Of a DNA stretch of 64,000 nucleotides, positions 1 through 64,000 are shown in pieces; positions within the stretch are counted from its first letter, which is position 1, and every line of letters starts with the position of its first letter. Both the position numbers and the translations under genes were made by a program. The stretch is taken from positions 1,240,001 through 1,304,000 of the forward strand of contig NZ_JBEPOO010000001.1 of the NCBI RefSeq assembly GCF_040546815.1. The letters run 5' to 3'. Under the pieces are notes generated by a model that had not been told where the DNA came from, ran no database searches, and saw only the letters and a program-made list of their open reading frames with translations. Source of the DNA: Devosia sp. 2618. Its GTDB lineage: Bacteria > Pseudomonadota > Alphaproteobacteria > Rhizobiales > Devosiaceae.

Positions 1-488
1 CGACCACTTTCCATCTCTCTCACAGTCAGAGATGGCGTCCATCTTGATGGTCACACAGCAATTGGTATCGCGGTATGTTAACACCAGAGCAAAACAGCTT
101 CGGGACTTGAAGGCTGCACGATGTCAGGTGCTTGTGACTAAAGAGCGGGTCGGGCGGGTCTTGCCTGAATGGGCATGAGCGACAGCATGGTTGTCGAGGT
201 ATATAACCTATGCCCACAACAAGCTGAAAAATGGATTTGGTGACCCTGTCCATATTGGACGAATTGAGGGGAGGCTGATTACCCCTCACCCTAGGAGAGA
301 TTACCCCCCACCCTAGGAGAGCTGCGTCTAAGGCTATGCTTATAGAGGATACAAACAGGATGTGTTTTAGGATACGTATTACAGGCATAGCTTATAGATT
401 AGCTTTAAGCGTACCTGAAGCATTCCTGAAGAGCGCTTGAAGCTATGCCTTGGCAATGTCGCTTGTGAGCGATGTTGACCAGAGGGGA
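1..488. other. Non-coding stretch at the left edge
   Basis: No convincing gene was found in these 488 bases. The only open frame of any length, on the minus strand, has no ribosome binding site and a composition unlike protein. The stretch contains a 22-bp tandem duplication (277-320) and several near copies of GGCATAGCTT in both orientations (near 391 and 437). A further copy lies near 6,935, in front of the exported metallopeptidase. Confidence 0.5.
277..320. repeat. 22-bp tandem repeat, two copies
   Basis: Bases 277-298 and 299-320 are head-to-tail copies of a unit that begins GATTACCCC and ends ACCCTAGGAGA, with one mismatch between them. Adjacent direct repeats of about 22 bp look like iterons or a tandem regulator site. 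Two copies are too few to assign a role. Confidence 0.7.
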
Positions 489-827
489 CTAACAGGGCCA
501 CTTCTCGACGACTGCGTCGGCAAGATAGTCGAACGCTGGGCCTTCAGCCTTGTTTGCGGGAGGCTCCACGAGCAATCCACTGGCTAGGTCGAGGACTTCC
601 TGAAGCTGAACTTCCTTGCCCCGACAGGAACGTTTGGCAGGCCAAGCCGTGGCTTCCAGCGCGTCAGCAACCCCAATGATGAAGCCAAGGCAAATCTCAC
701 CTTCGTTCCGACAGTCTTGGCTCAGCTCTTCTACCGAGATGAACATCATCCGCTTCTGAGCTTGGGCGGGCGAAACTGACAACATGCCAGTGACGATCAC
801 TCCGAGCATTGCCGACCTGATGTTCAT
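489..827 (-). CDS. Rap1a/Tai-family immunity-like exported protein
   Basis: A 112-residue protein with a Sec signal peptide (about residues 1-23, ending in an AQA motif). The mature part has the pattern typical of the Rap1a/Tai family: a first Cys in a SQDC-type helix, CLGFIIGVADAL, a third conserved Cys after the central basic stretch, and a C-terminal helix that ends exactly in WPC. Founding family members (Rap1a of Serratia) are periplasmic immunity proteins against type VI secretion amidases, and many distant homologues have no known partner. No amidase effector or type VI gene lies nearby, so its target is unknown. The ATG at 827 has only a distant purine-rich stretch upstream. Family assignment is fairly secure; an immunity function is inference. 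Confidence 0.7.
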   Translation of the reverse strand: MNIRSAMLGVIVTGMLSVSPAQAQKRMMFISVEELSQDCRNEGEICLGFIIGVADALEATAWPAKRSCRGKEVQLQEVLDLASGLLVEPPANKAEGPAFDYLADAVVEKWPC

Positions 828-950
828 TTTCGGCCCCGTGCCAACTCCATATCCTGATCATCGGGCATGCTGGGCGCATCTGCAATCCCAAGGTGAAATG
901 TCCCCCGTCAACCGATGTGTCTTCCTTCATGCGCGGTCTCTATATGCACT

Positions 951-1086
951 CGCAAAGCGCGCTTCGAGCCCGCCAAAGGAATAGCCATGACCACCTCAAC
1001 ATCGATCATCCCTAACGTCGCGCTCGTGAAGGGCCAACCAATGACCAATAGCCGCGATGTGGCCGAGCTGTTCGGGAAGCGTCATG
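951..1086 (+). repeat. Duplicated Rha-leader segment, copy 1
   Basis: The sequence before and into the first Rha-like frame is repeated imperfectly about 620 bp downstream. CGCAAAGCGC at 951 and GGAATAGCCATGACCA around the start codon match the segment that starts at 1572. A second matching block begins at 1044 and contains GAGCTGTTCGGGAAGCG. The shared leader shows that the two Rha-like frames arose by tandem duplication. Confidence 0.75.
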
Positions 1087-1446
1087 CTGAAGTGCTGCGG
1101 GCCATGACCGGCCTCTATTGCAGCCCCGAGTTCACTGAGCGCAATTTTGCGTTGAGTGAATATCGGGACAGCACTACCGCTCCTTCGATATGTGTAAGGA
1201 TGGCTTCGCCATTCTAGCGATGGGCTTCAACGGGGCCAAGGCTCTTGGGCTCAAGCTGGGACACCCCACCAACCGTCAGTTGAATAGCGAAACTACCCAC
1301 ACCCCCAAGGTCACGATTGCCGTGAAAACTTCCGTGACCTTGTGGACCGCATCAATACAATCAATGACGCGATCAAATACGGTTTTTGGCTCATGAGAAG
1401 ACTTAGCTTTCATGATCAACCCTCCAACATTTTATGTCCGGAATGA
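987..1446 (+). pseudogene. Rha-family phage regulator, broken by frameshifts
   Basis: The frame opening at ATG 987 encodes MTNSRDVAELFGKRHAEVLR, the N-terminal signature of Rha-type phage regulatory proteins (normally read as a small DNA-binding or antirepressor-like domain). At about 1172 the family pattern jumps to another frame, where SFDMCKDGFAILAMGFNGAKAL continues the domain. A third frame further on reads NFRDLVDRINTINDAIKYG before a stop at 1444-1446. Three successive frames covering one protein pattern indicate at least two indels and loss of function. A leader almost identical to that of the second copy (1609) precedes it. Rha was described in lambdoid phage phi80 and interferes with host growth; here it marks prophage remains. 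Confidence 0.7.
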
Positions 1447-1567
1447 GCTTCCGGCTGCCCAGTCCGCGAGGATTGCTGACTGCCCGCTAGTGCGGGTGGA
1501 CATTTGGGCAAAACGTGTTGGGGTGTCCCTCGGCGCTTTTCCTACACCGCCGCCACTTGGTCAATGA
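1412..1567 (+). CDS. Possible 51-residue hypothetical ORF
   Basis: ATG 1412 opens a 51-codon frame (MINPPTFYVRNELPAAQ at its start) that stops at 1565-1567 just before the leader of the second Rha-like copy. It overlaps the tail of the first Rha remnant in another frame and lacks a clear ribosome binding site. It could be a small phage protein or chance. No family recognised. Confidence 0.2.
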   Translation: MINPPTFYVRNELPAAQSARIADCPLVRVDIWAKRVGVSLGAFPTPPPLGQ

Positions 1568-1571
1568 AGTT

Positions 1572-1702
1572 CGCAAAGCGCGGCCTGAAGCCCGCCTAAG
1601 GAATAGCCATGACCAACCTCCCGAAGCCCTACGTAACCCTCGTCCGCAATAAGGCGGTCACCAATAGCCGCCATGTTGCTGAGCTGTTCGGGAAGCGGCA
1701 TG
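1572..1702 (+). repeat. Duplicated Rha-leader segment, copy 2
   Basis: Second copy of the segment described at 951. CGCAAAGCG at 1572 and GGAATAGCCATGACCA at the start codon are shared, and the GAGCTGTTCGGGAAGCG block recurs from 1660 onward. The two copies differ by scattered substitutions and a 6-bp difference in spacing, so the duplication is not recent. Confidence 0.75.
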
Positions 1703-1818
1703 ATCTCGTCTTGCGGGACATCGACAACCTCCGCTCGCAGGGTGTCCTCATTTTTGAGGAGACCTCCTACGTGCAGGCTCAGAACCGGCAGGCCATGCCG
1801 CACCTAAGCTTCGCCTGA
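1609..1818 (+). pseudogene. Rha-family phage regulator, truncated second copy
   Basis: The 69-codon frame contains NSRHVAELFGKRHDLVLRDI followed by FEETSYVQAQNRQ, which matches the first half of the Rha domain. It then ends in PHLSFA and a stop instead of the usual segment with a GFALLAMGF core. Intact family members are roughly twice this length or more, so this is a 5' fragment. It begins with the duplicated leader shared with the frame at 987. An independent short product cannot be excluded, because the frame itself is open and a purine-rich AAGGAATAG stretch precedes the ATG. Confidence 0.6.
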
Positions 1819-2023
1819 AGAACGCTTGAGAAGGGGGGAATAAATTGGAGCAAAAATCCGAGCAGGTAGATCAGATCGGCGGCCCCGCGATACCCCCTCC
1901 ACCCCTTTCTCCGCAGTCTTGGCCAGTAATTAGGAATTTGTCTTCCAGCATTAATGCTCATAAGAGCCGTTGACCTAGCTGCAACTCCCGGTGAACATTT
2001 AGAAAACCACTCGGAGATGACGA

Positions 2024-2497
2024 TTGCAGCCAGCCAATGCGACAGCACAACTTTCTACTCGCTCGTCACTAGCAGCGCTGGAGGCGACCATCGAGCTGTT
2101 CAGGGGGCTGCGCGTTGAGATGCCGATACAGGTGCCGCTTGTCTTCCTCATCGTCGCCCAACACAAGGGCATCAGCGCGGCAGAGCTATGCAAGCGAACG
2201 GGACTAAGTCAGTCATCCGTCTCCCGCAATGTCTCGGTGTTGACCAAACAGGGCAAGGCCGGAGAAGCGGGCCTAGGCTTGATCGTTAAAACCATAGACC
2301 CAGCCAACACGAGAGCCCATGCCTATCATCTGACAAAGGACGGCAGGGCGATGGTAGGCCAGCTCACAGCGCTTTTGGCGAGGGCTGTGAAGGTGCGTAA
2401 GCCAGTTGATGTTGCGGCTCAGCTTGACGCACCAATGCCTGCGAGTGGTGCGCCTATCGCGTTTGCAGGAGCGCATTGGGAAGTGTGGGTGGACTAG
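2024..2497 (+). CDS. Winged-helix (MarR-like) transcriptional regulator
   Basis: 157 residues. Around residues 34-75 it reads MPIQVPLVFLIVAQHKGISAAELCKRTGLSQSSVSRNVSVLTKQG, a helix-turn-helix with the recognition-helix pattern of MarR-type winged helices (SQSSVSRNV). The segment YHLTKDGRAMV (about residues 105-115) matches the wing and final helix. The preferred start is TTG at 2024 because GGAG lies 7 bases before it; the first in-frame ATG is 32 codons later and would still retain the DNA-binding domain. A low-complexity tail of about 30 residues follows. It is a single gene facing an unrelated minus-strand gene 2 bases beyond its end. Target genes unknown; MarR-like fold confident, exact family not. 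Confidence 0.6.
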   Translation: MQPANATAQLSTRSSLAALEATIELFRGLRVEMPIQVPLVFLIVAQHKGISAAELCKRTGLSQSSVSRNVSVLTKQGKAGEAGLGLIVKTIDPANTRAHAYHLTKDGRAMVGQLTALLARAVKVRKPVDVAAQLDAPMPASGAPIAFAGAHWEVWVD

Positions 2498-2499
2498 GA

Positions 2500-2937
2500 C
2501 TAGTCAGGCGTACAACTCACCGCATGAGGTGAATGCTCTGCAATCCATGCTCCAATGTCGGTGAGTACCCATGGTAGGGCACAAACGGCTCCCACCGGTG
2601 CCAATCTCTCCTCGACCTCATTCATCTGCTTGCTGTCTGGATAAAGTGTTAGCACGGCCCCATTGTGGAGGCTCATTGGCGTAGGGTGAAAGAGCCCGAT
2701 AGTTATGGTTCTGCCATTCAGTACGAGCGTCCGCTGCTTGATAGCTTTAGTGAGGCTGATACGCATGCTGGGTCGCTCTGCGGCGATGGCTTCAAAAGCG
2801 CTTTCTAGCAAGTGCTTTTTCGGTGCCTGGATATACAGGCGCTCCTCAGGGCGGCTCACCAACCATGTCAAGCCACAGAGCCCCTCAAAGCCTGTGCAGG
2901 TTGGTCCCTGGAGATTTACATAGAAACGTTCAAGCAT
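2500..2937 (-). CDS. Hypothetical protein, 145 aa
   Basis: No family recognised. The protein is soluble by inspection, with no signal peptide or membrane segment, mixed alpha/beta composition, and several Cys residues (positions 14 and 21, and near the C-terminus). The ATG at 2937 is preceded on its strand by AGGTGAG about 4 bases upstream, which supports translation. It ends 2 bases from the convergent winged-helix regulator and starts about 75 bases from the resolvase res site, so it belongs to the accessory cargo. Codon use resembles the neighbouring island genes. Confidence 0.5.
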   Translation of the reverse strand: MLERFYVNLQGPTCTGFEGLCGLTWLVSRPEERLYIQAPKKHLLESAFEAIAAERPSMRISLTKAIKQRTLVLNGRTITIGLFHPTPMSLHNGAVLTLYPDSKQMNEVEERLAPVGAVCALPWVLTDIGAWIAEHSPHAVSCTPD

Positions 2938-3012
2938 GCTCTCACCTAGGTGACAAACTATGGGCCTTGAATAGCGTAAGACGCAGTTCTTTCAACCCGG
3001 TAATTATCCCTT

Positions 3013-3129
3013 CGTCCGATAAGGTATACCCACCTCGGACACCATGCTCGCCTGTCTTTTTGTCCGACATGGGTTGACTGTAGATTTATCGGACGATATT
3101 CCGATTGTATCTTAAACCTTTTCGGACAA
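3013..3129 (+). promoter_or_regulatory. Tn3-type res site (three subsites) upstream of the resolvase
   Basis: Three inverted pairs of a half-site close to the Tn3/gamma-delta resolvase consensus TGTCCGATAA occur in order. Subsite I spans 3013-3041: CGTCCGATAA facing CTCGGACA, around a central GGTATACC. Subsite II spans 3061-3094: TGTCCGACAT facing TTATCGGAC. Subsite III spans 3099-3129: a degenerate TTCCGATTG facing TTCGGACAA. In the classic res site the three subsites are about 28, 34 and 25 bp with crossover at subsite I; here they are about 29, 34 and 31 bp. The 11-bp gap between subsite III and the ATG suggests that the resolvase also represses its own promoter. Confidence 0.75.
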
Positions 3130-3139
3130 AGGTTCTCAC

Positions 3140-3694
3140 ATGAAGATTGGCTATGCCCGCGTCTCCTCAACCGGCCAGAATGAGGCAGCACAGGTGGACA
3201 TCCTCACCCGCAACGGGGCGAACGATTTGTTCATCGAGAAGATGAGCGGCGCCACCAGAGAGGGCCGCGAGAAGCTGGCTGAGGCCATCCGCTTCGCCCG
3301 CAAGGGGGATGTGTTGATGGTCACCCGCTTGGACCGGCTGGCTCGCTCTGTCATCGATCTCCACGCCATCAGCCGTGAGCTTGACGCCAAGGGTGTAGAC
3401 CTCATCGTCACCGAACAGAGCATCGACACCACCACACCCACCGGGCGGCTGATGTTCAACATGCTCGCGGCCATCGCTGAGTTCGAGACCGATCTGCGCA
3501 AAGGGCGTCAGCTTGAGGGTATCGCTAAGGCCAAGGAGGAAGGGCGATACAAGGGGCGTCCAGTGACCGTCGATGCAGGGGCTATCAGAGCTGCTTTGGC
3601 CGCTGGGGATAAGCCTATGGCGGTTGCAAAGCGGTTCAACGTGGCCCGTTCGACGGTCTATCGGGTGATGAGCGACGTGGTGGTGAAAGCGTAA
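3140..3694 (+). CDS. Serine recombinase, Tn3 resolvase type
   Basis: 184 residues, full length for the family. The N-terminal catalytic domain contains GYARVSS with the nucleophilic Ser at residue 9, the conserved VTRLDRLARS loop (residues 60-69) and the long E-helix. A C-terminal helix-turn-helix (about 150-180, AVAKRFNVARSTVYRVM) follows. It would resolve directly repeated res sites by site-specific recombination through subsite I. The start ATG has AAAGG 7 bases before it. The res locus directly upstream (3013-3129) is the expected substrate. No transposase gene is present, so this is either a Tn3-family remnant or a stand-alone resolution system carried by the island. Confidence 0.9.
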   Translation: MKIGYARVSSTGQNEAAQVDILTRNGANDLFIEKMSGATREGREKLAEAIRFARKGDVLMVTRLDRLARSVIDLHAISRELDAKGVDLIVTEQSIDTTTPTGRLMFNMLAAIAEFETDLRKGRQLEGIAKAKEEGRYKGRPVTVDAGAIRAALAAGDKPMAVAKRFNVARSTVYRVMSDVVVKA

Positions 3695-3700
3695 CCTGTG

Positions 3701-3732
3701 GGCAACCTAATGCGCGCTTTGGATAGGTTGCC
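3701..3732. terminator. Inverted repeat after the resolvase
   Basis: GGCAACCTA (3701-3709) pairs perfectly with TAGGTTGCC (3724-3732) across a 14-base loop, 7 bases after the resolvase stop codon and between two convergent genes. A T-run follows only some 25 bases later, so efficient intrinsic termination is uncertain. Confidence 0.45.
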
Positions 3733-3784
3733 AGCGTGTTTGAAGATAGGTGTCTGTTTTTTTTGAGCCGTCCTCCAACGCTGT

Positions 3785-4504
3785 TCAGGCATGCTTGCCG
3801 CTATCCTCTGATTGCTGCCTTCGGTGCCGATGCAACACGCCTTCTATGTCGGCTAATGCGTTTAGCGCACGAAGGCTTTTTGTCGAGACTGGAAACATCG
3901 GCTCAACCCATGGCCCGTTCTCAAGCGAAATCAAACCTGAGCGAGTACAGGAAACCGCCAGCGCCCTCGTTTCGTCCTCGGAATGGTTGTGTAGGTGCTG
4001 CATCTCATCTTTGACGGTCTGCCATATCTGATGCTTAGTGGCTTCTGTTGGGCGAGGAACAGCCTCAGCGCGTGAAAACTCTCCAAGTAGGAGAACCTCT
4101 TCCTTACTTAAGGACGCCAACATGTCCGCGTGCCTCAAAAACTCGTCAGCATAGAGCGCTTTCTCCCTCATTTGGCCAGCAGCAACAGCAGCAAGCAGTC
4201 TTAGGTTAAGCCTTGCCGTGCCCTCTACTGCGGCACGCGCATATCGAAACGTCACCGATGCGAGTTCGGCATCAGGTACATCGCCTATGAGTTTTTGCCC
4301 AAGTCTTAGCTCCTCGATGAGGATTTGACGCGCCTGTTCGGTTCTATTCGCTGTCAGCTTTTGCCAAGCACTGAGGCCGACAGCAGTAGACGCGCTACTA
4401 CCAGCCAAGCCGTAAGCGCTCATCGCGTCCGTGATTAATGCGGCAACAACGTCAGGCACCATTGCATACACTGCCATCTTTGAGGCGGCTGAGACTAGCA
4501 GCAT
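3785..4504 (-). CDS. Hypothetical protein, 239 aa, last gene of the leftward protease/nuclease unit
   Basis: No confident family. The N-terminal 50 residues are rich in Ala, Ser and Gly with hydrophobic patches (YAMVPDVVAALITDAMSAYG) but no clean signal peptide. The middle (about 55-150) is predicted by eye to be helical, with many Leu and Glu residues. The C-terminal third contains LAVSCTRSGLISLENGPW, a shape often seen in a short wing or winged-helix-like end. It starts 33 bases after the GIY-YIG nuclease gene on the same strand, so the two are probably co-transcribed. This layout suggests a partner or immunity-like role, which is inference. A resemblance to abortive-infection alpha-type proteins was considered but is too weak to claim. 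Confidence 0.5.
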   Translation of the reverse strand: MLLVSAASKMAVYAMVPDVVAALITDAMSAYGLAGSSASTAVGLSAWQKLTANRTEQARQILIEELRLGQKLIGDVPDAELASVTFRYARAAVEGTARLNLRLLAAVAAGQMREKALYADEFLRHADMLASLSKEEVLLLGEFSRAEAVPRPTEATKHQIWQTVKDEMQHLHNHSEDETRALAVSCTRSGLISLENGPWVEPMFPVSTKSLRALNALADIEGVLHRHRRQQSEDSGKHA

Positions 4505-4537
4505 TCTCTAAGCGCCACGCCAAAGCCTGCTCTCCAC

Positions 4538-5317
4538 TCAGCACCGCCAAAACCTCACAGGGTTCTGCACGTGCTTAAGCTCAGGATTGGTAACGCGCTT
4601 GCCACGGGCTCCTGCATACATCTCCCAAACCTCGCTTGCAGCCTCTTCTCCGACGAAGCCTATGCGATGGCTTTCTGAGCCGTCTGCATGGGGGATTTCC
4701 GGGAAGTTCTCAGGCGTTGCATTCATCCACCTGAGCGGCTTGAACACGCCTACAACGACGCCTCTGACCACTGCCAACACATAGTCAGCCTTCTCCGCAC
4801 GGGCCTTTGAAACCCGCCAGCAGTACCGCACCAAATTGTAGATGGCCTTACGGTCAAAGCGCTCTTCCAGCCTGTTGATGTTGATAAGGACAAGAGCGTG
4901 TTCAGGACGCTCTGGGAACGCGGGCAGGCTGTATTTATCGACCAGCTCAATGTGGTTCATTGGCCCATAGGAACTGCTGGCATGACCGCCTTGGATGTTC
5001 GTCAGGCCGGGATAGGCGTCAATGAGCGCAGCCTCTACATGGAAAACTGCATTGTCTGGAATTTCATGGCGGTGGATGACGTGGATTACGGCCAAGCCTG
5101 CACTCTTTATGGCCCTGATACGGTCTAGCTTGGGCCCAAGGTTCTGGTCATCATCACCACCGGAGATGTCATGCAGTCCTTCGGCGTGGTCGAATACTCG
5201 GTTATTCTTTCCCTTGCCCACGTAGAAAGTCTCGCCATTGCGAGGGTCGATAAGGCGGTAGACATAGTTTCCAAGCTTGTCGCATACCTCTTCAGGGAAC
5301 CGGCTGTGCATCGTCAT
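4538..5317 (-). CDS. LEM-3-like GIY-YIG endonuclease with a C-terminal ASCH/EVE-like domain
   Basis: 259 residues in two parts. Residues about 16-115 form a GIY-YIG nuclease of the LEM-3-like type. NYVYRLID stands for GIY, TFYVGKGKNNR for YIG followed by the catalytic Arg (about residue 40), and VEAALID carries the metal-binding Glu (about 95) before LTNIQGG. Residues about 140-255 contain YCWRVSKARAEKADYVLAVVRGVVVGVF, which resembles the PUA-like (ASCH/EVE) pattern used for binding modified bases or RNA. A DNA-cleaving enzyme guided by a modified-nucleotide reader is a plausible reading, but only the nuclease half is confident. It lies between the trypsin-like protease gene (72-base gap) and the 239-residue gene (33-base gap). 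Confidence 0.7.
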   Translation of the reverse strand: MTMHSRFPEEVCDKLGNYVYRLIDPRNGETFYVGKGKNNRVFDHAEGLHDISGGDDDQNLGPKLDRIRAIKSAGLAVIHVIHRHEIPDNAVFHVEAALIDAYPGLTNIQGGHASSSYGPMNHIELVDKYSLPAFPERPEHALVLININRLEERFDRKAIYNLVRYCWRVSKARAEKADYVLAVVRGVVVGVFKPLRWMNATPENFPEIPHADGSESHRIGFVGEEAASEVWEMYAGARGKRVTNPELKHVQNPVRFWRC

Positions 5318-5389
5318 CTTTCCTAAGTGCTGGATATGGCGGGAACTGGGACGGCTACCACTGACAGTTCATGGCAGGACGGCGTGGCG

Positions 5390-6820
5390 TCAGTTGACCT
5401 CGCAGATAACCTGAACGGTGAATTTGCGTCCCAGCTCGACCAGTTCCTTTGTGCTTTTTGGCTCATCGGTGGACACGCTTGCATCGGGCAAACGGAAAAT
5501 ACTGAGGTACTCAGAGACCGTGTCTCCTTTAATCGCAAAGCCCACGTTCGACGCGATGTTTCCGGTGGACGCAAGCAGGACCTCATCATTGATTTTGGCG
5601 ACTGCTACGCCAACCACTCGCCCGTATTCGTCCAGAACAGGCCCGCCGCTATTGCCCGGTTGTAGGCCAACGTTCGTGGTGAACCACCGAGGCTCCCCCA
5701 TAAGGCCAGTCTCAGACGATACGATACCGGTAAGGACCGTCAGGGATGAGTTCAGAAGGCTTGCCAGAGGATAGCCTATTGCCACTACGTCTTCACCCAA
5801 CTCCACAGGGGAGGTTCTGATTTCAGCAACGGGGTGTGGTGTCGGCTTGAGGAGTTGTAGCACGGCGAGGTCGACTTCATCGTTGCTAGTGATGAGTTTG
5901 GCGTCACCAAAGCCCTTCACCCTGATGACGCTGCATCCATCAACAACGTGCTGGTTTGTCACTAGAACCCCATTGTCAGCAACGAAGAAACCTGAACCAG
6001 AGGAGGTCCCTTTAGGAGGGCTAGCAGTTTGCGACTGAGGCGCACTGTTTGTGGGCTTGGACTGCTCATTTGCTTCCGCTTGAGTGAAGTTCTCTTCAGT
6101 CTCAAAGGCCAACGGATAGGCATGTGAAGCCATAAAGACGGCTAGCATTGAGGCTAGCTCATTACGGGCGGGTACCCACTCAAGCGAGAACCCGGTACTC
6201 TCGCCCGGCGTGTGGCTCATGCGAATGTAGAAACTACGCCCCTCGCGCACCCCGGAGACGACAAAGGCATCTTCCGCGTAGTACTTGTATGTGACCTTGC
6301 GAGCCGCGGTACTGGCGCTCAACGACCTGTAGAGAGCATTGTAGGATTGTTCGGAGAACGGCTTCGTGATGGTTTCTAGGCGTATCGAGTTATCCGCGTT
6401 GAAATATGCTGAGCCTCGGCGCGTATCGGCCTCACGGCTCAGCACGGCCTCCGGTATCACCATCGACATCTGGCCGCGCTGGTCCTTGACGACAGCCATC
6501 CCAAGCTCTTGGAAGATTGCACTCGATTTTTGTAGGAGGGCATTTGATGCCGCGATGGTCAGTACACCGTCAGGCCGCTCACCAATCGCCTTTTGAAATG
6601 CTGTGATGGCCTGAAACGTATAGTTGCCAAATTCGCCATCGCTGGACGCACGATAGTGTCCGAGCAATATCAGAGACGTCTGGATTAGAAATCGGTCATC
6701 TTCGGGCTTCTGATTGAACCAGCGTTCGCTGCTCGAATAGTCTGCGTATGCCCACGTGGTTTGAGCCAACCCACACAGAATGATCAGCAGGGTGAGCAGC
6801 TTGCGACTAAGGATTTGCAT
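5390..6820 (-). CDS. Exported trypsin-like (S1C-type) serine protease with peptidoglycan-binding-like domain
   Basis: 476 residues. A Sec signal peptide ends near residue 26 (AYA-D). Residues about 44-90 (QTSLILLGHYRASSDGEFG and FQAITAFQK) match a peptidoglycan-binding-1-type repeat. A central region of unknown fold (120-240) and a Ser/Thr/Pro-rich linker (250-272) follow. The protease domain has a complete triad: His291 in TNQHVV, Asp317 in DEVDLAVL and Ser391 in GNSGGPV. The protein should therefore act in the periplasm or at the cell wall. It is the first gene of a leftward run with the GIY-YIG nuclease and the 239-residue protein, and it is divergent from another exported peptidase. Similar stand-alone proteases are common in Hyphomicrobiales; being linked to nuclease genes is not. 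Confidence 0.8.
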   Translation of the reverse strand: MQILSRKLLTLLIILCGLAQTTWAYADYSSSERWFNQKPEDDRFLIQTSLILLGHYRASSDGEFGNYTFQAITAFQKAIGERPDGVLTIAASNALLQKSSAIFQELGMAVVKDQRGQMSMVIPEAVLSREADTRRGSAYFNADNSIRLETITKPFSEQSYNALYRSLSASTAARKVTYKYYAEDAFVVSGVREGRSFYIRMSHTPGESTGFSLEWVPARNELASMLAVFMASHAYPLAFETEENFTQAEANEQSKPTNSAPQSQTASPPKGTSSGSGFFVADNGVLVTNQHVVDGCSVIRVKGFGDAKLITSNDEVDLAVLQLLKPTPHPVAEIRTSPVELGEDVVAIGYPLASLLNSSLTVLTGIVSSETGLMGEPRWFTTNVGLQPGNSGGPVLDEYGRVVGVAVAKINDEVLLASTGNIASNVGFAIKGDTVSEYLSIFRLPDASVSTDEPKSTKELVELGRKFTVQVICEVN

Positions 6821-6966
6821 GTTGAGAGTACCCCCGCCACGGTTCTCGCACCAACTCCTGCGAAGCTCAACTCCGAGTAAGCAAGCCTAGGTCTATTTGT
6901 TTTCGGTCTCTTGGCGCTTTTCAAACGATGCTCTAGGCATAGCTTCAAGGCATGAGGGAGCGAGAA
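6821..6966. promoter_or_regulatory. Divergent intergenic region between two exported peptidase genes
   Basis: This 146-base gap must carry the start signals of both the leftward (protease, nuclease, 239 aa) and rightward (metallopeptidase, NACHT) units. I see no clear paired -35/-10 boxes or operator palindrome. It contains AGGCATAGCTTCAAG near 6,935, which also occurs inverted near 437-452. A repeat of that length can arise by chance in 64 kb. Confidence 0.4.
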
Positions 6967-7563
6967 GTGGTTAGGTTTTCTATAACTGTCTTGACGGCCG
7001 TTAGCAGTGTCGTGGCCGTTACGACCTGCAATGCTGGCGACCGCTTACGCATTCACCTCGACGACAGCTCACCGGCCCTACATATGCCGGTTGGGAACCG
7101 TCTCGATGAAGTTGAACCAGCATTCGAGGACTATGCATACATGCTGTTCGATGTTTGTAATGCGATGGGCCTCACATCAGATGAGTGCATGATTTACCCC
7201 TTAAACGGCGCGCTTGGGGGGAACGCGATTGCTACCATCGAAGATGGCAATCGGGTGATTGTCTATGATCGGGAGCTTTCGCCGCTGATCGGTAGTGATG
7301 GTGCCGAGATGGTAGTTGCCCATGAAGTTGCCCACCACTTTTGTGGTCATTTGGGCACGCCAACCGACGCTACTCAGGAGCTTGAGGTCGACCTATTCGC
7401 CGGGGCTGCGATGCGCCTAATGGGCCGCTCGCTCAACGGTGCCCTAAGTGCGGTTGACCTGTTCTCAGAGAGGCCCAGCAAGTCGCACCCTGCACGGGGC
7501 GACCGTATCGACGCCATCACAGCGGGATGGAACCGGCCTGAGGTAGGCAAAGTCTGCGGCTAA
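6967..7563 (+). CDS. Exported HExxH (M48-like) metallopeptidase
   Basis: 198 residues from the GTG at 6967. That start is chosen because GGGAG lies 6 bases upstream and it gives a clean signal peptide (MVRFSITVLTAVSSVVAVTT, cleavage near CNAG-D); an ATG five codons earlier is possible. The zinc site HEVAH is at residues 119-123. A third-ligand motif of M48 type, ELEVD, begins at Glu138, and the C-terminal SHPARGDRIDAI resembles the usual M48 end. The fold is shorter than typical M48 enzymes and lacks their membrane helices. It is probably a periplasmic protease. It precedes the Mrr-NACHT gene on the same strand with a 106-base gap, suggesting co-transcription. Confidence 0.7.
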   Translation: MVRFSITVLTAVSSVVAVTTCNAGDRLRIHLDDSSPALHMPVGNRLDEVEPAFEDYAYMLFDVCNAMGLTSDECMIYPLNGALGGNAIATIEDGNRVIVYDRELSPLIGSDGAEMVVAHEVAHHFCGHLGTPTDATQELEVDLFAGAAMRLMGRSLNGALSAVDLFSERPSKSHPARGDRIDAITAGWNRPEVGKVCG

Positions 7564-7669
7564 GAGCAGGTGGATGGATACCTAGGAATGGAGCCTATTG
7601 GCTTTCTACATCAATTCATTGTGGGCGAAGAACCGCACATACCAACCAGATTCTCAAATGAGGTTTCCG

Positions 7670-10090
7670 ATGCCGTCAACAACTACATCCGGTAACCACT
7701 TTCGAGATGTGGTTCGAGGTCTCTTGGAGGCAGCGGGGTTCATCAATATCACAGTGGAAAAGCCGCTCCCTGGCAAGAATGTGGACATCTATGCGGAGCG
7801 GCGTGGTCTAGTGCCAGAAAAGTATGCGTTCGAGACTAAGGCATACGAGGCGACACTCTCTAACAGCATCGCCAATGAGTTCATAAGCCACTATGGCGCA
7901 CTTCTGGTGACCCAGCAGATACATAAGGCGGTTTTGGTCTCCAAGGGCGCGATCAGCCCGTCTGCATATTCGGCCCTAAGGTCGCATCAAACCAGCGGAA
8001 TGACCTTTGATGAGTTCCAGCGCCATATGTTCGGTGCGCCGGAGTATCTGAGCGATCTAGAACAAATCTACGAGGCTGATGACGCCCGCTCCCTCTATAT
8101 CCCAGCGCGGGTAGAGGGGGAGTTACTTGAGGATGCAGTCAATGCTTGGCTACACGAAAGCCACAACCGGCCCCTAGTTGTCCTCGGAGGATATGGTTCT
8201 GGCAAAACTACATTCGCTTCCCACCTAACCGGCGTGATGGCTAAAGCCGCAATATCTAACCCGCACGTGCGCATCCCTGTCCGGATTAGACTTGGAGACC
8301 TGACAGAGCAAAACAACCTCGAAGGGCTATTCGGAGCGCACTTTACCGCTGCCCACACGATACATGGGTACAGCTGGCCTCTGTTCAGGAAGCTGAATTC
8401 GCTAGGCCGGTTTTTGATCATCTTCGACGGCTTCGATGAGATGAAGCACGGGATGACGATCGGCATGTTTCAGAAGCAGTTTGATCGACTCCTTCAGTTA
8501 GCTGAGGGCAAGGCAAAGGTTCTGGTACTCGGCAGAGACACCGCATTTCTTGATGAAGCGGAATTTAAATCAGTTGTGAAAGGACGCAGCTTCACTGCAA
8601 ATGGGACCGAGGTTCTGAGCCTGTCGAGGCCTGAATGCGACCATGTGAAACTCCTTCCTTTCACCAAGCAGGAAGCCCACAAGTTTATCGCTGGGTACTT
8701 TCGGCATTTATTGATGAAAGATGGCAAGGATTTTGACGGCTGGGCTGAGGTGCGGTTGGGACAGCTTCTCTCGCCGCGGTTTGACCTGCTCATCCAGAAA
8801 CCAGTTCACTCTCAAATGTTGTGCCGAATAGCCACGCGGCCGAATTGGGACATAGCGGGCCTCGACCACTTCAGCCTGTACGATCTTTTCGTTGAGTACC
8901 TGCTCATGCGTGAAGTCGATAAGGAGGGGCGATTTGCTGGGTTCGGCGTCCCTGTACGTCGTACAGCCAATTCAAGCCTTTCATGGTGGCTCTTCTCGCA
9001 AGACGCAGCGTCCACGATGTCGCTAGCCAGTGCGCCCGTAGGTCTCTTTAAGAAGGCAGTGTCTGCCGTTCCCCATGATTTCGATGACGAGGCGTTGGTG
9101 CGGGAGCTTGCGCAAGGGTGTCTGGTTGAGAAGGGAGCAGATGTTGTTTATTTTGGTCACCGCTCGATCCAAGAGTTTTTGGCCGCTGAGCATTTGTATC
9201 AGGCTCGGCTAACTCCCCACCAAGACCACGGGAGTAGCGTTCAAAATGTGTGCAAGTGGGCCACTGAGCAGGTTTGCGGCTTCCTAGAGGAGTTCTTCAC
9301 AAAGCGGCCAGATGCGCGCGATGTTGCCGATGCTGCTCTAGAAACGTTTTTTGGCTATGTGGGGCCGGTTGATCTAGATCGCCTAACACCGTTTGAAATA
9401 GCTCTTCGTCACTCATCTATGGCAAAAAGTCACCTCGCCGGTGCCAGCGGAGTTTGGCTTGGTTGGTTGTCTCAGGGAAAGCTCTCCGACGCCTTCCTCA
9501 GCGAGGAACGTTCAAGCTCGCTGCTGAAGCGCATATATCACTCTAGTGGGAATGATGAATACGCAGCAGGCTTGCACTTGCTGTATTGTGCGGTGTTAGC
9601 CGGTGGTCCGATGCAGACCGGAAGTGCTGTAGCGCCTTTGATCGCCTCGTTGATAAATGTGCAGGAGTTGTCCGGGTTAGTCAGGGGAAGCCGAGGTAAG
9701 CGCAATCTGACTATTTCTTCATCGGAGCATTTGAAAAGCTTTGCTCTAGCGAGAGCCACGTCGCTGCATAAGCATAAGGTGAGCGGTGAGCTTATGGTTG
9801 AGTTGGACATCGATGCAGCCAACCAAGTAGCCCGAAAGGTCTTGGGCTATCTTCCTATAAGGAGTTCGGCGCTTGAAAGCCTAACGTTCGGCACTCCGCT
9901 GCTCTCTGCTCCCGTCCAGACTGTCATGCGAAGCCTTCGTGATCAAAGAGGGGAAAACTCATTGGGCGGGGGAAAAGACGAACTGGTGCGACAATTCTTC
10001 TCCGAAGAAGTACGGGAAAAAGTGTCCGCTGTTGAAGTGGCTAAATCTAGTAGGGCTGTTCAAGTGCCTCGACGCCAGCGAGGCTCATAG
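7670..10090 (+). CDS. Mrr-type nuclease/NACHT STAND ATPase, candidate anti-phage protein
   Basis: 806 residues from ATG 7670, chosen because GAGG lies 6 bases upstream and the nuclease domain starts just after. An upstream TTG at 7598 would add 24 residues. Residues about 8-110 form an Mrr-like restriction-endonuclease domain: FRDVVRGLLEAAGF, then Asp39 (NVDIY), then Glu55-Thr-Lys57 as the D...ExK core. The NACHT ATPase follows, with Walker A GGYGSGKTT at 173-181 and Walker B LIIFDGFDE around 248-257, typical of NACHT. FGHRSIQEFLAAEHL, a NACHT-associated helical motif, occurs near residue 505. About 280 C-terminal residues of unrecognised helical sequence would be the sensor. Bacterial NACHT proteins with nuclease N-termini are known anti-phage effectors; this one's trigger is unknown. 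Confidence 0.85.
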   Translation: MPSTTTSGNHFRDVVRGLLEAAGFINITVEKPLPGKNVDIYAERRGLVPEKYAFETKAYEATLSNSIANEFISHYGALLVTQQIHKAVLVSKGAISPSAYSALRSHQTSGMTFDEFQRHMFGAPEYLSDLEQIYEADDARSLYIPARVEGELLEDAVNAWLHESHNRPLVVLGGYGSGKTTFASHLTGVMAKAAISNPHVRIPVRIRLGDLTEQNNLEGLFGAHFTAAHTIHGYSWPLFRKLNSLGRFLIIFDGFDEMKHGMTIGMFQKQFDRLLQLAEGKAKVLVLGRDTAFLDEAEFKSVVKGRSFTANGTEVLSLSRPECDHVKLLPFTKQEAHKFIAGYFRHLLMKDGKDFDGWAEVRLGQLLSPRFDLLIQKPVHSQMLCRIATRPNWDIAGLDHFSLYDLFVEYLLMREVDKEGRFAGFGVPVRRTANSSLSWWLFSQDAASTMSLASAPVGLFKKAVSAVPHDFDDEALVRELAQGCLVEKGADVVYFGHRSIQEFLAAEHLYQARLTPHQDHGSSVQNVCKWATEQVCGFLEEFFTKRPDARDVADAALETFFGYVGPVDLDRLTPFEIALRHSSMAKSHLAGASGVWLGWLSQGKLSDAFLSEERSSSLLKRIYHSSGNDEYAAGLHLLYCAVLAGGPMQTGSAVAPLIASLINVQELSGLVRGSRGKRNLTISSSEHLKSFALARATSLHKHKVSGELMVELDIDAANQVARKVLGYLPIRSSALESLTFGTPLLSAPVQTVMRSLRDQRGENSLGGGKDELVRQFFSEEVREKVSAVEVAKSSRAVQVPRRQRGS

Positions 10091-10233
10091 TTGACCACCG
10101 CTACAAACGCCGCTACAAACGGCCTCAACGCGGCGGCTAAAAGCCCTGTAATTTCAACGGTCTGAGGCGCTACCCTGCGTTTCTTCTCGACCGCACCAAA
10201 TCTTTCCTTCGGGATTGGTTTTGATACGAAAAC

Positions 10234-10276
10234 ACAACGGGTTAGCTGGATTAGCATCTGGCGCCCGTTGTTTTTT
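10234..10276 (+). terminator. Terminator-like hairpin downstream of the NACHT gene
   Basis: ACAACGGG (10234-10241) pairs with CCCGTTGT (10264-10271) and is followed by a run of T to 10276. The loop is long (22 bases), which weakens the case. It lies about 145 bases after the NACHT stop codon. The sequence between 10,091 and 10,233 holds no gene or RNA that I recognise. Confidence 0.5.
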
Positions 10277-10311
10277 GTCTGAACGTCGGAATTCACAAAT
10301 CGCTGCAATGC

Positions 10312-10340
10312 AAAAAGGCCGCCCCGAGGGACGGCCTTTC
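10312..10340 (-). terminator. Rho-independent terminator of the lipoprotein gene
   Basis: AAAGGCCG and CGGCCTTT flank a GC core (10314-10339) with one mismatch. On the minus strand the stem runs into CCTTTTTG, the usual U-tract. It begins just after the stop of the lipoprotein gene at 10347. Confidence 0.8.
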
Positions 10341-10346
10341 GATGTC

Positions 10347-10631
10347 TTATGCTGGTGGGGTAGCCGGCGTTTCTGCTGGCGGAGCCGCGGGCTCCATCGC
10401 AGGCGGCGTGGTTGGCGTTGGAGTGGATGGCTCCGGTGTCATTGTGGGAGCGGGGGTCGCTGGCGCTGGAGTAGGAGGCGGCGTGACCGCGGGCTCGGCT
10501 GGAGCCGGCGTAACCACAGCAGGCGTATCGTCGGCCGGTGGAGTGGTATTGTTGGCTGGTGCGTCGCCGCCACATGCGGCGAGAGTCATGGCTAAGACGA
10601 CTGCGAGGGGCGCCAAAAATTGTTTCGACAT
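10347..10631 (-). CDS. Small Pro/Thr/Ala-rich lipoprotein
   Basis: 94 residues from the ATG at 10631, which has AGGAG 5 bases upstream; a longer frame from 10673 has no such signal. The N-terminus is a lipoprotein signal peptide with lipobox LAAC (Cys about residue 20) followed by GGD. The mature part is almost entirely Pro, Thr, Ala and Glu repeats (TPAPATPAPTMTPEPSTP). It is likely an outer-membrane or periplasmic lipoprotein with an extended, unfolded tail. No function recognised. The opposite strand also has an open Gly/Ala-rich frame, but the lipobox, ribosome binding site and downstream terminator all favour this strand. Confidence 0.75.
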   Translation of the reverse strand: MSKQFLAPLAVVLAMTLAACGGDAPANNTTPPADDTPAVVTPAPAEPAVTPPPTPAPATPAPTMTPEPSTPTPTTPPAMEPAAPPAETPATPPA

Positions 10632-10723
10632 GGGATCTCCTAGGTTGAACCGTTTATTGATCTTGGTCTTCAAACACGCGTGAACTAGCGGGTATAATAG
10701 GGCGAAGATGGGGCCTTTTCTGG

Positions 10724-11098
10724 TTATTTGGGGTCGGGAGCGGCGGTTGGGCGTTCCGATGCAAGCCTTTTTGGGGCTTTGAAACGCCAGGCATCTTCTA
10801 GGCGCAGGGCGAGTTCTTCGTCGGCGATCACGTCGAGGCGGATCAGCACGGCAGGGTGACCGACATAGTGGGCGGTCTCGAAATAGATTTCGGGCGAAAT
10901 ATCCATCAGCAGCGCCTTCTGCTCGGACGGGCAGTGCAGCACCAGGGTCTGCTCATCCTTGAGGCGGGCAAACAGTGCCTTCCTCACCTTGAGTGAGGGG
11001 GAGCGATAGCTGGTCGAGCGTTCGAGGCCGGGCAGGGATTTACCTGCCGCCAACTGCTCAATTCGCACAAAAGCCTGATCAAGTTCTTTGGAGCTCAT
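10724..11098 (-). CDS. MmcQ/YjbR-family protein
   Basis: 124 residues with the YjbR/MmcQ pattern: an N-terminal helix, the stretch RKALFARLKDEQTLVLHCPSEQK followed by LLMDISPEIYFETAHYVGHPAVLIRL, and a C-terminal helix ending in the DAWRFKAPKR segment typical of this fold (double-wing DNA-binding-like). Family members are small cytosolic proteins often annotated as DNA-binding, with no established role. AAGGAG lies 9 bases before the ATG. It is divergent from mgtE, and nothing nearby suggests a pathway. Confidence 0.8.
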   Translation of the reverse strand: MSSKELDQAFVRIEQLAAGKSLPGLERSTSYRSPSLKVRKALFARLKDEQTLVLHCPSEQKALLMDISPEIYFETAHYVGHPAVLIRLDVIADEELALRLEDAWRFKAPKRLASERPTAAPDPK

Positions 11099-11233
11099 TT
11101 CAAGCTACTCCTTGAGTGCATAGGAGATTTTTCGTTGAGCGGAGCAATTTCGTACCTCTGAGTCTGGCGCTTCCAGTATCGATTGGCTACAGCTTGTTTT
11201 GCCCCCGAACCCCCCGGACACAAAGGGCTCCCT

Positions 11234-12649
11234 ATGAGCACAGACTTCGAAACAGCATCCGGTGCCGAGGCCGGGGAAGAAACAAATGCGTTCCGCGACA
11301 TCGAAGATCGGATCAGTCCACTCTGGCTAGAACGCCTGCGCGCCTATTTGGCTGCGGGGCGAAATGAAGATGTTGCAACTGTCATCGAACCGCTACACGC
11401 CGCCGACGTTGGTGACGTGCTGGAATCGCTCGATGCAGACGAGCGTTTGCACCTTGTTCGGGTGCTGGGCGACCGGTTCGATTACTCGGCACTGACCGAG
11501 GTTGATGAGTCGGTTCGTATCGAGCTGATGGAAGAATTGCCGAACGCGGAAATCGCGCGCGGCGTCAGTGGCCTCGACAACGACGACGCCGTCGCAATTC
11601 TGGAAGACCTCGAGCAGGTCGACCGTGACGAAGTTCTGGCCAAGCTGCCGACTTTCGAGCGACTGAGCCTCAAGCGGAGCCTAGATTTTCCCGAAGACTC
11701 CGCCGGCCGGCGGATGCAGACCGATTTTATCGCCATTCCGCCGTTCTGGTCGGTTGGGCAGACCATCGACTATCTGCGCACTGAGCCGGACCTGCCGGAC
11801 GAATTCTATCAGATCTATGTGGTGGATGCGTCCTATCAGGTGCTGGGCACCATTCCGCTCGACAAGTTCTTGCGGGCGCAGCGCGCGGCTTCCATCGAAG
11901 AGTTGATGAACACCAATCTGGTGCTGGTCGACGCCAATGAAGATCAGGAAGAAGCGGCGCGCGATTTCGAGCGCTACGATCTGGTTGAAGTCGGCGTGGT
12001 GGACGAAAGCAGACGTCTGGTCGGCGTGCTGACCATCGACGACATCGTCGACGTTATCCACGAAGAAGCCGACGAGGATATCAAGCTGCTCGCCGGTGTG
12101 GGCGACGAAGATATTTCAGATACCACCGTCGATACTGTGCGCAGCCGTGTGCCCTGGCTGGTGATCAACCTGTTCGCCGCCGTCTGCGTGTCCATGGTCA
12201 TCGGGCTGTTCGATGCCACCATCGAGCAAATGGTGTCGCTGGCCGTGCTGATGCCGATCGTGGCGTCGATGGGTGGCAATGCCGGTACGCAGACCATGAC
12301 GGTCACAGTGCGCGCGCTGGCGATGCGCGAGCTCGACGGGCGCCGTCTACGCCGTCTTGTCACCCGCGAAGTGATCGTGGGTTTTGCCAATGGCGTGATC
12401 TTTGCGATCCTGATCGGGCTCGTGACCTGGCTCCGGTTCCAGAACCCCGAACTGGGCGTCGTCATCGGCATGGCCATGGTCATCAACATGATCGTGGCCG
12501 GCACGATGGGCATTCTGGTGCCGGTGACGCTGGACAAGTTCAAGGCCGACCCGGCGATTGCCTCGGCGGTGTTTGTGACGACGATTACCGACGTGGTGGG
12601 CTTCTTCGCCTTCCTCGGCATTGCAGGGCTGTGGTTCGGGCTGTTCTAG
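11234..12649 (+). CDS. mgtE: Magnesium transporter MgtE
   Basis: 471 residues from ATG 11234; an upstream in-frame extension lacks a start signal. Order of domains: an acidic N-terminal MgtE_N superhelical domain (about 25-125, with LHAADVGDVLESL), a CBS pair (about 130-255) that senses cytosolic Mg2+, a plug helix (DEDIKLLAGVGDED), and five membrane helices from about residue 305. The selectivity region PIVASMGGNAGTQT (about 340-353) is present. It imports Mg2+ across the inner membrane and closes when Mg2+ binds the CBS/N domains. The next gene starts at the base after its stop, so the two are co-transcribed. No Mg2+ riboswitch was recognised upstream. Confidence 0.92.
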   Translation: MSTDFETASGAEAGEETNAFRDIEDRISPLWLERLRAYLAAGRNEDVATVIEPLHAADVGDVLESLDADERLHLVRVLGDRFDYSALTEVDESVRIELMEELPNAEIARGVSGLDNDDAVAILEDLEQVDRDEVLAKLPTFERLSLKRSLDFPEDSAGRRMQTDFIAIPPFWSVGQTIDYLRTEPDLPDEFYQIYVVDASYQVLGTIPLDKFLRAQRAASIEELMNTNLVLVDANEDQEEAARDFERYDLVEVGVVDESRRLVGVLTIDDIVDVIHEEADEDIKLLAGVGDEDISDTTVDTVRSRVPWLVINLFAAVCVSMVIGLFDATIEQMVSLAVLMPIVASMGGNAGTQTMTVTVRALAMRELDGRRLRRLVTREVIVGFANGVIFAILIGLVTWLRFQNPELGVVIGMAMVINMIVAGTMGILVPVTLDKFKADPAIASAVFVTTITDVVGFFAFLGIAGLWFGLF

Positions 12650-13222
12650 ATGGTTGAGCGAGGCCGGATCATTCTGCTGCATGGCGCGTCCAGCAGCGGT
12701 AAGTCGACCCTCGCACGGGGCGTGCAGGCCCGGATCGGGCAGCCGTTCTGGCATTTATCAATCGACCACTTACGTGATGCTGGCGTGCTGCCGACCGCGC
12801 GATTCAAGAGCGGTGAATTTGACTGGAAGGCGGCGCGGCCCGCCTTCTTCGATGGCTTTCACGCCTCACTGATCGCCTATGCCAGCGCCGGCAACAATCT
12901 GATCGTCGAGCATATTCTCGACAACCCGCTCTGGCCCGCAGAGCTGGCACGGCTGTTTGCGCCGTTCGATCTGTTCTGTGTGGGTGTACATTGCCCGCTG
13001 CCGCTACTGATTGCCCGGGAGCAGGCGCGTGGCGACCGCCCTGTGGGCAGTGCAGAGCAGGACTTTCACACGATCCATCAGGGTGTGAAATATGACCTTG
13101 AGGTGCAGTCCGACGAGGACCCGGCCGGCAATGTCGAGCGCATCATTCGGCATGGGAACAGCGGGGACCCACTTCGGCTTTTGCAGAACTCGCGAAATTG
13201 TGACGAAAGCGAGACTGCGTAA
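12650..13222 (+). CDS. Chloramphenicol phosphotransferase-like (CPT-type) P-loop kinase
   Basis: 190 residues with an N-terminal P-loop GASSSGKST (residues 12-20) in the CPT-type setting (IILLHGASSSGKSTLARGVQ), then LSIDHLRD and GFHASLIAYASAGNNLIVEHIL. The lid region HCPLPLLIAREQARGDR is also typical. CPT of Streptomyces phosphorylates chloramphenicol. Most proteobacterial homologues are unassigned small-molecule kinases, so resistance should not be assumed. Its ATG directly follows the mgtE stop codon without spacing, pointing to translational coupling with the Mg2+ transporter. The C-terminal 30 residues look unconserved. Confidence 0.75.
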   Translation: MVERGRIILLHGASSSGKSTLARGVQARIGQPFWHLSIDHLRDAGVLPTARFKSGEFDWKAARPAFFDGFHASLIAYASAGNNLIVEHILDNPLWPAELARLFAPFDLFCVGVHCPLPLLIAREQARGDRPVGSAEQDFHTIHQGVKYDLEVQSDEDPAGNVERIIRHGNSGDPLRLLQNSRNCDESETA

Positions 13223-13392
13223 AATGCCAGGTTTTCTGCTGTTTTCCGCTTAACTGTGGCCCCCAGCTGCCTGTGGACTGTGGCAACTATGCCGCTTGCA
13301 ATGCATTTATGACGCAGTTAACGATTTGCTACCGGATGCTGCAAGCGGGTAACGCCTTAAGCTCCGGAGTGAACGGCTGACAAGGAGCGATC

Positions 13393-13494
13393 ATGCGAAG
13401 TCAACCGAAGGCCACCATCTGGCGTGCAGCGACCTGGACTATGGTTTGCCTGCTATCTATGGGACTGGTTTTCTCCGTCGTTGCTGGCGTTTAA
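13393..13494 (+). CDS. Very small single-helix membrane peptide (33 aa)
   Basis: The frame starts at ATG 13393 with AAGGAG 6 bases upstream and stops at 13492-13494. The product has a short basic N-terminus (MRSQPKATIWRAATW) and one hydrophobic segment (VCLLSMGLVFSVVAGV), so it should be an inner-membrane peptide. A strong hairpin terminator follows within 35 bases. A good ribosome binding site, one transmembrane helix and its own terminator together support a real gene. Function unknown. It resembles in size and layout the 32-residue ORF at 23521, though the sequences are not alike. Confidence 0.55.
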   Translation: MRSQPKATIWRAATWTMVCLLSMGLVFSVVAGV

Positions 13495-13524
13495 GCGCTA
13501 GAGTTCTTCACTGACAGCAATTTT

Positions 13525-13563
13525 GGAGGGCGCCCGGGCCACTGGGGCGCCCTTCTTCTTTCT
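13525..13563 (+). terminator. Rho-independent terminator after the 33-aa ORF
   Basis: GGGCGCCC at 13528-13535 pairs with GGGCGCCC at 13545-13552 (each is its own reverse complement) and is followed by TTCTTCTTTCT. It sits between the 33-residue ORF and the GST gene, whose ribosome binding site (GGGAG) begins right after it. Confidence 0.75.
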
Positions 13564-13576
13564 CGGGAGATGCCGC

Positions 13577-14254
13577 GTGAAACTGTTGATCGGCAATCGC
13601 AATTATTCCACCTGGTCGCTGCGGCCCTGGCTGGTGCTCAAGCACTTCGACATTCCATTCGAAGACGAGGTGCTGCAGTTGTCCGGCGATGGCTGGCGCG
13701 AGGTGCTGGCGCAGCGTTCTCCGAGCGGCAAGGTGCCGGTGCTGATCGATGGCGATCTGGTGGTGGTCGAAACCATCGCCATCATCGAATATCTGGCGGA
13801 CCTTTATCCCGACAAGCCGATCTGGCCTGCCGACATCAAGCATCGGGCGCTGGCGCGGGCCGCCGGGGCGGAGATGCATTCCGCATTCCTGTCGTTGCGC
13901 AGTCATGCACCGATGAATTTGCGGGCTTCGCATCCTGGAAAGGTCAGCGTCGACAGCATCGCCAAGGACCTGCACCGCATCGAAACCCTCTGGGGCGATC
14001 TGCTGGCTAAATCAGGCGGGCCATTCCTGTTTGGCGAGTTCACGGCGGCGGACGCGATGTTTGCGCCGGTGGCGACGCGGATCAGGACCTATCAATTGCC
14101 GGTGTCGGACGTTGCCAGTGAATATGTGGAAGCCATCTATGGCCTGCCGGCATTTCAGGATTGGCTGACGCTGGCGCTGCGCGAGCCGTGGATTGTCGAC
14201 GATGACGAGATTGACGTCATTCAGGGCCGCGTGAAGCCGGGAACACTTGCATGA
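13577..14254 (+). CDS. Glutathione S-transferase family protein
   Basis: 225 residues from GTG 13577, preceded by GGGAG 7 bases upstream. A longer in-frame start at 13523 would run through the terminator hairpin and is rejected. The thioredoxin-like N-terminal domain reads KLLIGNRNYSTWSLRPWLVLKHF, then SPSGKVPVLIDGDLVVVETIAIIEYLAD, the glutathione gamma-Glu binding motif (VP...ES-type, here VVET). A helical C-terminal domain from about residue 90 contains GEFTAADAMFAPVATR, the N-capping motif. It likely uses glutathione in detoxification, and the substrate is unknown. It overlaps the next gene by 4 bases. Confidence 0.88.
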   Translation: MKLLIGNRNYSTWSLRPWLVLKHFDIPFEDEVLQLSGDGWREVLAQRSPSGKVPVLIDGDLVVVETIAIIEYLADLYPDKPIWPADIKHRALARAAGAEMHSAFLSLRSHAPMNLRASHPGKVSVDSIAKDLHRIETLWGDLLAKSGGPFLFGEFTAADAMFAPVATRIRTYQLPVSDVASEYVEAIYGLPAFQDWLTLALREPWIVDDDEIDVIQGRVKPGTLA

Positions 14255-14676
14255 TCCACATGATCAAACTGTCTGTTGGCGTTTCGAGCCTTGAAGAGCT
14301 TGAGAGCTACCGCGATGAGCGTGCCCATTGGTGGGGTGCCGACTATGGCGAGGACGTGCATGTTCACCGAACCCGCATGATGCCAAAGCGCGCCGCCGAG
14401 ATGGAAGGCCAGTCCTCGGTCTATTGGGTGATCGCAGGGCAGGTGGTGTGCCGCCAGCCGATCCTGAAACTGGCGCGCTACACCAATCCCGAGGGGATCG
14501 ACTACTGCGACATCATCATGTCCCGCGACATGATCCGCACGCTGCCTTACCCCAAGCGCCCCTTTCAGGGCTGGCGCTACCTGCGCCCCGAAGACGCACC
14601 GCCTGATATCGGGGCGAACGAGAATGCGGAATCGATGGCACTGGCCGCTGATCTGGCGAAGCTGGGGCTGATTTAG
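14251..14676 (+). CDS. DUF1489 family protein
   Basis: 141 residues matching the alphaproteobacterial DUF1489 family throughout: HMIKLSVGVSSLEELESY at the start, then VHVHRTRMMPKRAAEM, SVYWVIAGQVVCRQPIL and KRPFQGWRYL near the end. The biochemical role of this family is unknown; it is a small soluble protein restricted mainly to alphaproteobacteria. The ATG overlaps the GST stop codon (ATGA), so translation of the two is coupled. Start chosen for that overlap; a second Met three codons in is also possible. Confidence 0.88.
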   Translation: MIHMIKLSVGVSSLEELESYRDERAHWWGADYGEDVHVHRTRMMPKRAAEMEGQSSVYWVIAGQVVCRQPILKLARYTNPEGIDYCDIIMSRDMIRTLPYPKRPFQGWRYLRPEDAPPDIGANENAESMALAADLAKLGLI

Positions 14677-14707
14677 GCTGCGGTCATTGCACAGCAGCCC
14701 CAGTAGA

Positions 14708-14788
14708 CCTCATCCTGAGCCCGTCGAAGGACGAGGTCGTGGCGCCATCCAGTCACGCCCTCGTGGTTCGACAGGCTCACCATGAAGG
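14708..14788. repeat. Inverted pair of dispersed palindromic (REP-like) repeats
   Basis: Bases 14708-14736 (CCTCATCCTGAGCCCGTCGA then AGGACGAGG) and 14759-14788 (its relative in the opposite direction, CCTCGTGGTTCGACAGGCTC then ACCATGAAGG) are two units of one family, arranged head to head. The core is TGAGC-C/T-CGTCGAA. The same family occurs at 19464, 19640 and, in altered form, near 53060-53190. Such elements sit between genes and can form long hairpins. Confidence 0.8.
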
Positions 14789-14855
14789 CTGTTGATGGCC
14801 CCTTGTTGGCATTGCCACACTTGCCCTAGCTACAGCCCGCCCACATATTGAGTTC

Positions 14856-15575
14856 ATGGCAGAAAAAGACCCAATCGCGCGCAAGACCGGAAATGTGCCC
14901 CAGCAGGGCAAAGTGAGTGGCGATGTCGCAGCCTTCGTCAAGAAGGTTGGCACCATGGCCCGGCCCAATGCGGCGCAGGATGGGCGGTTGCTGTTTGCAA
15001 TGGATGCGACCATGAGCCGGCAGCCAACCTGGGATCTGGCGTGTTCGCTGCAGGCGGAAATGTTCCGCGCCATTCCCAAGGATAGCGCCCTGCAGGTGCA
15101 GCTGTTGTATTTCCGCGGTTTTGGCGAATGTCGGGCCTCCAAATGGGTGGTCGACGCTGCCGGTCTCGCCAAACTGATGAGCGGTATCGACTGTCGCGGT
15201 GGCAATACGCAGATTTCCAAGGTATTCGCTCATGCACGCACTGAACACGCCAAGCGGCGGATCAATGCGGTGGTCTATGTCGGCGACGCGATCGAGGAAA
15301 ATGTGGACAATCTTTCAGAAAAGGCGGGACAATTGGGACTGCTCGGATGCCCCATGTTCGTGTTCCAGGAAGGCCATGACGTGCGCGTCGAGGGTGCCTT
15401 CCGCGAGTTTGCCCGGCTGACCAAGGGCGCCTATGCCCGCTTTGACACCTCCGCGCCGCAGGAACTGGCGGCCTTGCTCAAGGCGGTGGCGGCTTATGCA
15501 AGCGGCGGCCGCGACTTAATGAAACTGCAGGGCAGTGGGCAGGCCAATGCCTTGCTGGCGCAATTGCCGCGATGA
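14856..15575 (+). CDS. VWA-like domain protein
   Basis: 239 residues with a von Willebrand A-like Rossmann fold: LLFAMDATMSRQPTWD (about 45-60) carries a MIDAS-type DATMS, followed by LQVQLLYFRGFGECRASKW, GGNTQISKVFAHA and AVVYVGDAIEEN. The pattern matches proteins in Hyphomicrobiales encoded directly before a membrane J-domain protein. No signal peptide is present, so it acts in the cytosol. It is translationally coupled to the DnaJ-domain gene by a 4-base overlap, which suggests that both work in one protein-handling task. Function unknown. Confidence 0.75.
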   Translation: MAEKDPIARKTGNVPQQGKVSGDVAAFVKKVGTMARPNAAQDGRLLFAMDATMSRQPTWDLACSLQAEMFRAIPKDSALQVQLLYFRGFGECRASKWVVDAAGLAKLMSGIDCRGGNTQISKVFAHARTEHAKRRINAVVYVGDAIEENVDNLSEKAGQLGLLGCPMFVFQEGHDVRVEGAFREFARLTKGAYARFDTSAPQELAALLKAVAAYASGGRDLMKLQGSGQANALLAQLPR

Positions 15576-16288
15576 CATATTTCTTTCTGGGCGGTTTCCT
15601 GCTGTTGGCAGGCCTTGCGATCTATCAGTATGTGCGCCGGCTCGATCCGCGCGTGTTCCGACGCAATCTGCGCTGGGTGATTGGCGGTGGCGCCGCGCTG
15701 ATCGCTGGGCTGATGATCTTGGCGCGGCGCATCGATATTGCGGTGTTCGTGGCAGCCATGGCCTTTTCGATATTGCGCACGGGGCGGCTTGGCCCGTTCA
15801 GCATCGATAGTCTGGGCGGCGGCGTGTCCAAGGACGACGATGGCCAGACCTCCAAAGTGCGCAGCCACTATTTTGCGATGGAGCTCGATCACGATACAGG
15901 CGCAGTTGCGGGTAGGGTGCTCAAGGGCGAGTTTGCCGGCGCCGATCTGATGGATCTGGGCGAGGCGGATACGCGGGCCCTGATCGCCGAGATCGAGGGG
16001 GACAGTGACAGCATGAGCCTCCTCGAAAGCTGGCTTGATGCCAATCGGGCGGGTTGGCGCGAGTATTTCGCAGAAACCGTAGGCAGCGGCAGCTCTCAAT
16101 CAACCAGCGGCCACGGCGACCCCATTGCGGAGGCGTACGAAGTTCTGGGACTCAAACCCGGCGCGACCAACGAAGAGATTCGGGCTGCGCATCGTGAATT
16201 GATGAAAGCGGTGCACCCCGATCATGGTGGATCGAGTTATCTTGCATCAAAAATAAACGAGGCGAGAGACCGGCTGCTCAAGCACTAA
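15572..16288 (+). CDS. Membrane-anchored J-domain (DnaJ-like) protein
   Basis: 238 residues. Two or three hydrophobic helices occur in the first 70 residues (FFLGGFLLLAGLAIYQYV; WVIGGGAALIAGLMIL), followed by a soluble middle with DHDTGAVAGRVLKGEFAGADL. The C-terminal J domain (about 182-238) reads AYEVLGLKPGATNEEIRAAHRELM and has the essential HPD in KAVHPDHGG. J domains recruit and stimulate DnaK; this topology puts the J domain at the cytosolic face of the inner membrane. The C-terminal placement resembles TIM14/Pam18-type proteins. It overlaps the VWA-like gene by 4 bases. Confidence 0.85.
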   Translation: MTYFFLGGFLLLAGLAIYQYVRRLDPRVFRRNLRWVIGGGAALIAGLMILARRIDIAVFVAAMAFSILRTGRLGPFSIDSLGGGVSKDDDGQTSKVRSHYFAMELDHDTGAVAGRVLKGEFAGADLMDLGEADTRALIAEIEGDSDSMSLLESWLDANRAGWREYFAETVGSGSSQSTSGHGDPIAEAYEVLGLKPGATNEEIRAAHRELMKAVHPDHGGSSYLASKINEARDRLLKH

Positions 16289-16400
16289 GTGTTCGTCCGG
16301 GCCCCAAGTGCCCTCTCAATGGCACAGTCCATTAACTCCCCATTAACCATGCGGGCCGTTGTTAGCAGCTAGTGGTGCTGACAATGATTTGGGGGCAACG

Positions 16401-17240
16401 ATGTCGCGTGATGGTGCGCATGTCATTGTGGTTGGGAATGAAAAAGGCGGGTCGGGTAAATCCACCACGGCCTTCCACCTGGCCGTCTATTTGCTCTATG
16501 CAGGGCACAGCGTTGCCACGATCGACGTGGACAGCCGTCAGCAGACGTTGACGCATTATCTGCGCAACCGTCGCCTGCATTGCCAGGAGACCGGCAAGAA
16601 GCTGCTCAACCCCACTCATTTTCACCTGCCGACCGCCTGGGGCGACTCCGTCAAGGACAACCAGAAGGCCGAGTTCGACGTATTCCGCCGCGCCATTGGC
16701 GAGGTCGAGGACAATGTCGATTTTCTGGTGATCGATACGCCGGGCTTTGACACCAACCTGTCCCGACTGGCCCATTCGCTGGCCGATACGCTGATTACCC
16801 CAGTTAATGATAGCCTGATCGACATCAATGTGCTGGCGCGGATTGATCCTGAAACCGGATCGCCGATCGAAACCAGCCACTATGCCCGGCTGGTGCAGCG
16901 TGCGCGGTCCGAACGGCTCAATGTCGATGGCGAGACAGTCGACTGGGTGCTGGTGCGCAATCGTATTTCGATGCTGGGCTCGCGCAACGCGCGGCAGGTG
17001 CATTCGACGCTCGAAAATATTGCCACACGGTTTGGCTGTCGGCTGGCTGATGGCATTGCCGAGCGCGTTATTTTCCGCTCGCTGTTTCCAAGCGGGACGA
17101 CGGTGTTTGATCCATTGGACGATGATGACGGTTCATCGATGTCTCATGTCAGCGCGCGTCAGGAGTACCGCAATCTGGTCGCCGCGCTAAATCTCCCTTT
17201 ACGTGAGCGGGTGCCAGAGCCAATGGAACTCTGCGCCTGA
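16401..17240 (+). CDS. mipZ: Division-site positioning ATPase MipZ
   Basis: 279 residues from ATG 16401; an earlier TTG or ATG would only add an unconserved tail. It is a ParA/MinD-type deviant Walker A protein with NEKGGSGKSTT (residues 13-23), FLVIDTPGFDTN as the Walker B/switch region, and the alphaproteobacterial MipZ signatures HYLRNRR and VDWVLVRNR. In Caulobacter, MipZ binds ParB near origins and inhibits FtsZ polymerisation, so that division occurs at midcell. The gene follows the J-domain gene after about 110 bases and faces a minus-strand gene. Assignment is strong by motif set. Confidence 0.9.
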   Translation: MSRDGAHVIVVGNEKGGSGKSTTAFHLAVYLLYAGHSVATIDVDSRQQTLTHYLRNRRLHCQETGKKLLNPTHFHLPTAWGDSVKDNQKAEFDVFRRAIGEVEDNVDFLVIDTPGFDTNLSRLAHSLADTLITPVNDSLIDINVLARIDPETGSPIETSHYARLVQRARSERLNVDGETVDWVLVRNRISMLGSRNARQVHSTLENIATRFGCRLADGIAERVIFRSLFPSGTTVFDPLDDDDGSSMSHVSARQEYRNLVAALNLPLRERVPEPMELCA

Positions 17241-17265
17241 AGTCACGACGGGGCAGGGTGAGCGC

Positions 17266-17535
17266 TTAGCGCTCGCCGATATTCATACGGATTGCGCGCG
17301 CGCCGCCGGGTGCGAAGACGTCGATGTCGATCTTGACGGGTTCCTGTGCCATGCGGCGCGTACGGGCTGACAACGTCAAAACCACGCCCAACAGATCGCC
17401 CACGCTGCGTTTGCGCTGCAGCATGCGGTCGGTGATGCCGGACAGGGCGCGATTGCGCACGGTCATGTCCTGCGAGGCAAGCGGCGAGCGCGCAACAAAG
17501 TTTGCCAGCTCGGTGAGGGCGGTATTCTCGCTCAT
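17266..17535 (-). CDS. Hypothetical protein, 89 aa
   Basis: Small soluble protein without recognised family. The N-terminal half is helical (ALTELANFVARSPLASQDMTV) and the middle is basic (RMLQRKRSVGDLLGVVLTLSARTRR). The end, KIDIDVFAPGGARAIRMNIGER, suggests a beta-hairpin. TTGGAG lies 7 bases before the ATG, supporting translation. It is convergent with mipZ, and its stop codon sits in the centre of a small GAGCGC/GCGCTC palindrome. It is upstream of the carboxypeptidase gene on the same strand. Confidence 0.55.
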   Translation of the reverse strand: MSENTALTELANFVARSPLASQDMTVRNRALSGITDRMLQRKRSVGDLLGVVLTLSARTRRMAQEPVKIDIDVFAPGGARAIRMNIGER

Positions 17536-17614
17536 TGGGCAACTCCAAACACAGGCGCCAATTTGCTGACTGGGTGAGCGGCACGACAGGCGCCGTTCTT
17601 TTCTCTTTGTTCGT

Positions 17615-19228
17615 TTAGCTCTGCATCGCCAGGCAGCTCAGGTTCTGCTGCTTGAGCTGGTTGCACATGGCGTTGGCATCGTCGCGTCCACCGAAGCCGA
17701 CGAAGCGGGCACGGAAGAAGACCTGGCCGTTCTTTTCGAAGCGTTCCACATAGGAGCGGAAGTCGCCGAGATTGCCGACCTTGCCAGCGGCATCGGAAAG
17801 CATGGCGCGAGCGCTGTCTTCCGATGGGCCGGCGCCGATCTGCACGACCCAGCCGCCGGGCACTGCCGTGGCTGCTGCAACCTGCACGCTACCCGAGGTC
17901 ATCAGGTCGACGGGCTGGTTGTTGTCATTGCTGGCGGCGGGTGGCTTGAAATCGAGCGGTGCGGATGGCGCAGTCTGCCCAAGAGCCGACGGCGGCGCGC
18001 CCAGATTATAGCTGTCGCTGAGCCATGCGCCTATAATGTCCTGGCTTGGGTAAGCCGGCTGCGGTGCCTGCGATGGCGCTGCAAGGATATTGGCGGCCTG
18101 AACGGCTGGCTGCAGGCCAAGGTCGGCCGGCATTGGTGCGGGCGACGGTGCGGCTGCTGCGACGGCCTGTGGCATGGCCTGAATGGCTGGCTGCTGCGCC
18201 TGTGCGCCATTGGCGGCAACGAGCTGCGCCAGGCGGAAGCCAGGCAGTGGCATTGGCGTCACATAGACGGGGCGGGAGTTCGATGCGGTAGCGGTCGTGG
18301 CGGCCGGAGCCGACTGTGCGACAGCGACCTGCATATTGCCCTGACGGCCTGGAATTGGGATCTGCGCGACATAGTTGCCGCTGCGGCTCTGGGGCAGGTA
18401 GGTGGCAACCAGCTGACGAACCTTTTCGTCGCGCGAACCAGCGGAGTTAAAGCCGAAGGCGACGACGACGATGTGGCGGTTGTCCTTGCGGGCAGCGGTC
18501 AAAAGGTTCGAGCCGGCAGCATTGATATAGCCGGTCTTGATACCGTCGACAGCTCCCATATAGCCCAGCACGCGGTTGTGGTTGCCATAGGTCGACTTGC
18601 CGTAGCTGAAGCTGCGGGTCTGGAAGAATTCATAGTAGCTGGGGAAGTGCTGGTAGATGGCAATGCCCAGGATCGCCTGATCACGCACGGTGGTGATCTG
18701 GCCGCCATCGGGCAAGCCCGAGGCGTTGCGATATGTGGTGTTGCGCATGCCAAGGGCACGGGCGGTTGCCGTCATACGCTCGGCGAATTTGGATTCAGTG
18801 CCAGAGATGTGCTCGGCGATGACGCGGGCCATGTCGTTGGCCGATAGCGTCACCAGCGACTTGATGGCGTCTTCGACAGTGATGGTGGCACCAGCGCGCA
18901 GGCCGAGCTTGGTGGGCACAGCGGCGGCAGCGTGGCGCGACACGGTCATCTTGGTGGAAAGTTTGAGGTTACTGGCGCTCAGTTCCTGAAACAGAACATA
19001 GAGCGTCATCACCTTGGCGACGGAAGCGGGGTAGCGCTTGCTGTCGGCAGCTTCTTCGTACAGCACCTTGCCCGACTTGGCGTCGACCACGATGCCCGCA
19101 TATTTGCGCAGGTTCTCGATGCTCTGTGCGTGCGCCACCATGGGTGTGCTGACAGCCAGGGCCACAATGACGGCGGCAAAGGCGCGAACAAACACTGTGC
19201 GCCATGGGGTTTTCGCCTGAGAAGCCAC
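17615..19228 (-). CDS. D-alanyl-D-alanine carboxypeptidase (S11) with C-terminal SPOR domain
   Basis: 537 residues from GTG 19228, chosen because TTGGAG lies 7 bases upstream; a TTG four codons earlier overlaps that signal. The signal peptide ends near AHAQ. The penicillin-binding motifs of low-molecular-weight PBPs are complete: SVAK (Ser69, Lys72), SAN (129-131) and KTG (231-233). The enzyme trims the terminal D-Ala of peptidoglycan stem peptides in the periplasm. A long Ala/Pro/Gln-rich linker (about 300-445) precedes a SPOR domain (about 455-537, GGWVVQIGAGPSEDSARAML), which binds denuded glycan at the septum. This points to a role at the division site. Confidence 0.9.
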   Translation of the reverse strand: MASQAKTPWRTVFVRAFAAVIVALAVSTPMVAHAQSIENLRKYAGIVVDAKSGKVLYEEAADSKRYPASVAKVMTLYVLFQELSASNLKLSTKMTVSRHAAAAVPTKLGLRAGATITVEDAIKSLVTLSANDMARVIAEHISGTESKFAERMTATARALGMRNTTYRNASGLPDGGQITTVRDQAILGIAIYQHFPSYYEFFQTRSFSYGKSTYGNHNRVLGYMGAVDGIKTGYINAAGSNLLTAARKDNRHIVVVAFGFNSAGSRDEKVRQLVATYLPQSRSGNYVAQIPIPGRQGNMQVAVAQSAPAATTATASNSRPVYVTPMPLPGFRLAQLVAANGAQAQQPAIQAMPQAVAAAAPSPAPMPADLGLQPAVQAANILAAPSQAPQPAYPSQDIIGAWLSDSYNLGAPPSALGQTAPSAPLDFKPPAASNDNNQPVDLMTSGSVQVAAATAVPGGWVVQIGAGPSEDSARAMLSDAAGKVGNLGDFRSYVERFEKNGQVFFRARFVGFGGRDDANAMCNQLKQQNLSCLAMQS

Positions 19229-19463
19229 CCGGTACTCCAAACTTTACTCATCGGGCACTTCTGTGCCCGTACGCATTACAACGACTGGAATTTCCGGGTG
19301 AGCCCCACCCCTCCGGATATCCCTAACTCCGGGACTGTACGGTGCTGCCGTTACCATTCCGTAAAATGCGAACGAATTTGTCCATGGTGTGGAGTGATGG
19401 TCACGGATGGGTGAGGGGGAAAGCTCGTCGGTCCTCTGACTACCTGCACGAAACGTCCCTAGA

Positions 19464-19668
19464 CCTCATGGTGAGCCCGTCGAACCACGAGGTTGCAGCC
19501 CCAATGACGCGCACCATCTAAAGTGTCGAATGCTTGGATGGTTCGGACTACACTGCCCCATCCGGTAATCGGTGAATGAAAGGATGTAGGAGCGCAATGC
19601 GCCCGACGCCAAAGGGGCGTTCTTGTAGCCAGTGCCCGACCTCTTGGTTCGACAAGCTCACCATGAGG
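19464..19668. repeat. Inverted pair of dispersed palindromic repeats in the dacA-clpS gap
   Basis: CCTCATGGTGAGCCCGTCGA at 19464 (unit to 19492) and its inverse, CCTCTTGGTTCGACAAGCTC at 19640 (unit to 19668), belong to the family seen at 14708. They are separated by about 150 bases and can pair. The rest of the gap from 19,229 to 19,714 contains no gene that I can support. Confidence 0.75.
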
Positions 19669-19714
19669 TCTGTGAGGGAATTAGGTCCCTCACAAAATCG
19701 AGAACTATCACCCC

Positions 19715-19742
19715 TTAACACGGCGCGGTTTTTGCCTACATA
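19715..19742 (+). promoter_or_regulatory. Likely clpS-clpA promoter
   Basis: TTAACA (19715-19720) and TACATA (19737-19742) are separated by 16 bases and resemble sigma-70-type -35 and -10 boxes. Transcription would start near 19749. This would put the ATG at 19743 outside the message and favours the in-frame ATG at 19791 for ClpS. Confidence 0.45.
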
Positions 19743-19790
19743 ATGGTCCTCACCATGCTGCTTCGTTTTCCTCACGACAGATGTATCGCC

Positions 19791-20213
19791 ATGAATTTCA
19801 ATGACCTCCTCGTAACCACCGATGAGGCCCCAGTCGCGCTGCGGCTGGAGCCTGTGCCTGCCTATGCAGGGCCCAAGGAGAATGATCCTGGCAAAGGTGG
19901 CGGGGACGGCAAAAGTGACTCCGAATCCGGGACGATCACCAAGACCCGTCCCAAAACCAAGCGCCCGAACCTCTATCGGGTGCTCCTTCTCAATGACGAC
20001 TACACGCCGATGGAGTTCGTCATTCTCGTTCTGCAGGACGTCTTCAATAAACCACGTGAAGAGGCCATGCAGATCATGCTGCACGTTCACCAAAAGGGGG
20101 TGGGTGAGTGCGGCGTATATCCATACGAAGTGGCCGAGACCAAGGTCACACGGGTCATGGATACGGCACGCAAGAACCAGCATCCGCTGCAATGCGTGAT
20201 GGAAAAGCAATAG
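19791..20213 (+). CDS. clpS: ClpS, N-degron adaptor of ClpAP
   Basis: 140 residues from ATG 19791. The conserved part starts near residue 45 with [33 protein letters not shown]. It includes the NDDYTPM segment that forms the N-end residue pocket, and [19 protein letters not shown]. ClpS delivers substrates with destabilising N-terminal residues to ClpA. The Gly/Lys-rich N-terminal stretch ([13 protein letters not shown]) is the flexible tail that enters ClpA. Three candidate starts exist (19743, 19791 and a GTG near 19855). It is directly followed by clpA, 9 bases later. Confidence 0.92.
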
Positions 20214-20222
20214 GAACATCAT

Positions 20223-22562
<2,340 letters not shown>

Positions 22563-22610
22563 GGCATTTGGCCGCTGGTTTCGCGGCCCACAAATGCCAC
22601 CCAAAAGTAC

Positions 22611-22643
22611 AAAAGGCCCGGAGCGATCCGGGCCTTTTCGTTT
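22611..22643. terminator. Bidirectional terminator between clpA and the YoaK-like gene
   Basis: AAAAGGCCCGGA (22611-22622) and TCCGGGCCTTTT (22627-22638) form a perfect 12-bp stem with a GCGA loop. T-runs follow on both strands, so it can end transcription of the convergent clpA and YoaK-family genes. Confidence 0.92.
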
Positions 22644-22655
22644 TCATCCTTGGTT

Positions 22656-23369
22656 TTAGAGAGCCACGCTGCTCGGCGGCTCGACAACGAAGGCAATCAG
22701 AAACGCCAGGTAGAGCGCTGCGGGCAGCAACAGCGCGTAAATCCCGACAAAGCTGTAGGCCAGACCCCCGACGATTGCACCCACCAGGAGCGAAGCCCAG
22801 ACCAGCAGATGCTGCGCCCAACGCCAAGGAGGAGCCAGACCACGCATAGCGCGGGCCAGGTCCTGACCGGCGGCGAACAGCGTTCCCGTAACGAAGGTGA
22901 TACCCAATCGAACCGACCCGGTGGATGGCAGGATAGCGTTTTGCGCGCCTGCACCTGCGGCCAGCATCAGCATGAACTGGTCGGGCGGCGCGCCAAAAGC
23001 CGCCAGAACGACGGTCATGGCAAGACTTGCGAGCACGATGGCCGTGGTGGTCGCCGCAGCCCAGCGCGGGCCGGCAGCAATAGCCGCCAATGCTCCCAGC
23101 GTGCTGCCGATGAAGAACAGCGCAATCAGCGAGGCCGGCAGGATGATCGCTGTCCAATTACTTTGCAGCAGCGCGTCGCCGAGTTGGGTGGTGTTTCCGC
23201 TCATGAACGACACGAAATGCCCACCCAGTTCGATGAAGCCAACGACGTCGGCAAATCCTGCGGCGGCCGTCAGCAGCAGGCCAAAGCTCAAATGCGGAGT
23301 AGGGGTCAAGGCAGGCTCCAGTCGTGGTGGGCGCGACATTGGCAAGGGATGCTCCAGTCCGCAACCCAT
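22656..23369 (-). CDS. DUF1275 (YoaK) family membrane protein
   Basis: 237 residues with six hydrophobic helices. It has the family signature near the start (LLLTAAAGFADVVGFIELGGHFVSFMSGNTTQLG) and the second conserved block AGAGAQNAILPSTGSVRLGITFVTGTLFAAGQDLA. Members are inner-membrane proteins of unknown, possibly transport, function. AAGGAA lies 7 bases before the ATG at 23369. It is convergent with clpA and shares its terminator. Confidence 0.85.
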   Translation of the reverse strand: MGCGLEHPLPMSRPPRLEPALTPTPHLSFGLLLTAAAGFADVVGFIELGGHFVSFMSGNTTQLGDALLQSNWTAIILPASLIALFFIGSTLGALAAIAAGPRWAAATTTAIVLASLAMTVVLAAFGAPPDQFMLMLAAGAGAQNAILPSTGSVRLGITFVTGTLFAAGQDLARAMRGLAPPWRWAQHLLVWASLLVGAIVGGLAYSFVGIYALLLPAALYLAFLIAFVVEPPSSVAL

Positions 23370-23520
23370 CGGCTAGTTCCTTGCCGCGCTGGGACAGCTG
23401 AAGTCATTTCCTAACGATTTGCTAACCAGTCACGGCCAATCCCCGCTGTTCCCGAACCTCACACTGGACAGGAACAAACTGCGAACTTATAAGAACATTA
23501 TAGAAACACGGGAGACGCAG

Positions 23521-23619
23521 ATGCTCACTTTCATCAAGGACTTTGCCGCATTCGTTACGCTGGGCGCCTTCACTGTTGGCTCCCTCACATGGATGGATGT
23601 GTTGGCCCGACTCGTGTGA
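23521..23619 (+). CDS. Very small single-helix membrane peptide (32 aa)
   Basis: ATG 23521 with GGGAG 6 bases upstream opens a 33-codon frame ending in TGA at 23617-23619. The product (MLTFIKDFAAFVTLGAFTVG, then SLTWMDVLARLV) is one amphipathic or transmembrane helix. A longer upstream frame from 23419 has no start signal. It lies alone in the dnaE leader region, 67 bases before dnaE. It may be a small membrane protein or a leader peptide. Function unknown; evidence is the ribosome binding site and hydrophobic composition only. Confidence 0.5.
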   Translation: MLTFIKDFAAFVTLGAFTVGSLTWMDVLARLV

Positions 23620-23686
23620 CGGTGCCTGTGGATTGTGGTTGAGCAGCGGTATGATCATCGCGCCAACCCGGTCATAAAGGTCCATC

Positions 23687-26600
23687 ATGAGCGGTCCAGG
23701 CTTTATCCATCTCCACGTCCATTCTGCGTACTCCCTGCTTGAGGGAGCGCTGCAGCTTGAAACCATCCTCAAGCTCGCCAAGGAGGACAACCAGCCCGCG
23801 CTGGGCATTGCCGATACCGGCAACCTGTTCGGGGCGCTAGAATTTTCCGAAAAGGCCAGCAAGAAGGGCATCCAGCCCATCGCTGGCGTGGAACTGGCGA
23901 TTGATTTCGCCGCTGCCGAAGAGCGCGTTAGCGAGCGCGGGCATGTGGCCTGGGCTGGCAAGTCCAGTGTGGTCATGCTGGCGCAGACGCAGCAGGGATT
24001 TGAAAACCTGTCGCGGCTGGTGTCCAAGGCCTATCTCGAAAGCGAAGACGGTGTCGCACGCGCCAAGCTCGACTGGCTGAGCCGGGAAGGGCTTGAGGGG
24101 CTGATCTGTCTCACCGGTGGGCCAGAAGGCGCCATCGATATGCCATTCTCGCTCGGGCAGGACGCCAATGCGCTGCGCCGTCTTGAGCGGTTGAGCGATC
24201 TGTTTGGCGATCGCCTTTACATGGAATTGCAGCGGCATGGTCGGATGCAGGAGGCCGGCGTTGAGCCGCGCCTGATCGACTTTGCCTATCGCAAGGGTAT
24301 TCCGCTGGTTGCGACCAACGAGCCTTTCTTCAAGTCGGTCAGAGAATTTGAGGCCCATGACGCGCTGCTGGCGATTGCCGGTGGTACCGTGCTGGCCCAG
24401 ACCGAGCGCCGCAAGCTCAACGACCAGTATTATTTCAAGACGCGCGCTGAAATGGCGGAGCTGTTCTCAGACGTCCCGGAGGCGCTGGCTTCGACGATTG
24501 AGATCGCGCGCCGCACCTCCTATCGGCCGCAGACGCGCAAACCGATTCTGCCAAAATTTGCCGCCGCGCCTGATTTGAGTGATGACGATGCCGTCGCCGC
24601 CGAAGCCGCAGCGCTGCGCGCTATGGCAGAAGATGGCTTGCGTGACCGTCTGGCGACGGATGGGCCTTCGCCGGGCAAGACTGAGAAAGACTATTGGGAC
24701 CGGCTCGAATTCGAGCTCAACATCATCCAGTCGATGAAGTTCCCTGGCTACTTCCTCATCGTGGCTGACTTCATTCGCTGGTCGAAATCGCAGGGCATTC
24801 CTGTGGGGCCGGGACGTGGTTCGGGCGCTGGTTCGCTGGTCGCCTTTGCGACGACGATTACCGATCTCGACCCGCTGGCCTACAATCTGCTGTTCGAACG
24901 CTTCCTCAACCCGGAACGCGTGTCGATGCCCGACTTTGACATCGACTTCTGTCAGGACCGTCGCGAAGAGGTCATTCGCTACGTTCAGAAGAAGTACGGT
25001 TTCGAGCAGGTGAGCCAAATCATCACCTTCGGAACGCTGCAGGCGCGCGCTGTGCTGCGTGACGTCGGTCGCGTGCTGCAGATGCCCTATGGTCAGGTCG
25101 ACCGCATCTGCAAGCTGGTGCCCGCCAATCCGGCCGATCCGTGGTCGATCGAGCGCACCATGAACGAGGTGCCCGAGTTCAAGCGGATGGCCGATGAGGA
25201 CGAGACGGTGGCCGATCTTGTCGCCATCGCCAAGAACCTCGAAGGTCTGTTCCGCCACGCATCGACGCACGCCGCCGGTATCATTATCGGTGACCGTCCG
25301 TTGCAGGATCTGGCGCCGCTCTATCGCGATCCGCGTTCGGACATGCCGGTCTGCCAATACAACATGAAGTGGAGCGAGGCGGCGGGCCTCGTCAAGTTCG
25401 ACTTCTTGGGCCTCAAGACGCTGACAACGGTGCAATACGCGGTCAATATGGTGAACCTCGACGGCGGCAGCTTCCGCATCGAGGACATCGAGATCGACGA
25501 CAAGCCGACCTACGACCTCTATGCCCGGGGCGACACGTTCGGCGTGTTCCAGGTGGAAGGCGCCGGCATGCGGCGTGCCCTGGTCGATATGAAGCCCGAC
25601 CGCTTCGAGGACATCATCGCGCTTGTGGCGCTCTATCGTCCGGGTCCGATGGACAATATTCCGCTGTTCAACGACCGCAAGCACGGTCGTGAAGAGGTGG
25701 AGTATCCCCATCCAGACCTCTCGGTGGTGCTCGACGAGACCTATGGCATTATCGTCTATCAGGAGCAGGTGATGCAGATCGCCCAGCTTCTGTCAGGCTA
25801 TTCGCTTGGCGAAGCAGACATGCTCCGCCGCGCCATGGGTAAGAAGATCAAGGCGGAGATGGACGCGCAGCGCGAGCGTTTCCGCGAAGGCGCGATCAAG
25901 CATGGCCTCAAGAAGAGCCTTGCTGATACGATCTTCGACCTGCTGGCAAAGTTCGCCAACTACGGCTTCAACAAGAGCCACGCGGCTACTTATGCTCTGG
26001 TGAGCTATCAGACCGCTTATCTTAAGGCGCATTACCCGCACGAGTTCCTCGCGGCGTCGATGACGCTCGATATGGGCAATACCGACAAGCTCGCCGAATT
26101 CCGCAGCGAGGCCAAGCGCCACAAGATCGAACTGGTCGCGCCCTGCGTGAACAAGTCCGAGGTGGTGTTCTCGGTCAAGGACAAGCGCATTCTCTATGGC
26201 CTCTGCGCCGTCAAGGGCGTGGGCCGGCAGGTTGCCGAGCATATTGTGGAAGTACGCGGCTCGACGCCGTTCAAAGATCTCGGCGATTTCGCGCGCCGGG
26301 TCGATCCTCGCGTGCTGTCCAAGCGCACGCTTGAAACGCTGGCCAATGCCGGGGCGTTCGACGACATCGTGCCGCGCCGCGAAGTGGCAGTCGCGGCCAT
26401 CGATACGGTGATGGGTATGGCTCAGTCGCTCACCCATGAGCGCAATGAAGGCCAGTGGAACATGTTCGACGCTGGCGAGCCCGAGCCCCTGCGCCTGCCA
26501 GCGGGCGTGCTCGATTGGTCCACGACCGAGCGGGCAGACCGCGAACTCGCGGCCATCGGCTTCCATCTGTCGGCGCATCCGCTTGATGCCTATGCCGACA

Positions 26601-27142
26601 TGTTCGAAAAGCTGCGTGTGCAACGCTGGGCCGATTTCGAGCGGGCGGTCAAGGATGGGGCGGGGGCCGGGCGCTTGGCTGGCACGATCAGCGGTCGGCA
26701 GGATCGGCGCACCAAAAAGGGCACGCCGATGATGATCCTGACGCTGTCCGATCAGACAGGCAGTTTCGAGGTGGTCGCCTTCTCCGAGCAGATCAGCCAG
26801 TACGGCGCTATCCTGCAGCCGGGCAAGTCGGTCATTCTGGAAGTTGCCGCCGAAGAGCGCGCTGAAGGCGTCAGCCTGCGTCTGGGTGGCGCCAAGGCCA
26901 TGGATGGCATTGAAGACACCATCGAACGACGCCTGACGGTCTTCGCCGCCGATGCCAAGGCGCTCGGCTCGATCAACGCCCAGCTCAAGCGGGGCGGGGA
27001 GGGCAAGGTCAATTTCGTGGTCATCCGCGATGAAGGCGCCCGCGAATACGAGATCGAACTGCCCGGCGCCTATCGCCTGACCGCCGAAGTTGCCGGCGGC
27101 ATCAAGGCGCTGGAAGGCGTCACGGATGTGCGGTTCAACTGA
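23687..27142 (+). CDS. dnaE: DNA polymerase III alpha subunit
   Basis: 1151 residues, standard length for DnaE1. The N-terminal PHP domain starts with FIHLHVHSAYSLLEGAL. The palm carries GPGRGSGAGSLVAF (about residue 378) and the catalytic aspartates in MPDFDIDF (near 414-419). The fingers follow, then the C-terminal helix-hairpin-helix (GLCAVKGVGRQVAEHIVEV), the OB fold (LAGTISGRQDRRTKKGTPM) and the tau-binding end. It is the replicative polymerase catalytic subunit. The PHP domain here lacks some of the His/Asp ligands that make it an active proofreader in Gram-positives, consistent with use of a separate epsilon subunit. It is a single gene before the rpsB-tsf operon. Confidence 0.97.
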   Translation: MSGPGFIHLHVHSAYSLLEGALQLETILKLAKEDNQPALGIADTGNLFGALEFSEKASKKGIQPIAGVELAIDFAAAEERVSERGHVAWAGKSSVVMLAQTQQGFENLSRLVSKAYLESEDGVARAKLDWLSREGLEGLICLTGGPEGAIDMPFSLGQDANALRRLERLSDLFGDRLYMELQRHGRMQEAGVEPRLIDFAYRKGIPLVATNEPFFKSVREFEAHDALLAIAGGTVLAQTERRKLNDQYYFKTRAEMAELFSDVPEALASTIEIARRTSYRPQTRKPILPKFAAAPDLSDDDAVAAEAAALRAMAEDGLRDRLATDGPSPGKTEKDYWDRLEFELNIIQSMKFPGYFLIVADFIRWSKSQGIPVGPGRGSGAGSLVAFATTITDLDPLAYNLLFERFLNPERVSMPDFDIDFCQDRREEVIRYVQKKYGFEQVSQIITFGTLQARAVLRDVGRVLQMPYGQVDRICKLVPANPADPWSIERTMNEVPEFKRMADEDETVADLVAIAKNLEGLFRHASTHAAGIIIGDRPLQDLAPLYRDPRSDMPVCQYNMKWSEAAGLVKFDFLGLKTLTTVQYAVNMVNLDGGSFRIEDIEIDDKPTYDLYARGDTFGVFQVEGAGMRRALVDMKPDRFEDIIALVALYRPGPMDNIPLFNDRKHGREEVEYPHPDLSVVLDETYGIIVYQEQVMQIAQLLSGYSLGEADMLRRAMGKKIKAEMDAQRERFREGAIKHGLKKSLADTIFDLLAKFANYGFNKSHAATYALVSYQTAYLKAHYPHEFLAASMTLDMGNTDKLAEFRSEAKRHKIELVAPCVNKSEVVFSVKDKRILYGLCAVKGVGRQVAEHIVEVRGSTPFKDLGDFARRVDPRVLSKRTLETLANAGAFDDIVPRREVAVAAIDTVMGMAQSLTHERNEGQWNMFDAGEPEPLRLPAGVLDWSTTERADRELAAIGFHLSAHPLDAYADMFEKLRVQRWADFERAVKDGAGAGRLAGTISGRQDRRTKKGTPMMILTLSDQTGSFEVVAFSEQISQYGAILQPGKSVILEVAAEERAEGVSLRLGGAKAMDGIEDTIERRLTVFAADAKALGSINAQLKRGGEGKVNFVVIRDEGAREYEIELPGAYRLTAEVAGGIKALEGVTDVRFN

Positions 27143-27566
27143 TTTGGTTGAGCTGGCCGCTGCATTGACTCAAGATACCGTGGTCACTGAACTGAAAGCT
27201 GTCGGGGCAGGGCGCACGCCTAATAGCCTTGGTGTATTCGCTACCCCGAAATAGCACGCGGAGGAGGTGAGCCTGAGCCCTTCCTCCCCCGCTTGGGGGC
27301 TTTCACCCTTGTCCCCATGTCTTGGCACGGGTCTATGTAGTTAATAATGATTAATCCGGTAAACGGTTCCCATAACAGGTTCGTGAGTGGCCGGCGGCCC
27401 TTGCGTTTATGGGATGCTTGCCCTATATCGCCCCTGCGTTTGACTGCGCGTCAGCGCGATTTCACACACGAAGCAGGCAGATCGAGGAATCGAAATGCCA
27501 TCCGGTGACGGGAAACCGTCGCAATGTTTCGTGGCGGCATCAACCGGTAAACAAGGAGCAGCCATC
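27143..27566 (+). other. dnaE 3' end and long rpsB leader
   Basis: 424 bases without a supported gene. Near 27261-27302 are GC-rich hairpin arms (GGAGGAGG against CCTTCCTCC, then CCCCC against GGGGG followed by CTTTC) that could end dnaE transcription. The remaining roughly 240 bases would form a long rpsB leader. In many bacteria S2 represses its own operon through the leader; no specific motif could be assigned here. An in-frame extension of RpsB to 27495 is not supported. Confidence 0.4.
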
Positions 27567-28340
27567 ATGGCACTGCCCGATTTCTCTATGCGTCAACTGC
27601 TCGAAGCAGGCGTTCACTTTGGCCACCAGAAGCACCGCTGGAACCCAAAGATGGAGCGCTATATTTTCGGCGTTCGCAACGACATCCACATTCTCGACCT
27701 GAGCCAGACCGTTCCAGCTCTCAGCCGCGCTCTGCAGCTGATCTCGGACACCGTTGCCGATGGCGGCCGCGTGCTGTTCGTTGGCACCAAGCGTCAGGCT
27801 GCTCCACTGGTTGCCGAGGCTGCCAAGCAGTCGGCCCAGTACTTCGTGAACTCCCGCTGGCTCGGCGGCACGCTGACCAACTGGCAGACCATTTCGAACT
27901 CGATCTCGCGTCTGCGCGAACTTGAGTCGATGAGCGAAGACGATCTGGCGCTCCGCACCAAGAAGGAACGCCTGATGATGTCCCGCGAGCAGGAACGCCT
28001 TGAGCGTGACCTCGGCGGCATCAAGGACATGGGCAACCTGCCTTCGCTCCTGTTCGTCATCGACACCAACAAGGAAGCGAACGCGATCAAGGAAGCCCGT
28101 CGTCTGGGTATCCCAGTGATCGCCATCGTCGACACCAACTGCGATCCCGACACCGTTGACTATGCCATCCCAGGCAATGACGACGCGTCGCGCGCTCTTG
28201 AGCTCTATGTGTCGCTGGTCTCCAAGGCTGCGATCGACGGCATCGGCCGTTCGTCTTCGGCTCTCGGCACCGATCTCGGCGCATCCGATCGCGCACCGGC
28301 TGAAGACCTGCCGGCCGAAGAAGCACCTGCCGCTAACTAA
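27567..28340 (+). CDS. rpsB: 30S ribosomal protein S2
   Basis: 257 residues from ATG 27567, with AAGGAG 9 bases upstream. The sequence is classic S2: [27 protein letters not shown], then [25 protein letters not shown] and [20 protein letters not shown]2 joins the small subunit late and helps hold S1. The Ala/Pro/Glu-rich tail ([20 protein letters not shown]) is typical of alphaproteobacteria. First gene of the rpsB-tsf operon. Confidence 0.98.
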
Positions 28341-28375
28341 GCACGCATCGCGTACTTCTTTCTGATCTGAACCAT

Positions 28376-28398
28376 GCGGCCCCGACAACAGGGGCCGC
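28376..28398 (+). other. Hairpin between rpsB and tsf
   Basis: GCGGCCCC (28376-28383) pairs perfectly with GGGGCCGC (28391-28398) around a 7-base loop. It lies just before the tsf ribosome binding site (AAAGG at 28401). No T-run follows, so it may tune tsf translation or mRNA stability instead of ending transcription. Confidence 0.55.
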
Positions 28399-28412
28399 CG
28401 AAAGGTATTATC

Positions 28413-29342
28413 ATGGTTGAAATTACTGCAAGCCTGGTCAAGCAGCTCCGCGACGCAACCGGCGTGGGCATGATGGACTGCAAGAAGGCTCTGGCCGAAA
28501 CCAATGGCGACATGGAAGCAGCGGTCGATTGGCTGCGCACCCGTGGCCTGGCCAAGGCTGCCAAGAAGGCTGATCGCGTTGCTGCTGAAGGTCTCGTTGG
28601 TGTCATCACCGCCGGCACCAAGGCTGCTGTCGTTGAAGTGAACTCGGAAACGGACTTCGTTGCCCGCAACGAACAGTTCCAGGGCATTGTCAGCAATATT
28701 GCCAAGCTCGGCCTCGACGCTGAGGGCGACGTCGTCAAGCTCGGCGAAATGCCGTTCCCAGGTTCGGGTCACTCGGTTTCGGCCGAACTGACCGAAGCGA
28801 TCTCCAAGATCGGCGAAAACATGAACCTGCGCCGCACCGAGACCGTTTCGGTCTCCGATGGCGTGGTGGAAAGCTACGTGCACAACGCCGTCAAGCCAGG
28901 TCTTGGCAAGATCGGCATCCTGGTTGCTCTTGAGTCGACCGGTGACAAAGCTGCGCTGTCGGCTCTTGGCAAGCAGCTTGCCATGCACATCGCCGCTGCC
29001 CAGCCACAGGCGATTGCGCCTGAAGAGCTGGATCAGGACGTGGTTGCTCGCGAGCGCGCCATCATACTTGAGCAGGTCAAGGAATCGGGCAAGTCCGCCG
29101 AGATCGCTGAAAAGATGGTCGAAGGCCGCATGCGCAAGTACTTCGAAGAAGTCACGCTGCTGTCGCAGGTGTTCGTGGTCGACGGCGAAACCAAGGTCGC
29201 CGACGTTCTCAAGAACGCCGAGAAGGACGTTGGCGCTCCGATCAAGCTGACAAAGTTCGTGCGTTATGCACTGGGCGAAGGCATCGAGAAGGTCGAGACC
29301 GACTTCGCTGCTGAAGTCGCTGCGACCTCCGGCGTAAAGTAA
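28413..29342 (+). CDS. tsf: Elongation factor Ts
   Basis: 309 residues from ATG 28413. The N-terminal UBA-like domain reads ITASLVKQLRDATGVGMMDCKKALAE. The TDFV motif (NSETDFVARNEQF, about 80-90) contacts EF-Tu and drives GDP release. The two core subdomains follow, with PGLGKIGILVALES and the coiled-coil segment EIAEKMVEGRMRKYFEEVTLLSQ. It regenerates EF-Tu-GTP during elongation. Co-transcribed with rpsB. A strong terminator lies 112 bases after the stop. Confidence 0.98.
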   Translation: MVEITASLVKQLRDATGVGMMDCKKALAETNGDMEAAVDWLRTRGLAKAAKKADRVAAEGLVGVITAGTKAAVVEVNSETDFVARNEQFQGIVSNIAKLGLDAEGDVVKLGEMPFPGSGHSVSAELTEAISKIGENMNLRRTETVSVSDGVVESYVHNAVKPGLGKIGILVALESTGDKAALSALGKQLAMHIAAAQPQAIAPEELDQDVVARERAIILEQVKESGKSAEIAEKMVEGRMRKYFEEVTLLSQVFVVDGETKVADVLKNAEKDVGAPIKLTKFVRYALGEGIEKVETDFAAEVAATSGVK

Positions 29343-29454
29343 GCGCCTCGCTATTGCGGGTGGGCCCAAGGGCCCGCTCGCTGCTCTCCCTATGGTCATG
29401 ATTTGGCCGGGATCGAGCTTAAAACCCTGCCATATTGCCTTTTCATTCGGTGTG

Positions 29455-29478
29455 ACGCCTTCATTTGAAGGCGTTTTT
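29455..29478 (+). terminator. Rho-independent terminator of rpsB-tsf
   Basis: ACGCCTTC (29455-29462) and GAAGGCGT (29467-29474) form a perfect 8-bp stem with an ATTT loop and run into TTTT. It separates rpsB-tsf from pyrH, which therefore needs its own promoter in the next 70 bases or some read-through. Confidence 0.88.
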
Positions 29479-29546
29479 GCCATAGGGTCTGCCGGGCGTC
29501 GCCGGATTCGGACCCCGCTAGATTTTTTCCAAAGAGGGGTTTGCCG

Positions 29547-30266
29547 ATGGCGCCTGCCTATAAACGCATTCTCCTCAAGGTTTCAGGCGAGGCGCTGGCG
29601 GGAGATAATTCCTTCGGTATTGAGCCCGCATTTCTGCAGGGCATAGCCAAGCAGATCGCCGATACGGCCAATACCGGTGTGCAGATTGCCATCGTTGTTG
29701 GCGGCGGCAATATTTTCCGAGGCATGGCCGGCGCGGCCGAGGGCACCGACCGGGTGACCGCCGATCTGATGGGCATGCTGGGCACGATGATCAATGCCCT
29801 CGCTCTTTCCAATGCCATTTCGCGCCAGGGTGCCAAGTGCAAGCCCTATAGCGCCGCTTCCATGCCATCGGTGGCCGACACTTTCACCGCTCGCGACGCC
29901 AAGTTGGCTCTCGAAGAGGGCTATGTGGTGGTGCTGGGCGGCGGTACGGGCAATCCGTTTTTTACCACAGACACAGCCTCGACCCTGCGGGCGATCGAGC
30001 TGGAATGTGATGTGGTGCTCAAGGGCACGAAGGTTGATGGCGTCTATTCCGAAGACCCCATGAAGAATCCGAATGCGACGCGCTACGACCACGTCAGTTA
30101 TGACGAGGTTATCGGCAAGAACCTGCGCGTGATGGATACTGCCGCATTTGCGCTTGCTCGCGACAACTCCATGCCCATAATCGTATACGCACTCGACGAC
30201 GCGGCCGGCTTGGCCGGTGTGCTGGCGGGAACTTCCCGTTACACGCGTGTCGGCGAGCCGATCTAG
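29547..30266 (+). CDS. pyrH: UMP kinase
   Basis: 239 residues from ATG 29547, with AAAGAGGGG about 7 bases before. It is an amino-acid-kinase fold enzyme that phosphorylates UMP to UDP: KRILLKVSGEALAG at the start for ATP phosphates, IAIVVGGGNIFRG for UMP, and VVLGGGTGNPFFTTDTASTLRAIE in the middle. It is usually hexameric and regulated by GTP and UTP. It begins the pyrH-frr-uppS-cdsA-rseP run, the standard bacterial order. Confidence 0.97.
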   Translation: MAPAYKRILLKVSGEALAGDNSFGIEPAFLQGIAKQIADTANTGVQIAIVVGGGNIFRGMAGAAEGTDRVTADLMGMLGTMINALALSNAISRQGAKCKPYSAASMPSVADTFTARDAKLALEEGYVVVLGGGTGNPFFTTDTASTLRAIELECDVVLKGTKVDGVYSEDPMKNPNATRYDHVSYDEVIGKNLRVMDTAAFALARDNSMPIIVYALDDAAGLAGVLAGTSRYTRVGEPI

Positions 30267-30284
30267 CCTAGAAGGATAAAAACA

Positions 30285-30842
30285 ATGGCCGGTTACGACC
30301 TCACAGACCTCAAGAACCGCATGCAGAAATCCATTGCTTCGCTTCGCGAAGAGCTGGCCGGACTGCGGACCGGTCGCGCCAGCGCGAGCCTGCTTGAGCC
30401 GGTGACTGTTGAAGCCTATGGATCGCGCATGCCGCTGAACCAGGTTGCCACTGTGACCGTGCCTGAGCCCCGCATGCTGAGCGTGCAGGTTTGGGATCGC
30501 CAGATGGCCAACGCTGTCGAAAAGGCCATCCGTGATAGTGGCCTGGGTCTCAACCCGATGGGGGAGGGGCAGATCATCCGTGTGCCTCTGCCCGAGCTCA
30601 ATGAGCAGCGCCGCAAGGAACTGGCCAAGGTTGCGCATAACTATGCCGAGGCCGCCCGCGTTGCGGTGCGCCACATCCGTCGTGATGGCATGGACGCGCT
30701 CAAGAAGGCCGAGAAGGATGGCGATCAGAGCCAGGACGATGCTCGTGTGCAGTCCGACCTCGTCCAGAAGGCCACCGACGCGGCCGTTGCTGAAATCGAC
30801 CAAGTCGTGGCGTCGAAAGAAGCCGAAATCATGCAGGTCTAA
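30285..30842 (+). CDS. frr: Ribosome recycling factor
   Basis: 185 residues, full length. The two-domain RRF shows in [28 protein letters not shown] at the start, the inserted domain II around residues 30-105 ([21 protein letters not shown]), and the terminal three-helix bundle part [31 protein letters not shown]. With EF-G it splits post-termination ribosomes. AAGGA precedes the ATG, and the gene lies 18 bases after pyrH. Confidence 0.98.
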
Positions 30843-30871
30843 GCCGACTACGCTGCGCCGGGAGGGCGTGG

Positions 30872-31627
30872 ATGTCCATTGATCCAGCTATCATCGCCGA
30901 TGTGTCCCAACGTCCGAGATTGCGTATTCCAACGCATCTCGGCGTTATTATGGATGGCAATGGACGCTGGGCGAAGGCGCGCGGCAAGCGGCGCACCGAA
31001 GGGCATATCGAGGGGGTCAAATCCCTCCGCAACCTCGTTGAACTCTGCATCAACTACGGCGTGGCGCATCTGACTGTATTCAGCTTCTCGTCAGAGAACT
31101 GGACGCGGCCTAAGGATGAAATTTCCTTTATTTTCAACCTTTTGCGCCGCTTCGTTGCGTCCGATTTGCAGCGTTTGATCCGCAATAATGTGCGGGTTCG
31201 GATCATCGGTAGCCGTGAGGGGCTGGAGGCAAGTCTCGTTCGCCTGATCGACGATGTGGAAGCCAAGACGGCCAAGAATACTGGGCTCGTTCTGATCGTG
31301 GCCTTCAATTATGGGGGCAAGGCCGAGATCGCTGATGCAACGCGCAAGATTGCGCGCGAAGTCGCTGCCGGCCGGTTATCCCCAGATTCAATTACCGAAG
31401 ACACTATCGCATCGGCTCTTTATACTGCCGGTTTGCCGGATCCTGATCTTATTATTCGCACCAGCGGCGAACAAAGAATTTCAAATTTTCTTCTTTGGCA
31501 GGCTGCTTACGCCGAATTCATCTTTGTCGATGAGTATTGGCCCGATTTCGACGAGGCAAGCTTCGTCAGGGTGCTCGAGACCTTCTCGATGCGTGACAGA
31601 CGCTTTGGCGGTATCGGGGCGAGTTAA
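30872..31627 (+). CDS. uppS: Isoprenyl (undecaprenyl) diphosphate synthase
   Basis: 251 residues. The cis-prenyltransferase signature HLGVIMDGNGRWAKARGKRRTEGH (about 24-47) carries the catalytic Asp, and FSSENWTRP and DLIIRTSGEQRISNFLLWQAAYAEF lie further on. It builds the C55 lipid carrier for peptidoglycan and O-antigen from isopentenyl diphosphate. GGGAG lies 8 to 9 bases upstream. Its stop codon is 1 base before the TTG start of cdsA. Confidence 0.96.
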   Translation: MSIDPAIIADVSQRPRLRIPTHLGVIMDGNGRWAKARGKRRTEGHIEGVKSLRNLVELCINYGVAHLTVFSFSSENWTRPKDEISFIFNLLRRFVASDLQRLIRNNVRVRIIGSREGLEASLVRLIDDVEAKTAKNTGLVLIVAFNYGGKAEIADATRKIAREVAAGRLSPDSITEDTIASALYTAGLPDPDLIIRTSGEQRISNFLLWQAAYAEFIFVDEYWPDFDEASFVRVLETFSMRDRRFGGIGAS

Positions 31628-31628
31628 C

Positions 31629-32489
31629 TTGAGCAATCCAGGCGATCCTGCGCCAGAGTCTCCCGCAAATCGGCGTCGCACCTGGTCTGACCTTGGGCCC
31701 CGGTTTATTTCAGCCATGGTGCTTATCGCGCTGACGGCGACCACTCTTTATATCGGTGGCTATGTCTTTGCCGTCGTTGTCGGCGTCGTGTTCGCCCTTG
31801 CGTATCGCGAGTGGGAAACCATGGTGTCGCGCGCGCCGCTGACACCAGCCGGCATGGTGCTGATTGCTCTGGTTGCCGTGTCCGGCGCCATCTATCCCGC
31901 TTTCGGTCCTCTGGGGACGATTGCCGTGATCGCCGTGGCCTGCGTGGTCGCGATCTTCATGCGGGGGGAGGGCGTGCTCTGGCGCGTTCTGGGTCTCATC
32001 ATATATGGCGCCATCATCATTGCCGTCATTGCCATGCGTGGTGACACCATTACCGGCGTCTGGGCCGGTGTCTATCTCGGCACCGTCGTGTGGATGACTG
32101 ACTCCGCAGCCTTCTTTGCCGGCCGCCAGATTGGCGGTGAAAAGCTTGCGCCCGACATTTCGCCGTCCAAGACCTGGTCTGGTGCGCTCGGCGGTTTGGC
32201 GCTCGGTACTGGGGCAGGGCTGGTTGTGTGGATCGTGGCGACGGACTCGCCATGGTGGATCGGTCTTGTGCTGTCCGCGACGATCAGCGTACTAGGCCAG
32301 CTCGGCGATTTGAGCGAAAGTGCCATCAAGCGGCATTTTCGTATCAAGGATAGCGGCGACATCATCCCGGGCCATGGTGGCCTGATGGACCGGCTCGATA
32401 GCCTCACATTTGGCGTGTTGCTGGTGTTGTTGGTCGGCGCGCTACATGCTGGATATGGCTCTGTGGCTGAAGGGCTGCTCTACTGGTAG
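31629..32489 (+). CDS. cdsA: Phosphatidate cytidylyltransferase
   Basis: 286 residues from TTG 31629, one base after the uppS stop. A much longer in-frame extension inside uppS is a shadow. Seven or eight membrane helices. The CDP-alcohol signature lies near the C-terminus: SATISVLGQLGDLSESAIKRHFRIKDSGDIIPGHGGLMDRLDS, with the conserved Asp/His metal-binding residues. It makes CDP-diacylglycerol for phospholipid synthesis at the inner membrane. The start is inferred from operon spacing, as no ATG occurs near the expected position. Confidence 0.92.
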   Translation: MSNPGDPAPESPANRRRTWSDLGPRFISAMVLIALTATTLYIGGYVFAVVVGVVFALAYREWETMVSRAPLTPAGMVLIALVAVSGAIYPAFGPLGTIAVIAVACVVAIFMRGEGVLWRVLGLIIYGAIIIAVIAMRGDTITGVWAGVYLGTVVWMTDSAAFFAGRQIGGEKLAPDISPSKTWSGALGGLALGTGAGLVVWIVATDSPWWIGLVLSATISVLGQLGDLSESAIKRHFRIKDSGDIIPGHGGLMDRLDSLTFGVLLVLLVGALHAGYGSVAEGLLYW

Positions 32490-32534
32490 CAGGACCGGCG
32501 CGCGCGGAGCGCACACGGCCTAGCAGGGATATCC

Positions 32535-33671
32535 ATGTTAGAATTCATCTATTGGCTTTTGTCCTATGTCATTCCGTTTCTTGCGGTTTTGACGGTCATC
32601 GTGTTCGTGCACGAGATGGGTCACTATCTGGTCGCCCGCTGGAACGGCATTGCGATCCAGACCTTTTCTGTCGGTTTCGGGCCTGAGATTTTCGGCTGGA
32701 ACGACCGCCACGGTACGCGCTGGCGCGTTTCGGCGGTTCCGCTGGGCGGCTATGTGCGCTTTGTCGGCGACATGAACCCATCGGGTGGTGTGGATGACGA
32801 GGTCGTCGCCAATGCTGATCCACAACTGGCGCCACGCCTGTTCGTGAACAAGAATGTCTGGCAGCGCATTGCCGTGGTCATCGCTGGCCCGCTCGCCAAT
32901 GTCATCCTGACCTTCCTCATTCTCTATGCCCTGCTGCTCGGCTATGGCCGCTACACGATCCCTCCGGTGATCGGGGACGTGATCGTCGGCTCCGTCGCCG
33001 AGGCCGCCGGGCTTGAGCCGGGCGATGTGATCCGTTCGGTCGACGGCTATGCCGTGCGCGGCTTTGAAGATTTCCAGCGGCTGGTGGCGACCAGCCCGGC
33101 ACGGCCCGTGACGATCCAGCTGGATCGCGGCAGCACGGCCGAGACCATTGTCGTGGTCCCTGAAGTCACCGAGATTGAAGACCGTTTCGGCAATATGCAG
33201 CGGATTGGCCGTATTGGCGTCAGCCGCAGCACTGAGCCGTCGGACGTGACGCTCTACAAGCCCGGCCCGATCGAAGCCATTGGCATGACCGGCGAAGAAA
33301 TTCGCTTCATCATCCAGCGAACTGCGGCGTTTATCGGCGACTTTTTCGTCGGTCGCGGCGATATCGAACAGCTTGGTGGACCTGTCAAAGTCGCCAAGGT
33401 TTCGGGCGAAGTAGCGACGCTGGGAATCATCGCACTCATAAATCTGACGGCTTTGCTCTCGCTAAATATCGGAATCTTCAATCTTTTGCCGGTTCCAATG
33501 CTCGACGGGGGCCATCTGTTATACTATTTGGTGGAAGCTGTGAGAGGGCGTCCGCTCAGCATGAAGGTGCAAGAAATAGGCTTCCGCATAGGATTTGCCC
33601 TTGTCTTGAGCCTCATGGTGTTCACGCTGTTTAACGATACGATTTTTGCGCACTTCGGAATCTTTAGGTAA
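32535..33671 (+). CDS. rseP: Site-2 protease RseP
   Basis: 378 residues, the short alphaproteobacterial form with one visible PDZ domain. Zinc site HEMGH at residues 26-30 in the first helix. A PDZ domain spans about 140-220 (VAEAAGLEPGDVIRSVDGYAVRGFEDF). The third ligand motif LLPVPMLDGGHL lies in the penultimate helix. It cleaves transmembrane anti-sigma factors and leftover signal peptides within the membrane. In many relatives a dxr gene lies between cdsA and rseP; here they are 45 bases apart with none between. Confidence 0.95.
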   Translation: MLEFIYWLLSYVIPFLAVLTVIVFVHEMGHYLVARWNGIAIQTFSVGFGPEIFGWNDRHGTRWRVSAVPLGGYVRFVGDMNPSGGVDDEVVANADPQLAPRLFVNKNVWQRIAVVIAGPLANVILTFLILYALLLGYGRYTIPPVIGDVIVGSVAEAAGLEPGDVIRSVDGYAVRGFEDFQRLVATSPARPVTIQLDRGSTAETIVVVPEVTEIEDRFGNMQRIGRIGVSRSTEPSDVTLYKPGPIEAIGMTGEEIRFIIQRTAAFIGDFFVGRGDIEQLGGPVKVAKVSGEVATLGIIALINLTALLSLNIGIFNLLPVPMLDGGHLLYYLVEAVRGRPLSMKVQEIGFRIGFALVLSLMVFTLFNDTIFAHFGIFR

Positions 33672-33855
33672 GCTTCGGTTAACCTTGGTTTGCAAGGTGT
33701 TGCAGGAATACAAGGGCACCAAGCTTTTGCTAACCGCGTACAGGCTTACGGCTTGTCGTTGGTTAAAAAGGCGGTAAAACGGTGCAATGGAGTTAGCCTT
33801 GGGAAGCGCTGTGCATGGCGATTCCTCTGGCCTGGTCGCAGAAGGCAATAATAAT

Positions 33856-36012
33856 ATGATCCATACCACCAAGCTTATGCGCGGCGCTTTCCTAGCGCTG
33901 GCGATTCTGGGTGCAGCGCCGCTCGCCGGACCCAGCATCCCGCTACTTGGCGCTGTGGCAGCCCAGGCGCAGGAACAGTTGGTTGGCTCCGTGCTGTTTG
34001 AGGGCAATCGTCGCTTCTCGGACTCCCAGCTTCTTGCCATGGTCGATATGTCGGCCTCCGGAATTTTCAGCCAGCAGCGTCTTGCCTCGGATGTTGAAAG
34101 CATCCGCCAGGCCTATGACCGCGATGGCTTCCTGTCCGTTACTGTCGCTGCTCGCACCGAGGCAACTGCCGACGGTCGCGTTCGGGTGATTTTTGTCGTC
34201 AATGAAGGTGATCGCGCGGGCATCGCAGCGATCAACTTCACCGGCAACAACGCTTTCAACTCTGGCACGCTGAAGAGCTCGCTGCTGACCAAGGAAACTG
34301 GTCTGCTCAGCTGGCTGTTCAAGGATGATAGCTATGATGACCGCAAGCTCGCTGTCGATCGCGAACGCGTCCGTCTCTATTATGCCAATCGCGGCTTCCC
34401 TGATGCGCAGGTGACTTCGGTCGGTGAGTATGATGCATCGCGCAATGCGTACTTCATCAACTTCACGATCAATGAAGGTCAGAAGTACCAGTTCTCCAAT
34501 GTCGGCATCGAAACCAGCATTGCAGGCCTGAACACCGACGCGCTGCGTGGTTCGGTCAAGACCGACAAGGGTCGTACCTATTCGGCTAGCGATCTGCAGA
34601 AGTCGATCGAAGACATTGCCTACGAAGCTACGACCCAGGGTTTCTCCTTTGTCGACGTTCGTGCTCGTCTCGACCGTGATGTTGCAACTGGCACGTTCAA
34701 GGTGACCTACCTGGTCGATGAGGGCGCGCGCATCTATGTCGAGCGCATCAACATCACCGGCAACACCAAGACCCGCGACTTCGTTATCCGTCGCGAACTC
34801 GAGTTCGGCGAAGGCGATGCCTTCAACCGCGCTTTGGTTGTCCGTGGTCGCCAGAATATCGATCGTCTCGGCTACTTCTCTGCTGTTGATGTGACCACTG
34901 CACCCGGCTCGTCTGCCGACAAGGTGATCCTCAACATCAATGTTACCGAAACGACGACTGGTGAGTATGGCGCAACTGCTGGCTACTCGACCGTTGATGG
35001 TGTGCTGGGCGAAATCTCGCTGACTGAGCGAAACTTCCTTGGTCGTGGTCAGTTCCTGCGCGCTGCCATCGGTGCATCGCAGTCGGGCCGTACTTTCGAC
35101 TTCTCCTTCACCGAGCCTCGCTTCATGGGTCTCAAGGTGTCTGCTGGCGTCGACGCATATCACCGCATCAACGACGAAACGACGTCGAGCGTCTATGGTA
35201 CAGAAGCTACTGGCGGTCAGCTGCGCCTTGGCATCCCACTGACCAGCACGTTCTCAACTACGTTGTTTGCAGGTATCGAGCGCAAGGTCATCAAGGACGG
35301 CGATCCCAAGGATCCTAAAAACCTCCCCGATTCGACTCTTGTTCGTAATGGCGAGGAGTTCTACAAAGCATTCGGCGGTTATACGCTGACTTGGAATGGC
35401 CTCGACGATACTAAGAAGCCGACTGAAGGCCTGTTCGCAACCTTTACGCAGACGTATATCGGCTGGGATCATAACCTGCTGAAGACCGAAGCTCGTGCCC
35501 GCTACTTCATGCCTCTGATCCAGGATAGCGGTATTGTTGCTAGCGTTCGCGCGCAGGCTGGCGTCGTCAATGACTTCAGTGGTAACGGCGTCAATGTCGT
35601 GGAAGCCTTCTCGCCTGGTTCGCAGTTGGTTCGAGGTTTCGAAGGTCGTGGTTATGGTCCTCGTCTCGCCAATGGTCAGTACCTCGGTGCGGTTGCCTAT
35701 GCTGGTGTGTCGGCTGAAATCCAGTTCCCGATCCCAGCGGTTCCAGAAAGCTATGGCCTGTCGGCTGCGATCTGGGCTGACGCTGGTTGGGTTGATGGTG
35801 CCAACTTGCCGAGCATCGTCAATCCGAATGGCGCTCCTCCTAATGCCGTCAAGGGAACCAGTAACGATGAGCCATGGCGTACTTCGATCGGCGCTTCGCT
35901 GATCTGGGACAGTCCGTTCGGTCCTCTGCGTGGCGACTTCGCTCACGTGCTGAATAAGTCGACCGACGACCGTACGCAGGTCTTCCAGCTGACGATGTCG
36001 ACTCTGTTCTAG
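33856..36012 (+). CDS. bamA: Outer membrane assembly factor BamA
   Basis: 718 residues from ATG 33856, with GAAGG about 10 bases upstream; the frame runs 23 codons further back without a start signal. The signal peptide ends near AQAQEQ. Five POTRA domains follow (to about residue 400; repeated units such as VLFEGNRRFSDSQLLAMVDMS and INFTGNNAFNSGTLKSSLLT). The 16-stranded Omp85 barrel ends in an aromatic Phe (FQLTMSTLF). The VRGF motif (SQLVRGFEGRGYG) of the barrel loop L6 is present. It inserts outer membrane proteins. The 3' end is followed by a strong terminator. Confidence 0.96.
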   Translation: MIHTTKLMRGAFLALAILGAAPLAGPSIPLLGAVAAQAQEQLVGSVLFEGNRRFSDSQLLAMVDMSASGIFSQQRLASDVESIRQAYDRDGFLSVTVAARTEATADGRVRVIFVVNEGDRAGIAAINFTGNNAFNSGTLKSSLLTKETGLLSWLFKDDSYDDRKLAVDRERVRLYYANRGFPDAQVTSVGEYDASRNAYFINFTINEGQKYQFSNVGIETSIAGLNTDALRGSVKTDKGRTYSASDLQKSIEDIAYEATTQGFSFVDVRARLDRDVATGTFKVTYLVDEGARIYVERINITGNTKTRDFVIRRELEFGEGDAFNRALVVRGRQNIDRLGYFSAVDVTTAPGSSADKVILNINVTETTTGEYGATAGYSTVDGVLGEISLTERNFLGRGQFLRAAIGASQSGRTFDFSFTEPRFMGLKVSAGVDAYHRINDETTSSVYGTEATGGQLRLGIPLTSTFSTTLFAGIERKVIKDGDPKDPKNLPDSTLVRNGEEFYKAFGGYTLTWNGLDDTKKPTEGLFATFTQTYIGWDHNLLKTEARARYFMPLIQDSGIVASVRAQAGVVNDFSGNGVNVVEAFSPGSQLVRGFEGRGYGPRLANGQYLGAVAYAGVSAEIQFPIPAVPESYGLSAAIWADAGWVDGANLPSIVNPNGAPPNAVKGTSNDEPWRTSIGASLIWDSPFGPLRGDFAHVLNKSTDDRTQVFQLTMSTLF

Positions 36013-36036
36013 GCCAACCTGGCGTAACACAGTATT

Positions 36037-36075
36037 TTGAGCCGCGGGGCGGTAGCGCCGCGGCTCAATTCTTTT
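36037..36075 (+). terminator. Rho-independent terminator between bamA and lpxD
   Basis: TTGAGCCGCGG (36037-36047) pairs perfectly with CCGCGGCTCAA (36058-36068), and TTCTTTT follows. lpxD starts 12 bases later, so either lpxD depends on read-through or its promoter lies within the bamA 3' end. Confidence 0.88.
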
Positions 36076-36086
36076 AAGTGACATAT

Positions 36087-37115
36087 ATGGTCGACACCCG
36101 TTTTCATCGTTTTGCCGGCCCCTCCACGATTGGTGCTATCCTGACTGCGCTCAAGCGCGCCGAGCTGGTGGCAAGTCTCTCAAATACAGAGCTGGAGGTG
36201 ACTGGGGTCACCGAACTCAATCTCGCAAGTGGCGGGGATCTGGCGCTCGCTGCGCACAGCAATTACACCGAAGAACTGCGCGCCACCTCGGCCGGTGCTG
36301 TTCTGGTCATTCCATCGCTCGTTGCCGAAGTGCCAGCCCACAGCATGGCTATCGTTGTCGACAAGCCGCATCACCTGTTTGCCGAAATTCTCGACCACCT
36401 CTATCCCGCCGATACGCGCAGCAATATAGTGTCGGGCCGTGATGATCTGGGGGAGCCCATTTTTGAGCGCGACGTCGTGATCGGCGCCAATGTGGTGATC
36501 GGGCAGGGTGTTGAGATTGGCCGTGGTACGGTGATCGGCGCGAATACGGTGATCGGTGCAGGCGTGACCATTGGTCGAAACTGCACCATAGCGCCCAACT
36601 GCACCATTGACTGTGCCCATATCGGCAATGACGTGGTGATCCATTCCGGCGTACGTGTCGGCACGGAAGGTTTCGGCTGGCTCGATTTCGGGCAGACAAA
36701 CCGCAAGGTGCCTCAACTCGGCCGGGTGCTGATTCAGGATCGCGTCGAGATTGGCGCCAATAGCACGATCGACCGTGGCGCGCTTGGCGACACCATGATC
36801 GGCGAGGGCACCAAGATCGATAACCTCGTTCAGATCGGTCATAATTGCCGTCTCGGGCGCAACTGCCTGGTGGCTGCCATGACCGGTCTGTCCGGTTCCA
36901 CTATTCTCGGCGACGGTGTGTTGTTGGGCGGCGGTGTCGGCACATCAGGGCATTTGAGCATTGGCTCTGGTTCGGTCGTGCACGGACGCGCTGCCGTCAC
37001 CAAAGACTGGCCTGCCGGCAGCAAGCTTGCCGGTGCGCCAGCACAGGATATAAGAGATTTTTGGCGAGAGATCGCCGCCATGCGGAAACTATCCAAGGGG
37101 GATAAGCGGGGATGA
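36087..37115 (+). CDS. lpxD: UDP-3-O-acylglucosamine N-acyltransferase LpxD
   Basis: 342 residues from ATG 36087; a GTG at 36078 is possible. A small N-terminal uridine-binding domain is followed by a left-handed beta helix with many hexapeptide repeats ([32 protein letters not shown]). The catalytic His lies in [14 protein letters not shown]. It adds the second 3-hydroxyacyl chain to UDP-GlcN in lipid A synthesis. It overlaps fabZ by 4 bases (ATGA). Confidence 0.96.
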
Positions 37116-37588
37116 ACGACAGCGCACCAGCGACCACAGAGCTCGGAGCAATGAATATTGCCGAGATCCTGATCAGCTTGCCGCACCGCTATCCGTTCCT
37201 GATGATCGACAAGATCATCAAGATCGACCGGGACGAAACAGCTATCGGCATCAAGAACGTCACGTTCAACGAGCCGATTTTCCAGGGCCATTTTCCTGAA
37301 AATCCGATCTTCCCGGGTGTTTTGATCATCGAAGGCATGGCCCAAACGGCTGGTGCCATCGTCATCAAGCACGACTCGGGCGGCGGCAAGAAGAACATCG
37401 TCTTGATGCTGGGCGTCGATAAGGCTAAGTTCCGCAAGCCTGCGGGTCCTGGCGATACCATCGAGTTCCACATCGCCAAGATCCAGCGCCGCCGCAATGT
37501 CGGCCGCTACGAGGCCAAGGCAATGGTCGATGGCGTGATCATTGCGGAAGCAGAAATCACCGCGATGATCATCGAGGCGAATTCGTGA
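37112..37588 (+). CDS. fabZ: 3-hydroxyacyl-ACP dehydratase FabZ
   Basis: 158 residues with a hot-dog fold. The catalytic His sits in [13 protein letters not shown], and the Glu comes in [26 protein letters not shown] is the family hallmark. It dehydrates 3-hydroxyacyl-ACP in fatty acid synthesis and competes with LpxA and LpxD for 3-hydroxyacyl-ACP, which explains its place inside the lipid A cluster. 4-base overlaps join it to lpxD and to lpxA. Confidence 0.97.
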
Positions 37589-38394
37589 GCCAACCCAGCG
37601 TTCATCCGACAGCGATTGTCAGCGCCGGTGCCGGCCTGGGCAGTGGCGTCAAGATCGGGCCCTATTGCATCGTCAGCGAAAAAGTCGTGCTGCACGATAA
37701 TGTCGAGCTGATTTCCCATGTCAGTATCGATGGCAATACCGAGATCGGTGCGGGAACGCAGATCTACCCATTTGCCGCCATCGGCCACAAGCCACAGGAT
37801 CTGAAGTACCACGGCGAGGATTCTCGCCTGGTGATCGGCGAACGTTGCGTCATCCGCGAGTCGGTGACGATCAATCCCGGTACCGAAGGCGGCGGGATGC
37901 TGACCAAGATCGGCAATGACTGCCTGATAATGGCCGGCGCGCATGTGGCCCACGACGCGATCATCGGCAACAATGTGATCATGGCCAACTATGTCGGCAT
38001 CGCCGGTCACTGCCAGATCGCCGACAACGTCATTTTCGGCGGCAATTGCGTCGTGCATCAGTTCACCCGCATCGGTCGGCACGCCTTCCTTGGTGCCCAT
38101 TCGATGATTGATGGCGACGTCATTCCCTATGGCATGGCGGTCGGCAACCGTGCGGCGTTGACCGGGTTGAACCTTGTCGGCCTCAAGCGCCACAAGTTTG
38201 ATCGCGAGGCGATCCATCGCTTACGTGCAGCCTATCGGATGATCTTTTCCAGCGAAGGCACTTTGCGCGAGCGCGTCGAAGATGCGGCTGGTCTGTTCCA
38301 GGGCGACCAGCTGGTGCAGGACGTTGTGGCCTTCATCGCCGCTGCGTCGGATCGCCCGATCCTGTTGCCGCGCAACGGGCATGCTGACGACTAG
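37585..38394 (+). CDS. lpxA: UDP-N-acetylglucosamine acyltransferase LpxA
   Basis: 269 residues from a GTG that overlaps the fabZ stop. Left-handed beta helix repeats (VHPTAIVSAGAGLGSGVKIGPYCIV), the catalytic His region MAGAHVAHDAIIGNNVIMANYVGIAG, and the FGGNCVVHQFTRIGRHAF motif are followed by a C-terminal helical part with GLKRHKFDREAIHRLRAAYR. It starts lipid A synthesis by 3-O-acylation of UDP-GlcNAc. In many alphaproteobacteria lpxI follows; here the next gene is lpxB. Confidence 0.97.
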   Translation: MSQPSVHPTAIVSAGAGLGSGVKIGPYCIVSEKVVLHDNVELISHVSIDGNTEIGAGTQIYPFAAIGHKPQDLKYHGEDSRLVIGERCVIRESVTINPGTEGGGMLTKIGNDCLIMAGAHVAHDAIIGNNVIMANYVGIAGHCQIADNVIFGGNCVVHQFTRIGRHAFLGAHSMIDGDVIPYGMAVGNRAALTGLNLVGLKRHKFDREAIHRLRAAYRMIFSSEGTLRERVEDAAGLFQGDQLVQDVVAFIAAASDRPILLPRNGHADD

Positions 38395-38447
38395 TTGCGC
38401 GGTTCCCGGCGCTTGCGCCTTTGATTGCTCAGGCAGGGGCCGACATC

Positions 38448-39575
38448 ATGAACGATCGTCTCAAACTCTTCATCCTCGCGGGCGAGCCCTCCGGTGACCG
38501 GATTGCGGCTGACCTGATCGAGCGCCTGAAGCTTCGCGTGCCGCTGGCATTCACCGGTGTCGGTGGCGACTATCTGCAGGCGCAGGGTATGCGGTCGCTG
38601 TTCCCGATGAGCGATCTGTCGGTGATGGGCATCACCGATGTGGTACTGCGCCTGCCGCTGCTGCTCGGTCGCATCCGGCAGACCGCCAAGGTCATTCGCG
38701 ACGCCAATCCCGACATTGTCGTGTTGGTCGATTCCCAGGACTTTTCAAAGCTCTTGGCCAAGCGGCTGAAGAAGCTGGGCTACGCCGGTAAGCTCATTCT
38801 GTACGTGTCCCCGTCCGTCTGGGCACGCTCGCCCAAGCGGGCACCCAAGCTGGCCCCGCTGTTTGATGAAGTACTGGCGGTGCTGCCATTTGAGCCAGCG
38901 GTCATGGAGCGCCTTGGCGGACCACTAACCAGTTACGTCGGCCATCCCGCGCTGCATGAGCGCCTGGTGCGTCCCTCTGTCGACCGTGGACCCGTAGTCC
39001 TGCTGCCGGGTAGTCGTGACGGGGAATTGCGCCGCCATCTGCCGCTGATGCGGGAACTGGTTGAAAAGCTGGCGGGCCATCCCGCCATTGATGGTTTTGT
39101 TATTCCAACGCTACCGACGCTTAAGACGCGCATGGAAAATGCAGTTGCAAACTGGGCAGCGCCGGTGCGGATCGAATCCGAACGCAGCGCTCGGTCCGAG
39201 GTCTACAATCAGGCTGTTATGGCGGTTGCGGTGTCAGGGACAGTGACGCTGGAGCTTGCCTTGGCGCAAGTGCCGATGCTCGTCGCCTATAACATGGATC
39301 CCTATCAGACGCGCTACTACGACATGCATGGTCGCCCGCCTGTGTCGCTACCAAATATCATTCTGGGCCGTGTTGCCGTGCCCGAACTGATCGAAGGCAA
39401 GCTCGATGTTTGGGCCCTGATCAACGAGGCCAAGACATTGTTGGACAACAAAAAAGCCCGCCAGGATCAGATCGATGCCTTTAGCGAGCTTTCAATGTTG
39501 ATGGAAAACGGCGGAGCGCGTTTTCCGAAGCAGGACCCGGCAGACCGGGTCCTGGCGCATTTTTCTCGCAGTTAG
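38448..39575 (+). CDS. lpxB: Lipid-A-disaccharide synthase LpxB
   Basis: 375 residues from ATG 38448. The GT-B enzyme starts with [20 protein letters not shown], the LpxB hallmark, and contains [48 protein letters not shown] and [13 protein letters not shown]. It joins UDP-2,3-diacyl-GlcN to lipid X. The lpxI gene that usually precedes it is missing, so UDP-diacyl-GlcN hydrolysis must be encoded elsewhere. The last 15 codons carry a terminator hairpin, and the stop codon overlaps that of gltA on the other strand. Confidence 0.96.
39531..39564 (+). terminator. Intrinsic terminator inside the lpxB coding end
   Basis: CAGGACCCGG (39531-39540) pairs perfectly with CCGGGTCCTG (39545-39554) over a CAGA loop, then GCGCA and five T. 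All of this lies within the last lpxB codons, before the stop at 39573-39575. It would end the lpxD-fabZ-lpxA-lpxB transcript without entering gltA on the opposite strand. Confidence 0.8.
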
Positions 39576-40861
39576 CGCGCGTCGAGCGCTTCGTAGTCGC
39601 GGGCAGGCGAGCCATTGTACAGCTGGCGCGGACGGCCGATCTTCTTCTGTGGATCGCCGATCATTTCCTTCCACTGGCTGATCCAGCCAACGGTACGGGC
39701 AACCGAGAACAGCACGGTGAACATCGAGGTCGGGAAGCCGATGGCTTCGAGAATAATGCCCGAGTAGAAATCGACGTTTGGATAGAGCTTGCGCTCGACG
39801 AAGTAGGGGTCTTCCAGGGCGATCTTTTCGAGTTCCTGGGCAACCTGCAGCGTCGGATTATTGTGCACGCCCAGCAGGTCGAGGACTTCCTTGGCGGTCT
39901 TCTGCATCACCGTCGCGCGGGGATCGAAGTTCTTGTATACGCGGTGACCGAAGCCCATCAGCTTGAACGGGTCGCTCTTGTCCTTGGCGCGGGCGATGAA
40001 CTCGGGAATACGGTCAACGGTGCCGATTTCCTTGAGCATGTTGAGCGCGGCTTCGTTGGCACCGCCATGGGCAGGGCCCCACAGGCAGGCAACGCCGGCA
40101 GCGATACACGCGAATGGGTTGGCGTCGGACGAACCGGCCAGACGCACCGTCGAGGTCGAAGCGTTCTGTTCGTGATCGGCATGCAGGGTGAAGATCAGGT
40201 CCATCGCCTTGGCGATAGTTGGGTTCACCTTGTAGTTTTCGGCCGGAACCGAGAAGCACATGTGCAGGAAGTTTGATGCGTAATCGAGGTCATTGCGCGG
40301 ATAAACGAAGGGCTGGCCAACCGAATACTTGTAGGCCATCGCGGCAATCGTCGGCATCTTGGCTATCATGCGGATCGACGCGATTTCGCGCTGTTCTGGA
40401 TCGGTGATGTCGGTGGAGTCGTGATAGAAAGCTGCCATGGCGCCGACAACGCCGGTCATGATGGCCATTGGGTGGGCGTCGCGACGGAAGCCGCGGTAGA
40501 AATAGTGCATCTGCTCGTGCACCATGGTGTGGCGTGTCACCACTTCGTCGAACTCGGCCAGCTGGGCCTTGGTGGGCAACTCGCCGTAGAGCAGCAGGTA
40601 GCAAACTTCGATATAGGAGCTTTTGTCCGACAGCTGCTCGATGGGGTAGCCGCGATAGAGCAATTCGCCCTTGTCGCCGTCAATATAGGTGATGGCGCTG
40701 TCGCAGGCCGCAGTGGACGTAAAGCCCGGGTCGTAAGTGAATAAGCCGGTCTTGGCATAGAGAGATCGGATATCGATGACATCCGGGCCTACGGATCCTG
40801 AGAGCACTGGAAATTCGTGCGTCTGGTCCCCGATGACGAGTTTGGCGACTTTGTCGGTCAT
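39572..40861 (-). CDS. gltA: Citrate synthase
   Basis: 429 residues, type II (hexameric, proteobacterial) citrate synthase. It contains [62 protein letters not shown] with the catalytic His, [10 protein letters not shown] with the second His, and [14 protein letters not shown]. It condenses acetyl-CoA and oxaloacetate to start the citric acid cycle. GAGGAGA precedes its ATG. It is convergent with lpxB, with a 4-base overlap of the stop codons. Confidence 0.98.
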
Positions 40862-41011
40862 TTAGCTCTCCTCGAACGCCCCTTGCCCCCCGCCACAATG
40901 AATGGTCGGGTGGGGCGGTAAAACTGGGCAGTATGAACTGCTTCGGACAGGTATCGCTTTTGGCCCCCTGAGGCAACTGAAGGGTAAGCAAGGCTTACCC
41001 TCCTAATAGCA

Positions 41012-42430
41012 CTAGACAGCGGTGATTTGGTCTTCTAGGCGTGCCATGCTTTCGTCGCGGCCGATCAGCACCATCACCTCAAAAATCCCAGGCGATACGG
41101 TCTTTCCGGTCAGTGCGGCACGCAGTGGCTGGGCCAGTTTACCGAGCTTGAGTCCCTTGGTTTCGGCCAGCGCGCGCATGGCGCCGTCGATGGCGGGAAC
41201 CGACCACTCGGTGAGGCCACGCAGCGTCTCCGCCATATCGGCCAAAACAGCGCGCGTCTCGGGTGTCAGATGGGCAGCCGCAGCCGCATCAATGGCCAGC
41301 GGACGTACGGCATAGATGAACTGAGCGAGATCGATCAGTTCAAGCACCGTCTTGGCGCGAGGCTGCAGTTCGGGCAGGGCGCTCAGAACCGTGGCCTTAT
41401 TCGCGGTGAGACCATCCACATCGACCTGGCGGCCGACTTCGGCAGCGGTTGCCACCATCACGTCATACAGATAATCGGCCGCTGCCTCGCGGATATAGTG
41501 GCCGTTGATGTTCTCGAGCTTGACGAAATCGAAGCGCGCCGCGCCCTTGTTCAGGCCCTCGAGGCTGAACCACTCGACCATCTGATCGGTCGAGAAAATC
41601 TCGTCATCCCCATGGCTCCAGCCGAGGCGCGCGAGATAGTTGCGCAGGGCCTCCGGCAGGTAGCCCATCTGGCGGTAGGCCTCGACGCCGAGCGCGCCGT
41701 GGCGCTTGGAAAGCTTTGCGCCATCCGGCCCGTGGATCAGCGGGATATGGGCCATTTCAGGCACGGTCCAGCCCATCGCATTGTAGATCACAATCTGGCG
41801 AGCGGCGTTGGTCAGGTGGTCGTCGCCACGAATGATGTGGGTGACGCCCATGTCATGATCGTCGACCACAACGGCGTGCATATAGGTCGGCGTGCCGTCG
41901 GAACGCAGGATGATGAAATCATCGAGGTTCTCGGTCTTGAACACGACCTTGCCCTGCACGTGATCGTCGACGGTGATCTCGCCGGTCAGTGGCGACTTGA
42001 TGCGGATAACCGGAGCGACGCCAGCAGGGGCCTCGCTCTGGTCGCGGTCGCGCCAATAGCCGTTGTAGCGGGGTGGCTTGCCGGCGGCGCGGGCTTCTTC
42101 GCGCATCTGGTCGAGTTCAGCGGGCGAGCAATAGCAATAATAGGCGTGGCCCATTTTCACCAGCTCGTGGGCGACTTCAGCGTGGCGCGCGGCGCGGCCG
42201 AACTGGCTGATCGGATCGCCATCCCAGGTCAGGCCGAGCCATGTCAGGCCATCGACCAGCGCGGTAACGGCGGCTTCAGTGGAGCGCTCGCGATCGGTGT
42301 CCTCGATGCGCAGCAGCATCTTGCCGCCCTTGTTCTGGGCATAGGCCCAGCTGAACAGAGCGGTGCGGGCACCACCAATGTGGAGGTAGCCAGTGGGCGA
42401 AGGGGCGAAACGGGTGACGACCTGGGACAT
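41012..42430 (-). CDS. gltX: Glutamyl-tRNA synthetase
   Basis: 472 residues from the ATG at 42430; a 42-codon upstream extension is Pro-rich and not conserved. Class I synthetase motifs: [21 protein letters not shown] (HIGH) and [10 protein letters not shown] (KMSKS-type). The DVQGK-like anticodon region lies in the C-terminal helical domain. It charges tRNA-Glu and, in alphaproteobacteria, often also tRNA-Gln before transamidation. It is divergent from comEC. Confidence 0.96.
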
Positions 42431-42507
42431 GAGACCGGAATGCTTGGAGGATTTAGGCGCCGTGTGTAGCATAGAGGGGCACGAGCGCAAGGGCGGGGGC
42501 AGAGCGG

Positions 42508-44640
42508 GTGCAGGGGGCGGAGACACGCGAGCGCGACGTCCGTGCGGTGCCAGCACTGGTGCCGGTCTCGGTTCGCCCGGGTTTGCCGCAGCTTACGCTG
42601 CCCAAAACGCAGTTTCTGTCAGTCAATTGGGTGAGCGACGCCATCGCGGCGCGGCGGCTGTTTGTGTTGTTGCCCTTTGCCATGATTGCCGGGCTGATCG
42701 TCTATGTCGTTTTGCCCTACGAGCCCGAGGCGTGGGCCTTGCTGCTGGCCGTCGTGTGCCTAGTGCCTGCGGCAATTCTGTTGTGGCATTCGACGACGCT
42801 CCCGCTGGTTGCCTTGCTGGCCGCGTTCTGGTCCGGACTGTGCCTCTTGCCGCTGCATGGCGTTTGGTTCGGCACCACGATGCTGGCTCGACCGGCGTAT
42901 GGGCATTACGAGGCGCGGGTCGACGAAATCGTCTCAGCCACGACCGAAACGCGCCGGATTATCATATCGAGCATCATCCCCACGGCGGGCGACCGACCTG
43001 TCCGCATTGCCCGGGCGCGCATCATGGTGCCGCCCGAACCGGTGCTGGCACCCGGAGATATCATTCGCGGCAATATCAGGCTCGCGCCGGTGCCGGGGGC
43101 AATCCTGCCGGGCGCCTTTGATGGTCAGTTCCACGCCTATTTTTCGGGGATCGGCGCCTATGGCAATGTGACCAGCGGTTTTGAACTCGTGTCGCATGGC
43201 AGCGGGATGGACGCGACCCGCGCCGTCGAGACGCTGCGTACGGCCATCGGCAGTCGCATCGATGCGGTGCTGCAGGGTTCGTCCGCCGCCATTGGCCGGG
43301 CTATGGTGATGGGCGATCAGAGTTCCATCGACGACCACACCCGCGAGATCATGGCGGCGTCGGGATTGGCGCACATCTATTCGATCTCGGGGCTGCATTT
43401 GTCGATCGTTGCGGGTGGGCTGTATTTCCTGCTGCGCTGGGGGATGGCCGCCATTCCCGCCGCCGGTCGGCGCTGGCCGGTCAAAAAACTGGCGGCAATT
43501 GGCGGGCTGATCGCGGCGACGGGCTATCTGCTGTTGGCGGGTGGGCTGAACAACGTGCCGGCCCTGCGCTCGACGCTGATGCTGGGGCTGATCTTTGGCG
43601 CGGTGCTGGCGGGGCGGCGGGCACTCACCATGCGCAATGTCGCCATCGCGGCGATTGCCATCATCATCTTCGATCCGGCCAGCGTGTTCCGCGCCAGTTT
43701 CCAGCTCTCCTTCGCGGCCGTCGCAGCGCTTATCGGCATTTACGAAATGCCACGTCTCGGTGCGCCTAGGGACCGGAGCTGGGCGCAGCGCATGTGGGGC
43801 AATGTCTGGGGCACGGCGCTGACCAGTTTTATCGCTGGCACGGCGACGCTGTTGTTCTCGGCCTATCACTTCCAGCACACCGCGCCGCTCGGTGTCATCG
43901 GCAATGTGCTGGTATTGCCGGTCGTGAGTCTCGTCATCATGCCCTTTGCCGTGTTGTCGGTGCTGGCCATGCCATTTGGTGTCGAGGGGCCATTCGTCTC
44001 GGCCATGGGCTGGGGCATTGACCGGATGATGGATGGTGGCGAACTGGTTGCCCGTTGGAGCGAAGGACTGACCGGTAACCCGCTGCTTACGGGTTGGGCG
44101 TTGGTCATTGGTTTGCTCGCGCTGGCGTGGTTTTCGTTCTTCCCGAAATGGGCACGGATGGTCGGACCGGTTGTTGCTGTGCCGCTGATCCTGCTGTTTG
44201 GCATGGACCAGCGCCCCGATGTGCTGATCGCCGACACGACGCAGGCCGTCGCCTTGCGCACCGAAACCGGCATGGGGCTGATCACCGGCAAGACGGGCAG
44301 TTTTGCCGTCAACGTCTGGGGCGACCACTATCAGGAGACCATCGCGGCCGGGCTGGAGCAGGCGCGTTGCGACGGCCTGGGCTGCGTCGCCGATATGGGC
44401 GCATACTCCGTCGCGGTGATCCGAAATCCCGCCGCCTTCGCCGAGGACTGTGGCCTGCAAGATCTGATCGTGGCGCGTGTCCGTGCGCCGGTTACGTGTG
44501 TCGGCGGCCTGGTCATTGACGCCAATGATCTGGCGCGGGGAGGCGTTCACTGGCTGCGCTGGGACGCAGCGGCGGGTCGGTTCGACCTCCGCACCGCCGT
44601 CCCCAATCTCACGCGCCCGTGGCGAGTTTCGCCACGGTGA
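42508..44640 (+). CDS. comEC: ComEC/Rec2-type DNA uptake channel homologue
   Basis: 710 residues. Two N-terminal membrane helices (residues about 50-110) precede a DUF4131/OB-like region. The competence domain follows, with the signature [29 protein letters not shown] (about 286-314) and about eight more helices. The C-terminal soluble part is a reduced metallo-beta-lactamase-like domain without a clear HxHxDH motif (it reads [20 protein letters not shown]), so that nuclease domain is probably inactive, as is common in alphaproteobacteria. The GTG start at 42508 is the only in-frame option before the first helix. The 3' end overlaps the beta-galactosidase gene by 32 bases. Confidence 0.88.
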
Positions 44641-46567
44641 CACCAGCCGCCGGCATCTCGGTCGAGCCCAGAATATACCCGGTCTCGTCCTTGGCCGGCA
44701 CCAGCGTTGCGGCTGTCGCGCCATAGTTCACGTAGATGCGATAGCCCTCGCGTGTGCGGCAGCGTACGCCGGCGGGCAGGGTAAGCATTGGTAGGTCCGT
44801 CTCGGCGATCAGGTAATCGGCCACACGCTGCACCAGCGCCTTGGTGCCGCTGGCGCCGAGGTAATAGAGCTTGCCCTGATTGACCAGAACCGGCCAGCCA
44901 TCGACGTCCTCGATCACCACATTGGCTTTGGTCTCGATCCGCTCGCGCCAGTGATGGATCGCGCCGCTGCCCTTGACCTCGATTTCCTGTGTCGGATCGA
45001 TGCTGTCGACCCGGATCACCTTGAGGTCGAGCAGATTTCTCGGCAGATCAGGCGCCAGCTTCTCTGGGATAGAAAAATGTTCGGTTTTCGAGCCAGAGCG
45101 CGGGCCGATCAGCAGATGGCCATCGAACTCGGTGATCGCGCTGCGCAGATCATCGTTCCAGGCAAAGAGTGCCGGGATGGCGACAATGTCATAACCGGCA
45201 AAGCTCCTGGTGCTCGGCGGCAGGATGTCGATATCGACGCCATGTTTGCGGAATGCCGCAAAAAGCGCGCGCACATGGGCACTGTGGCTAAAACCCTTGG
45301 CCTGCGGCTGGATTTCCCAGGCCCATTCGCTCTGATAGTCAAAGACAATGGCGACGCGGCCCTTGTTGGCCGTGCCGGTCAGTCCAATGCTTTCAAGCTC
45401 CTCGGCCACCTGCATGGCCTCGAAATAGGCCGGCGCCGGTTCGCTATCGGGGCGCAGCAGGCCGGCATGCATCTGCTCCTGGGCAAAGGGCGCCTGCCTC
45501 CAGCGGAAATAGGACACAACCTCGGCGCCGTGAGCGAATGCCTCCCATGCCCAGAGGCGCGCCATGCCGGGCAGCGGATCGGGATTGTACTGCGCCCAAT
45601 TCACCGGGCCGGGCTGCTGCTCCATGATCCACATGCGGCCATGCCCGACGGCGCGATAAAGATCGTGGTGGAAGGCCTGATAGTCCGGCTCGCCCTGCCG
45701 CATATAGAGCCGCTTGACGTCGTCGGGCTCGTTGCTGACCGCCAGATGACCGAGCGGGTAGGCGTCCCAGCTGGCCACATCAAGCGTCTTGGCCACGTCA
45801 TAATGGTCGAACTCGGTATAGCGCCCCATGAAATTGTGGATCACGGGCAGGTCGGGACGCACGGCCTTGAGGATATCGAACTGCACCTTGTTAAAGGCCG
45901 CCACCTGATCGGACGCATAGCGGCGGAAATCGAGGTTATGCGTCGGCGTTGCCTCGCAGACCAGCAGATTGGGTAGCTCGATCTGATCGAAGCGATTGTA
46001 TTCCATCGACCAGAATACATTGCCCCACGCCTTGTTCAGCGCGTCGATGCTGCCGTATTTGTCAGCCAGCCAAAGCTGGAAACCTTCTTTGGCGGCGGGC
46101 GAATAGGAATAGGTCGTGTTGTGGCAGCCATATTCATTGTCGGTTTGCCAGGCGCCGAGCGCCGGGTGATTGCCGACGGCGTCAGCCAAAAGACGCGTAA
46201 TACGGGCCGCTTCCTCGTGATAGCCGAGATGGCTGAAATCATAATGACGCCGCGAGCCGAAGCCCTTTTGGCGACCCTGCGCATCTACCGCCAGCATGTC
46301 GGGATGTTTGTCGACCATCCAGCGTGGTGGCGTTGCCGTGGGGGTGCCGAACACCACCTTGAGGCCGTGCCGCCCCAACACGTCCATTGCCCGGATGATC
46401 CAGTCAAAGGTCAGGTTGCCCGGCGTTGGCTCCAGCCGCGACCAGGCAAACTCACCGATGCGCACCCATTTGATGCCCACCTCTGCCATGCGCGCCGCAT
46501 CACGTTCCCACCAGCCCTCGGGCCAGTGTTCAGGATAATAGCAGACGCCAAGGGCAGGGGCGGACAT
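44609..46567 (-). CDS. GH42 beta-galactosidase
   Basis: 652 residues from the ATG at 46567 (a GTG two codons earlier is also possible). The TIM-barrel starts with GVCYYPEHWPEGWWERDAARMAEVGIKWVRIGEFAWSRLEP. The acid/base Glu is in WQTDNEYGC (residue 145) and the nucleophile Glu in WIMEQQPGPVNW (residue 316). A trimerisation domain follows (about 390-590, VAIVFDYQSEWAW), then a C-terminal beta domain. GH42 enzymes hydrolyse terminal beta-galactosides, often plant or bacterial galactans. With no signal peptide it works in the cytosol on imported oligosaccharide. Last gene of the dgoK-dgoA-lactonase operon. Confidence 0.93.
   Translation of the reverse strand: MSAPALGVCYYPEHWPEGWWERDAARMAEVGIKWVRIGEFAWSRLEPTPGNLTFDWIIRAMDVLGRHGLKVVFGTPTATPPRWMVDKHPDMLAVDAQGRQKGFGSRRHYDFSHLGYHEEAARITRLLADAVGNHPALGAWQTDNEYGCHNTTYSYSPAAKEGFQLWLADKYGSIDALNKAWGNVFWSMEYNRFDQIELPNLLVCEATPTHNLDFRRYASDQVAAFNKVQFDILKAVRPDLPVIHNFMGRYTEFDHYDVAKTLDVASWDAYPLGHLAVSNEPDDVKRLYMRQGEPDYQAFHHDLYRAVGHGRMWIMEQQPGPVNWAQYNPDPLPGMARLWAWEAFAHGAEVVSYFRWRQAPFAQEQMHAGLLRPDSEPAPAYFEAMQVAEELESIGLTGTANKGRVAIVFDYQSEWAWEIQPQAKGFSHSAHVRALFAAFRKHGVDIDILPPSTRSFAGYDIVAIPALFAWNDDLRSAITEFDGHLLIGPRSGSKTEHFSIPEKLAPDLPRNLLDLKVIRVDSIDPTQEIEVKGSGAIHHWRERIETKANVVIEDVDGWPVLVNQGKLYYLGASGTKALVQRVADYLIAETDLPMLTLPAGVRCRTREGYRIYVNYGATAATLVPAKDETGYILGSTEMPAAGVTVAKLATGA
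44617..44637. terminator. Hairpin across the convergent comEC/beta-galactosidase ends
   Basis: CCGTGGCGA (44617-44625) pairs perfectly with TCGCCACGG (44629-44637) around a GTT loop, inside the 32-base overlap of both coding ends. There is no T-run on either strand, so it could act as a pause or processing site more than as an efficient terminator. Confidence 0.5.
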
Positions 46568-46578
46568 GGGCACATCTC

Positions 46579-47457
46579 TTATAGGGTGATGATTGCTTCA
46601 GGTTGGCCGGCAACGTCGACGTCGATGGCAAAAAGGCCTCCGGCGACTTTTTCGGCGGCGAGCTGTTCGGCGCTCATGTTCTTGTTGGCTGTGGTGATGA
46701 ACATGGTCTTGAGGTCCTTGCCGCCAAAGGCGGGGCAGGTGACCTGGCTGACAGGGACTTCGACGATGCGGTCGATCGAGCCGTCCGGCGCGTGGCGCAC
46801 GACGCAACTGCCGCCCCACTTGGCGTTCCACAGATAGCCTTCACTATCGACGACCGCGCCATCGGGATAGCCGCGCCCTTCGGACACGTCAGCGAACAGT
46901 TCCCATTCGCCAATCGGCAGGCCGGTCGCCGGATCGGTGGCGACCTTCATGATTTTCTTGGTCGGGGTGTCGGTCCAATAGGCCGTGCGGCCATCGGGCG
47001 AAAAGCAGGTCGCGTTGGGAATGGCGATGCCCGATTTAAGCGTTGTCAGCGTGCCGTCACGATAGTGATAGACAGCGCCGATGGGAGCTTCCTCTTTGCT
47101 CTTGTCCATAGTGCCGACCCAGAAGCCGCCCGATGGATGGACGCGGCTGTCATTGGTGCGCGTCGCGGCATTGTCGGCCTCGATTGCAATGATCGGCGCG
47201 AGGCCACCTGTCGAAATCTGGAAGCCCTTGAGGCCGAATTCAGTGGCGAGCACCAGCGTGTCGTCATCGACGACGGCGGCTGCAGCAACGGTTTCGTTGA
47301 ACAACCACTGGTCGGCAATTTCGCCCTCGGCGGTCACGGCAAAGAGGGTCTGCTCGTTGATATCAAAGAAGAACAACTGCTGACGGCCAGCATGCCAGAT
47401 CGGGCCTTCGCCCAAGGCACACTGGCTGTCGAGGATGAGCCTTGCGATATTGCTCAT
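46579..47457 (-). CDS. SMP-30/gluconolactonase-family sugar lactonase
   Basis: 292 residues of six-bladed propeller type with the metal-binding LGEGPIWHAGRQQLFFFDI (Glu at residue 17), NDSRVHPSGGFWVGTMDKS, GIAIPNATCFSPDGRTAYWTDT and YPDGAVVDSEGYLWNAKWGG. The family opens sugar-acid lactones using a divalent metal. In this operon the likely substrate is D-galactono-1,4-lactone, making galactonate for the dehydratase; this is inferred from neighbours, not from the sequence. Start overlaps the dgoA stop (ATGA). Confidence 0.85.
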   Translation of the reverse strand: MSNIARLILDSQCALGEGPIWHAGRQQLFFFDINEQTLFAVTAEGEIADQWLFNETVAAAAVVDDDTLVLATEFGLKGFQISTGGLAPIIAIEADNAATRTNDSRVHPSGGFWVGTMDKSKEEAPIGAVYHYRDGTLTTLKSGIAIPNATCFSPDGRTAYWTDTPTKKIMKVATDPATGLPIGEWELFADVSEGRGYPDGAVVDSEGYLWNAKWGGSCVVRHAPDGSIDRIVEVPVSQVTCPAFGGKDLKTMFITTANKNMSAEQLAAEKVAGGLFAIDVDVAGQPEAIITL

Positions 47458-48065
47458 CGAGCCTTCCCCGCATCGTAAGCAGCAACGGCGGTGGCCGCGC
47501 GCTCGGCGACGTCGGCCGCTGTCATACCGGGCTTATAGATATAGGTGCCGAGGCCAAAGCCGGTGCAGCCAACGTCGAAATATTCGTTGAAATTGTCCGG
47601 GTTGGCGCCGCCCACGGCATAGACCGGCATTTCGGGCGGCAGCACGGCCTTGATCGCCTTGATGCCCTTGGGGCCAAGAACTTCGGCCGGGAAAAACTTC
47701 AGCCCCGTCGCTCCGGCCTTGATGGCGCGGAAGGCTTCGGTGGGCGTGAACACGCCGGGATAGGACAGCAACTGGATGCGGACGGTTTCTTCGATCACAA
47801 CCTTGTTGGCATCGGGCGACACGATGAACGTGCCACCGGCATCGGCCACGGCCCAGACCTGCTTTTTGGTCAGCACGGTGCCCGCGCCAATCGCGGCCTG
47901 ATCGGCCAGCGAGTTTGAGGCCAGCGCAATACTGGTCAGCGCGTCAGGCGAATTGAGCGGCACTTCGATCATGGTGATGCCGGCGGCAATCAGCGCCTCG
48001 CACACCGCGACGGTTTCGCTTGGGGTAATGCCCCGCAGAATAGCGATGATGTGGCGGTGGTTCAT
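47454..48065 (-). CDS. dgoA: 2-dehydro-3-deoxy-6-phosphogalactonate aldolase
   Basis: 203 residues, KDPG/KDPGal aldolase fold. IIAILRGITPSETVAVCEALIAAGITMIEVPLNSP carries the active Glu, and GATGLKFFPAEVLGPKGIKA carries the Schiff-base Lys. YAVGGANPDNFNEYFDVGCTGFGLGTYIYKPG is the phosphate-binding end typical of DgoA-type enzymes. It splits 2-keto-3-deoxy-6-phosphogalactonate into pyruvate and glyceraldehyde 3-phosphate. The neighbouring dgoK supports the galactonate reading over KDPG. 4-base overlaps with both neighbours show coupled translation. Confidence 0.93.
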   Translation of the reverse strand: MNHRHIIAILRGITPSETVAVCEALIAAGITMIEVPLNSPDALTSIALASNSLADQAAIGAGTVLTKKQVWAVADAGGTFIVSPDANKVVIEETVRIQLLSYPGVFTPTEAFRAIKAGATGLKFFPAEVLGPKGIKAIKAVLPPEMPVYAVGGANPDNFNEYFDVGCTGFGLGTYIYKPGMTAADVAERAATAVAAYDAGKAR

Positions 48066-48997
48066 CGACGAGGCTCCAGTTCATTGGTAAAATTACGCGC
48101 AGCCTTGAGGCCGGCGAGAACAATCGCGGTGGCATCCTGTGGCGTGCCGCTGGCGCCGGCCAGTGTGAGGACCTGCGCATAGAGCGCGCACAGCGTTGGC
48201 GAGCCGATCAATGGCACGTCCTGCGCGCCGATCAGATGACGATTGGCCCCCACTTCGGTGCCGATCAGCAGGCCTGAGAGATAGCCGGCGCACCAATCAG
48301 GCTGACGGCCTGATAGCAGCGATCCGGCACGCACCTGAAATAGCGTGCCCAGCAATTGTTCGGGATGATCAAGTCCCGCGGCAGCACCCGCCGCAAAGCC
48401 GTCCGCGCGACCCGGGCCATCTATGTCGCCGTTAAAGGAATGGCGCAGCACAGAATGGGTGCGCAGCACTTCAAACACTTCGCCGGTCATGGCAGTCGAA
48501 AAATGCTCGATGCGCGATCCGGAAAGCTTTGCCCATTTCGAATGCGTTCCGGGCATGCAGACAATGCCCGAAAAACCGGGATGGAGCGCCGCAAGACCGA
48601 GCAGCTGGGTTTCCTCGCCGCGCATCACATTGTCGCCGCCGGCCTTCTGGCAGACGCCCGGCAGAATGGAGGCGATGATGCGATTGTCGGCCATCGGCTG
48701 CACCGCACCGGCCAGCAGGCTGCGCAGATCGGTTGGCGCTTCCAGATAGGGAGCTTCTAGCCAGCCCTGTCGCGCACCCGCCATGCCGCAGATCAGCACC
48801 TGAATGGGGCCGCCATGCGCGGTCTGCACGTCTTCCAGCAGGCCCGTCAGCACGCCGGGATAGTCCTCGCGCGCTAGCTTGCCCATGCCGCTTGGCGAGA
48901 CCTTTTCAAACACCACGGAACCATCGGCCGCAATGCCCCAGGCACGCAGGTTCGAGGTTCCCCAGTCCACGGCAACCCAGTCTACAATATCAGTCAC
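48062..48997 (-). CDS. dgoK: 2-dehydro-3-deoxygalactonokinase
   Basis: 311 residues from the GTG at 48997, preceded by GAGGGA (5 bases away); a GTG 15 bases earlier also fits. The family signature is VAVDWGTSNLRAWGI at the start (ASKHA-type phosphate loop), then MRGEETQLLGLAAL, GIVCMPGTHSKWAKL, and FNGDIDGPGRADGFAAGAAAGL. It phosphorylates 2-keto-3-deoxygalactonate with ATP to feed DgoA. First gene of the leftward dgoK-dgoA-lactonase-beta-galactosidase operon, whose promoter should lie in 48,998-49,080. Confidence 0.93.
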   Translation of the reverse strand: MTDIVDWVAVDWGTSNLRAWGIAADGSVVFEKVSPSGMGKLAREDYPGVLTGLLEDVQTAHGGPIQVLICGMAGARQGWLEAPYLEAPTDLRSLLAGAVQPMADNRIIASILPGVCQKAGGDNVMRGEETQLLGLAALHPGFSGIVCMPGTHSKWAKLSGSRIEHFSTAMTGEVFEVLRTHSVLRHSFNGDIDGPGRADGFAAGAAAGLDHPEQLLGTLFQVRAGSLLSGRQPDWCAGYLSGLLIGTEVGANRHLIGAQDVPLIGSPTLCALYAQVLTLAGASGTPQDATAIVLAGLKAARNFTNELEPRR

Positions 48998-49083
48998 GAA
49001 ATCCCTCACCACCGGCGTCCTCGCGGCGCGACCCTAATCGCTGACACCAGATTCAGCCAGCCAGATTTTGTGAGGAGAGTGAT

Positions 49084-49121
49084 GGCGGGCGGCGGGGAAC
49101 CAGACTTGCCCCCGCCACCCG
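49084..49121 (-). terminator. Strong hairpin after the M20 hydrolase gene
   Basis: GCGGGCGGCGGGG (49084-49096) pairs with CCCCGCCACCCGC (49109-49121) with one mismatch, a few bases beyond the M20 hydrolase stop on the minus strand. T content after it is low. It separates the hydrolase transcript from dgoK. Confidence 0.6.
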
Positions 49122-49132
49122 CATTGCCGATC

Positions 49133-50713
49133 CTAGTTCGCAGCGGGCTTGCCCAGTTGCGGATAGGCTATGCCGAGCTGTTCGAGATAGGTCTCGTGCT
49201 TGCTGGCATCGTAGTAGAACTCTTCCTGCAGCACGCGGAAGCGGGCGTCCGTGTCGGCATTAAGGTGCGTCGACGGCACATCGCCTTCGCCCTCGAATGG
49301 GAAGTACTGGATGTCCTTGGTTTGCACGTCGCTGAAATAGGTCTTGGCCGCGTCGACCAGCTCCGGCTCGAGCAGGACATCAAGCGCCGTCAATGCCGTC
49401 ACCTTGGCACCTGTCAGGGCGCCCTTGTGGGCGATTGGCGTCGCTTCGGCGAGGGCTGCCTGCCAGTTGTGGATGGTTGTGCCGGCGATATTGGCCGGAA
49501 AGCTCAGGCGAACGGTCGGCACTGTCCACATGACGGCGCCAATGTCGTCGGATGGGCCCGAGCCAACGGTTTCGACGGGGCCAGCAAGATCGCCGATTTC
49601 GGTGCGAAGCCCGATCGGCGCCGAACCGACGGCTTCCTGCACGGCCTTGGCATAGCCCTGATCGTCGTCGTTCCAGGCCGGCATGCCGACGCTCTGGATA
49701 TTGGCATACATGGCTTTGGCCAGCGCCTCATTGCCATGCGATGGCCAGGCTGAACCCAGAATGCGGCGTTCCCAATTGGTGCCGGTCATCAGCGTTGCGC
49801 CCTGGGCAATGTCGTCGGCAATCTCGAGCATTTCGAGTGCGGCTTGCGGCGACGTGTTGCGGAAATAATACCACACGCTGGCATTGTCCGGCACGATATT
49901 TGGCTGCAGCCCGCCATTGGTGATGACGTAGTGCGAGCGCTGGTTGGGGTGCATATGCTCGCGGCGGAAGTTCCAGCCAGCATTCATCAGTTCCACGGCA
50001 TCGAGCGCGCTGCGGCCGACCCAGGGGCTGACAGCGGCGTGCGATGATGTGCCGGTGAAGCTGTACTCGGCCGATATCATCGACATCGAATTGGACTGGC
50101 CCCAGGACGTGCTCAAGCCATTGCCAACATGGTTGGAGAGCACCACGTCGATATCGTCGAAAACACCGGCAGCGACAAACCACTGCTTTGCTGCCAAAGC
50201 CTCTTCGGCAATGCCGGGCCAGACCTGCAGCGTGCCGGTGATGTTTTCGCTTTCCATGATGTCTTTGACCGACAGCGCAGCGACGACGCTTACCGCTATA
50301 CCCGTATTGTGGCCTTCGCCGTGGCCCGATCCGCCCTCGACCATCGGCATCCGCTCCAGCACGCCGGGCATCTGCGATTGGCCGGGCAGGCCATCGACGT
50401 CGGAGTTAAACGAAATGGCGGGACCTTCGCCATTGCTCCAGGTTGCGACCCAAGCCGTCGGCATCCCCCCGATGCCGGTTTCGATGGTAAAACCCTCGGC
50501 CGCAAGCATTTCGGTGAGGTAGCGCATGGTCTCGGTTTCATGGAAACCGACCTCGGCGAAGCTGAAAACAGAGTCGACGATCTCCTGCGTCAGCTTGGCC
50601 TTCCCATCGACGATTTCGCCCAGTTCAGCTTTCAGAGCTGCAGCATCCTGTGCCGTTGCAGCAATGGATGTCGATGCAAGCAGAATACCGGCCAACACGG
50701 TTAGTCGCTTCAT
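49133..50713 (-). CDS. Exported M20-family amidohydrolase (AbgB-like)
   Basis: 526 residues from the ATG at 50713, with CAGGAG about 8 bases upstream; a 25-codon extension lacks a start signal. The signal peptide (LTVLAGILLASTSIAATAQ) directs it to the periplasm. The M20 dinuclear metal peptidase region holds SFNSDVDGLPGQSQ, EGHNTGIAV, WPGIAEEA with the general base Glu, and SNHVGNG. The dimerisation insert reads YSFTGTSSHAAVSPWVGRSALDAVELM. AbgB-type enzymes cleave aminobenzoyl-glutamate or similar amides; substrate here is unknown. Its placement between two halves of a sugar-acid pathway is unexplained. Confidence 0.85.
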   Translation of the reverse strand: MKRLTVLAGILLASTSIAATAQDAAALKAELGEIVDGKAKLTQEIVDSVFSFAEVGFHETETMRYLTEMLAAEGFTIETGIGGMPTAWVATWSNGEGPAISFNSDVDGLPGQSQMPGVLERMPMVEGGSGHGEGHNTGIAVSVVAALSVKDIMESENITGTLQVWPGIAEEALAAKQWFVAAGVFDDIDVVLSNHVGNGLSTSWGQSNSMSMISAEYSFTGTSSHAAVSPWVGRSALDAVELMNAGWNFRREHMHPNQRSHYVITNGGLQPNIVPDNASVWYYFRNTSPQAALEMLEIADDIAQGATLMTGTNWERRILGSAWPSHGNEALAKAMYANIQSVGMPAWNDDDQGYAKAVQEAVGSAPIGLRTEIGDLAGPVETVGSGPSDDIGAVMWTVPTVRLSFPANIAGTTIHNWQAALAEATPIAHKGALTGAKVTALTALDVLLEPELVDAAKTYFSDVQTKDIQYFPFEGEGDVPSTHLNADTDARFRVLQEEFYYDASKHETYLEQLGIAYPQLGKPAAN

Positions 50714-50770
50714 AGTAACTCTCCTGATTACGTCCCCGGCAATCCCGCCAATTTTTCGTCGGCGGGCCCC

Positions 50771-50855
50771 TAATGCCGGGAATGGCATCAGACTAGGTGG
50801 TGAGTTAGAATTGTCAACGCATTATGACCTAAAAATTAGCATTAAAAACTAATGC
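50771..50855. promoter_or_regulatory. Cluster of GCATTA/TAATGC hexamers, candidate operator
   Basis: TAATGC at 50771, GCATTA at 50819, GCATTA at 50839 and TAATGC at 50850 lie within 85 bases of AT-rich DNA upstream of the M20 gene. The last two form GCATTA-AAAAC-TAATGC (50839-50855), a perfect spaced palindrome of the kind bound by GntR-type dimers. Regulator unknown. Confidence 0.45.
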
Positions 50856-51121
50856 CTATAAATTGGGCTGAGTGATCTTTGTGGGGCTGTCGACGCGGGC
50901 GGATAGGAATTTGGCGGTCTGTAAAGCTGGCAAAATGTCCTTGGGAAAAACAGGAGTTCCACTCACTCCAATCTGCAGCGGGATGCGTCGATCGCGCTTA
51001 GAAGGTCGCGAAGCATTTCCTCAAATTGATCGAGAGGGGTGGATTTTGGCGAGGCAGGTTCCGTGATGATTAATTGTATGATTTTTGCGTGGAATGGCCT
51101 TCATTCTGCCGTACGTCATGC

Positions 51122-51134
51122 TAGAACGGTTCTA
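51122..51134. promoter_or_regulatory. 13-bp perfect palindrome upstream of the dehydratase
   Basis: TAGAACGGTTCTA is a perfect odd palindrome centred on 51128, about 40 bases before the dehydratase ATG, where a promoter or start of transcription is expected. It resembles LacI-type operators in its AACGGTT centre. The rest of the 50,856-51,175 gap holds an AT-rich ATGATTAATTGTATGATT stretch near 51,065 and no gene. Confidence 0.5.
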
Positions 51135-51175
51135 ACGCGGGCGACCTGTGAGACCGCGATTTGAGGAAATCTGAG

Positions 51176-52987
51176 ATGACGGCAGCAAACGGCGGGGCCG
51201 ATTCGCCCAAGAAATTGCGTTCACGCGCATGGTTCGATAACCCCGACAATCCGGACATGACCGCGCTCTATCTCGAGCGCTACATGAACTTCGGCGTCTC
51301 GCGCGAAGAGCTGCAGTCCAACAAGCCGATCATCGGTATCGCCCAGACTGGTTCAGACCTGTCGCCCTGCAACCGCCATCACATCGTGCTGGCCGAGCGC
51401 GTGCGCGAAGGCATCCGCGAAGCGGGCGGCATTGCCATCGAGTTTCCGGTTCACCCGATTCAGGAAACCGGCAAACGTCCTACGGCCGGCCTCGACCGCA
51501 ACCTTGCCTATCTCGGTCTCGTCGAAGTTCTCTATGGCTATCCGCTGGACGGCGTTGTGCTGACCATTGGTTGCGACAAGACCACTCCCGCCATGTTGAT
51601 GGGCGCGGCGACGGTCAATATTCCGGCCATCGCGCTGTCGGTCGGGCCGATGCTCAATGGCTGGCACAAGGGCGAGCGTACCGGCTCCGGCACAATCGTC
51701 TGGAAGGCCCGCCAGATGATGGCGGCCGGCGAGATCGACTATGCCCAGTTCATCGAGCTGGTCGCGTCCTCGGCGCCGTCCACTGGTTTCTGCAACACTA
51801 TGGGCACCGCCAGCACCATGAACTCGCTGGCTGAATCGCTCGGCATGCAGCTGCCCGGCTCGGCCGCCATTCCGGCGCCATATCGCGATCGCCAGGAAAT
51901 GGCCTATCGCACCGGCAAGCGCATCGTCGACATGGTGCACGAGGACCTCAAGCCCTCCGACGTCCTGACCAAGGACAACTTCATCAATACCATCGTGGTC
52001 AATTCAGCCATTGGCGGTTCGACCAACGCGCCGATCCACATTCAGGCCATCGCCAAGCACATCGGCGTGGAGCTCGACCTGCAGGACTTCCAGACCTACG
52101 GTCACAAAGTGCCGCTGCTGGTCAACATGCAGCCGGCTGGCGAGTATCTGGGCGAGGACTTCTACCACGCGGGCGGTGTGCCGGCGGTGGTCAACGAGTT
52201 GATGGCCCAGGGCCTGATCCGCGAGAACGCCCCGACCGTCAACGGCAAGACCATTGGCGAAAACTGCCGGGCGTCCACGATTCAGGACGACAAGGTCATC
52301 CGCCATTTCGACAATCCGCTCAAGGCCGAGGCCGGTTTCCTCGTGCTGCGCGGCAATCTGTTCGACAATGCCATCATGAAGACCAGCGTGATCTCGACCG
52401 AGTTCCGCGATCGCTACCTCAACAACCCAGACCATCCGGGCATGTTCGAGGGCAAGGCGGTGGTGTTTGATGGTCCCGAGGACTACCACCACCGGATCGA
52501 CGATCCATCGCTCGACATAGACGAACACACGCTGCTGTTCATGCGCGGCGCGGGTCCGATCGGTTATCCGGGCGCGGCCGAAGTCGTCAACATGCGGCCG
52601 CCCGATTACCTGATCAAGAAGGGCATTCATGCGCTGGCCTGCATCGGCGACGGCCGTCAGTCGGGCACGTCGGGTTCGCCATCGATTCTCAACGCCTCTC
52701 CGGAAGCGGCGGCGGGCGGCAACCTCGCTATCCTCAAGACGGGCGACCAGGTGCGGATCGACCTCAACAAGGGTCAAGCCAATATACTGATCTCGGACGA
52801 GGAAATCGCGACGCGTCGGGCCGAACTCGAAGCCAACGGTGGCTACAAGTACCCCAAGCACCAGACGCCATGGCAGGAAATTCAGCGCGGTATCGTCGGC
52901 CAGCTCGGCGATGGCGCCATCCTCAAGCCAGCCGAAAAGTACCAGCGCATCGCCCAGACTTTTGGCGTGCCGCGCGACAATCACTGA
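51176..52987 (+). CDS. IlvD/Edd-family sugar-acid dehydratase (arabinonate/galactonate type)
   Basis: 603 residues from ATG 51176, with GAGGAAA 6 bases upstream. The [Fe-S] dehydratase family shows Cys ligands in [21 protein letters not shown] and [14 protein letters not shown] (three Cys typical of a [2Fe-2S] enzyme). [17 protein letters not shown] and [12 protein letters not shown] occur further on, and the C-terminal [23 protein letters not shown] matches pentonate and hexonate dehydratases. The characterised Rhizobium leguminosarum L-arabinonate dehydratase of this type also accepts D-galactonate and D-fuconate. No DgoD (enolase-type galactonate dehydratase) is present, so this enzyme probably supplies 2-keto-3-deoxygalactonate to DgoK. 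Substrate is inference; family is secure. Confidence 0.9.
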
Positions 52988-53007
52988 TTGGTTCGCTGAA
53001 AATGACG

Positions 53008-53036
53008 AAAGGCCCGCGCATCGCGCGGGCCTTTTT
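53008..53036 (+). terminator. Rho-independent terminator of the dehydratase gene
   Basis: AAAGGCCCGCGC (53008-53019) and GCGCGGGCCTTT (53023-53034) form a perfect 12-bp stem with an ATC loop and continue into TTTTTG. Confidence 0.93.
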
Positions 53037-53063
53037 GTTTGGGATGAGTGGTGGCATGCCCTC

Positions 53064-53172
53064 GTGGTTCGAGGCTCGTCAGAACTCGCACCTCACCATG
53101 AGGGCTACTCGAACACTCGACCATATGAGTAGCCCTCATTGTGAGGCGGGAACGCAGCGACCCTCGAACCAC
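53064..53172. repeat. Large nested inverted repeat with REP-like ends
   Basis: GTGGTTCGAGG (53064-53074) pairs perfectly with CCTCGAACCAC (53162-53172). Inside it, CCTCACCATGAGGGCTACTC (53091-53110) pairs in 19 of 20 positions with the segment at 53127-53146 around a 16-base loop. The ends resemble the repeat family at 14708 and 19464, and CCTGAACTTGTCGAAGG follows at 53173. This should fold into a roughly 110-base cruciform or RNA hairpin just after the dehydratase terminator. Confidence 0.85.
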
Positions 53173-53224
53173 CCTGAACTTGTCGAAGGAGGACGTGCCC
53201 CAAAGCTCAATGCACAAAAGAAAA

Positions 53225-53250
53225 GGCCACCGCGAAAAATCGCGATGGCC
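53225..53250 (-). terminator. Terminator of cspA
   Basis: GGCCACCGCG (53225-53234) pairs with CGCGATGGCC (53241-53250), one mismatch, around AAAAAT. On the minus strand it is followed by TTTTC. It lies 43 bases beyond the cspA stop codon. Confidence 0.85.
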
Positions 53251-53293
53251 TCATCCGAGCTGCGCCGAAGCGCGCTCGCCAGTCTAGAAAAAA

Positions 53294-53506
53294 CTAGAGC
53301 AGGGTCAGGTTGGTTGCCGATTCCTTGCCGTCACGGCCGGTCTCGAGCTCGTAGGTCACCTTGTCGTTCTCGTAGAGGCCCTGGAGGCCCGAACGCTGAA
53401 CAGCCGAGATGTGGACGAAAGCATCCTTGCCGCCATTTTCTGGCGAGATGAAGCCGAAGCCCTTGGTGGTGTTGAAGAATTTAACGGTGCCGGTGATGAG
53501 GGCCAT
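53294..53506 (-). CDS. cspA: Cold-shock protein (CspA family)
   Basis: 70 residues, the standard single cold-shock domain. TGTVKFFNTTKGFGFISPE contains RNP1 (KGFGFI), and DAFVHISAV contains RNP2. It binds single-stranded RNA or DNA through aromatic residues and acts as an RNA chaperone. AAGGAAA lies 5 bases before the ATG. Upstream, 53,507-53,700 probably forms its leader. Several paralogues are usual in these genomes, so the gene number is not implied. Confidence 0.95.
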   Translation of the reverse strand: MALITGTVKFFNTTKGFGFISPENGGKDAFVHISAVQRSGLQGLYENDKVTYELETGRDGKESATNLTLL

Positions 53507-53888
53507 GATAGTTTCCTTTTGCTCGTAGCATCAGCGAACGAGCGGTTATCCAATGACAACATGCCAGAGGAAAATAACGTTCGCATGGTAGAGAAGGAAG
53601 CCACGGTCCGGCGAACCGGCATTAGGCAGCCGACTTAGGCTGAAAACGTATGCGACCTATATGGCACGGAATAGTCTATATTGCAAGATGGACGATATTG
53701 ACAGTTTGCAGCCAACTGTGAAGCACATTTCAGCTTTTGTTCGAAGTGCTGACAAAACAACGACATATGCGACCGGGTGATTTCCGTCATCGGTTGCTGG
53801 CAGGCAAGGTGTCCCGGTCAAATTCGCGTGCGCGCCAACAAAAAGGGGCCGCGCCAACTGCGCAGCCCCATAGATCAGCAGCCGATGG
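53507..53888. other. Gap between cspA and lexA
   Basis: 382 bases without a supported gene. The part next to cspA is likely its promoter and 5' leader, and the part next to lexA holds the lexA terminator. A 30-codon plus-strand frame near 53,690 lacks a good ribosome binding site and is not called. Confidence 0.5.
53840..53869 (-). terminator. Terminator of lexA
   Basis: GGGGC and GCGC arms (53845-53854) pair with GCGC and GCCCC (53860-53869) with one mismatch. On the minus strand the stem is followed by TTTTTG (53840-53844). It lies about 20 bases after the lexA stop codon. Confidence 0.8.
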
Positions 53889-54602
53889 TCAATACTTGCG
53901 AAGCAGACCCACAAGGCGTCCCTGTACCTTGACCCGGTCTGGTGGGAAGATACGCGTTTCGTAGGCGGGGTTGGCTGCTTCGAGCGCGATGGTGTTGCCC
54001 TTGCGGCGCAGCCGCTTCAACGTTGCTTCCTCATCGTCAACAAGTGCGACGATGATCTCGCCCGTGCTGGCGGCATCCTGCTTTTTGATGAGCACGGTGT
54101 CGCCATCGAAAATACCGGCGTCGATCATCGAGTCGCCGCGCACTTCGAGCGCGTAATGCTCACCGGCGCCGAGCATTTCGGGCGGCACCATGATGGTGTG
54201 GGTGTGATTCTCGATTGCCGAAATCGGCGTACCCGCCGCGATGCGGCCCATGACCGGAATGGAAATCGGCCTGGCATAATCCTCGGCCGCCGACATGCGC
54301 GAGGGGGGCGATGCGACCTTGCCCAGATTGCCTTCGATCACCGATGGCTCAAAGCGCGCCTTGCGGCCACCGAGCGAAGGGTTCATCGAATCGGGGAGTT
54401 TAACCACCTCCAGCGCGCGGGCCCGATTGGGCAGGCGGCGAATGAAGCCACGCTCTTCGAGCGCCGTTATCAGCCGATGAATGCCGGACTTGGATGCCAG
54501 ATCAAGCGCATCCTTCATCTCATCAAAGGATGGAGGAATGCCGCTTTCCTTCATCCGTTCGTGGATGAACATCAGCAGCTCGTGTTGTTTGCGCGTGAGC
54601 AT
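53889..54602 (-). CDS. lexA: SOS repressor LexA
   Basis: 237 residues. The N-terminal winged-helix reads [57 protein letters not shown]. The cleavage site Ala-Gly lies in [12 protein letters not shown]. The catalytic Ser is in RGDSMID and the Lys in EATLKRL of the S24 autoprotease domain. It represses SOS genes and cleaves itself on RecA filaments. Two alphaproteobacterial LexA boxes lie in front of its start (54626-54665), so it represses its own gene. It is transcribed on its own, separated from moeA by 108 bases. Confidence 0.97.
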
Positions 54603-54625
54603 GGGCCCTCTCGGAGCGGGAATCG

Positions 54626-54640
54626 GAACATAGGCAGAAC
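54626..54640. promoter_or_regulatory. LexA box 1 (GAAC-N7-GAAC)
   Basis: GAAC at 54626-54629 and GAAC at 54637-54640 are separated by exactly 7 bases (ATAGGCA), which matches the direct-repeat SOS box of alphaproteobacteria (read GTTC-N7-GTTC on the other strand). It lies 24 bases before the lexA start codon. Confidence 0.85.
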
Positions 54641-54650
54641 GACCATACGC

Positions 54651-54665
54651 GTTCCAGTTATGTTC
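54651..54665. promoter_or_regulatory. LexA box 2 (GTTC-N7-GTTC)
   Basis: GTTC at 54651-54654 and GTTC at 54662-54665 are separated by exactly 7 bases (CAGTTAT). It is in opposite orientation to box 1 and 11 bases away, so two LexA dimers could bind back to back over the lexA promoter. Confidence 0.85.
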
Positions 54666-54710
54666 TGCAATATGCCCAGCAAATTTCTGCTTTTGGCAGC
54701 GAGTTGTCCG

Positions 54711-55913
54711 TCAGAACCCGTCGAGCGGGATGGCCCGGACAATGGTTCCGGGCGACTGCCCAGGGTCAAATTCTGGCTGAATGATCAGCATATCGGCCTG
54801 CGCCAGCGACGAAGTATGGCCGCTATCGGTCTGCGCGATCGGCTGCAGCTGCGGGCCGGTCGGCGTCTGGATTAGATGGGCGCGCATGAAGTGGCGGCGG
54901 GCGGTGTTGGGCGGCGTGGGACCAGCCAGCGGCAGGCTCCACAGCGCGGGCTCAGGAAAGCCGAGGAAGGCGCGCAAAGCGGGGCGGATGAATACCATGG
55001 ATGTGACCATGGCCGAGACCGGATTGCCGGGCAGGCCGAACACCAGCGTCTTGCCACGAGTGCCAAACATTAGTGGTTTGCCGGGCCGCATGTTGATGCG
55101 CCAGAAATCGAGCGTCACGCCAAGGTCGACCAGGATTTCCTGGACGATATCGTGATCGCCAACACTGGCGCCGCCAGTAGTGATCAACACATCCGGTTCG
55201 GCTGCGAATATCTCGGTTAGCTTGTCCCGCAGTTCCTGCCGATCATCGCGGGCGATGCCGTAGTCGGTGACGGTCTCGGCATAGGGCAGCAGTTCGGGGC
55301 GCAGGCCAAAGCTGTTGGAGGCGACGATCTGGTCGGGGCCAAGCTCGGAGCCAGGCAGCACCAGTTCGTCGCCGGTGGCCAGTAGCGCGATGCGCGGGCG
55401 CCTGGCCACCTGCAGCGTTGCGGCATTGGCGGCGGCGGCGACCGCCAGTTGCATCGGTGCGAGGCGGACATGGGCGTCGACCACCTGCTGGCCCACGGCA
55501 AAGTCATTGCCTAGTGCGCGCACGCTGTGGCCACGGCGTGCTTCGGTGGTGAAGGAGACAAAGCCATCGCTGGCCTGCGCCTCTTCCTGCATGATGACAG
55601 TATCGGCGCCCTCGGGCACCGGGGCGCCGGTGAAGATGCGGATCGCTTCGCCGGGCATCAGCGTTTTGGCGTAGCTTGCGCCGGCCTGCGAGGTGCCAAC
55701 CACAGGCAGGCGATGACCGGGCACGATGTCCTCTGCGCGCACGGCGTAGCCGTCCATGGCGCTCGAATTGAACGGCGGCTGGTTGTGGGTCGCGACAATG
55801 GGTTCGAGCAGCACACGGCCGGTCGCATCGGCCAGCGATACCGTCTCGGCGACGGGGGCGGGCACGCGCTTCAGGATTGCCGCGATGGCGTCTTCGACGG
55901 GCAGCAGGCTCAT
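54711..55913 (-). CDS. moeA: Molybdopterin molybdotransferase MoeA
   Basis: 400 residues. [32 protein letters not shown] at the start, [17 protein letters not shown] with the conserved Asp, [21 protein letters not shown], and the MogA-like domain [17 protein letters not shown], then KPLMFG and [16 protein letters not shown]. It inserts molybdate into adenylylated molybdopterin. It overlaps moaC by 4 bases, forming the end of the trpCDGE-moaC-moeA leftward run. Confidence 0.95.
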
Positions 55914-56386
55914 GGTCGGGCAAAGTCGCCGGATTTGCCGCCGGATTTTTCCAGCAGGCAGATATCGGTGATGGTCATGGCGCGGTCGATCGCCTTGGCC
56001 ATGTCATAGAGCGTCAGTGCAGCTGTCGAGGCGGCGACCAGCGCTTCCATTTCGACGCCGGTCTGTCCGGTGGTTTCGGCCGTCGCGTGAATGGTGATCG
56101 CTGTGGCGCCATCGGCCTCGATATCGACGCTCACCTTGGTCAGCGGAATGGGGTGGCAGAGCGGGATCAGGTCGCTGGTTTTTTTGGCGGCCATGATGCC
56201 GGCAATGCGGGCGACGGCAAGCGCGTCGCCCTTTTTGAGCCCACCGCCCATGATGGCGCTGACCGTGGCGGCCTCCGCAGTGATGCGCGCCTGCGCCACG
56301 GCCCGACGTTTGGTAACGGCCTTGTCGCCGATATCGACGATATGGGCTTCGCCGCGGTCGTTGAGGTGGGTGAGCCTGTTGGTCAT
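55910..56386 (-). CDS. moaC: Cyclic pyranopterin monophosphate synthase MoaC
   Basis: 158 residues. [65 protein letters not shown] with the active His/Cys region, [26 protein letters not shown] and a C-terminal [12 protein letters not shown]. It completes cPMP in molybdenum cofactor synthesis with MoaA (encoded elsewhere). The start overlaps the trpC stop by 1 base (TGATG), and moeA follows with a 4-base overlap. Confidence 0.97.
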
Positions 56387-57198
56387 CAGGCGGCGGTCTG
56401 CGGCGAGCCAGTCAGCAGTGTGCGCGTGGCGGCCACCACGTCGTCCTGCCGCATCAGGCTTTCGCCGACGAGGAAGGTGCCGATGCCCGCTTCTCGGTCG
56501 AGCTTGAGCACATGCTCGTGGTTGAGAATGCCGCTTTCGCTGACCAGCAGAGTGCCCTTGGGCACGCCGACCGCGAGGTTGATCGAGGTTTCGATGCTGG
56601 TCTCGAAGGTGCGCAGGTTGCGGTTGTTGACGCCGATGAACGTGGCTTCAAGCGCCAGGGCGCGGTCGAGCTCAAGCTGGTCGTGTACTTCTACCAGCGC
56701 GTCCATACCCCATTCTTCGGCTGCGTCGAGCAGGTAGCGGGCGGTTTCGTCGTCGACGGCGGCCAGGATCACGAGGATGCAGTCGGCGCCCCAGGCGCGG
56801 GCTTCGGCGACCTGATAGGTTTCGAACAGGAAGTCCTTGCGCAGCACGGGCAGCTGCGTCGCCGCACGGGCCTCGATCAGATAGCTCGGCGAGCCCTGAA
56901 AGCTGGGGCGGTCGGTCAAAACCGACAGGCAGGCGGCGCCTGCGGCCTCATAGGCGCGGGCGATTTCGGCCGGGTTGAAATCGGGGCGGATCAGGCCCCT
57001 GGAGGGGCTGGCCTTTTTGACTTCGGCGATCAGGGCATATTCGCCCTTGGCACGCTTGGCCTTGATGGCTTTGATGAAGCCGCGTGGCGCGGGCTGGTCA
57101 TGCGCCTCGGCAACCACTTCGGCCCATGGGCGCATGGCTTTTGCTGCCGCGATTTCTTCGCGTTTATAGGCTTCGATCTGCTGGAGAATATCGGTCAT
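56386..57198 (-). CDS. trpC: Indole-3-glycerol phosphate synthase
   Basis: 270 residues. TIM-barrel pattern: [85 protein letters not shown] and [15 protein letters not shown]. It closes the pyrrole ring of indole in tryptophan synthesis. It overlaps trpD by 4 bases and moaC by 1 base. Confidence 0.97.
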
Positions 57199-58214
57199 TT
57201 ATCTCGTCCGTTCGATACCGCCACGAGGCGGGCGAGTGTTTCTTTGGCCTTGCCACTGTCGACGATGCTGGCCGCCGCCTCTGCGCCTTCGCGCAGGTCT
57301 GCAACCTTGTCAGCCACAATCAGCGCCGCGCCTGCATTGAGCAGCACGACATCGCGATAGGCGCCGGGGGCGCCATCGAACAAAGCATGGATGGCTTGGG
57401 CATTATAGTCTGGATCGGCGCCGAGCAGGTCCTTTGCGTCATAGCGCTTGAGGCCTGCCGATTCCGGGGTCACTTCAAAGCTGCGCAGGTCGCCATTGGC
57501 AATCTGGGCGACAAAGCTGGGGCCGGTGACGGTGATTTCGTCCAGACCATCGCTGCCATGCACGACCCAGGCCTTGATGGCGCGATTGGCGAGCAGTGCC
57601 GCAGCAACCGGTTCAACCCATTCCTCGGCATAAACGCCGAGCATGTAGCGGCGCACGCCGGCTGGGTTCGATTGCGGACCGAGCAGGTTGAACATCGTGC
57701 GCACGCCCATTTCGGCTCGGGCAGGGCCCACATGGCGCATGGCCGGGTGGTGGCTTGGCGCGAACATGAAGCCGATGCCAGCTTCGGTGATGCAGCGCGA
57801 AATTTCTTCGGGCGTGAGGTCCAGCTTGACGCCCAGCGCTTCGAGCGCCTGCGACGAACCGGACTTGGACGACAAAGCGCGGTTGCCATGCTTGGCCACC
57901 GGAACGCCGGATGCCGCGACCACGATGGCGCTGGCCGTCGAAATATTGAGTGTGCCGCCGCCGTCACCGCCGGTGCCGACAATGTCGACGGCGTTTTCGG
58001 GGGCGTCGACCTTGACCATCTGCTCGCGCAGGATCGAGACCGCCGCAGCGATTTCGCCGACGCTTTCGCCCTTGATGCGCATGCCCATCAGGAACGCGCC
58101 GATCTGGCTGGGTGTCGCGTCGCCCGACATGATGATGCGCATGACGCTGCGCATCTCTTCGCCGGTCAGGTCCTTGCGGTCGGCAATCTTGTGCAGTGCT
58201 GCCTTGATATCCAT
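57195..58214 (-). CDS. trpD: Anthranilate phosphoribosyltransferase
   Basis: 339 residues with [57 protein letters not shown], the PRPP and anthranilate binding region. [26 protein letters not shown] and [16 protein letters not shown] occur further on. It transfers a phosphoribosyl group to anthranilate. It starts 2 bases after the trpG stop. Confidence 0.97.
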
Positions 58215-58216
58215 TG

Positions 58217-58816
58217 TTACGCGGCCTTCTTCTGGTTGAAGTCGCGGGCAATGTTCAAGAAGTTCTGCAACAGGGCATGGCCGTTTTCCGAGGCGATGCT
58301 CTCGGGGTGGAACTGCACGCCATGCACGGGCAGGGTCTTGTGCTGCATGCCCATGATCAGGCCGTCATCGGTCGTCGCAGTCACTTCGAGCACGTCGGGC
58401 AGGGTGTCTTGCTTGACGATCAGCGAGTGGTAACGCGTCGCTTCGAAATCGTTGTTCAGCCCACGGAACAGGCCCTGGCCGGTGTGGTGGATCTTCGACG
58501 TTTTTCCATGCACCAGGTGCGGCGCACGGATCACATCGCCGCCCATGGCCTGGCCGATAGCCTGATGGCCGAGGCATACGCCAAGGATCGGCGTGGTTGC
58601 CGAAAACCGGTCGATCAGCGCCAGGCAAATGCCGGCTTCGTTGGGCGTCGCCGGCCCGGGCGACAGCAGAATGGCTTCGGGCGCCATGGCGGCGATTTCA
58701 TCAAGCGTAATCTTGTCGTTACGCACGACCGTGATGTCGGCGCCGAGTTCGCCCAGGAAATGGACGAGATTGTAGGTAAAGCTATCGTAGTTATCGATGA
58801 CGAGAGTCTTGGTCAT
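58217..58816 (-). CDS. trpG: Anthranilate synthase glutamine amidotransferase subunit
   Basis: 199 residues of class I amidotransferase type: LVIDNYDSFTYNLVHFLGELGA at the start, LLSPGPATPNEAGIC, PILGVCLGHQAIGQAMGGDVI with the catalytic Cys, and VHGVQFHPESIASENGHALLQNFL with the His/Glu. It supplies ammonia to TrpE. In Rhizobium and Brucella trpE and trpG are fused; here they are separate genes, 228 bases apart with palindromic repeats in between. Confidence 0.95.
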   Translation of the reverse strand: MTKTLVIDNYDSFTYNLVHFLGELGADITVVRNDKITLDEIAAMAPEAILLSPGPATPNEAGICLALIDRFSATTPILGVCLGHQAIGQAMGGDVIRAPHLVHGKTSKIHHTGQGLFRGLNNDFEATRYHSLIVKQDTLPDVLEVTATTDDGLIMGMQHKTLPVHGVQFHPESIASENGHALLQNFLNIARDFNQKKAA

Positions 58817-58934
58817 TTGGCTCGCTCCTCAGCAGTCTCTTTCCAACCACCGGGTCATTCCCGCACAAGCGGCACCCCCGGTTTCAGAAGCAGCCCCGCC
58901 ATCGATGTTGCGGCCCAAAACTATCCCCATCGTC

Positions 58935-59005
58935 ACCACCGGGCTTGTCCCGGTGGTCCATGCCTACTGGCAGCACCTCTTGGATTGCCCGGACGAGCCG
59001 GGCAA
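58935..59005. repeat. Palindromic repeats in the trpE-trpG gap
   Basis: ACCACCGGG (58935-58943) pairs with CCCGGTGGT (58949-58957), and TTGCCCGG (58985-58992) pairs with CCGGGCAA (58998-59005). A third, damaged unit (CATTCCCGCACAAGCGG near 58856-58872) precedes them. Each resembles short palindromes widely scattered between genes in Hyphomicrobiales. They lie inside the trp operon and may affect trpG levels. Confidence 0.75.
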
Positions 59006-59044
59006 TGACGGCAGTGGAAAGGCTTGGGCTATCCAAATTTACGC

Positions 59045-60553
59045 TCATTGCCCGATCCTCGCCTCGCCGGCATAGCGTAGCGCTTCCTCGGCGGCGCTGA
59101 ACAGGGCGCGGGCTTTGTTTTCGCATTCCATCTGCTCGAGGTCGGGCTGGCTGTCAGCGACGATGCCTGCGCCGGACTGCACGTAAAGCTTGCCGTCCTT
59201 GATGATGCCGGTGCGCAGCACGATGCAGGTGTCCATGGTGCCGTCGGCGCCGAAATAGCCGACGCAGCCGCCATAGATGCCGCGACGCGACTTTTCGAGT
59301 TCGTCGATGATTTCCATGGCCCGCACCTTCGGGGCGCCCGACACGGTGCCCGCCGGGAAGCCAGCCGACAGCGCATCGACGAAATCATACTTCGGATCGA
59401 GCACGCCGACGACGTTCGAGACGATGTGCATGACGTGTGAATAGTATTCGAGGAAGAACTTGTCGGTCACCTTGACCGTACCGGTCTTGGCGACGCGACC
59501 GACATCGTTGCGGCCCAGATCGAGCAGCATCAGATGCTCGGCCAGCTCCTTTGGATCGGCCAACAGTTCGGCAGCCAGTTCGGCATCACGGGTTGGCGTC
59601 GAACCGCGCTTGCGGGTACCGGCGATGGGGCGGATGGTCACTTCGCCATTCTGCACACGCACCAGGATTTCCGGGCTTGAGCCCGCGACCGCGAAGTCGC
59701 CGAAATCGAGAAAATACATATAGGGGCTGGGATTGGTCCGGCGCAGCGCGCGATACAGCGCGGTCGGGGGCAGATTGAACTCGGCCTCGAACCGCTGGCT
59801 CAGCACGACCTGGAAAATGTCACCGGCGGTGATGTAGTCCTTGGCCTTGGCGACCATCGCGAAATATTCGTCGCGGCTGGTGTTGCTCTTGACCGCGATG
59901 GATTCAAGATCGGGCAAAGCAGGCGTCGTCGGCAGGGCCTGGCTCAGCCGGGCGATGGCGTCGTCGATCCGGCCTTCGGCGGCTTCATAGGCCTGACGAG
60001 CGGACACTCCAGCCCGCACATGGACGGGCGCGGTGAGATAAAGCTCGTCCTTGACCGTGTCGAAAATAGCCAGCAGCGATGGCCGGATCAGCACCGATTC
60101 AGGTGTCTTGAGGTCGTCTGGATTGCTGTTGGGCAGCACTTCCATATAGCGGACCATCTCATAGCCCAAAAAGCCATAGACGCCGGCCGATTGCGGCGGC
60201 AGGCCTTCGGGGACCTCGATGGCGCTTTCGGCCACAAGATTGCGCAGCGCGTCGAGCGGCAGGTCGGGCAGGGGCTCGAAACTGGTGTCGTCGACCTGCG
60301 CGGACCGATTGATCGACGCCTGACCGGCATCGACCTTGAGGATCAGGTCCGGCTGGCTACCGATGATCGAATAGCGACCGCGCGTCGTCCCATCTTGCAC
60401 TGACTCGAGCAGGAAGGTGTTCTTCCGGCCCTGCGCCAGCTTGAGATAGGTGCCGATCGGGGTTTCGAGATCCGCCACGATGCGACGCCACACGATCTGC
60501 GACTTTCCAGCATTGTATTGCTCGGAGAAGCGCTGAAAGAGGTCGTCGCCCAT
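59045..60553 (-). CDS. trpE: Anthranilate synthase component I
   Basis: 502 residues. It contains GRKNTFLLESVQDGTTRGRYSIIGSQPDLI, the chorismate-binding part with FAVAGSSPEILVRVQNGEVTIRPIAGTRKRGSTPTRD, and SGAPKVRAMEIIDELEKSRRGIYGGCVGYFGADGTMDTCIVLRT. It converts chorismate to anthranilate with TrpG. Only 39 bases separate it from the ppiD-like gene, so there is no room for the trp leader/attenuator that precedes trpE in rhizobia. It belongs to the ppiD-trpEGDC-moaC-moeA direction. Confidence 0.96.
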   Translation of the reverse strand: MGDDLFQRFSEQYNAGKSQIVWRRIVADLETPIGTYLKLAQGRKNTFLLESVQDGTTRGRYSIIGSQPDLILKVDAGQASINRSAQVDDTSFEPLPDLPLDALRNLVAESAIEVPEGLPPQSAGVYGFLGYEMVRYMEVLPNSNPDDLKTPESVLIRPSLLAIFDTVKDELYLTAPVHVRAGVSARQAYEAAEGRIDDAIARLSQALPTTPALPDLESIAVKSNTSRDEYFAMVAKAKDYITAGDIFQVVLSQRFEAEFNLPPTALYRALRRTNPSPYMYFLDFGDFAVAGSSPEILVRVQNGEVTIRPIAGTRKRGSTPTRDAELAAELLADPKELAEHLMLLDLGRNDVGRVAKTGTVKVTDKFFLEYYSHVMHIVSNVVGVLDPKYDFVDALSAGFPAGTVSGAPKVRAMEIIDELEKSRRGIYGGCVGYFGADGTMDTCIVLRTGIIKDGKLYVQSGAGIVADSQPDLEQMECENKARALFSAAEEALRYAGEARIGQ

Positions 60554-60592
60554 TGGTGTGGTGTCCAGTTTCCGGGGTGGTCCGGCCTGTGG

Positions 60593-62464
60593 TTACAGGC
60601 CGGTATTGAGCTGCAGCGCCTGTGTCAGCGCCTGCTGGTTGACGCGCAGACCAGCTTCGGTGCTGATCGCGGTGACGAAGTCGCCATACATGCCAACGCG
60701 GGCTTCGTTTTCAAGGCTGGCATTTGCCGGGGCTTCGAGCGGGCCGGTCGCAGCCGTCAGATCGACAACCTGAAACACGATGAACTCGCCATCCTGGCTG
60801 ACGACCGAACCGTGATGCTTGTCGTCACCGGCAAACACGGCCGATGCGACAGCGGCGTCGATGGTGCCGTCTTCAGCGCCAAAGCGAGTGAAGGCTGGGC
60901 TAATCTGCGGGAACACGTTGTAGGAGGCTGCGACGTCAGCAACGGCTTCGCCATTGTCGAGACGGGTCACAGCCGCGGCCTGTGCAGCAAGGATCGCATT
61001 GTTGGTGCGTTCTGCCGTCAGTGCAGTCGTCACGCGATCACGCACTTCGTCCAGCGTTTCATCACGGGCAGGCTCGATGGCGGTCAGGTCAAACCACACA
61101 TTGGCATTGCCAGCGAGTGGAATGGCGGCCGTCAGCGCGCCCTGCTGGGCAGCAAAGATGGCCTGGGTGATGCGTGGGCGGTCTTCCTGCGCCAGATCGG
61201 GCAGAACGCTGAGTTCAGCGCCGGTCGAGGTCACGTCGGCTTCATAGAGGTCGAGGTTGAACCGTTCGGCGATTTCGGTGAGCGGACGGAAAGCGGCGCG
61301 CAGTTCTTCGATCTGGTCCTGAATGTCGGCCAGTTCATTGCGGGCCTGCGCCAGCGCGAGGTTGTGCGCGATGTCTTCGCGGGCTTCGTCCAGCGTTGGT
61401 GCGCCACCGGCCTCGATGGCCGAGACGTGCACGGCACGCTTGCCGGCCACGCCGTCGATCACGGCAAAGCCGTCATTGGGCAGGCCGAAAGCGGCATTGG
61501 CGAGATTGGTGTCGGTGATTTCGCTCTGGGCCAGGGTGCCAATGTCGGTTGGCGTCAGGCCGGCAGTGCTCACCAGCGTTGCGAAGGGCGTTCCGGCGGT
61601 GAGGCCGGCTTCAAACGCGGTGACCTGATCGGCGTTAAGTACGACCTGCTGGATGGTGCGGCGCTCTGGACGGGTCAGGCTGGCCTTGGTGCGCTCGTAT
61701 TCGGCGGCAACGTCGGCATCAGCAATGGTCTTGGTCGCGGCAAGGTCGGCAGCCGACAGGCGCAGCAGCTGCACATTGCGGGTTTCGACGGTGCGGAATT
61801 CGGACTGATGCTGGGTCAGGTAGGCAGCCAGTTCAGCCTCGGTCGGCGCGGCTGGCGTTTCGATATTGGTTTCGCCGAGCACGAAATAGTCGATTGAACG
61901 CTGATCGGCGACATAGCGATTGATCAAGGCCGATGCGGTTTCGGGCAGCTTGGTATCGCCAAACAGGCTCAGGATCAGCTGCTGGCGCTTGGCCGCATTG
62001 CCCTGCTGTTCGAAATACTCGGCTTCGGTCAGACCGCTATTGGCCAGAACCTGCTTGAACGAGGCTGGATTGAAGGTGCCCACTGCGTTCTGGAACGATG
62101 GATCTTCGCGCAGCATCTCGCTGAGCTTGTCTTCCGACACGCCCATGCCAAAGCCGTTGGCCATCTGCGTCAGCGCTGCGTCCTGGGCCATGCTCTGCAG
62201 CACCATGCCGGGGATGCCAAAGCTCATGGCCTGCTCGGCGGTCGGCAGCGAACCGATCTGCTGGGCGACCTGATTGAGCTGGTTCTGATAGGCCCGCAGG
62301 AACTGCCGCGAGTTGATCTCCTGATCGCCCACACGAGCAATCGTATTGGTGCCAAGATCCGTGATAACGTTGTTGATGCCGAAACCGGCCACGCCTACCA
62401 GCAGAAAGCCGCCAAGGATCTTGCCGGGCCAGGATTTTGCAAAAGCACGCAAACTATCGAGCAT
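60593..62464 (-). CDS. PpiD-like periplasmic peptidyl-prolyl isomerase (SurA-N type)
   Basis: 623 residues. A short cytosolic start is followed by one membrane helix (GKILGGFLLVGVAGFGINNV, about 14-33). A SurA-type N-terminal domain follows (INSRQFLRAYQNQLNQVAQQ, about 45-200), then a long chain with two parvulin-like segments (about 230-380). It is likely anchored in the inner membrane at the Sec exit and helps fold exported proteins, as PpiD does in E. coli. The overall layout (anchored SurA_N then PPIC) is clear, but isomerase residues were not verified. It is divergent from tpiA. Confidence 0.85.
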   Translation of the reverse strand: MLDSLRAFAKSWPGKILGGFLLVGVAGFGINNVITDLGTNTIARVGDQEINSRQFLRAYQNQLNQVAQQIGSLPTAEQAMSFGIPGMVLQSMAQDAALTQMANGFGMGVSEDKLSEMLREDPSFQNAVGTFNPASFKQVLANSGLTEAEYFEQQGNAAKRQQLILSLFGDTKLPETASALINRYVADQRSIDYFVLGETNIETPAAPTEAELAAYLTQHQSEFRTVETRNVQLLRLSAADLAATKTIADADVAAEYERTKASLTRPERRTIQQVVLNADQVTAFEAGLTAGTPFATLVSTAGLTPTDIGTLAQSEITDTNLANAAFGLPNDGFAVIDGVAGKRAVHVSAIEAGGAPTLDEAREDIAHNLALAQARNELADIQDQIEELRAAFRPLTEIAERFNLDLYEADVTSTGAELSVLPDLAQEDRPRITQAIFAAQQGALTAAIPLAGNANVWFDLTAIEPARDETLDEVRDRVTTALTAERTNNAILAAQAAAVTRLDNGEAVADVAASYNVFPQISPAFTRFGAEDGTIDAAVASAVFAGDDKHHGSVVSQDGEFIVFQVVDLTAATGPLEAPANASLENEARVGMYGDFVTAISTEAGLRVNQQALTQALQLNTGL

Positions 62465-62590
62465 CTAAGACGTTCCAATTTGGGCAACACCAGGCTTTAC
62501 CGCGACTGCGGGAGCGCACTAGTAATCCATTTTTACAAGCCGGGTTAGGGCAAAGCTGGCCCCGGTGCAAGAGGTAGCAGGAGCTAAAGA

Positions 62591-63346
62591 GTGACAACCA
62601 CAATCACGCCGCTGATCGCAGGAAACTGGAAAATGAACGGCCTGAGGGGGTCTTTGGATGAGTTGACGGCTCTGGCAGGCATGCTCACCACAGGGGAAGC
62701 ACCGCGCGCCGTGGTCGTTATTTGCCCGCCAGCCACCATTCTTGCCGCCATTGCCCGCCAGGGCGCCAGTGCCGGTATCCTTGCCGGCGGGCAGGATTGC
62801 CATGCCGCGCCGTCGGGCGCCCATACCGGCGATATCTCCGCCAGCATGCTGGTCGATGCCGGTGCCCAATATGTGATCGTCGGTCACTCCGAGCGCCGCG
62901 AAGCGCACGGTGAATCAGATGCGGACGTGCGCGCCAAGGCCGAAGCCGCCATCGGGGCAGGGCTCAAGCCAATCATCTGTGTCGGTGAAACCGAAGCCCA
63001 GCGCGATAGCGGGCAGGCGCTCGATGTGGTCGCGGCCCAACTGGCCGGATCGATTCCCGACGCGGCCGAACTGCACGAAATCATCGTCGCCTATGAGCCG
63101 ATCTGGGCCATTGGCACGGGTCGCACGCCGAGCAATGACGATATTGCCGAAATGCACAATTCGATCCGCGACAAACTGGTGCAGCGTTTCGCCGACAAGG
63201 GCGCCTCGGTGCGTATTTTGTACGGTGGTTCGCTCAAGCCCCAGAATGCGCGGGAAATTCTGGCCGTGGATAACGTCAATGGTGGGCTGGTTGGCGGCGC
63301 CAGCCTCTTGGCAAAGGACTTCTACACCATTATCTCCGCAGTCTAG
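62591..63346 (+). CDS. tpiA: Triose-phosphate isomerase
   Basis: 251 residues from GTG 62591, with AGGAG about 8 bases before. It begins [14 protein letters not shown] with the catalytic Lys. [17 protein letters not shown] has the catalytic His, and [19 protein letters not shown] the catalytic Glu and the mobile loop 6. [31 protein letters not shown] is the phosphate end. It interconverts DHAP and glyceraldehyde 3-phosphate. The order tpiA-secG is standard for the group. Confidence 0.98.
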
Positions 63347-63457
63347 TGCTGCGCTTGTGCCAGACGGCAGGTCGGAATTTCCGCTCCGCCTCTGGCATTT
63401 GGCGCGCGGGGCGTGTAAGACGCCGCATCTTTTGCTCGACTAATAGACTGAGACACG

Positions 63458-63967
63458 ATGGCTAACGTCCTGATTGTGGCCTATTTGCTGATCGTCCTGG
63501 CGCTGATTGCAGTTATCCTGCTGCAGCGCTCTGAGGGCGGCGCTCTGGGTATTGGCGGCGGCGGCGGTGGCGGCGGTATCATGACCGCACGCGGCTCTGC
63601 CAACCTGCTCACGCGCACCACTGCGATTCTCGCGACGCTGTTCTTCGCGACAGCAATCGGTTTGACGATCCTGTCCGAACTGGATCGTGGCACTTCGGGT
63701 ATTCTCGAACGTGCTGCAGCGTCCCAGGACGGCGCGGCGCCGACCAGCGTGCTCGATGCGCTCAACTCCCTTCAGGGTGGCGGCGCACCGTCTGATCTTC
63801 CTGTTCCCACGAGCGATCCTGTTGCCCCAGCTGGTAGCGATCCCGTGACGCAGGATGTGGTTCCGTCCACGACGTCTGCTCCCGCAGCGCCAGCAACTCC
63901 CGACGCATCGGGCGACCTTCCGGTCCCCGACGCTCCGGAAACGCCGGCCGCTCCGGCCTCGAACTAA
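63458..63967 (+). CDS. secG: Preprotein translocase subunit SecG
   Basis: 169 residues, longer than the E. coli protein (110). Two membrane helices (VLIVAYLLIVLALIAVILLQ and TTAILATLFFATAIGLTIL) flank the cytosolic loop with a Gly tract (GIGGGGGGGGIMTARG), typical of SecG. The C-terminal 80 residues are Ala/Pro/Ser/Asp-rich and probably unstructured in the periplasm. It assists SecYE in translocation. The plus-strand sequence ends 33 bases after its stop; pyrG often follows in relatives but is not seen here. Confidence 0.95.
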   Translation: MANVLIVAYLLIVLALIAVILLQRSEGGALGIGGGGGGGGIMTARGSANLLTRTTAILATLFFATAIGLTILSELDRGTSGILERAAASQDGAAPTSVLDALNSLQGGGAPSDLPVPTSDPVAPAGSDPVTQDVVPSTTSAPAAPATPDASGDLPVPDAPETPAAPASN

Positions 63968-64000
63968 CCGCCGTAAGGCGAACCAAAGAGGGGGATGGAA

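Follow-up and report, generated by a model that had tools for sequence, protein, structure and literature searches.

Phage satellites such as P4, PICI, PICMI, VEIMEs and tycheposons are small elements in which a tyrosine integrase and phage-like genes are combined with defence cargo; VEIMEs and tycheposons insert at tRNA genes. According to Rousset et al. 2022, STAND NTPases with an N-terminal Mrr_cat domain occur in the hotspots of P4 satellites. Another group are the bNACHT proteins (e.g. bNACHT25/32, with an N-terminal PD-(D/E)XK DNase), in which an N-terminal nuclease is followed by a central NACHT domain and a C-terminal helical region. CMoRE, matched by the PADLOC profile PD-T4-3, is a single-gene type IV restriction enzyme that alone protects Escherichia coli, and most, not all, members have an inhibitory loop, described with four acidic residues (PMC12923530). 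In the accessory pairs of Hachiman and AVAST, an MBL-fold nuclease accompanies a defence enzyme that bears a fused trypsin domain (Tuck et al. 2025, PMC12799240). The window analysed here, a stretch of 64,000 nucleotides from Devosia sp. 2618, contains a compact block of five genes that the initial annotation proposed to be one undescribed defence system. No described five-gene set or element of this kind was found in the literature, a weak absence given that most subscription papers and bioRxiv lie outside the search. In our interpretation the block is, with high probability, the cargo bay of an 18.07-kb element at tRNA-Leu(GAG), its cargo being independent modules; judging from the sequences, the five genes would encode a pair of unconnected anti-phage enzymes, each of a known kind, along with two exported proteases and one protein of the mobile DNA itself.

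An integrative element has inserted into the 3' end of tRNA-Leu(GAG), and the block makes up its right end; lying within this insert, the block is indeed accessory DNA, as had been supposed. The tRNA gene is located at L092:10047-10133 and its final 17 bp recur at window positions 10182..10198 (+) as the attR core TCTTCTCGACCGCACCA, a direct repeat of the tRNA-Leu(GAG) 3' end at genome positions 1232116-1232132. This right-hand repeat begins 91 bp past the stop codon of the last cargo gene, encoding an Mrr-NACHT protein. The right end of the element (10091..10198, +) is conserved in the G000, G022, G036 and G017 elements, as seen from blastn of island ends and from the sequences, and repeated CGCTACAAACG words within it are probably integrase arm sites; an Rfam scan near the right end returned nothing above the gathering score. 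Entry into the chromosome at the tRNA 3' end by means of the tyrosine integrase would leave the tRNA end standing at both borders, and the element may be able to excise again.

Occupied and empty sites can be told apart within the genus. Among 75 same-genus genomes the att core is found once in 67, twice in six and not at all in two, and five of the six two-copy genomes (the window's own, G017, G022, G036 and G072) hold elements with related integrases. The gap between the lipB-like and mgtE genes spans 19.5 kb in the window genome versus 0.9-4.1 kb in unoccupied sister sites (the range covers those 13 of 19 sister stretches that are unoccupied and have calls for both ORFs; the 19 stretches come from 59 sister genomes in which mgtE was matched). 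The right flank outside the element is occupied by core genes, namely a yjbR-like gene (10724..11098, -; Pfam YjbR), homologues of which adjoin mgtE in sister genomes, and a gene at 11183..12649 (+), which we take to be mgtE-like and which is matched in 60 of 61 same-genus genomes, the window's own included. The locus thus displays the integrase, the tRNA 3'-end repeat and the empty sites of a tRNA-gene integrative element. A conjugative or mobilisable element (ICE/IME) was also considered; the 16 ORFs scanned contained neither relaxase nor type IV secretion genes, the remaining four being of 80-122 aa. A puzzling gene cluster has therefore become a mobile element with exact borders, and the exactness of these borders makes it possible to search the same slot for cargo in related bacteria.

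Relatives of the integrase (585 aa) are present in G036 (67%), G072 (64%) and G017 (61%), and in pieces in G022. The cargo differs among the related tRNA-Leu(GAG) elements, and all five have defence-like content: CMoRE and Mrr-NACHT in the window's own element, DRT2 (PADLOC, 421 bits) in G017, NACHT-LRR in G036 and HNH in the compact, 10.8-kb element of G072, which has a similar layout. In G022, the defence-like cargo is an Mrr_N match under the Pfam cut-off, 3.4 kb from attR, and an unrecognised 263-aa frame lies nearer to attR. Five more genes from hotspots or their neighbourhood (L094, L095, L100, L108 and L009) had no match in PADLOC.

The GIY-YIG gene (4538..5317, -) is, by sequence comparison, a full-length member of the already published CMoRE/PD-T4-3 family. 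Its product matched Pfam LEM-3_GIY-YIG (46.6 bits; cut-off 27), PADLOC PD-T4-3 (268.9 bits, residues 4-255 onto 3-251 of 256) and PDB entries 9u75 and 9u7u (205 and 201.5 bits, residues 5-256). The possible base-reading domain noticed earlier corresponds to a C-terminal modified-cytosine-sensing domain, and this DNA-modification-reading part was matched over its full length. In the alignment with the crystal sequences, the third tyrosine of the GIYxY-YIG motif is present (NYVYRL from residue 17, YVGKG from residue 32) and DDD at 55-57 aligns with DDDD/DDDE of the negatively charged inhibitory loop. The window protein differs from published CMoRE in having three acidic residues at this place, one fewer than the published four, and in that its gene rides a chromosomal tRNA element. 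The enzyme would be expected to cut incoming phage DNA carrying hydroxymethyl or glucosyl-hydroxymethyl cytosines (5hmC/5ghmC). No CMoRE was found in viral contigs in a single-protein search, which reaches close relatives only.

The Mrr-NACHT gene was first called as 7598-10090 (+) with a TTG start at 7598; the most likely start is ATG 7670, the position at which its relatives begin, giving a gene of 7670..10090 (+). The protein combines an Mrr-type nuclease (Pfam Mrr_cat, 33.2 bits; cut-off 21), a NACHT NTPase (27.1 bits; cut-off 26.7) with the Walker motifs GGYGSGKT and FDGFDE, and a C-terminal region that is mostly helical in the structural model (mean pLDDT 82.6). Foldseek with this model retrieved NOD2 (E 1.9e-10), NLRP3 and Avs4 (8dgf), whereas a profile search by sequence against solved structures gave no match. 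Membership in AVAST (Avs) was rejected, although Avs4 is among the structural hits, as no Avs profile appeared among the PADLOC and NCBIfam matches at E ≤1. The protein is a bacterial NLR-like effector, and the above-threshold domains and NLR-like structural matches uphold the earlier view that it is a plausible anti-phage effector; together with CMoRE/PD-T4-3, it accounts for the anti-phage content of the block. Within the bNACHT layout it represents a subfamily of its own, in which DEMKHGMT and HRSIQEFL are invariant in all 20 aligned sequences (of 21 proteins). It resembles the Mrr_cat-STAND NTPases of P4 hotspots in its type of architecture and in being encoded where a tyrosine-integrase element carries variable defence genes, but its element resides at tRNA-Leu(GAG) of an alphaproteobacterium and no kinship to P4 was apparent. 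The two closest relatives are 72% and 59% identical, plasmid-borne relatives are found near SIR2, CBASS and integrase genes, and 43 pattern stretches in viral contigs yielded no relative. The C-terminal region might sense some phage product, upon which the NTPase would oligomerise and the Mrr nuclease destroy DNA, so that the infected cell would be stopped. All activities ascribed here to the cargo proteins in this organism, these included, are predictions.

Visual inspection and a hydropathy scan indicate signal-like N-termini in two proteins of the block. The trypsin-like protease (5390..6820, -; Pfam Trypsin_2, 91.7 bits, and N-terminal PG_binding_1, 31.2 bits) is associated with the element family: its gene is intact in three of the five elements (the window's own, G017 and G072, the latter two at about 55%) and a broken remnant in G036. 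Proteases of this mobile-element clade are 53-75% identical to each other and at most 43% to six others. The catalytic domain and signal-like N-terminus are as in HtrA/DegQ/MarP-type proteases, from which the window protein differs by its N-terminal PG_binding_1 domain, the lack of a PDZ match and its mobile-element clade. A CARD-NLR (Lyp) system, consisting of a CARD-trypsin-ATPase protein and an NLR-like partner, was considered; only PG_binding and Trypsin_2 were recognised in the window protease, and a divergent CARD could escape such a search. No trypsin was detected in viral contigs (single-protein search, close relatives only). Among ten neighbours of trypsin loci outside the elements, the sole PADLOC match was RTasPolA, on a 989-aa protein that is presumably the housekeeping DNA polymerase I. 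The protease may be a periplasmic enzyme that these elements have long carried as a passenger, and its recurrence beside defence-like genes suggests that it is possibly more than that.

The second exported protein (6952..7563, +) is, by structure, a compact M48-like (BepA-like) zinc peptidase. Its Pfam M48 score, 19.7 bits, lies just below the gathering cut-off of 20.3, and most of the 108 HExxH relatives listed bear the M48 label (26 of these 108 proteins were aligned). The HExxH motif, the glutamate ligand and an M48-like fold are all present, and alignment of the model with VIA-align pointed to BepA; Foldseek returned nothing at E ≤0.001, and a profile search by sequence against solved structures no match. 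BepA has an extra TPR domain, absent from the window peptidase. Compared to BepA/YfgC and other M48 peptidases, the latter is compact (183 residues modelled) and Cys-rich, and its relatives occur in phage structural modules; it could be a periplasmic protease of phage type.

According to the initial annotation, the two exported proteases would act at phage entry and the two nucleases after it, under a single divergent control region. The genes are arranged compactly in accessory DNA, the five ORFs are all uninterrupted and the active-site motifs named beforehand (S391, HEVAH, ExK and Walker A) are intact, the full set being GNSGG at 389 (Ser391), TNQHVV, DLAVL, HEVAHH, E79xK81 and GGYGSGKT. 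The intergenic region, however, measures 131 bases with the called starts (6821..6951) rather than 146, and a promoter scan of 3000-10800 found three sites versus 3.8 expected by chance, lending no support to shared control. Nor did the proposed check for conserved co-occurrence favour a system: in order-wide samples, HExxH relatives were found in 8 of 327 genomes (five of them at ≥50 bits), GIY-YIG in 8 of 327, p239 (the remaining protein of the block) in 4 of 327, full-length trypsin (one match ≥140 bits over ≥85% of the query) in 13 of 327, with G258 and G351 additionally having it in two pieces, and NACHT in 4 of 397. In these samples, no genome but the window's own holds more than one of the families, save G017, with trypsin and a 33.7-bit NACHT-domain match on another contig. 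None of the other four families was seen at eight NACHT loci (flanks up to 10 kb), and nowhere in the stretches examined outside the element family do two of the five genes stand side by side; one Bosea plasmid carries HExxH and GIY-YIG relatives, though about 187 kb apart. Since the homologues occur independently, CMoRE protects E. coli alone (PMC12923530), and p239, an element backbone protein, has other partners in sister elements, as does trypsin, the five-gene system is hardly credible; once more, genes packed closely together in accessory DNA do not necessarily work as a system. A smaller unit, an operon whose HExxH peptidase would modulate the NACHT sensor or process it to maturity, also seems unlikely. 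The two genes share a strand with 106 bases between the HExxH stop and the likely NACHT start, which would fit co-transcription, their closest relatives are mostly from metagenomic sources, and relatives P0025 (HExxH) and P0004 (NACHT), whose longest listed contigs measure 6369 and 6368 bases, offer a lead only. Yet HExxH was not found at any of the eight examined NACHT loci (flanks up to 10 kb), no NACHT relative was seen at HExxH loci L009, L014-L020, L064-L067, L084 and L085 (some stretches being short) or in the annotation of L091, and the peptidase looks exported whereas the NACHT protein looks cytosolic. The trypsin gene in turn adjoins a nuclease gene, GIY-YIG here and HNH in G072, and PADLOC profiles RT-Protease_XI (E 5.5e-18), PDC and HamA match the protease, within the trypsin domain only, which would fit a protease-activated pro-nuclease pair of the kind known from Hachiman/AVAST (Tuck et al. 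2025). With no MBL-fold match or trypsin-defence-enzyme fusion in the five proteins (Pfam), a signal-like N-terminus and peptidoglycan-binding domain on the protease, and neighbours that vary between elements, we consider such a pair very improbable.

The modular-cargo interpretation leaves the nature of the carrier to be considered. A homologue of the T7-type internal virion (ejection) protein is encoded in four of the five elements (in pieces in G022), and for this reason the tRNA-Leu(GAG) element may be a podovirus satellite, possibly mobilised by a helper phage; what sets it apart from described satellites is the single T7-type ejection-protein gene. In the window's element this homologue was recognised by similarity to viral contigs, along with a sub-threshold Pfam MafB match and no PHROG match; the 852-aa and 1281-aa virion-type proteins matched no solved structure. 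That the elements are instead decayed prophages or hybrid islands, with the ejection-protein gene and RNase H as leftovers, is a real, if tentative, alternative. It is favoured by the fragmentary Rha/anti-repressor-like gene (915..1217, +; partial matches to PHROG 821, E 8e-18, and 518, E 3e-16), the pieces of integrase and gp16-type genes in G022, the broken trypsin gene in G036 and the lack of a virion-protein match between recombinase and RNase H in G017, but it sits less well with the long, intact virion-protein frames (852, 716 and 1281 aa) of three elements, the compactness and similar layout of the G072 element, and the absence of any further virion gene among the 16 of 20 ORFs ≥80 aa scanned in the window's element. 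In this family, defence cargo goes together with an exported protease and a single ejection-protein gene of podovirus type. A more far-reaching proposal, which we consider rather doubtful, is that these are undescribed podovirus satellites that keep one ejection-protein gene (gp15-/gp16-type) and use the trypsin-like protease, anchored to peptidoglycan, against rivals at the entry stage. In the periplasm the protease would cleave the conduit through which competing podoviruses eject their DNA, the element's ejection-protein variant would let helper particles deliver the satellite, and the cytosolic cargo (CMoRE, Mrr-NACHT, DRT2, HNH) would be a second line; if true, phage DNA entry would here be blocked in a novel manner, in the periplasm. 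Trypsin and ejection-protein genes are found together in three of five elements (the window's own, G072, and G036 with its trypsin remnant), which supports this proposal, whereas G022 has its virion gene in pieces and no trypsin, and G017 has trypsin and no virion gene seen. Given this co-occurrence, a role of a periplasmic protease at phage entry, conjectural as it is, is worth testing.

The remaining backbone genes of the element within the window encode a small exported Rap1a-like protein (489..827, -; Pfam Rap1a, 36.6 bits; the G036 element has a 66% identical homologue at the corresponding place in its gene order), a MarR/HTH-like regulator (2024..2497, +; Pfam MarR_2, 35.5 bits; homologues of 35% in G036 and 34% in G022), a serine resolvase (3140..3694, +; Pfam Resolvase, 138.7 bits; an 88.6% identical copy in G017) and p239 (3785..4459, -), the ORF of which opens at 4504, although an alignment of 22 of 32 p239 proteins makes ATG 4459 the most likely start. 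As noted from the outset, p239 is unrecognised: the best Pfam match (E 0.043) is below cut-off and there is none in PADLOC, NCBIfam or PHROGs. Adjacent to the resolvase, it probably belongs to the element's own machinery; its homologue in the G036 element (41%) lies beside another resolvase-family gene, and relatives are present in three viral contigs.

The initial annotation had read five genes at the right end of the 18.07-kb integrative element, encoding a 239-aa protein (p239), a GIY-YIG nuclease (CMoRE/PD-T4-3), a trypsin-like protease, an HExxH (M48-like) peptidase and an Mrr-NACHT protein, as one candidate undescribed defence system. The block is real and constitutes defence cargo, but it is not a single new system, since its families are found apart elsewhere; CMoRE and Mrr-NACHT each belong to a kind already known. 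The more interesting part is the element family, which combines a lone ejection-protein gene with an exported trypsin-like protease and for which no published description was found in the literature searched. All five reading frames were recovered uninterrupted where they had been placed, with their sequence motifs intact on reading, and the divergent intergenic gap, previously given as 146 bases, measures 131 bases. Pfam matches were LEM-3_GIY-YIG for the nuclease, PG_binding_1 and Trypsin_2 for the trypsin-like protein, Mrr_cat and NACHT for the NACHT protein and a borderline M48 for the HExxH protein, while no family reached the cut-off for p239. The probable start is 7670 for the NACHT gene and 4459 for p239, because their relatives begin there.

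In the order-wide samples, the proposed linkage did not extend beyond the window's genome, the only one there to hold more than one of the five families; the exception is the same-genus genome G017, another contig of which has a NACHT-domain match of 33.7 bits. HExxH relatives are present in eight of 327 genomes of the order (five of them at ≥50 bits), GIY-YIG relatives in eight and p239 in four, and NACHT relatives in four of 397 genomes. The trypsin query matches all 327 order genomes because it belongs to the HtrA superfamily; matches of at least 140 bits covering at least 85% of the query in one piece occur in 13 of the 327, and in two order genomes (G258 and G351) the match is split into two pieces. 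The other four families were absent from eight NACHT loci (flanks of up to 10 kb), two of which have a resolvase-like gene (42%) nearby, and no NACHT relative was seen at the loci of HExxH relatives. The two plasmid genes most similar to CMoRE (77% and 75%) have no annotated neighbours related to the other four families, except for an M48 family gene 2.6 kb from the 77% one, to whose plasmid record the HExxH query gave no match at E 1e-5. On one Bosea plasmid, NZ_AP022849.1, relatives of the HExxH peptidase (59%) and of CMoRE (46%) are separated by ∼187 kb (at about 109.5 kb and 296.6 kb). The longest contigs of a NACHT relative (P0004) and an HExxH relative (P0025) are 6368 and 6369 bases long and are possibly the same DNA.

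The 3′ end of tRNA-Leu(GAG) is the integration site of the element, and both empty and occupied states are present. The final 17 bases of the tRNA gene, TCTTCTCGACCGCACCA, are repeated at window positions 10182–10198 (attR), and sister DNA aligns with the window's genome up to the tRNA end and then again to the right of 10182. The distance from a lipB-like core gene to mgtE is 19.5 kb in the window's genome and 11.6 kb at the occupied site of G022; it is 0.9–4.1 kb in 13 of 19 fetched sister stretches, in which both ORFs were called and the site is unoccupied, and in the remaining five of the 19 one or both ORFs are hidden by an overlapping frame (L102, L103, L106, L109) or lie outside the stretch (L097, from G036). 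Among 75 same-genus genomes, 67 contain one exact copy of the 17-mer, six contain two and two (G058 and G077) contain none. The paired copies are separated by 18.07 kb in the window's genome, 19.4 kb in G036, 10.8 kb in G072 and 10.2 kb in G022, and those of G017 sit on two contigs. G052 was rejected as a carrier, its copies, 295 bases apart, being two tandem tRNA-Leu(GAG) genes (L132:1976–2357). Sequence preceding attR is conserved across four elements. Outside the element, the interval between attR and yjbR contains a proline/threonine-rich lipoprotein-like frame (10347–10673, minus strand).

To the left of the window edge, the element encodes 585-aa and 358-aa tyrosine recombinases, an 852-aa protein and RNase H. 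The 585-aa recombinase shares 67%, 64% and 61% identity with its counterparts in G036, G072 and G017, and in G022 it is present only as pieces on both strands that flank a 591-aa frame, an arrangement such as an inversion would leave (L096:7914–12477). The G036 element has the same order of genes for RNase H (44%), a 210-aa protein (73%), Rap1a (66%), a MarR-like protein (35%) and p239 (41%), and in both elements a resolvase-family gene adjoins p239; therefore, p239 belongs to the element backbone. No match between the two resolvases was obtained in the element comparison, and a close relative of the window's one is found in the G017 element (88.6% identity).

The 852-aa gene (L092:14193–16751, plus strand; genome positions 1236192–1238750, outside the window) encodes a homologue of the internal virion protein in T7 gp15 position. 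Over 788 columns, its product shares 32% identity with a viral-contig protein in that position, which PHROG 23202 identifies as an internal virion protein (E 1.4e-13); the 852-aa protein itself has no PHROG match and only a sub-threshold Pfam match to MafB. G072 has a gp15-type homologue that is 55% identical across 703 residues, the corresponding slot preceding RNase H in G036 is occupied by a 1281-aa gp16-type protein (PHROG 342, 'internal virion protein with endolysin domain', E 5.9e-136), and G022 has a gp16-type protein in pieces. No virion-type gene was found between recombinase and RNase H in G017, the remainder of whose element is incomplete, and neither a capsid, terminase or portal family nor any second virion gene was found in the scanned ORFs (16/20) of the window's element. 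These sequences suggest that the element may be a satellite of a T7-like phage. A review counts VEIMEs and tycheposons as satellite families and mentions satellites with defence cargo (PMC11389934), and P4 hotspots contain Mrr_cat-STAND proteins (PMC9122126).

On the best-supported reading, CMoRE would restrict hypermodified phage DNA upon entry and Mrr-NACHT would serve as a suicide-type sensor nuclease, the benefit to the element being a protected host. The trypsin-like and M48-like proteases can be read either as passengers, with roles in quality control of the cell envelope, in phage lysis or in aiding entry, or as entry-stage weapons. Two HExxH relatives (L085:7896–8558 and L066:9442–10008) lie in phage-like regions, inside structural modules with tail, endolysin/internal and head-tail genes on either side, which points to a phage origin of the M48-like peptidase; neighbours of a third, in L084, have no PHROG match. 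The nuclease fold, the fusion and the probable compartment set protease-activated pro-nuclease pairs (PMC12799240) apart from this block, and CARD-NLR systems (PMC13236601) are set apart by their domain make-up.

Cargo next to attR is exchanged between elements. That of the window's genome comprises Mrr-NACHT, HExxH, trypsin and CMoRE, and that of G017 comprises DRT2 (PADLOC, 421 bits), trypsin and a 730-aa protein. The corresponding position holds a 1251-aa NACHT-LRR protein in G036 and, in G072, an HNH protein whose N-terminus matches PDB HNH endonuclease and SAVED-domain proteins, a match presumably linked to CBASS Cap5. Close to the attR of G022 is an unrecognised frame of 263 aa, and a protein of 221 aa encoded 3.4 kb further in shows a sub-threshold Mrr_N match (28.8 against a cut-off of 29.5). 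The 730-aa protein of G017 (L068:10788–12980), located between resolvase and trypsin, has no Pfam or PADLOC match and is a possible candidate for an unrecognised defence gene.

The trypsin gene was not found in the G022 element by element comparison. It is intact in the elements of the window's genome, G017 and G072, and persists in G036 as a trypsin-PG-binding remnant in three pieces between p239 and the NACHT-LRR gene (L097:6673–7240). Element trypsins are 53–75% identical among themselves, as against 43% or less to six trypsins from elsewhere, and the surroundings of eight non-element trypsin loci yielded none of five element backbone genes. At two of six loci checked (L072 and L073, from other families of the order), tRNA genes are found at distances of 68 and 511 bases from trypsin-PG-binding genes, which perhaps also reside in tRNA-inserted elements.
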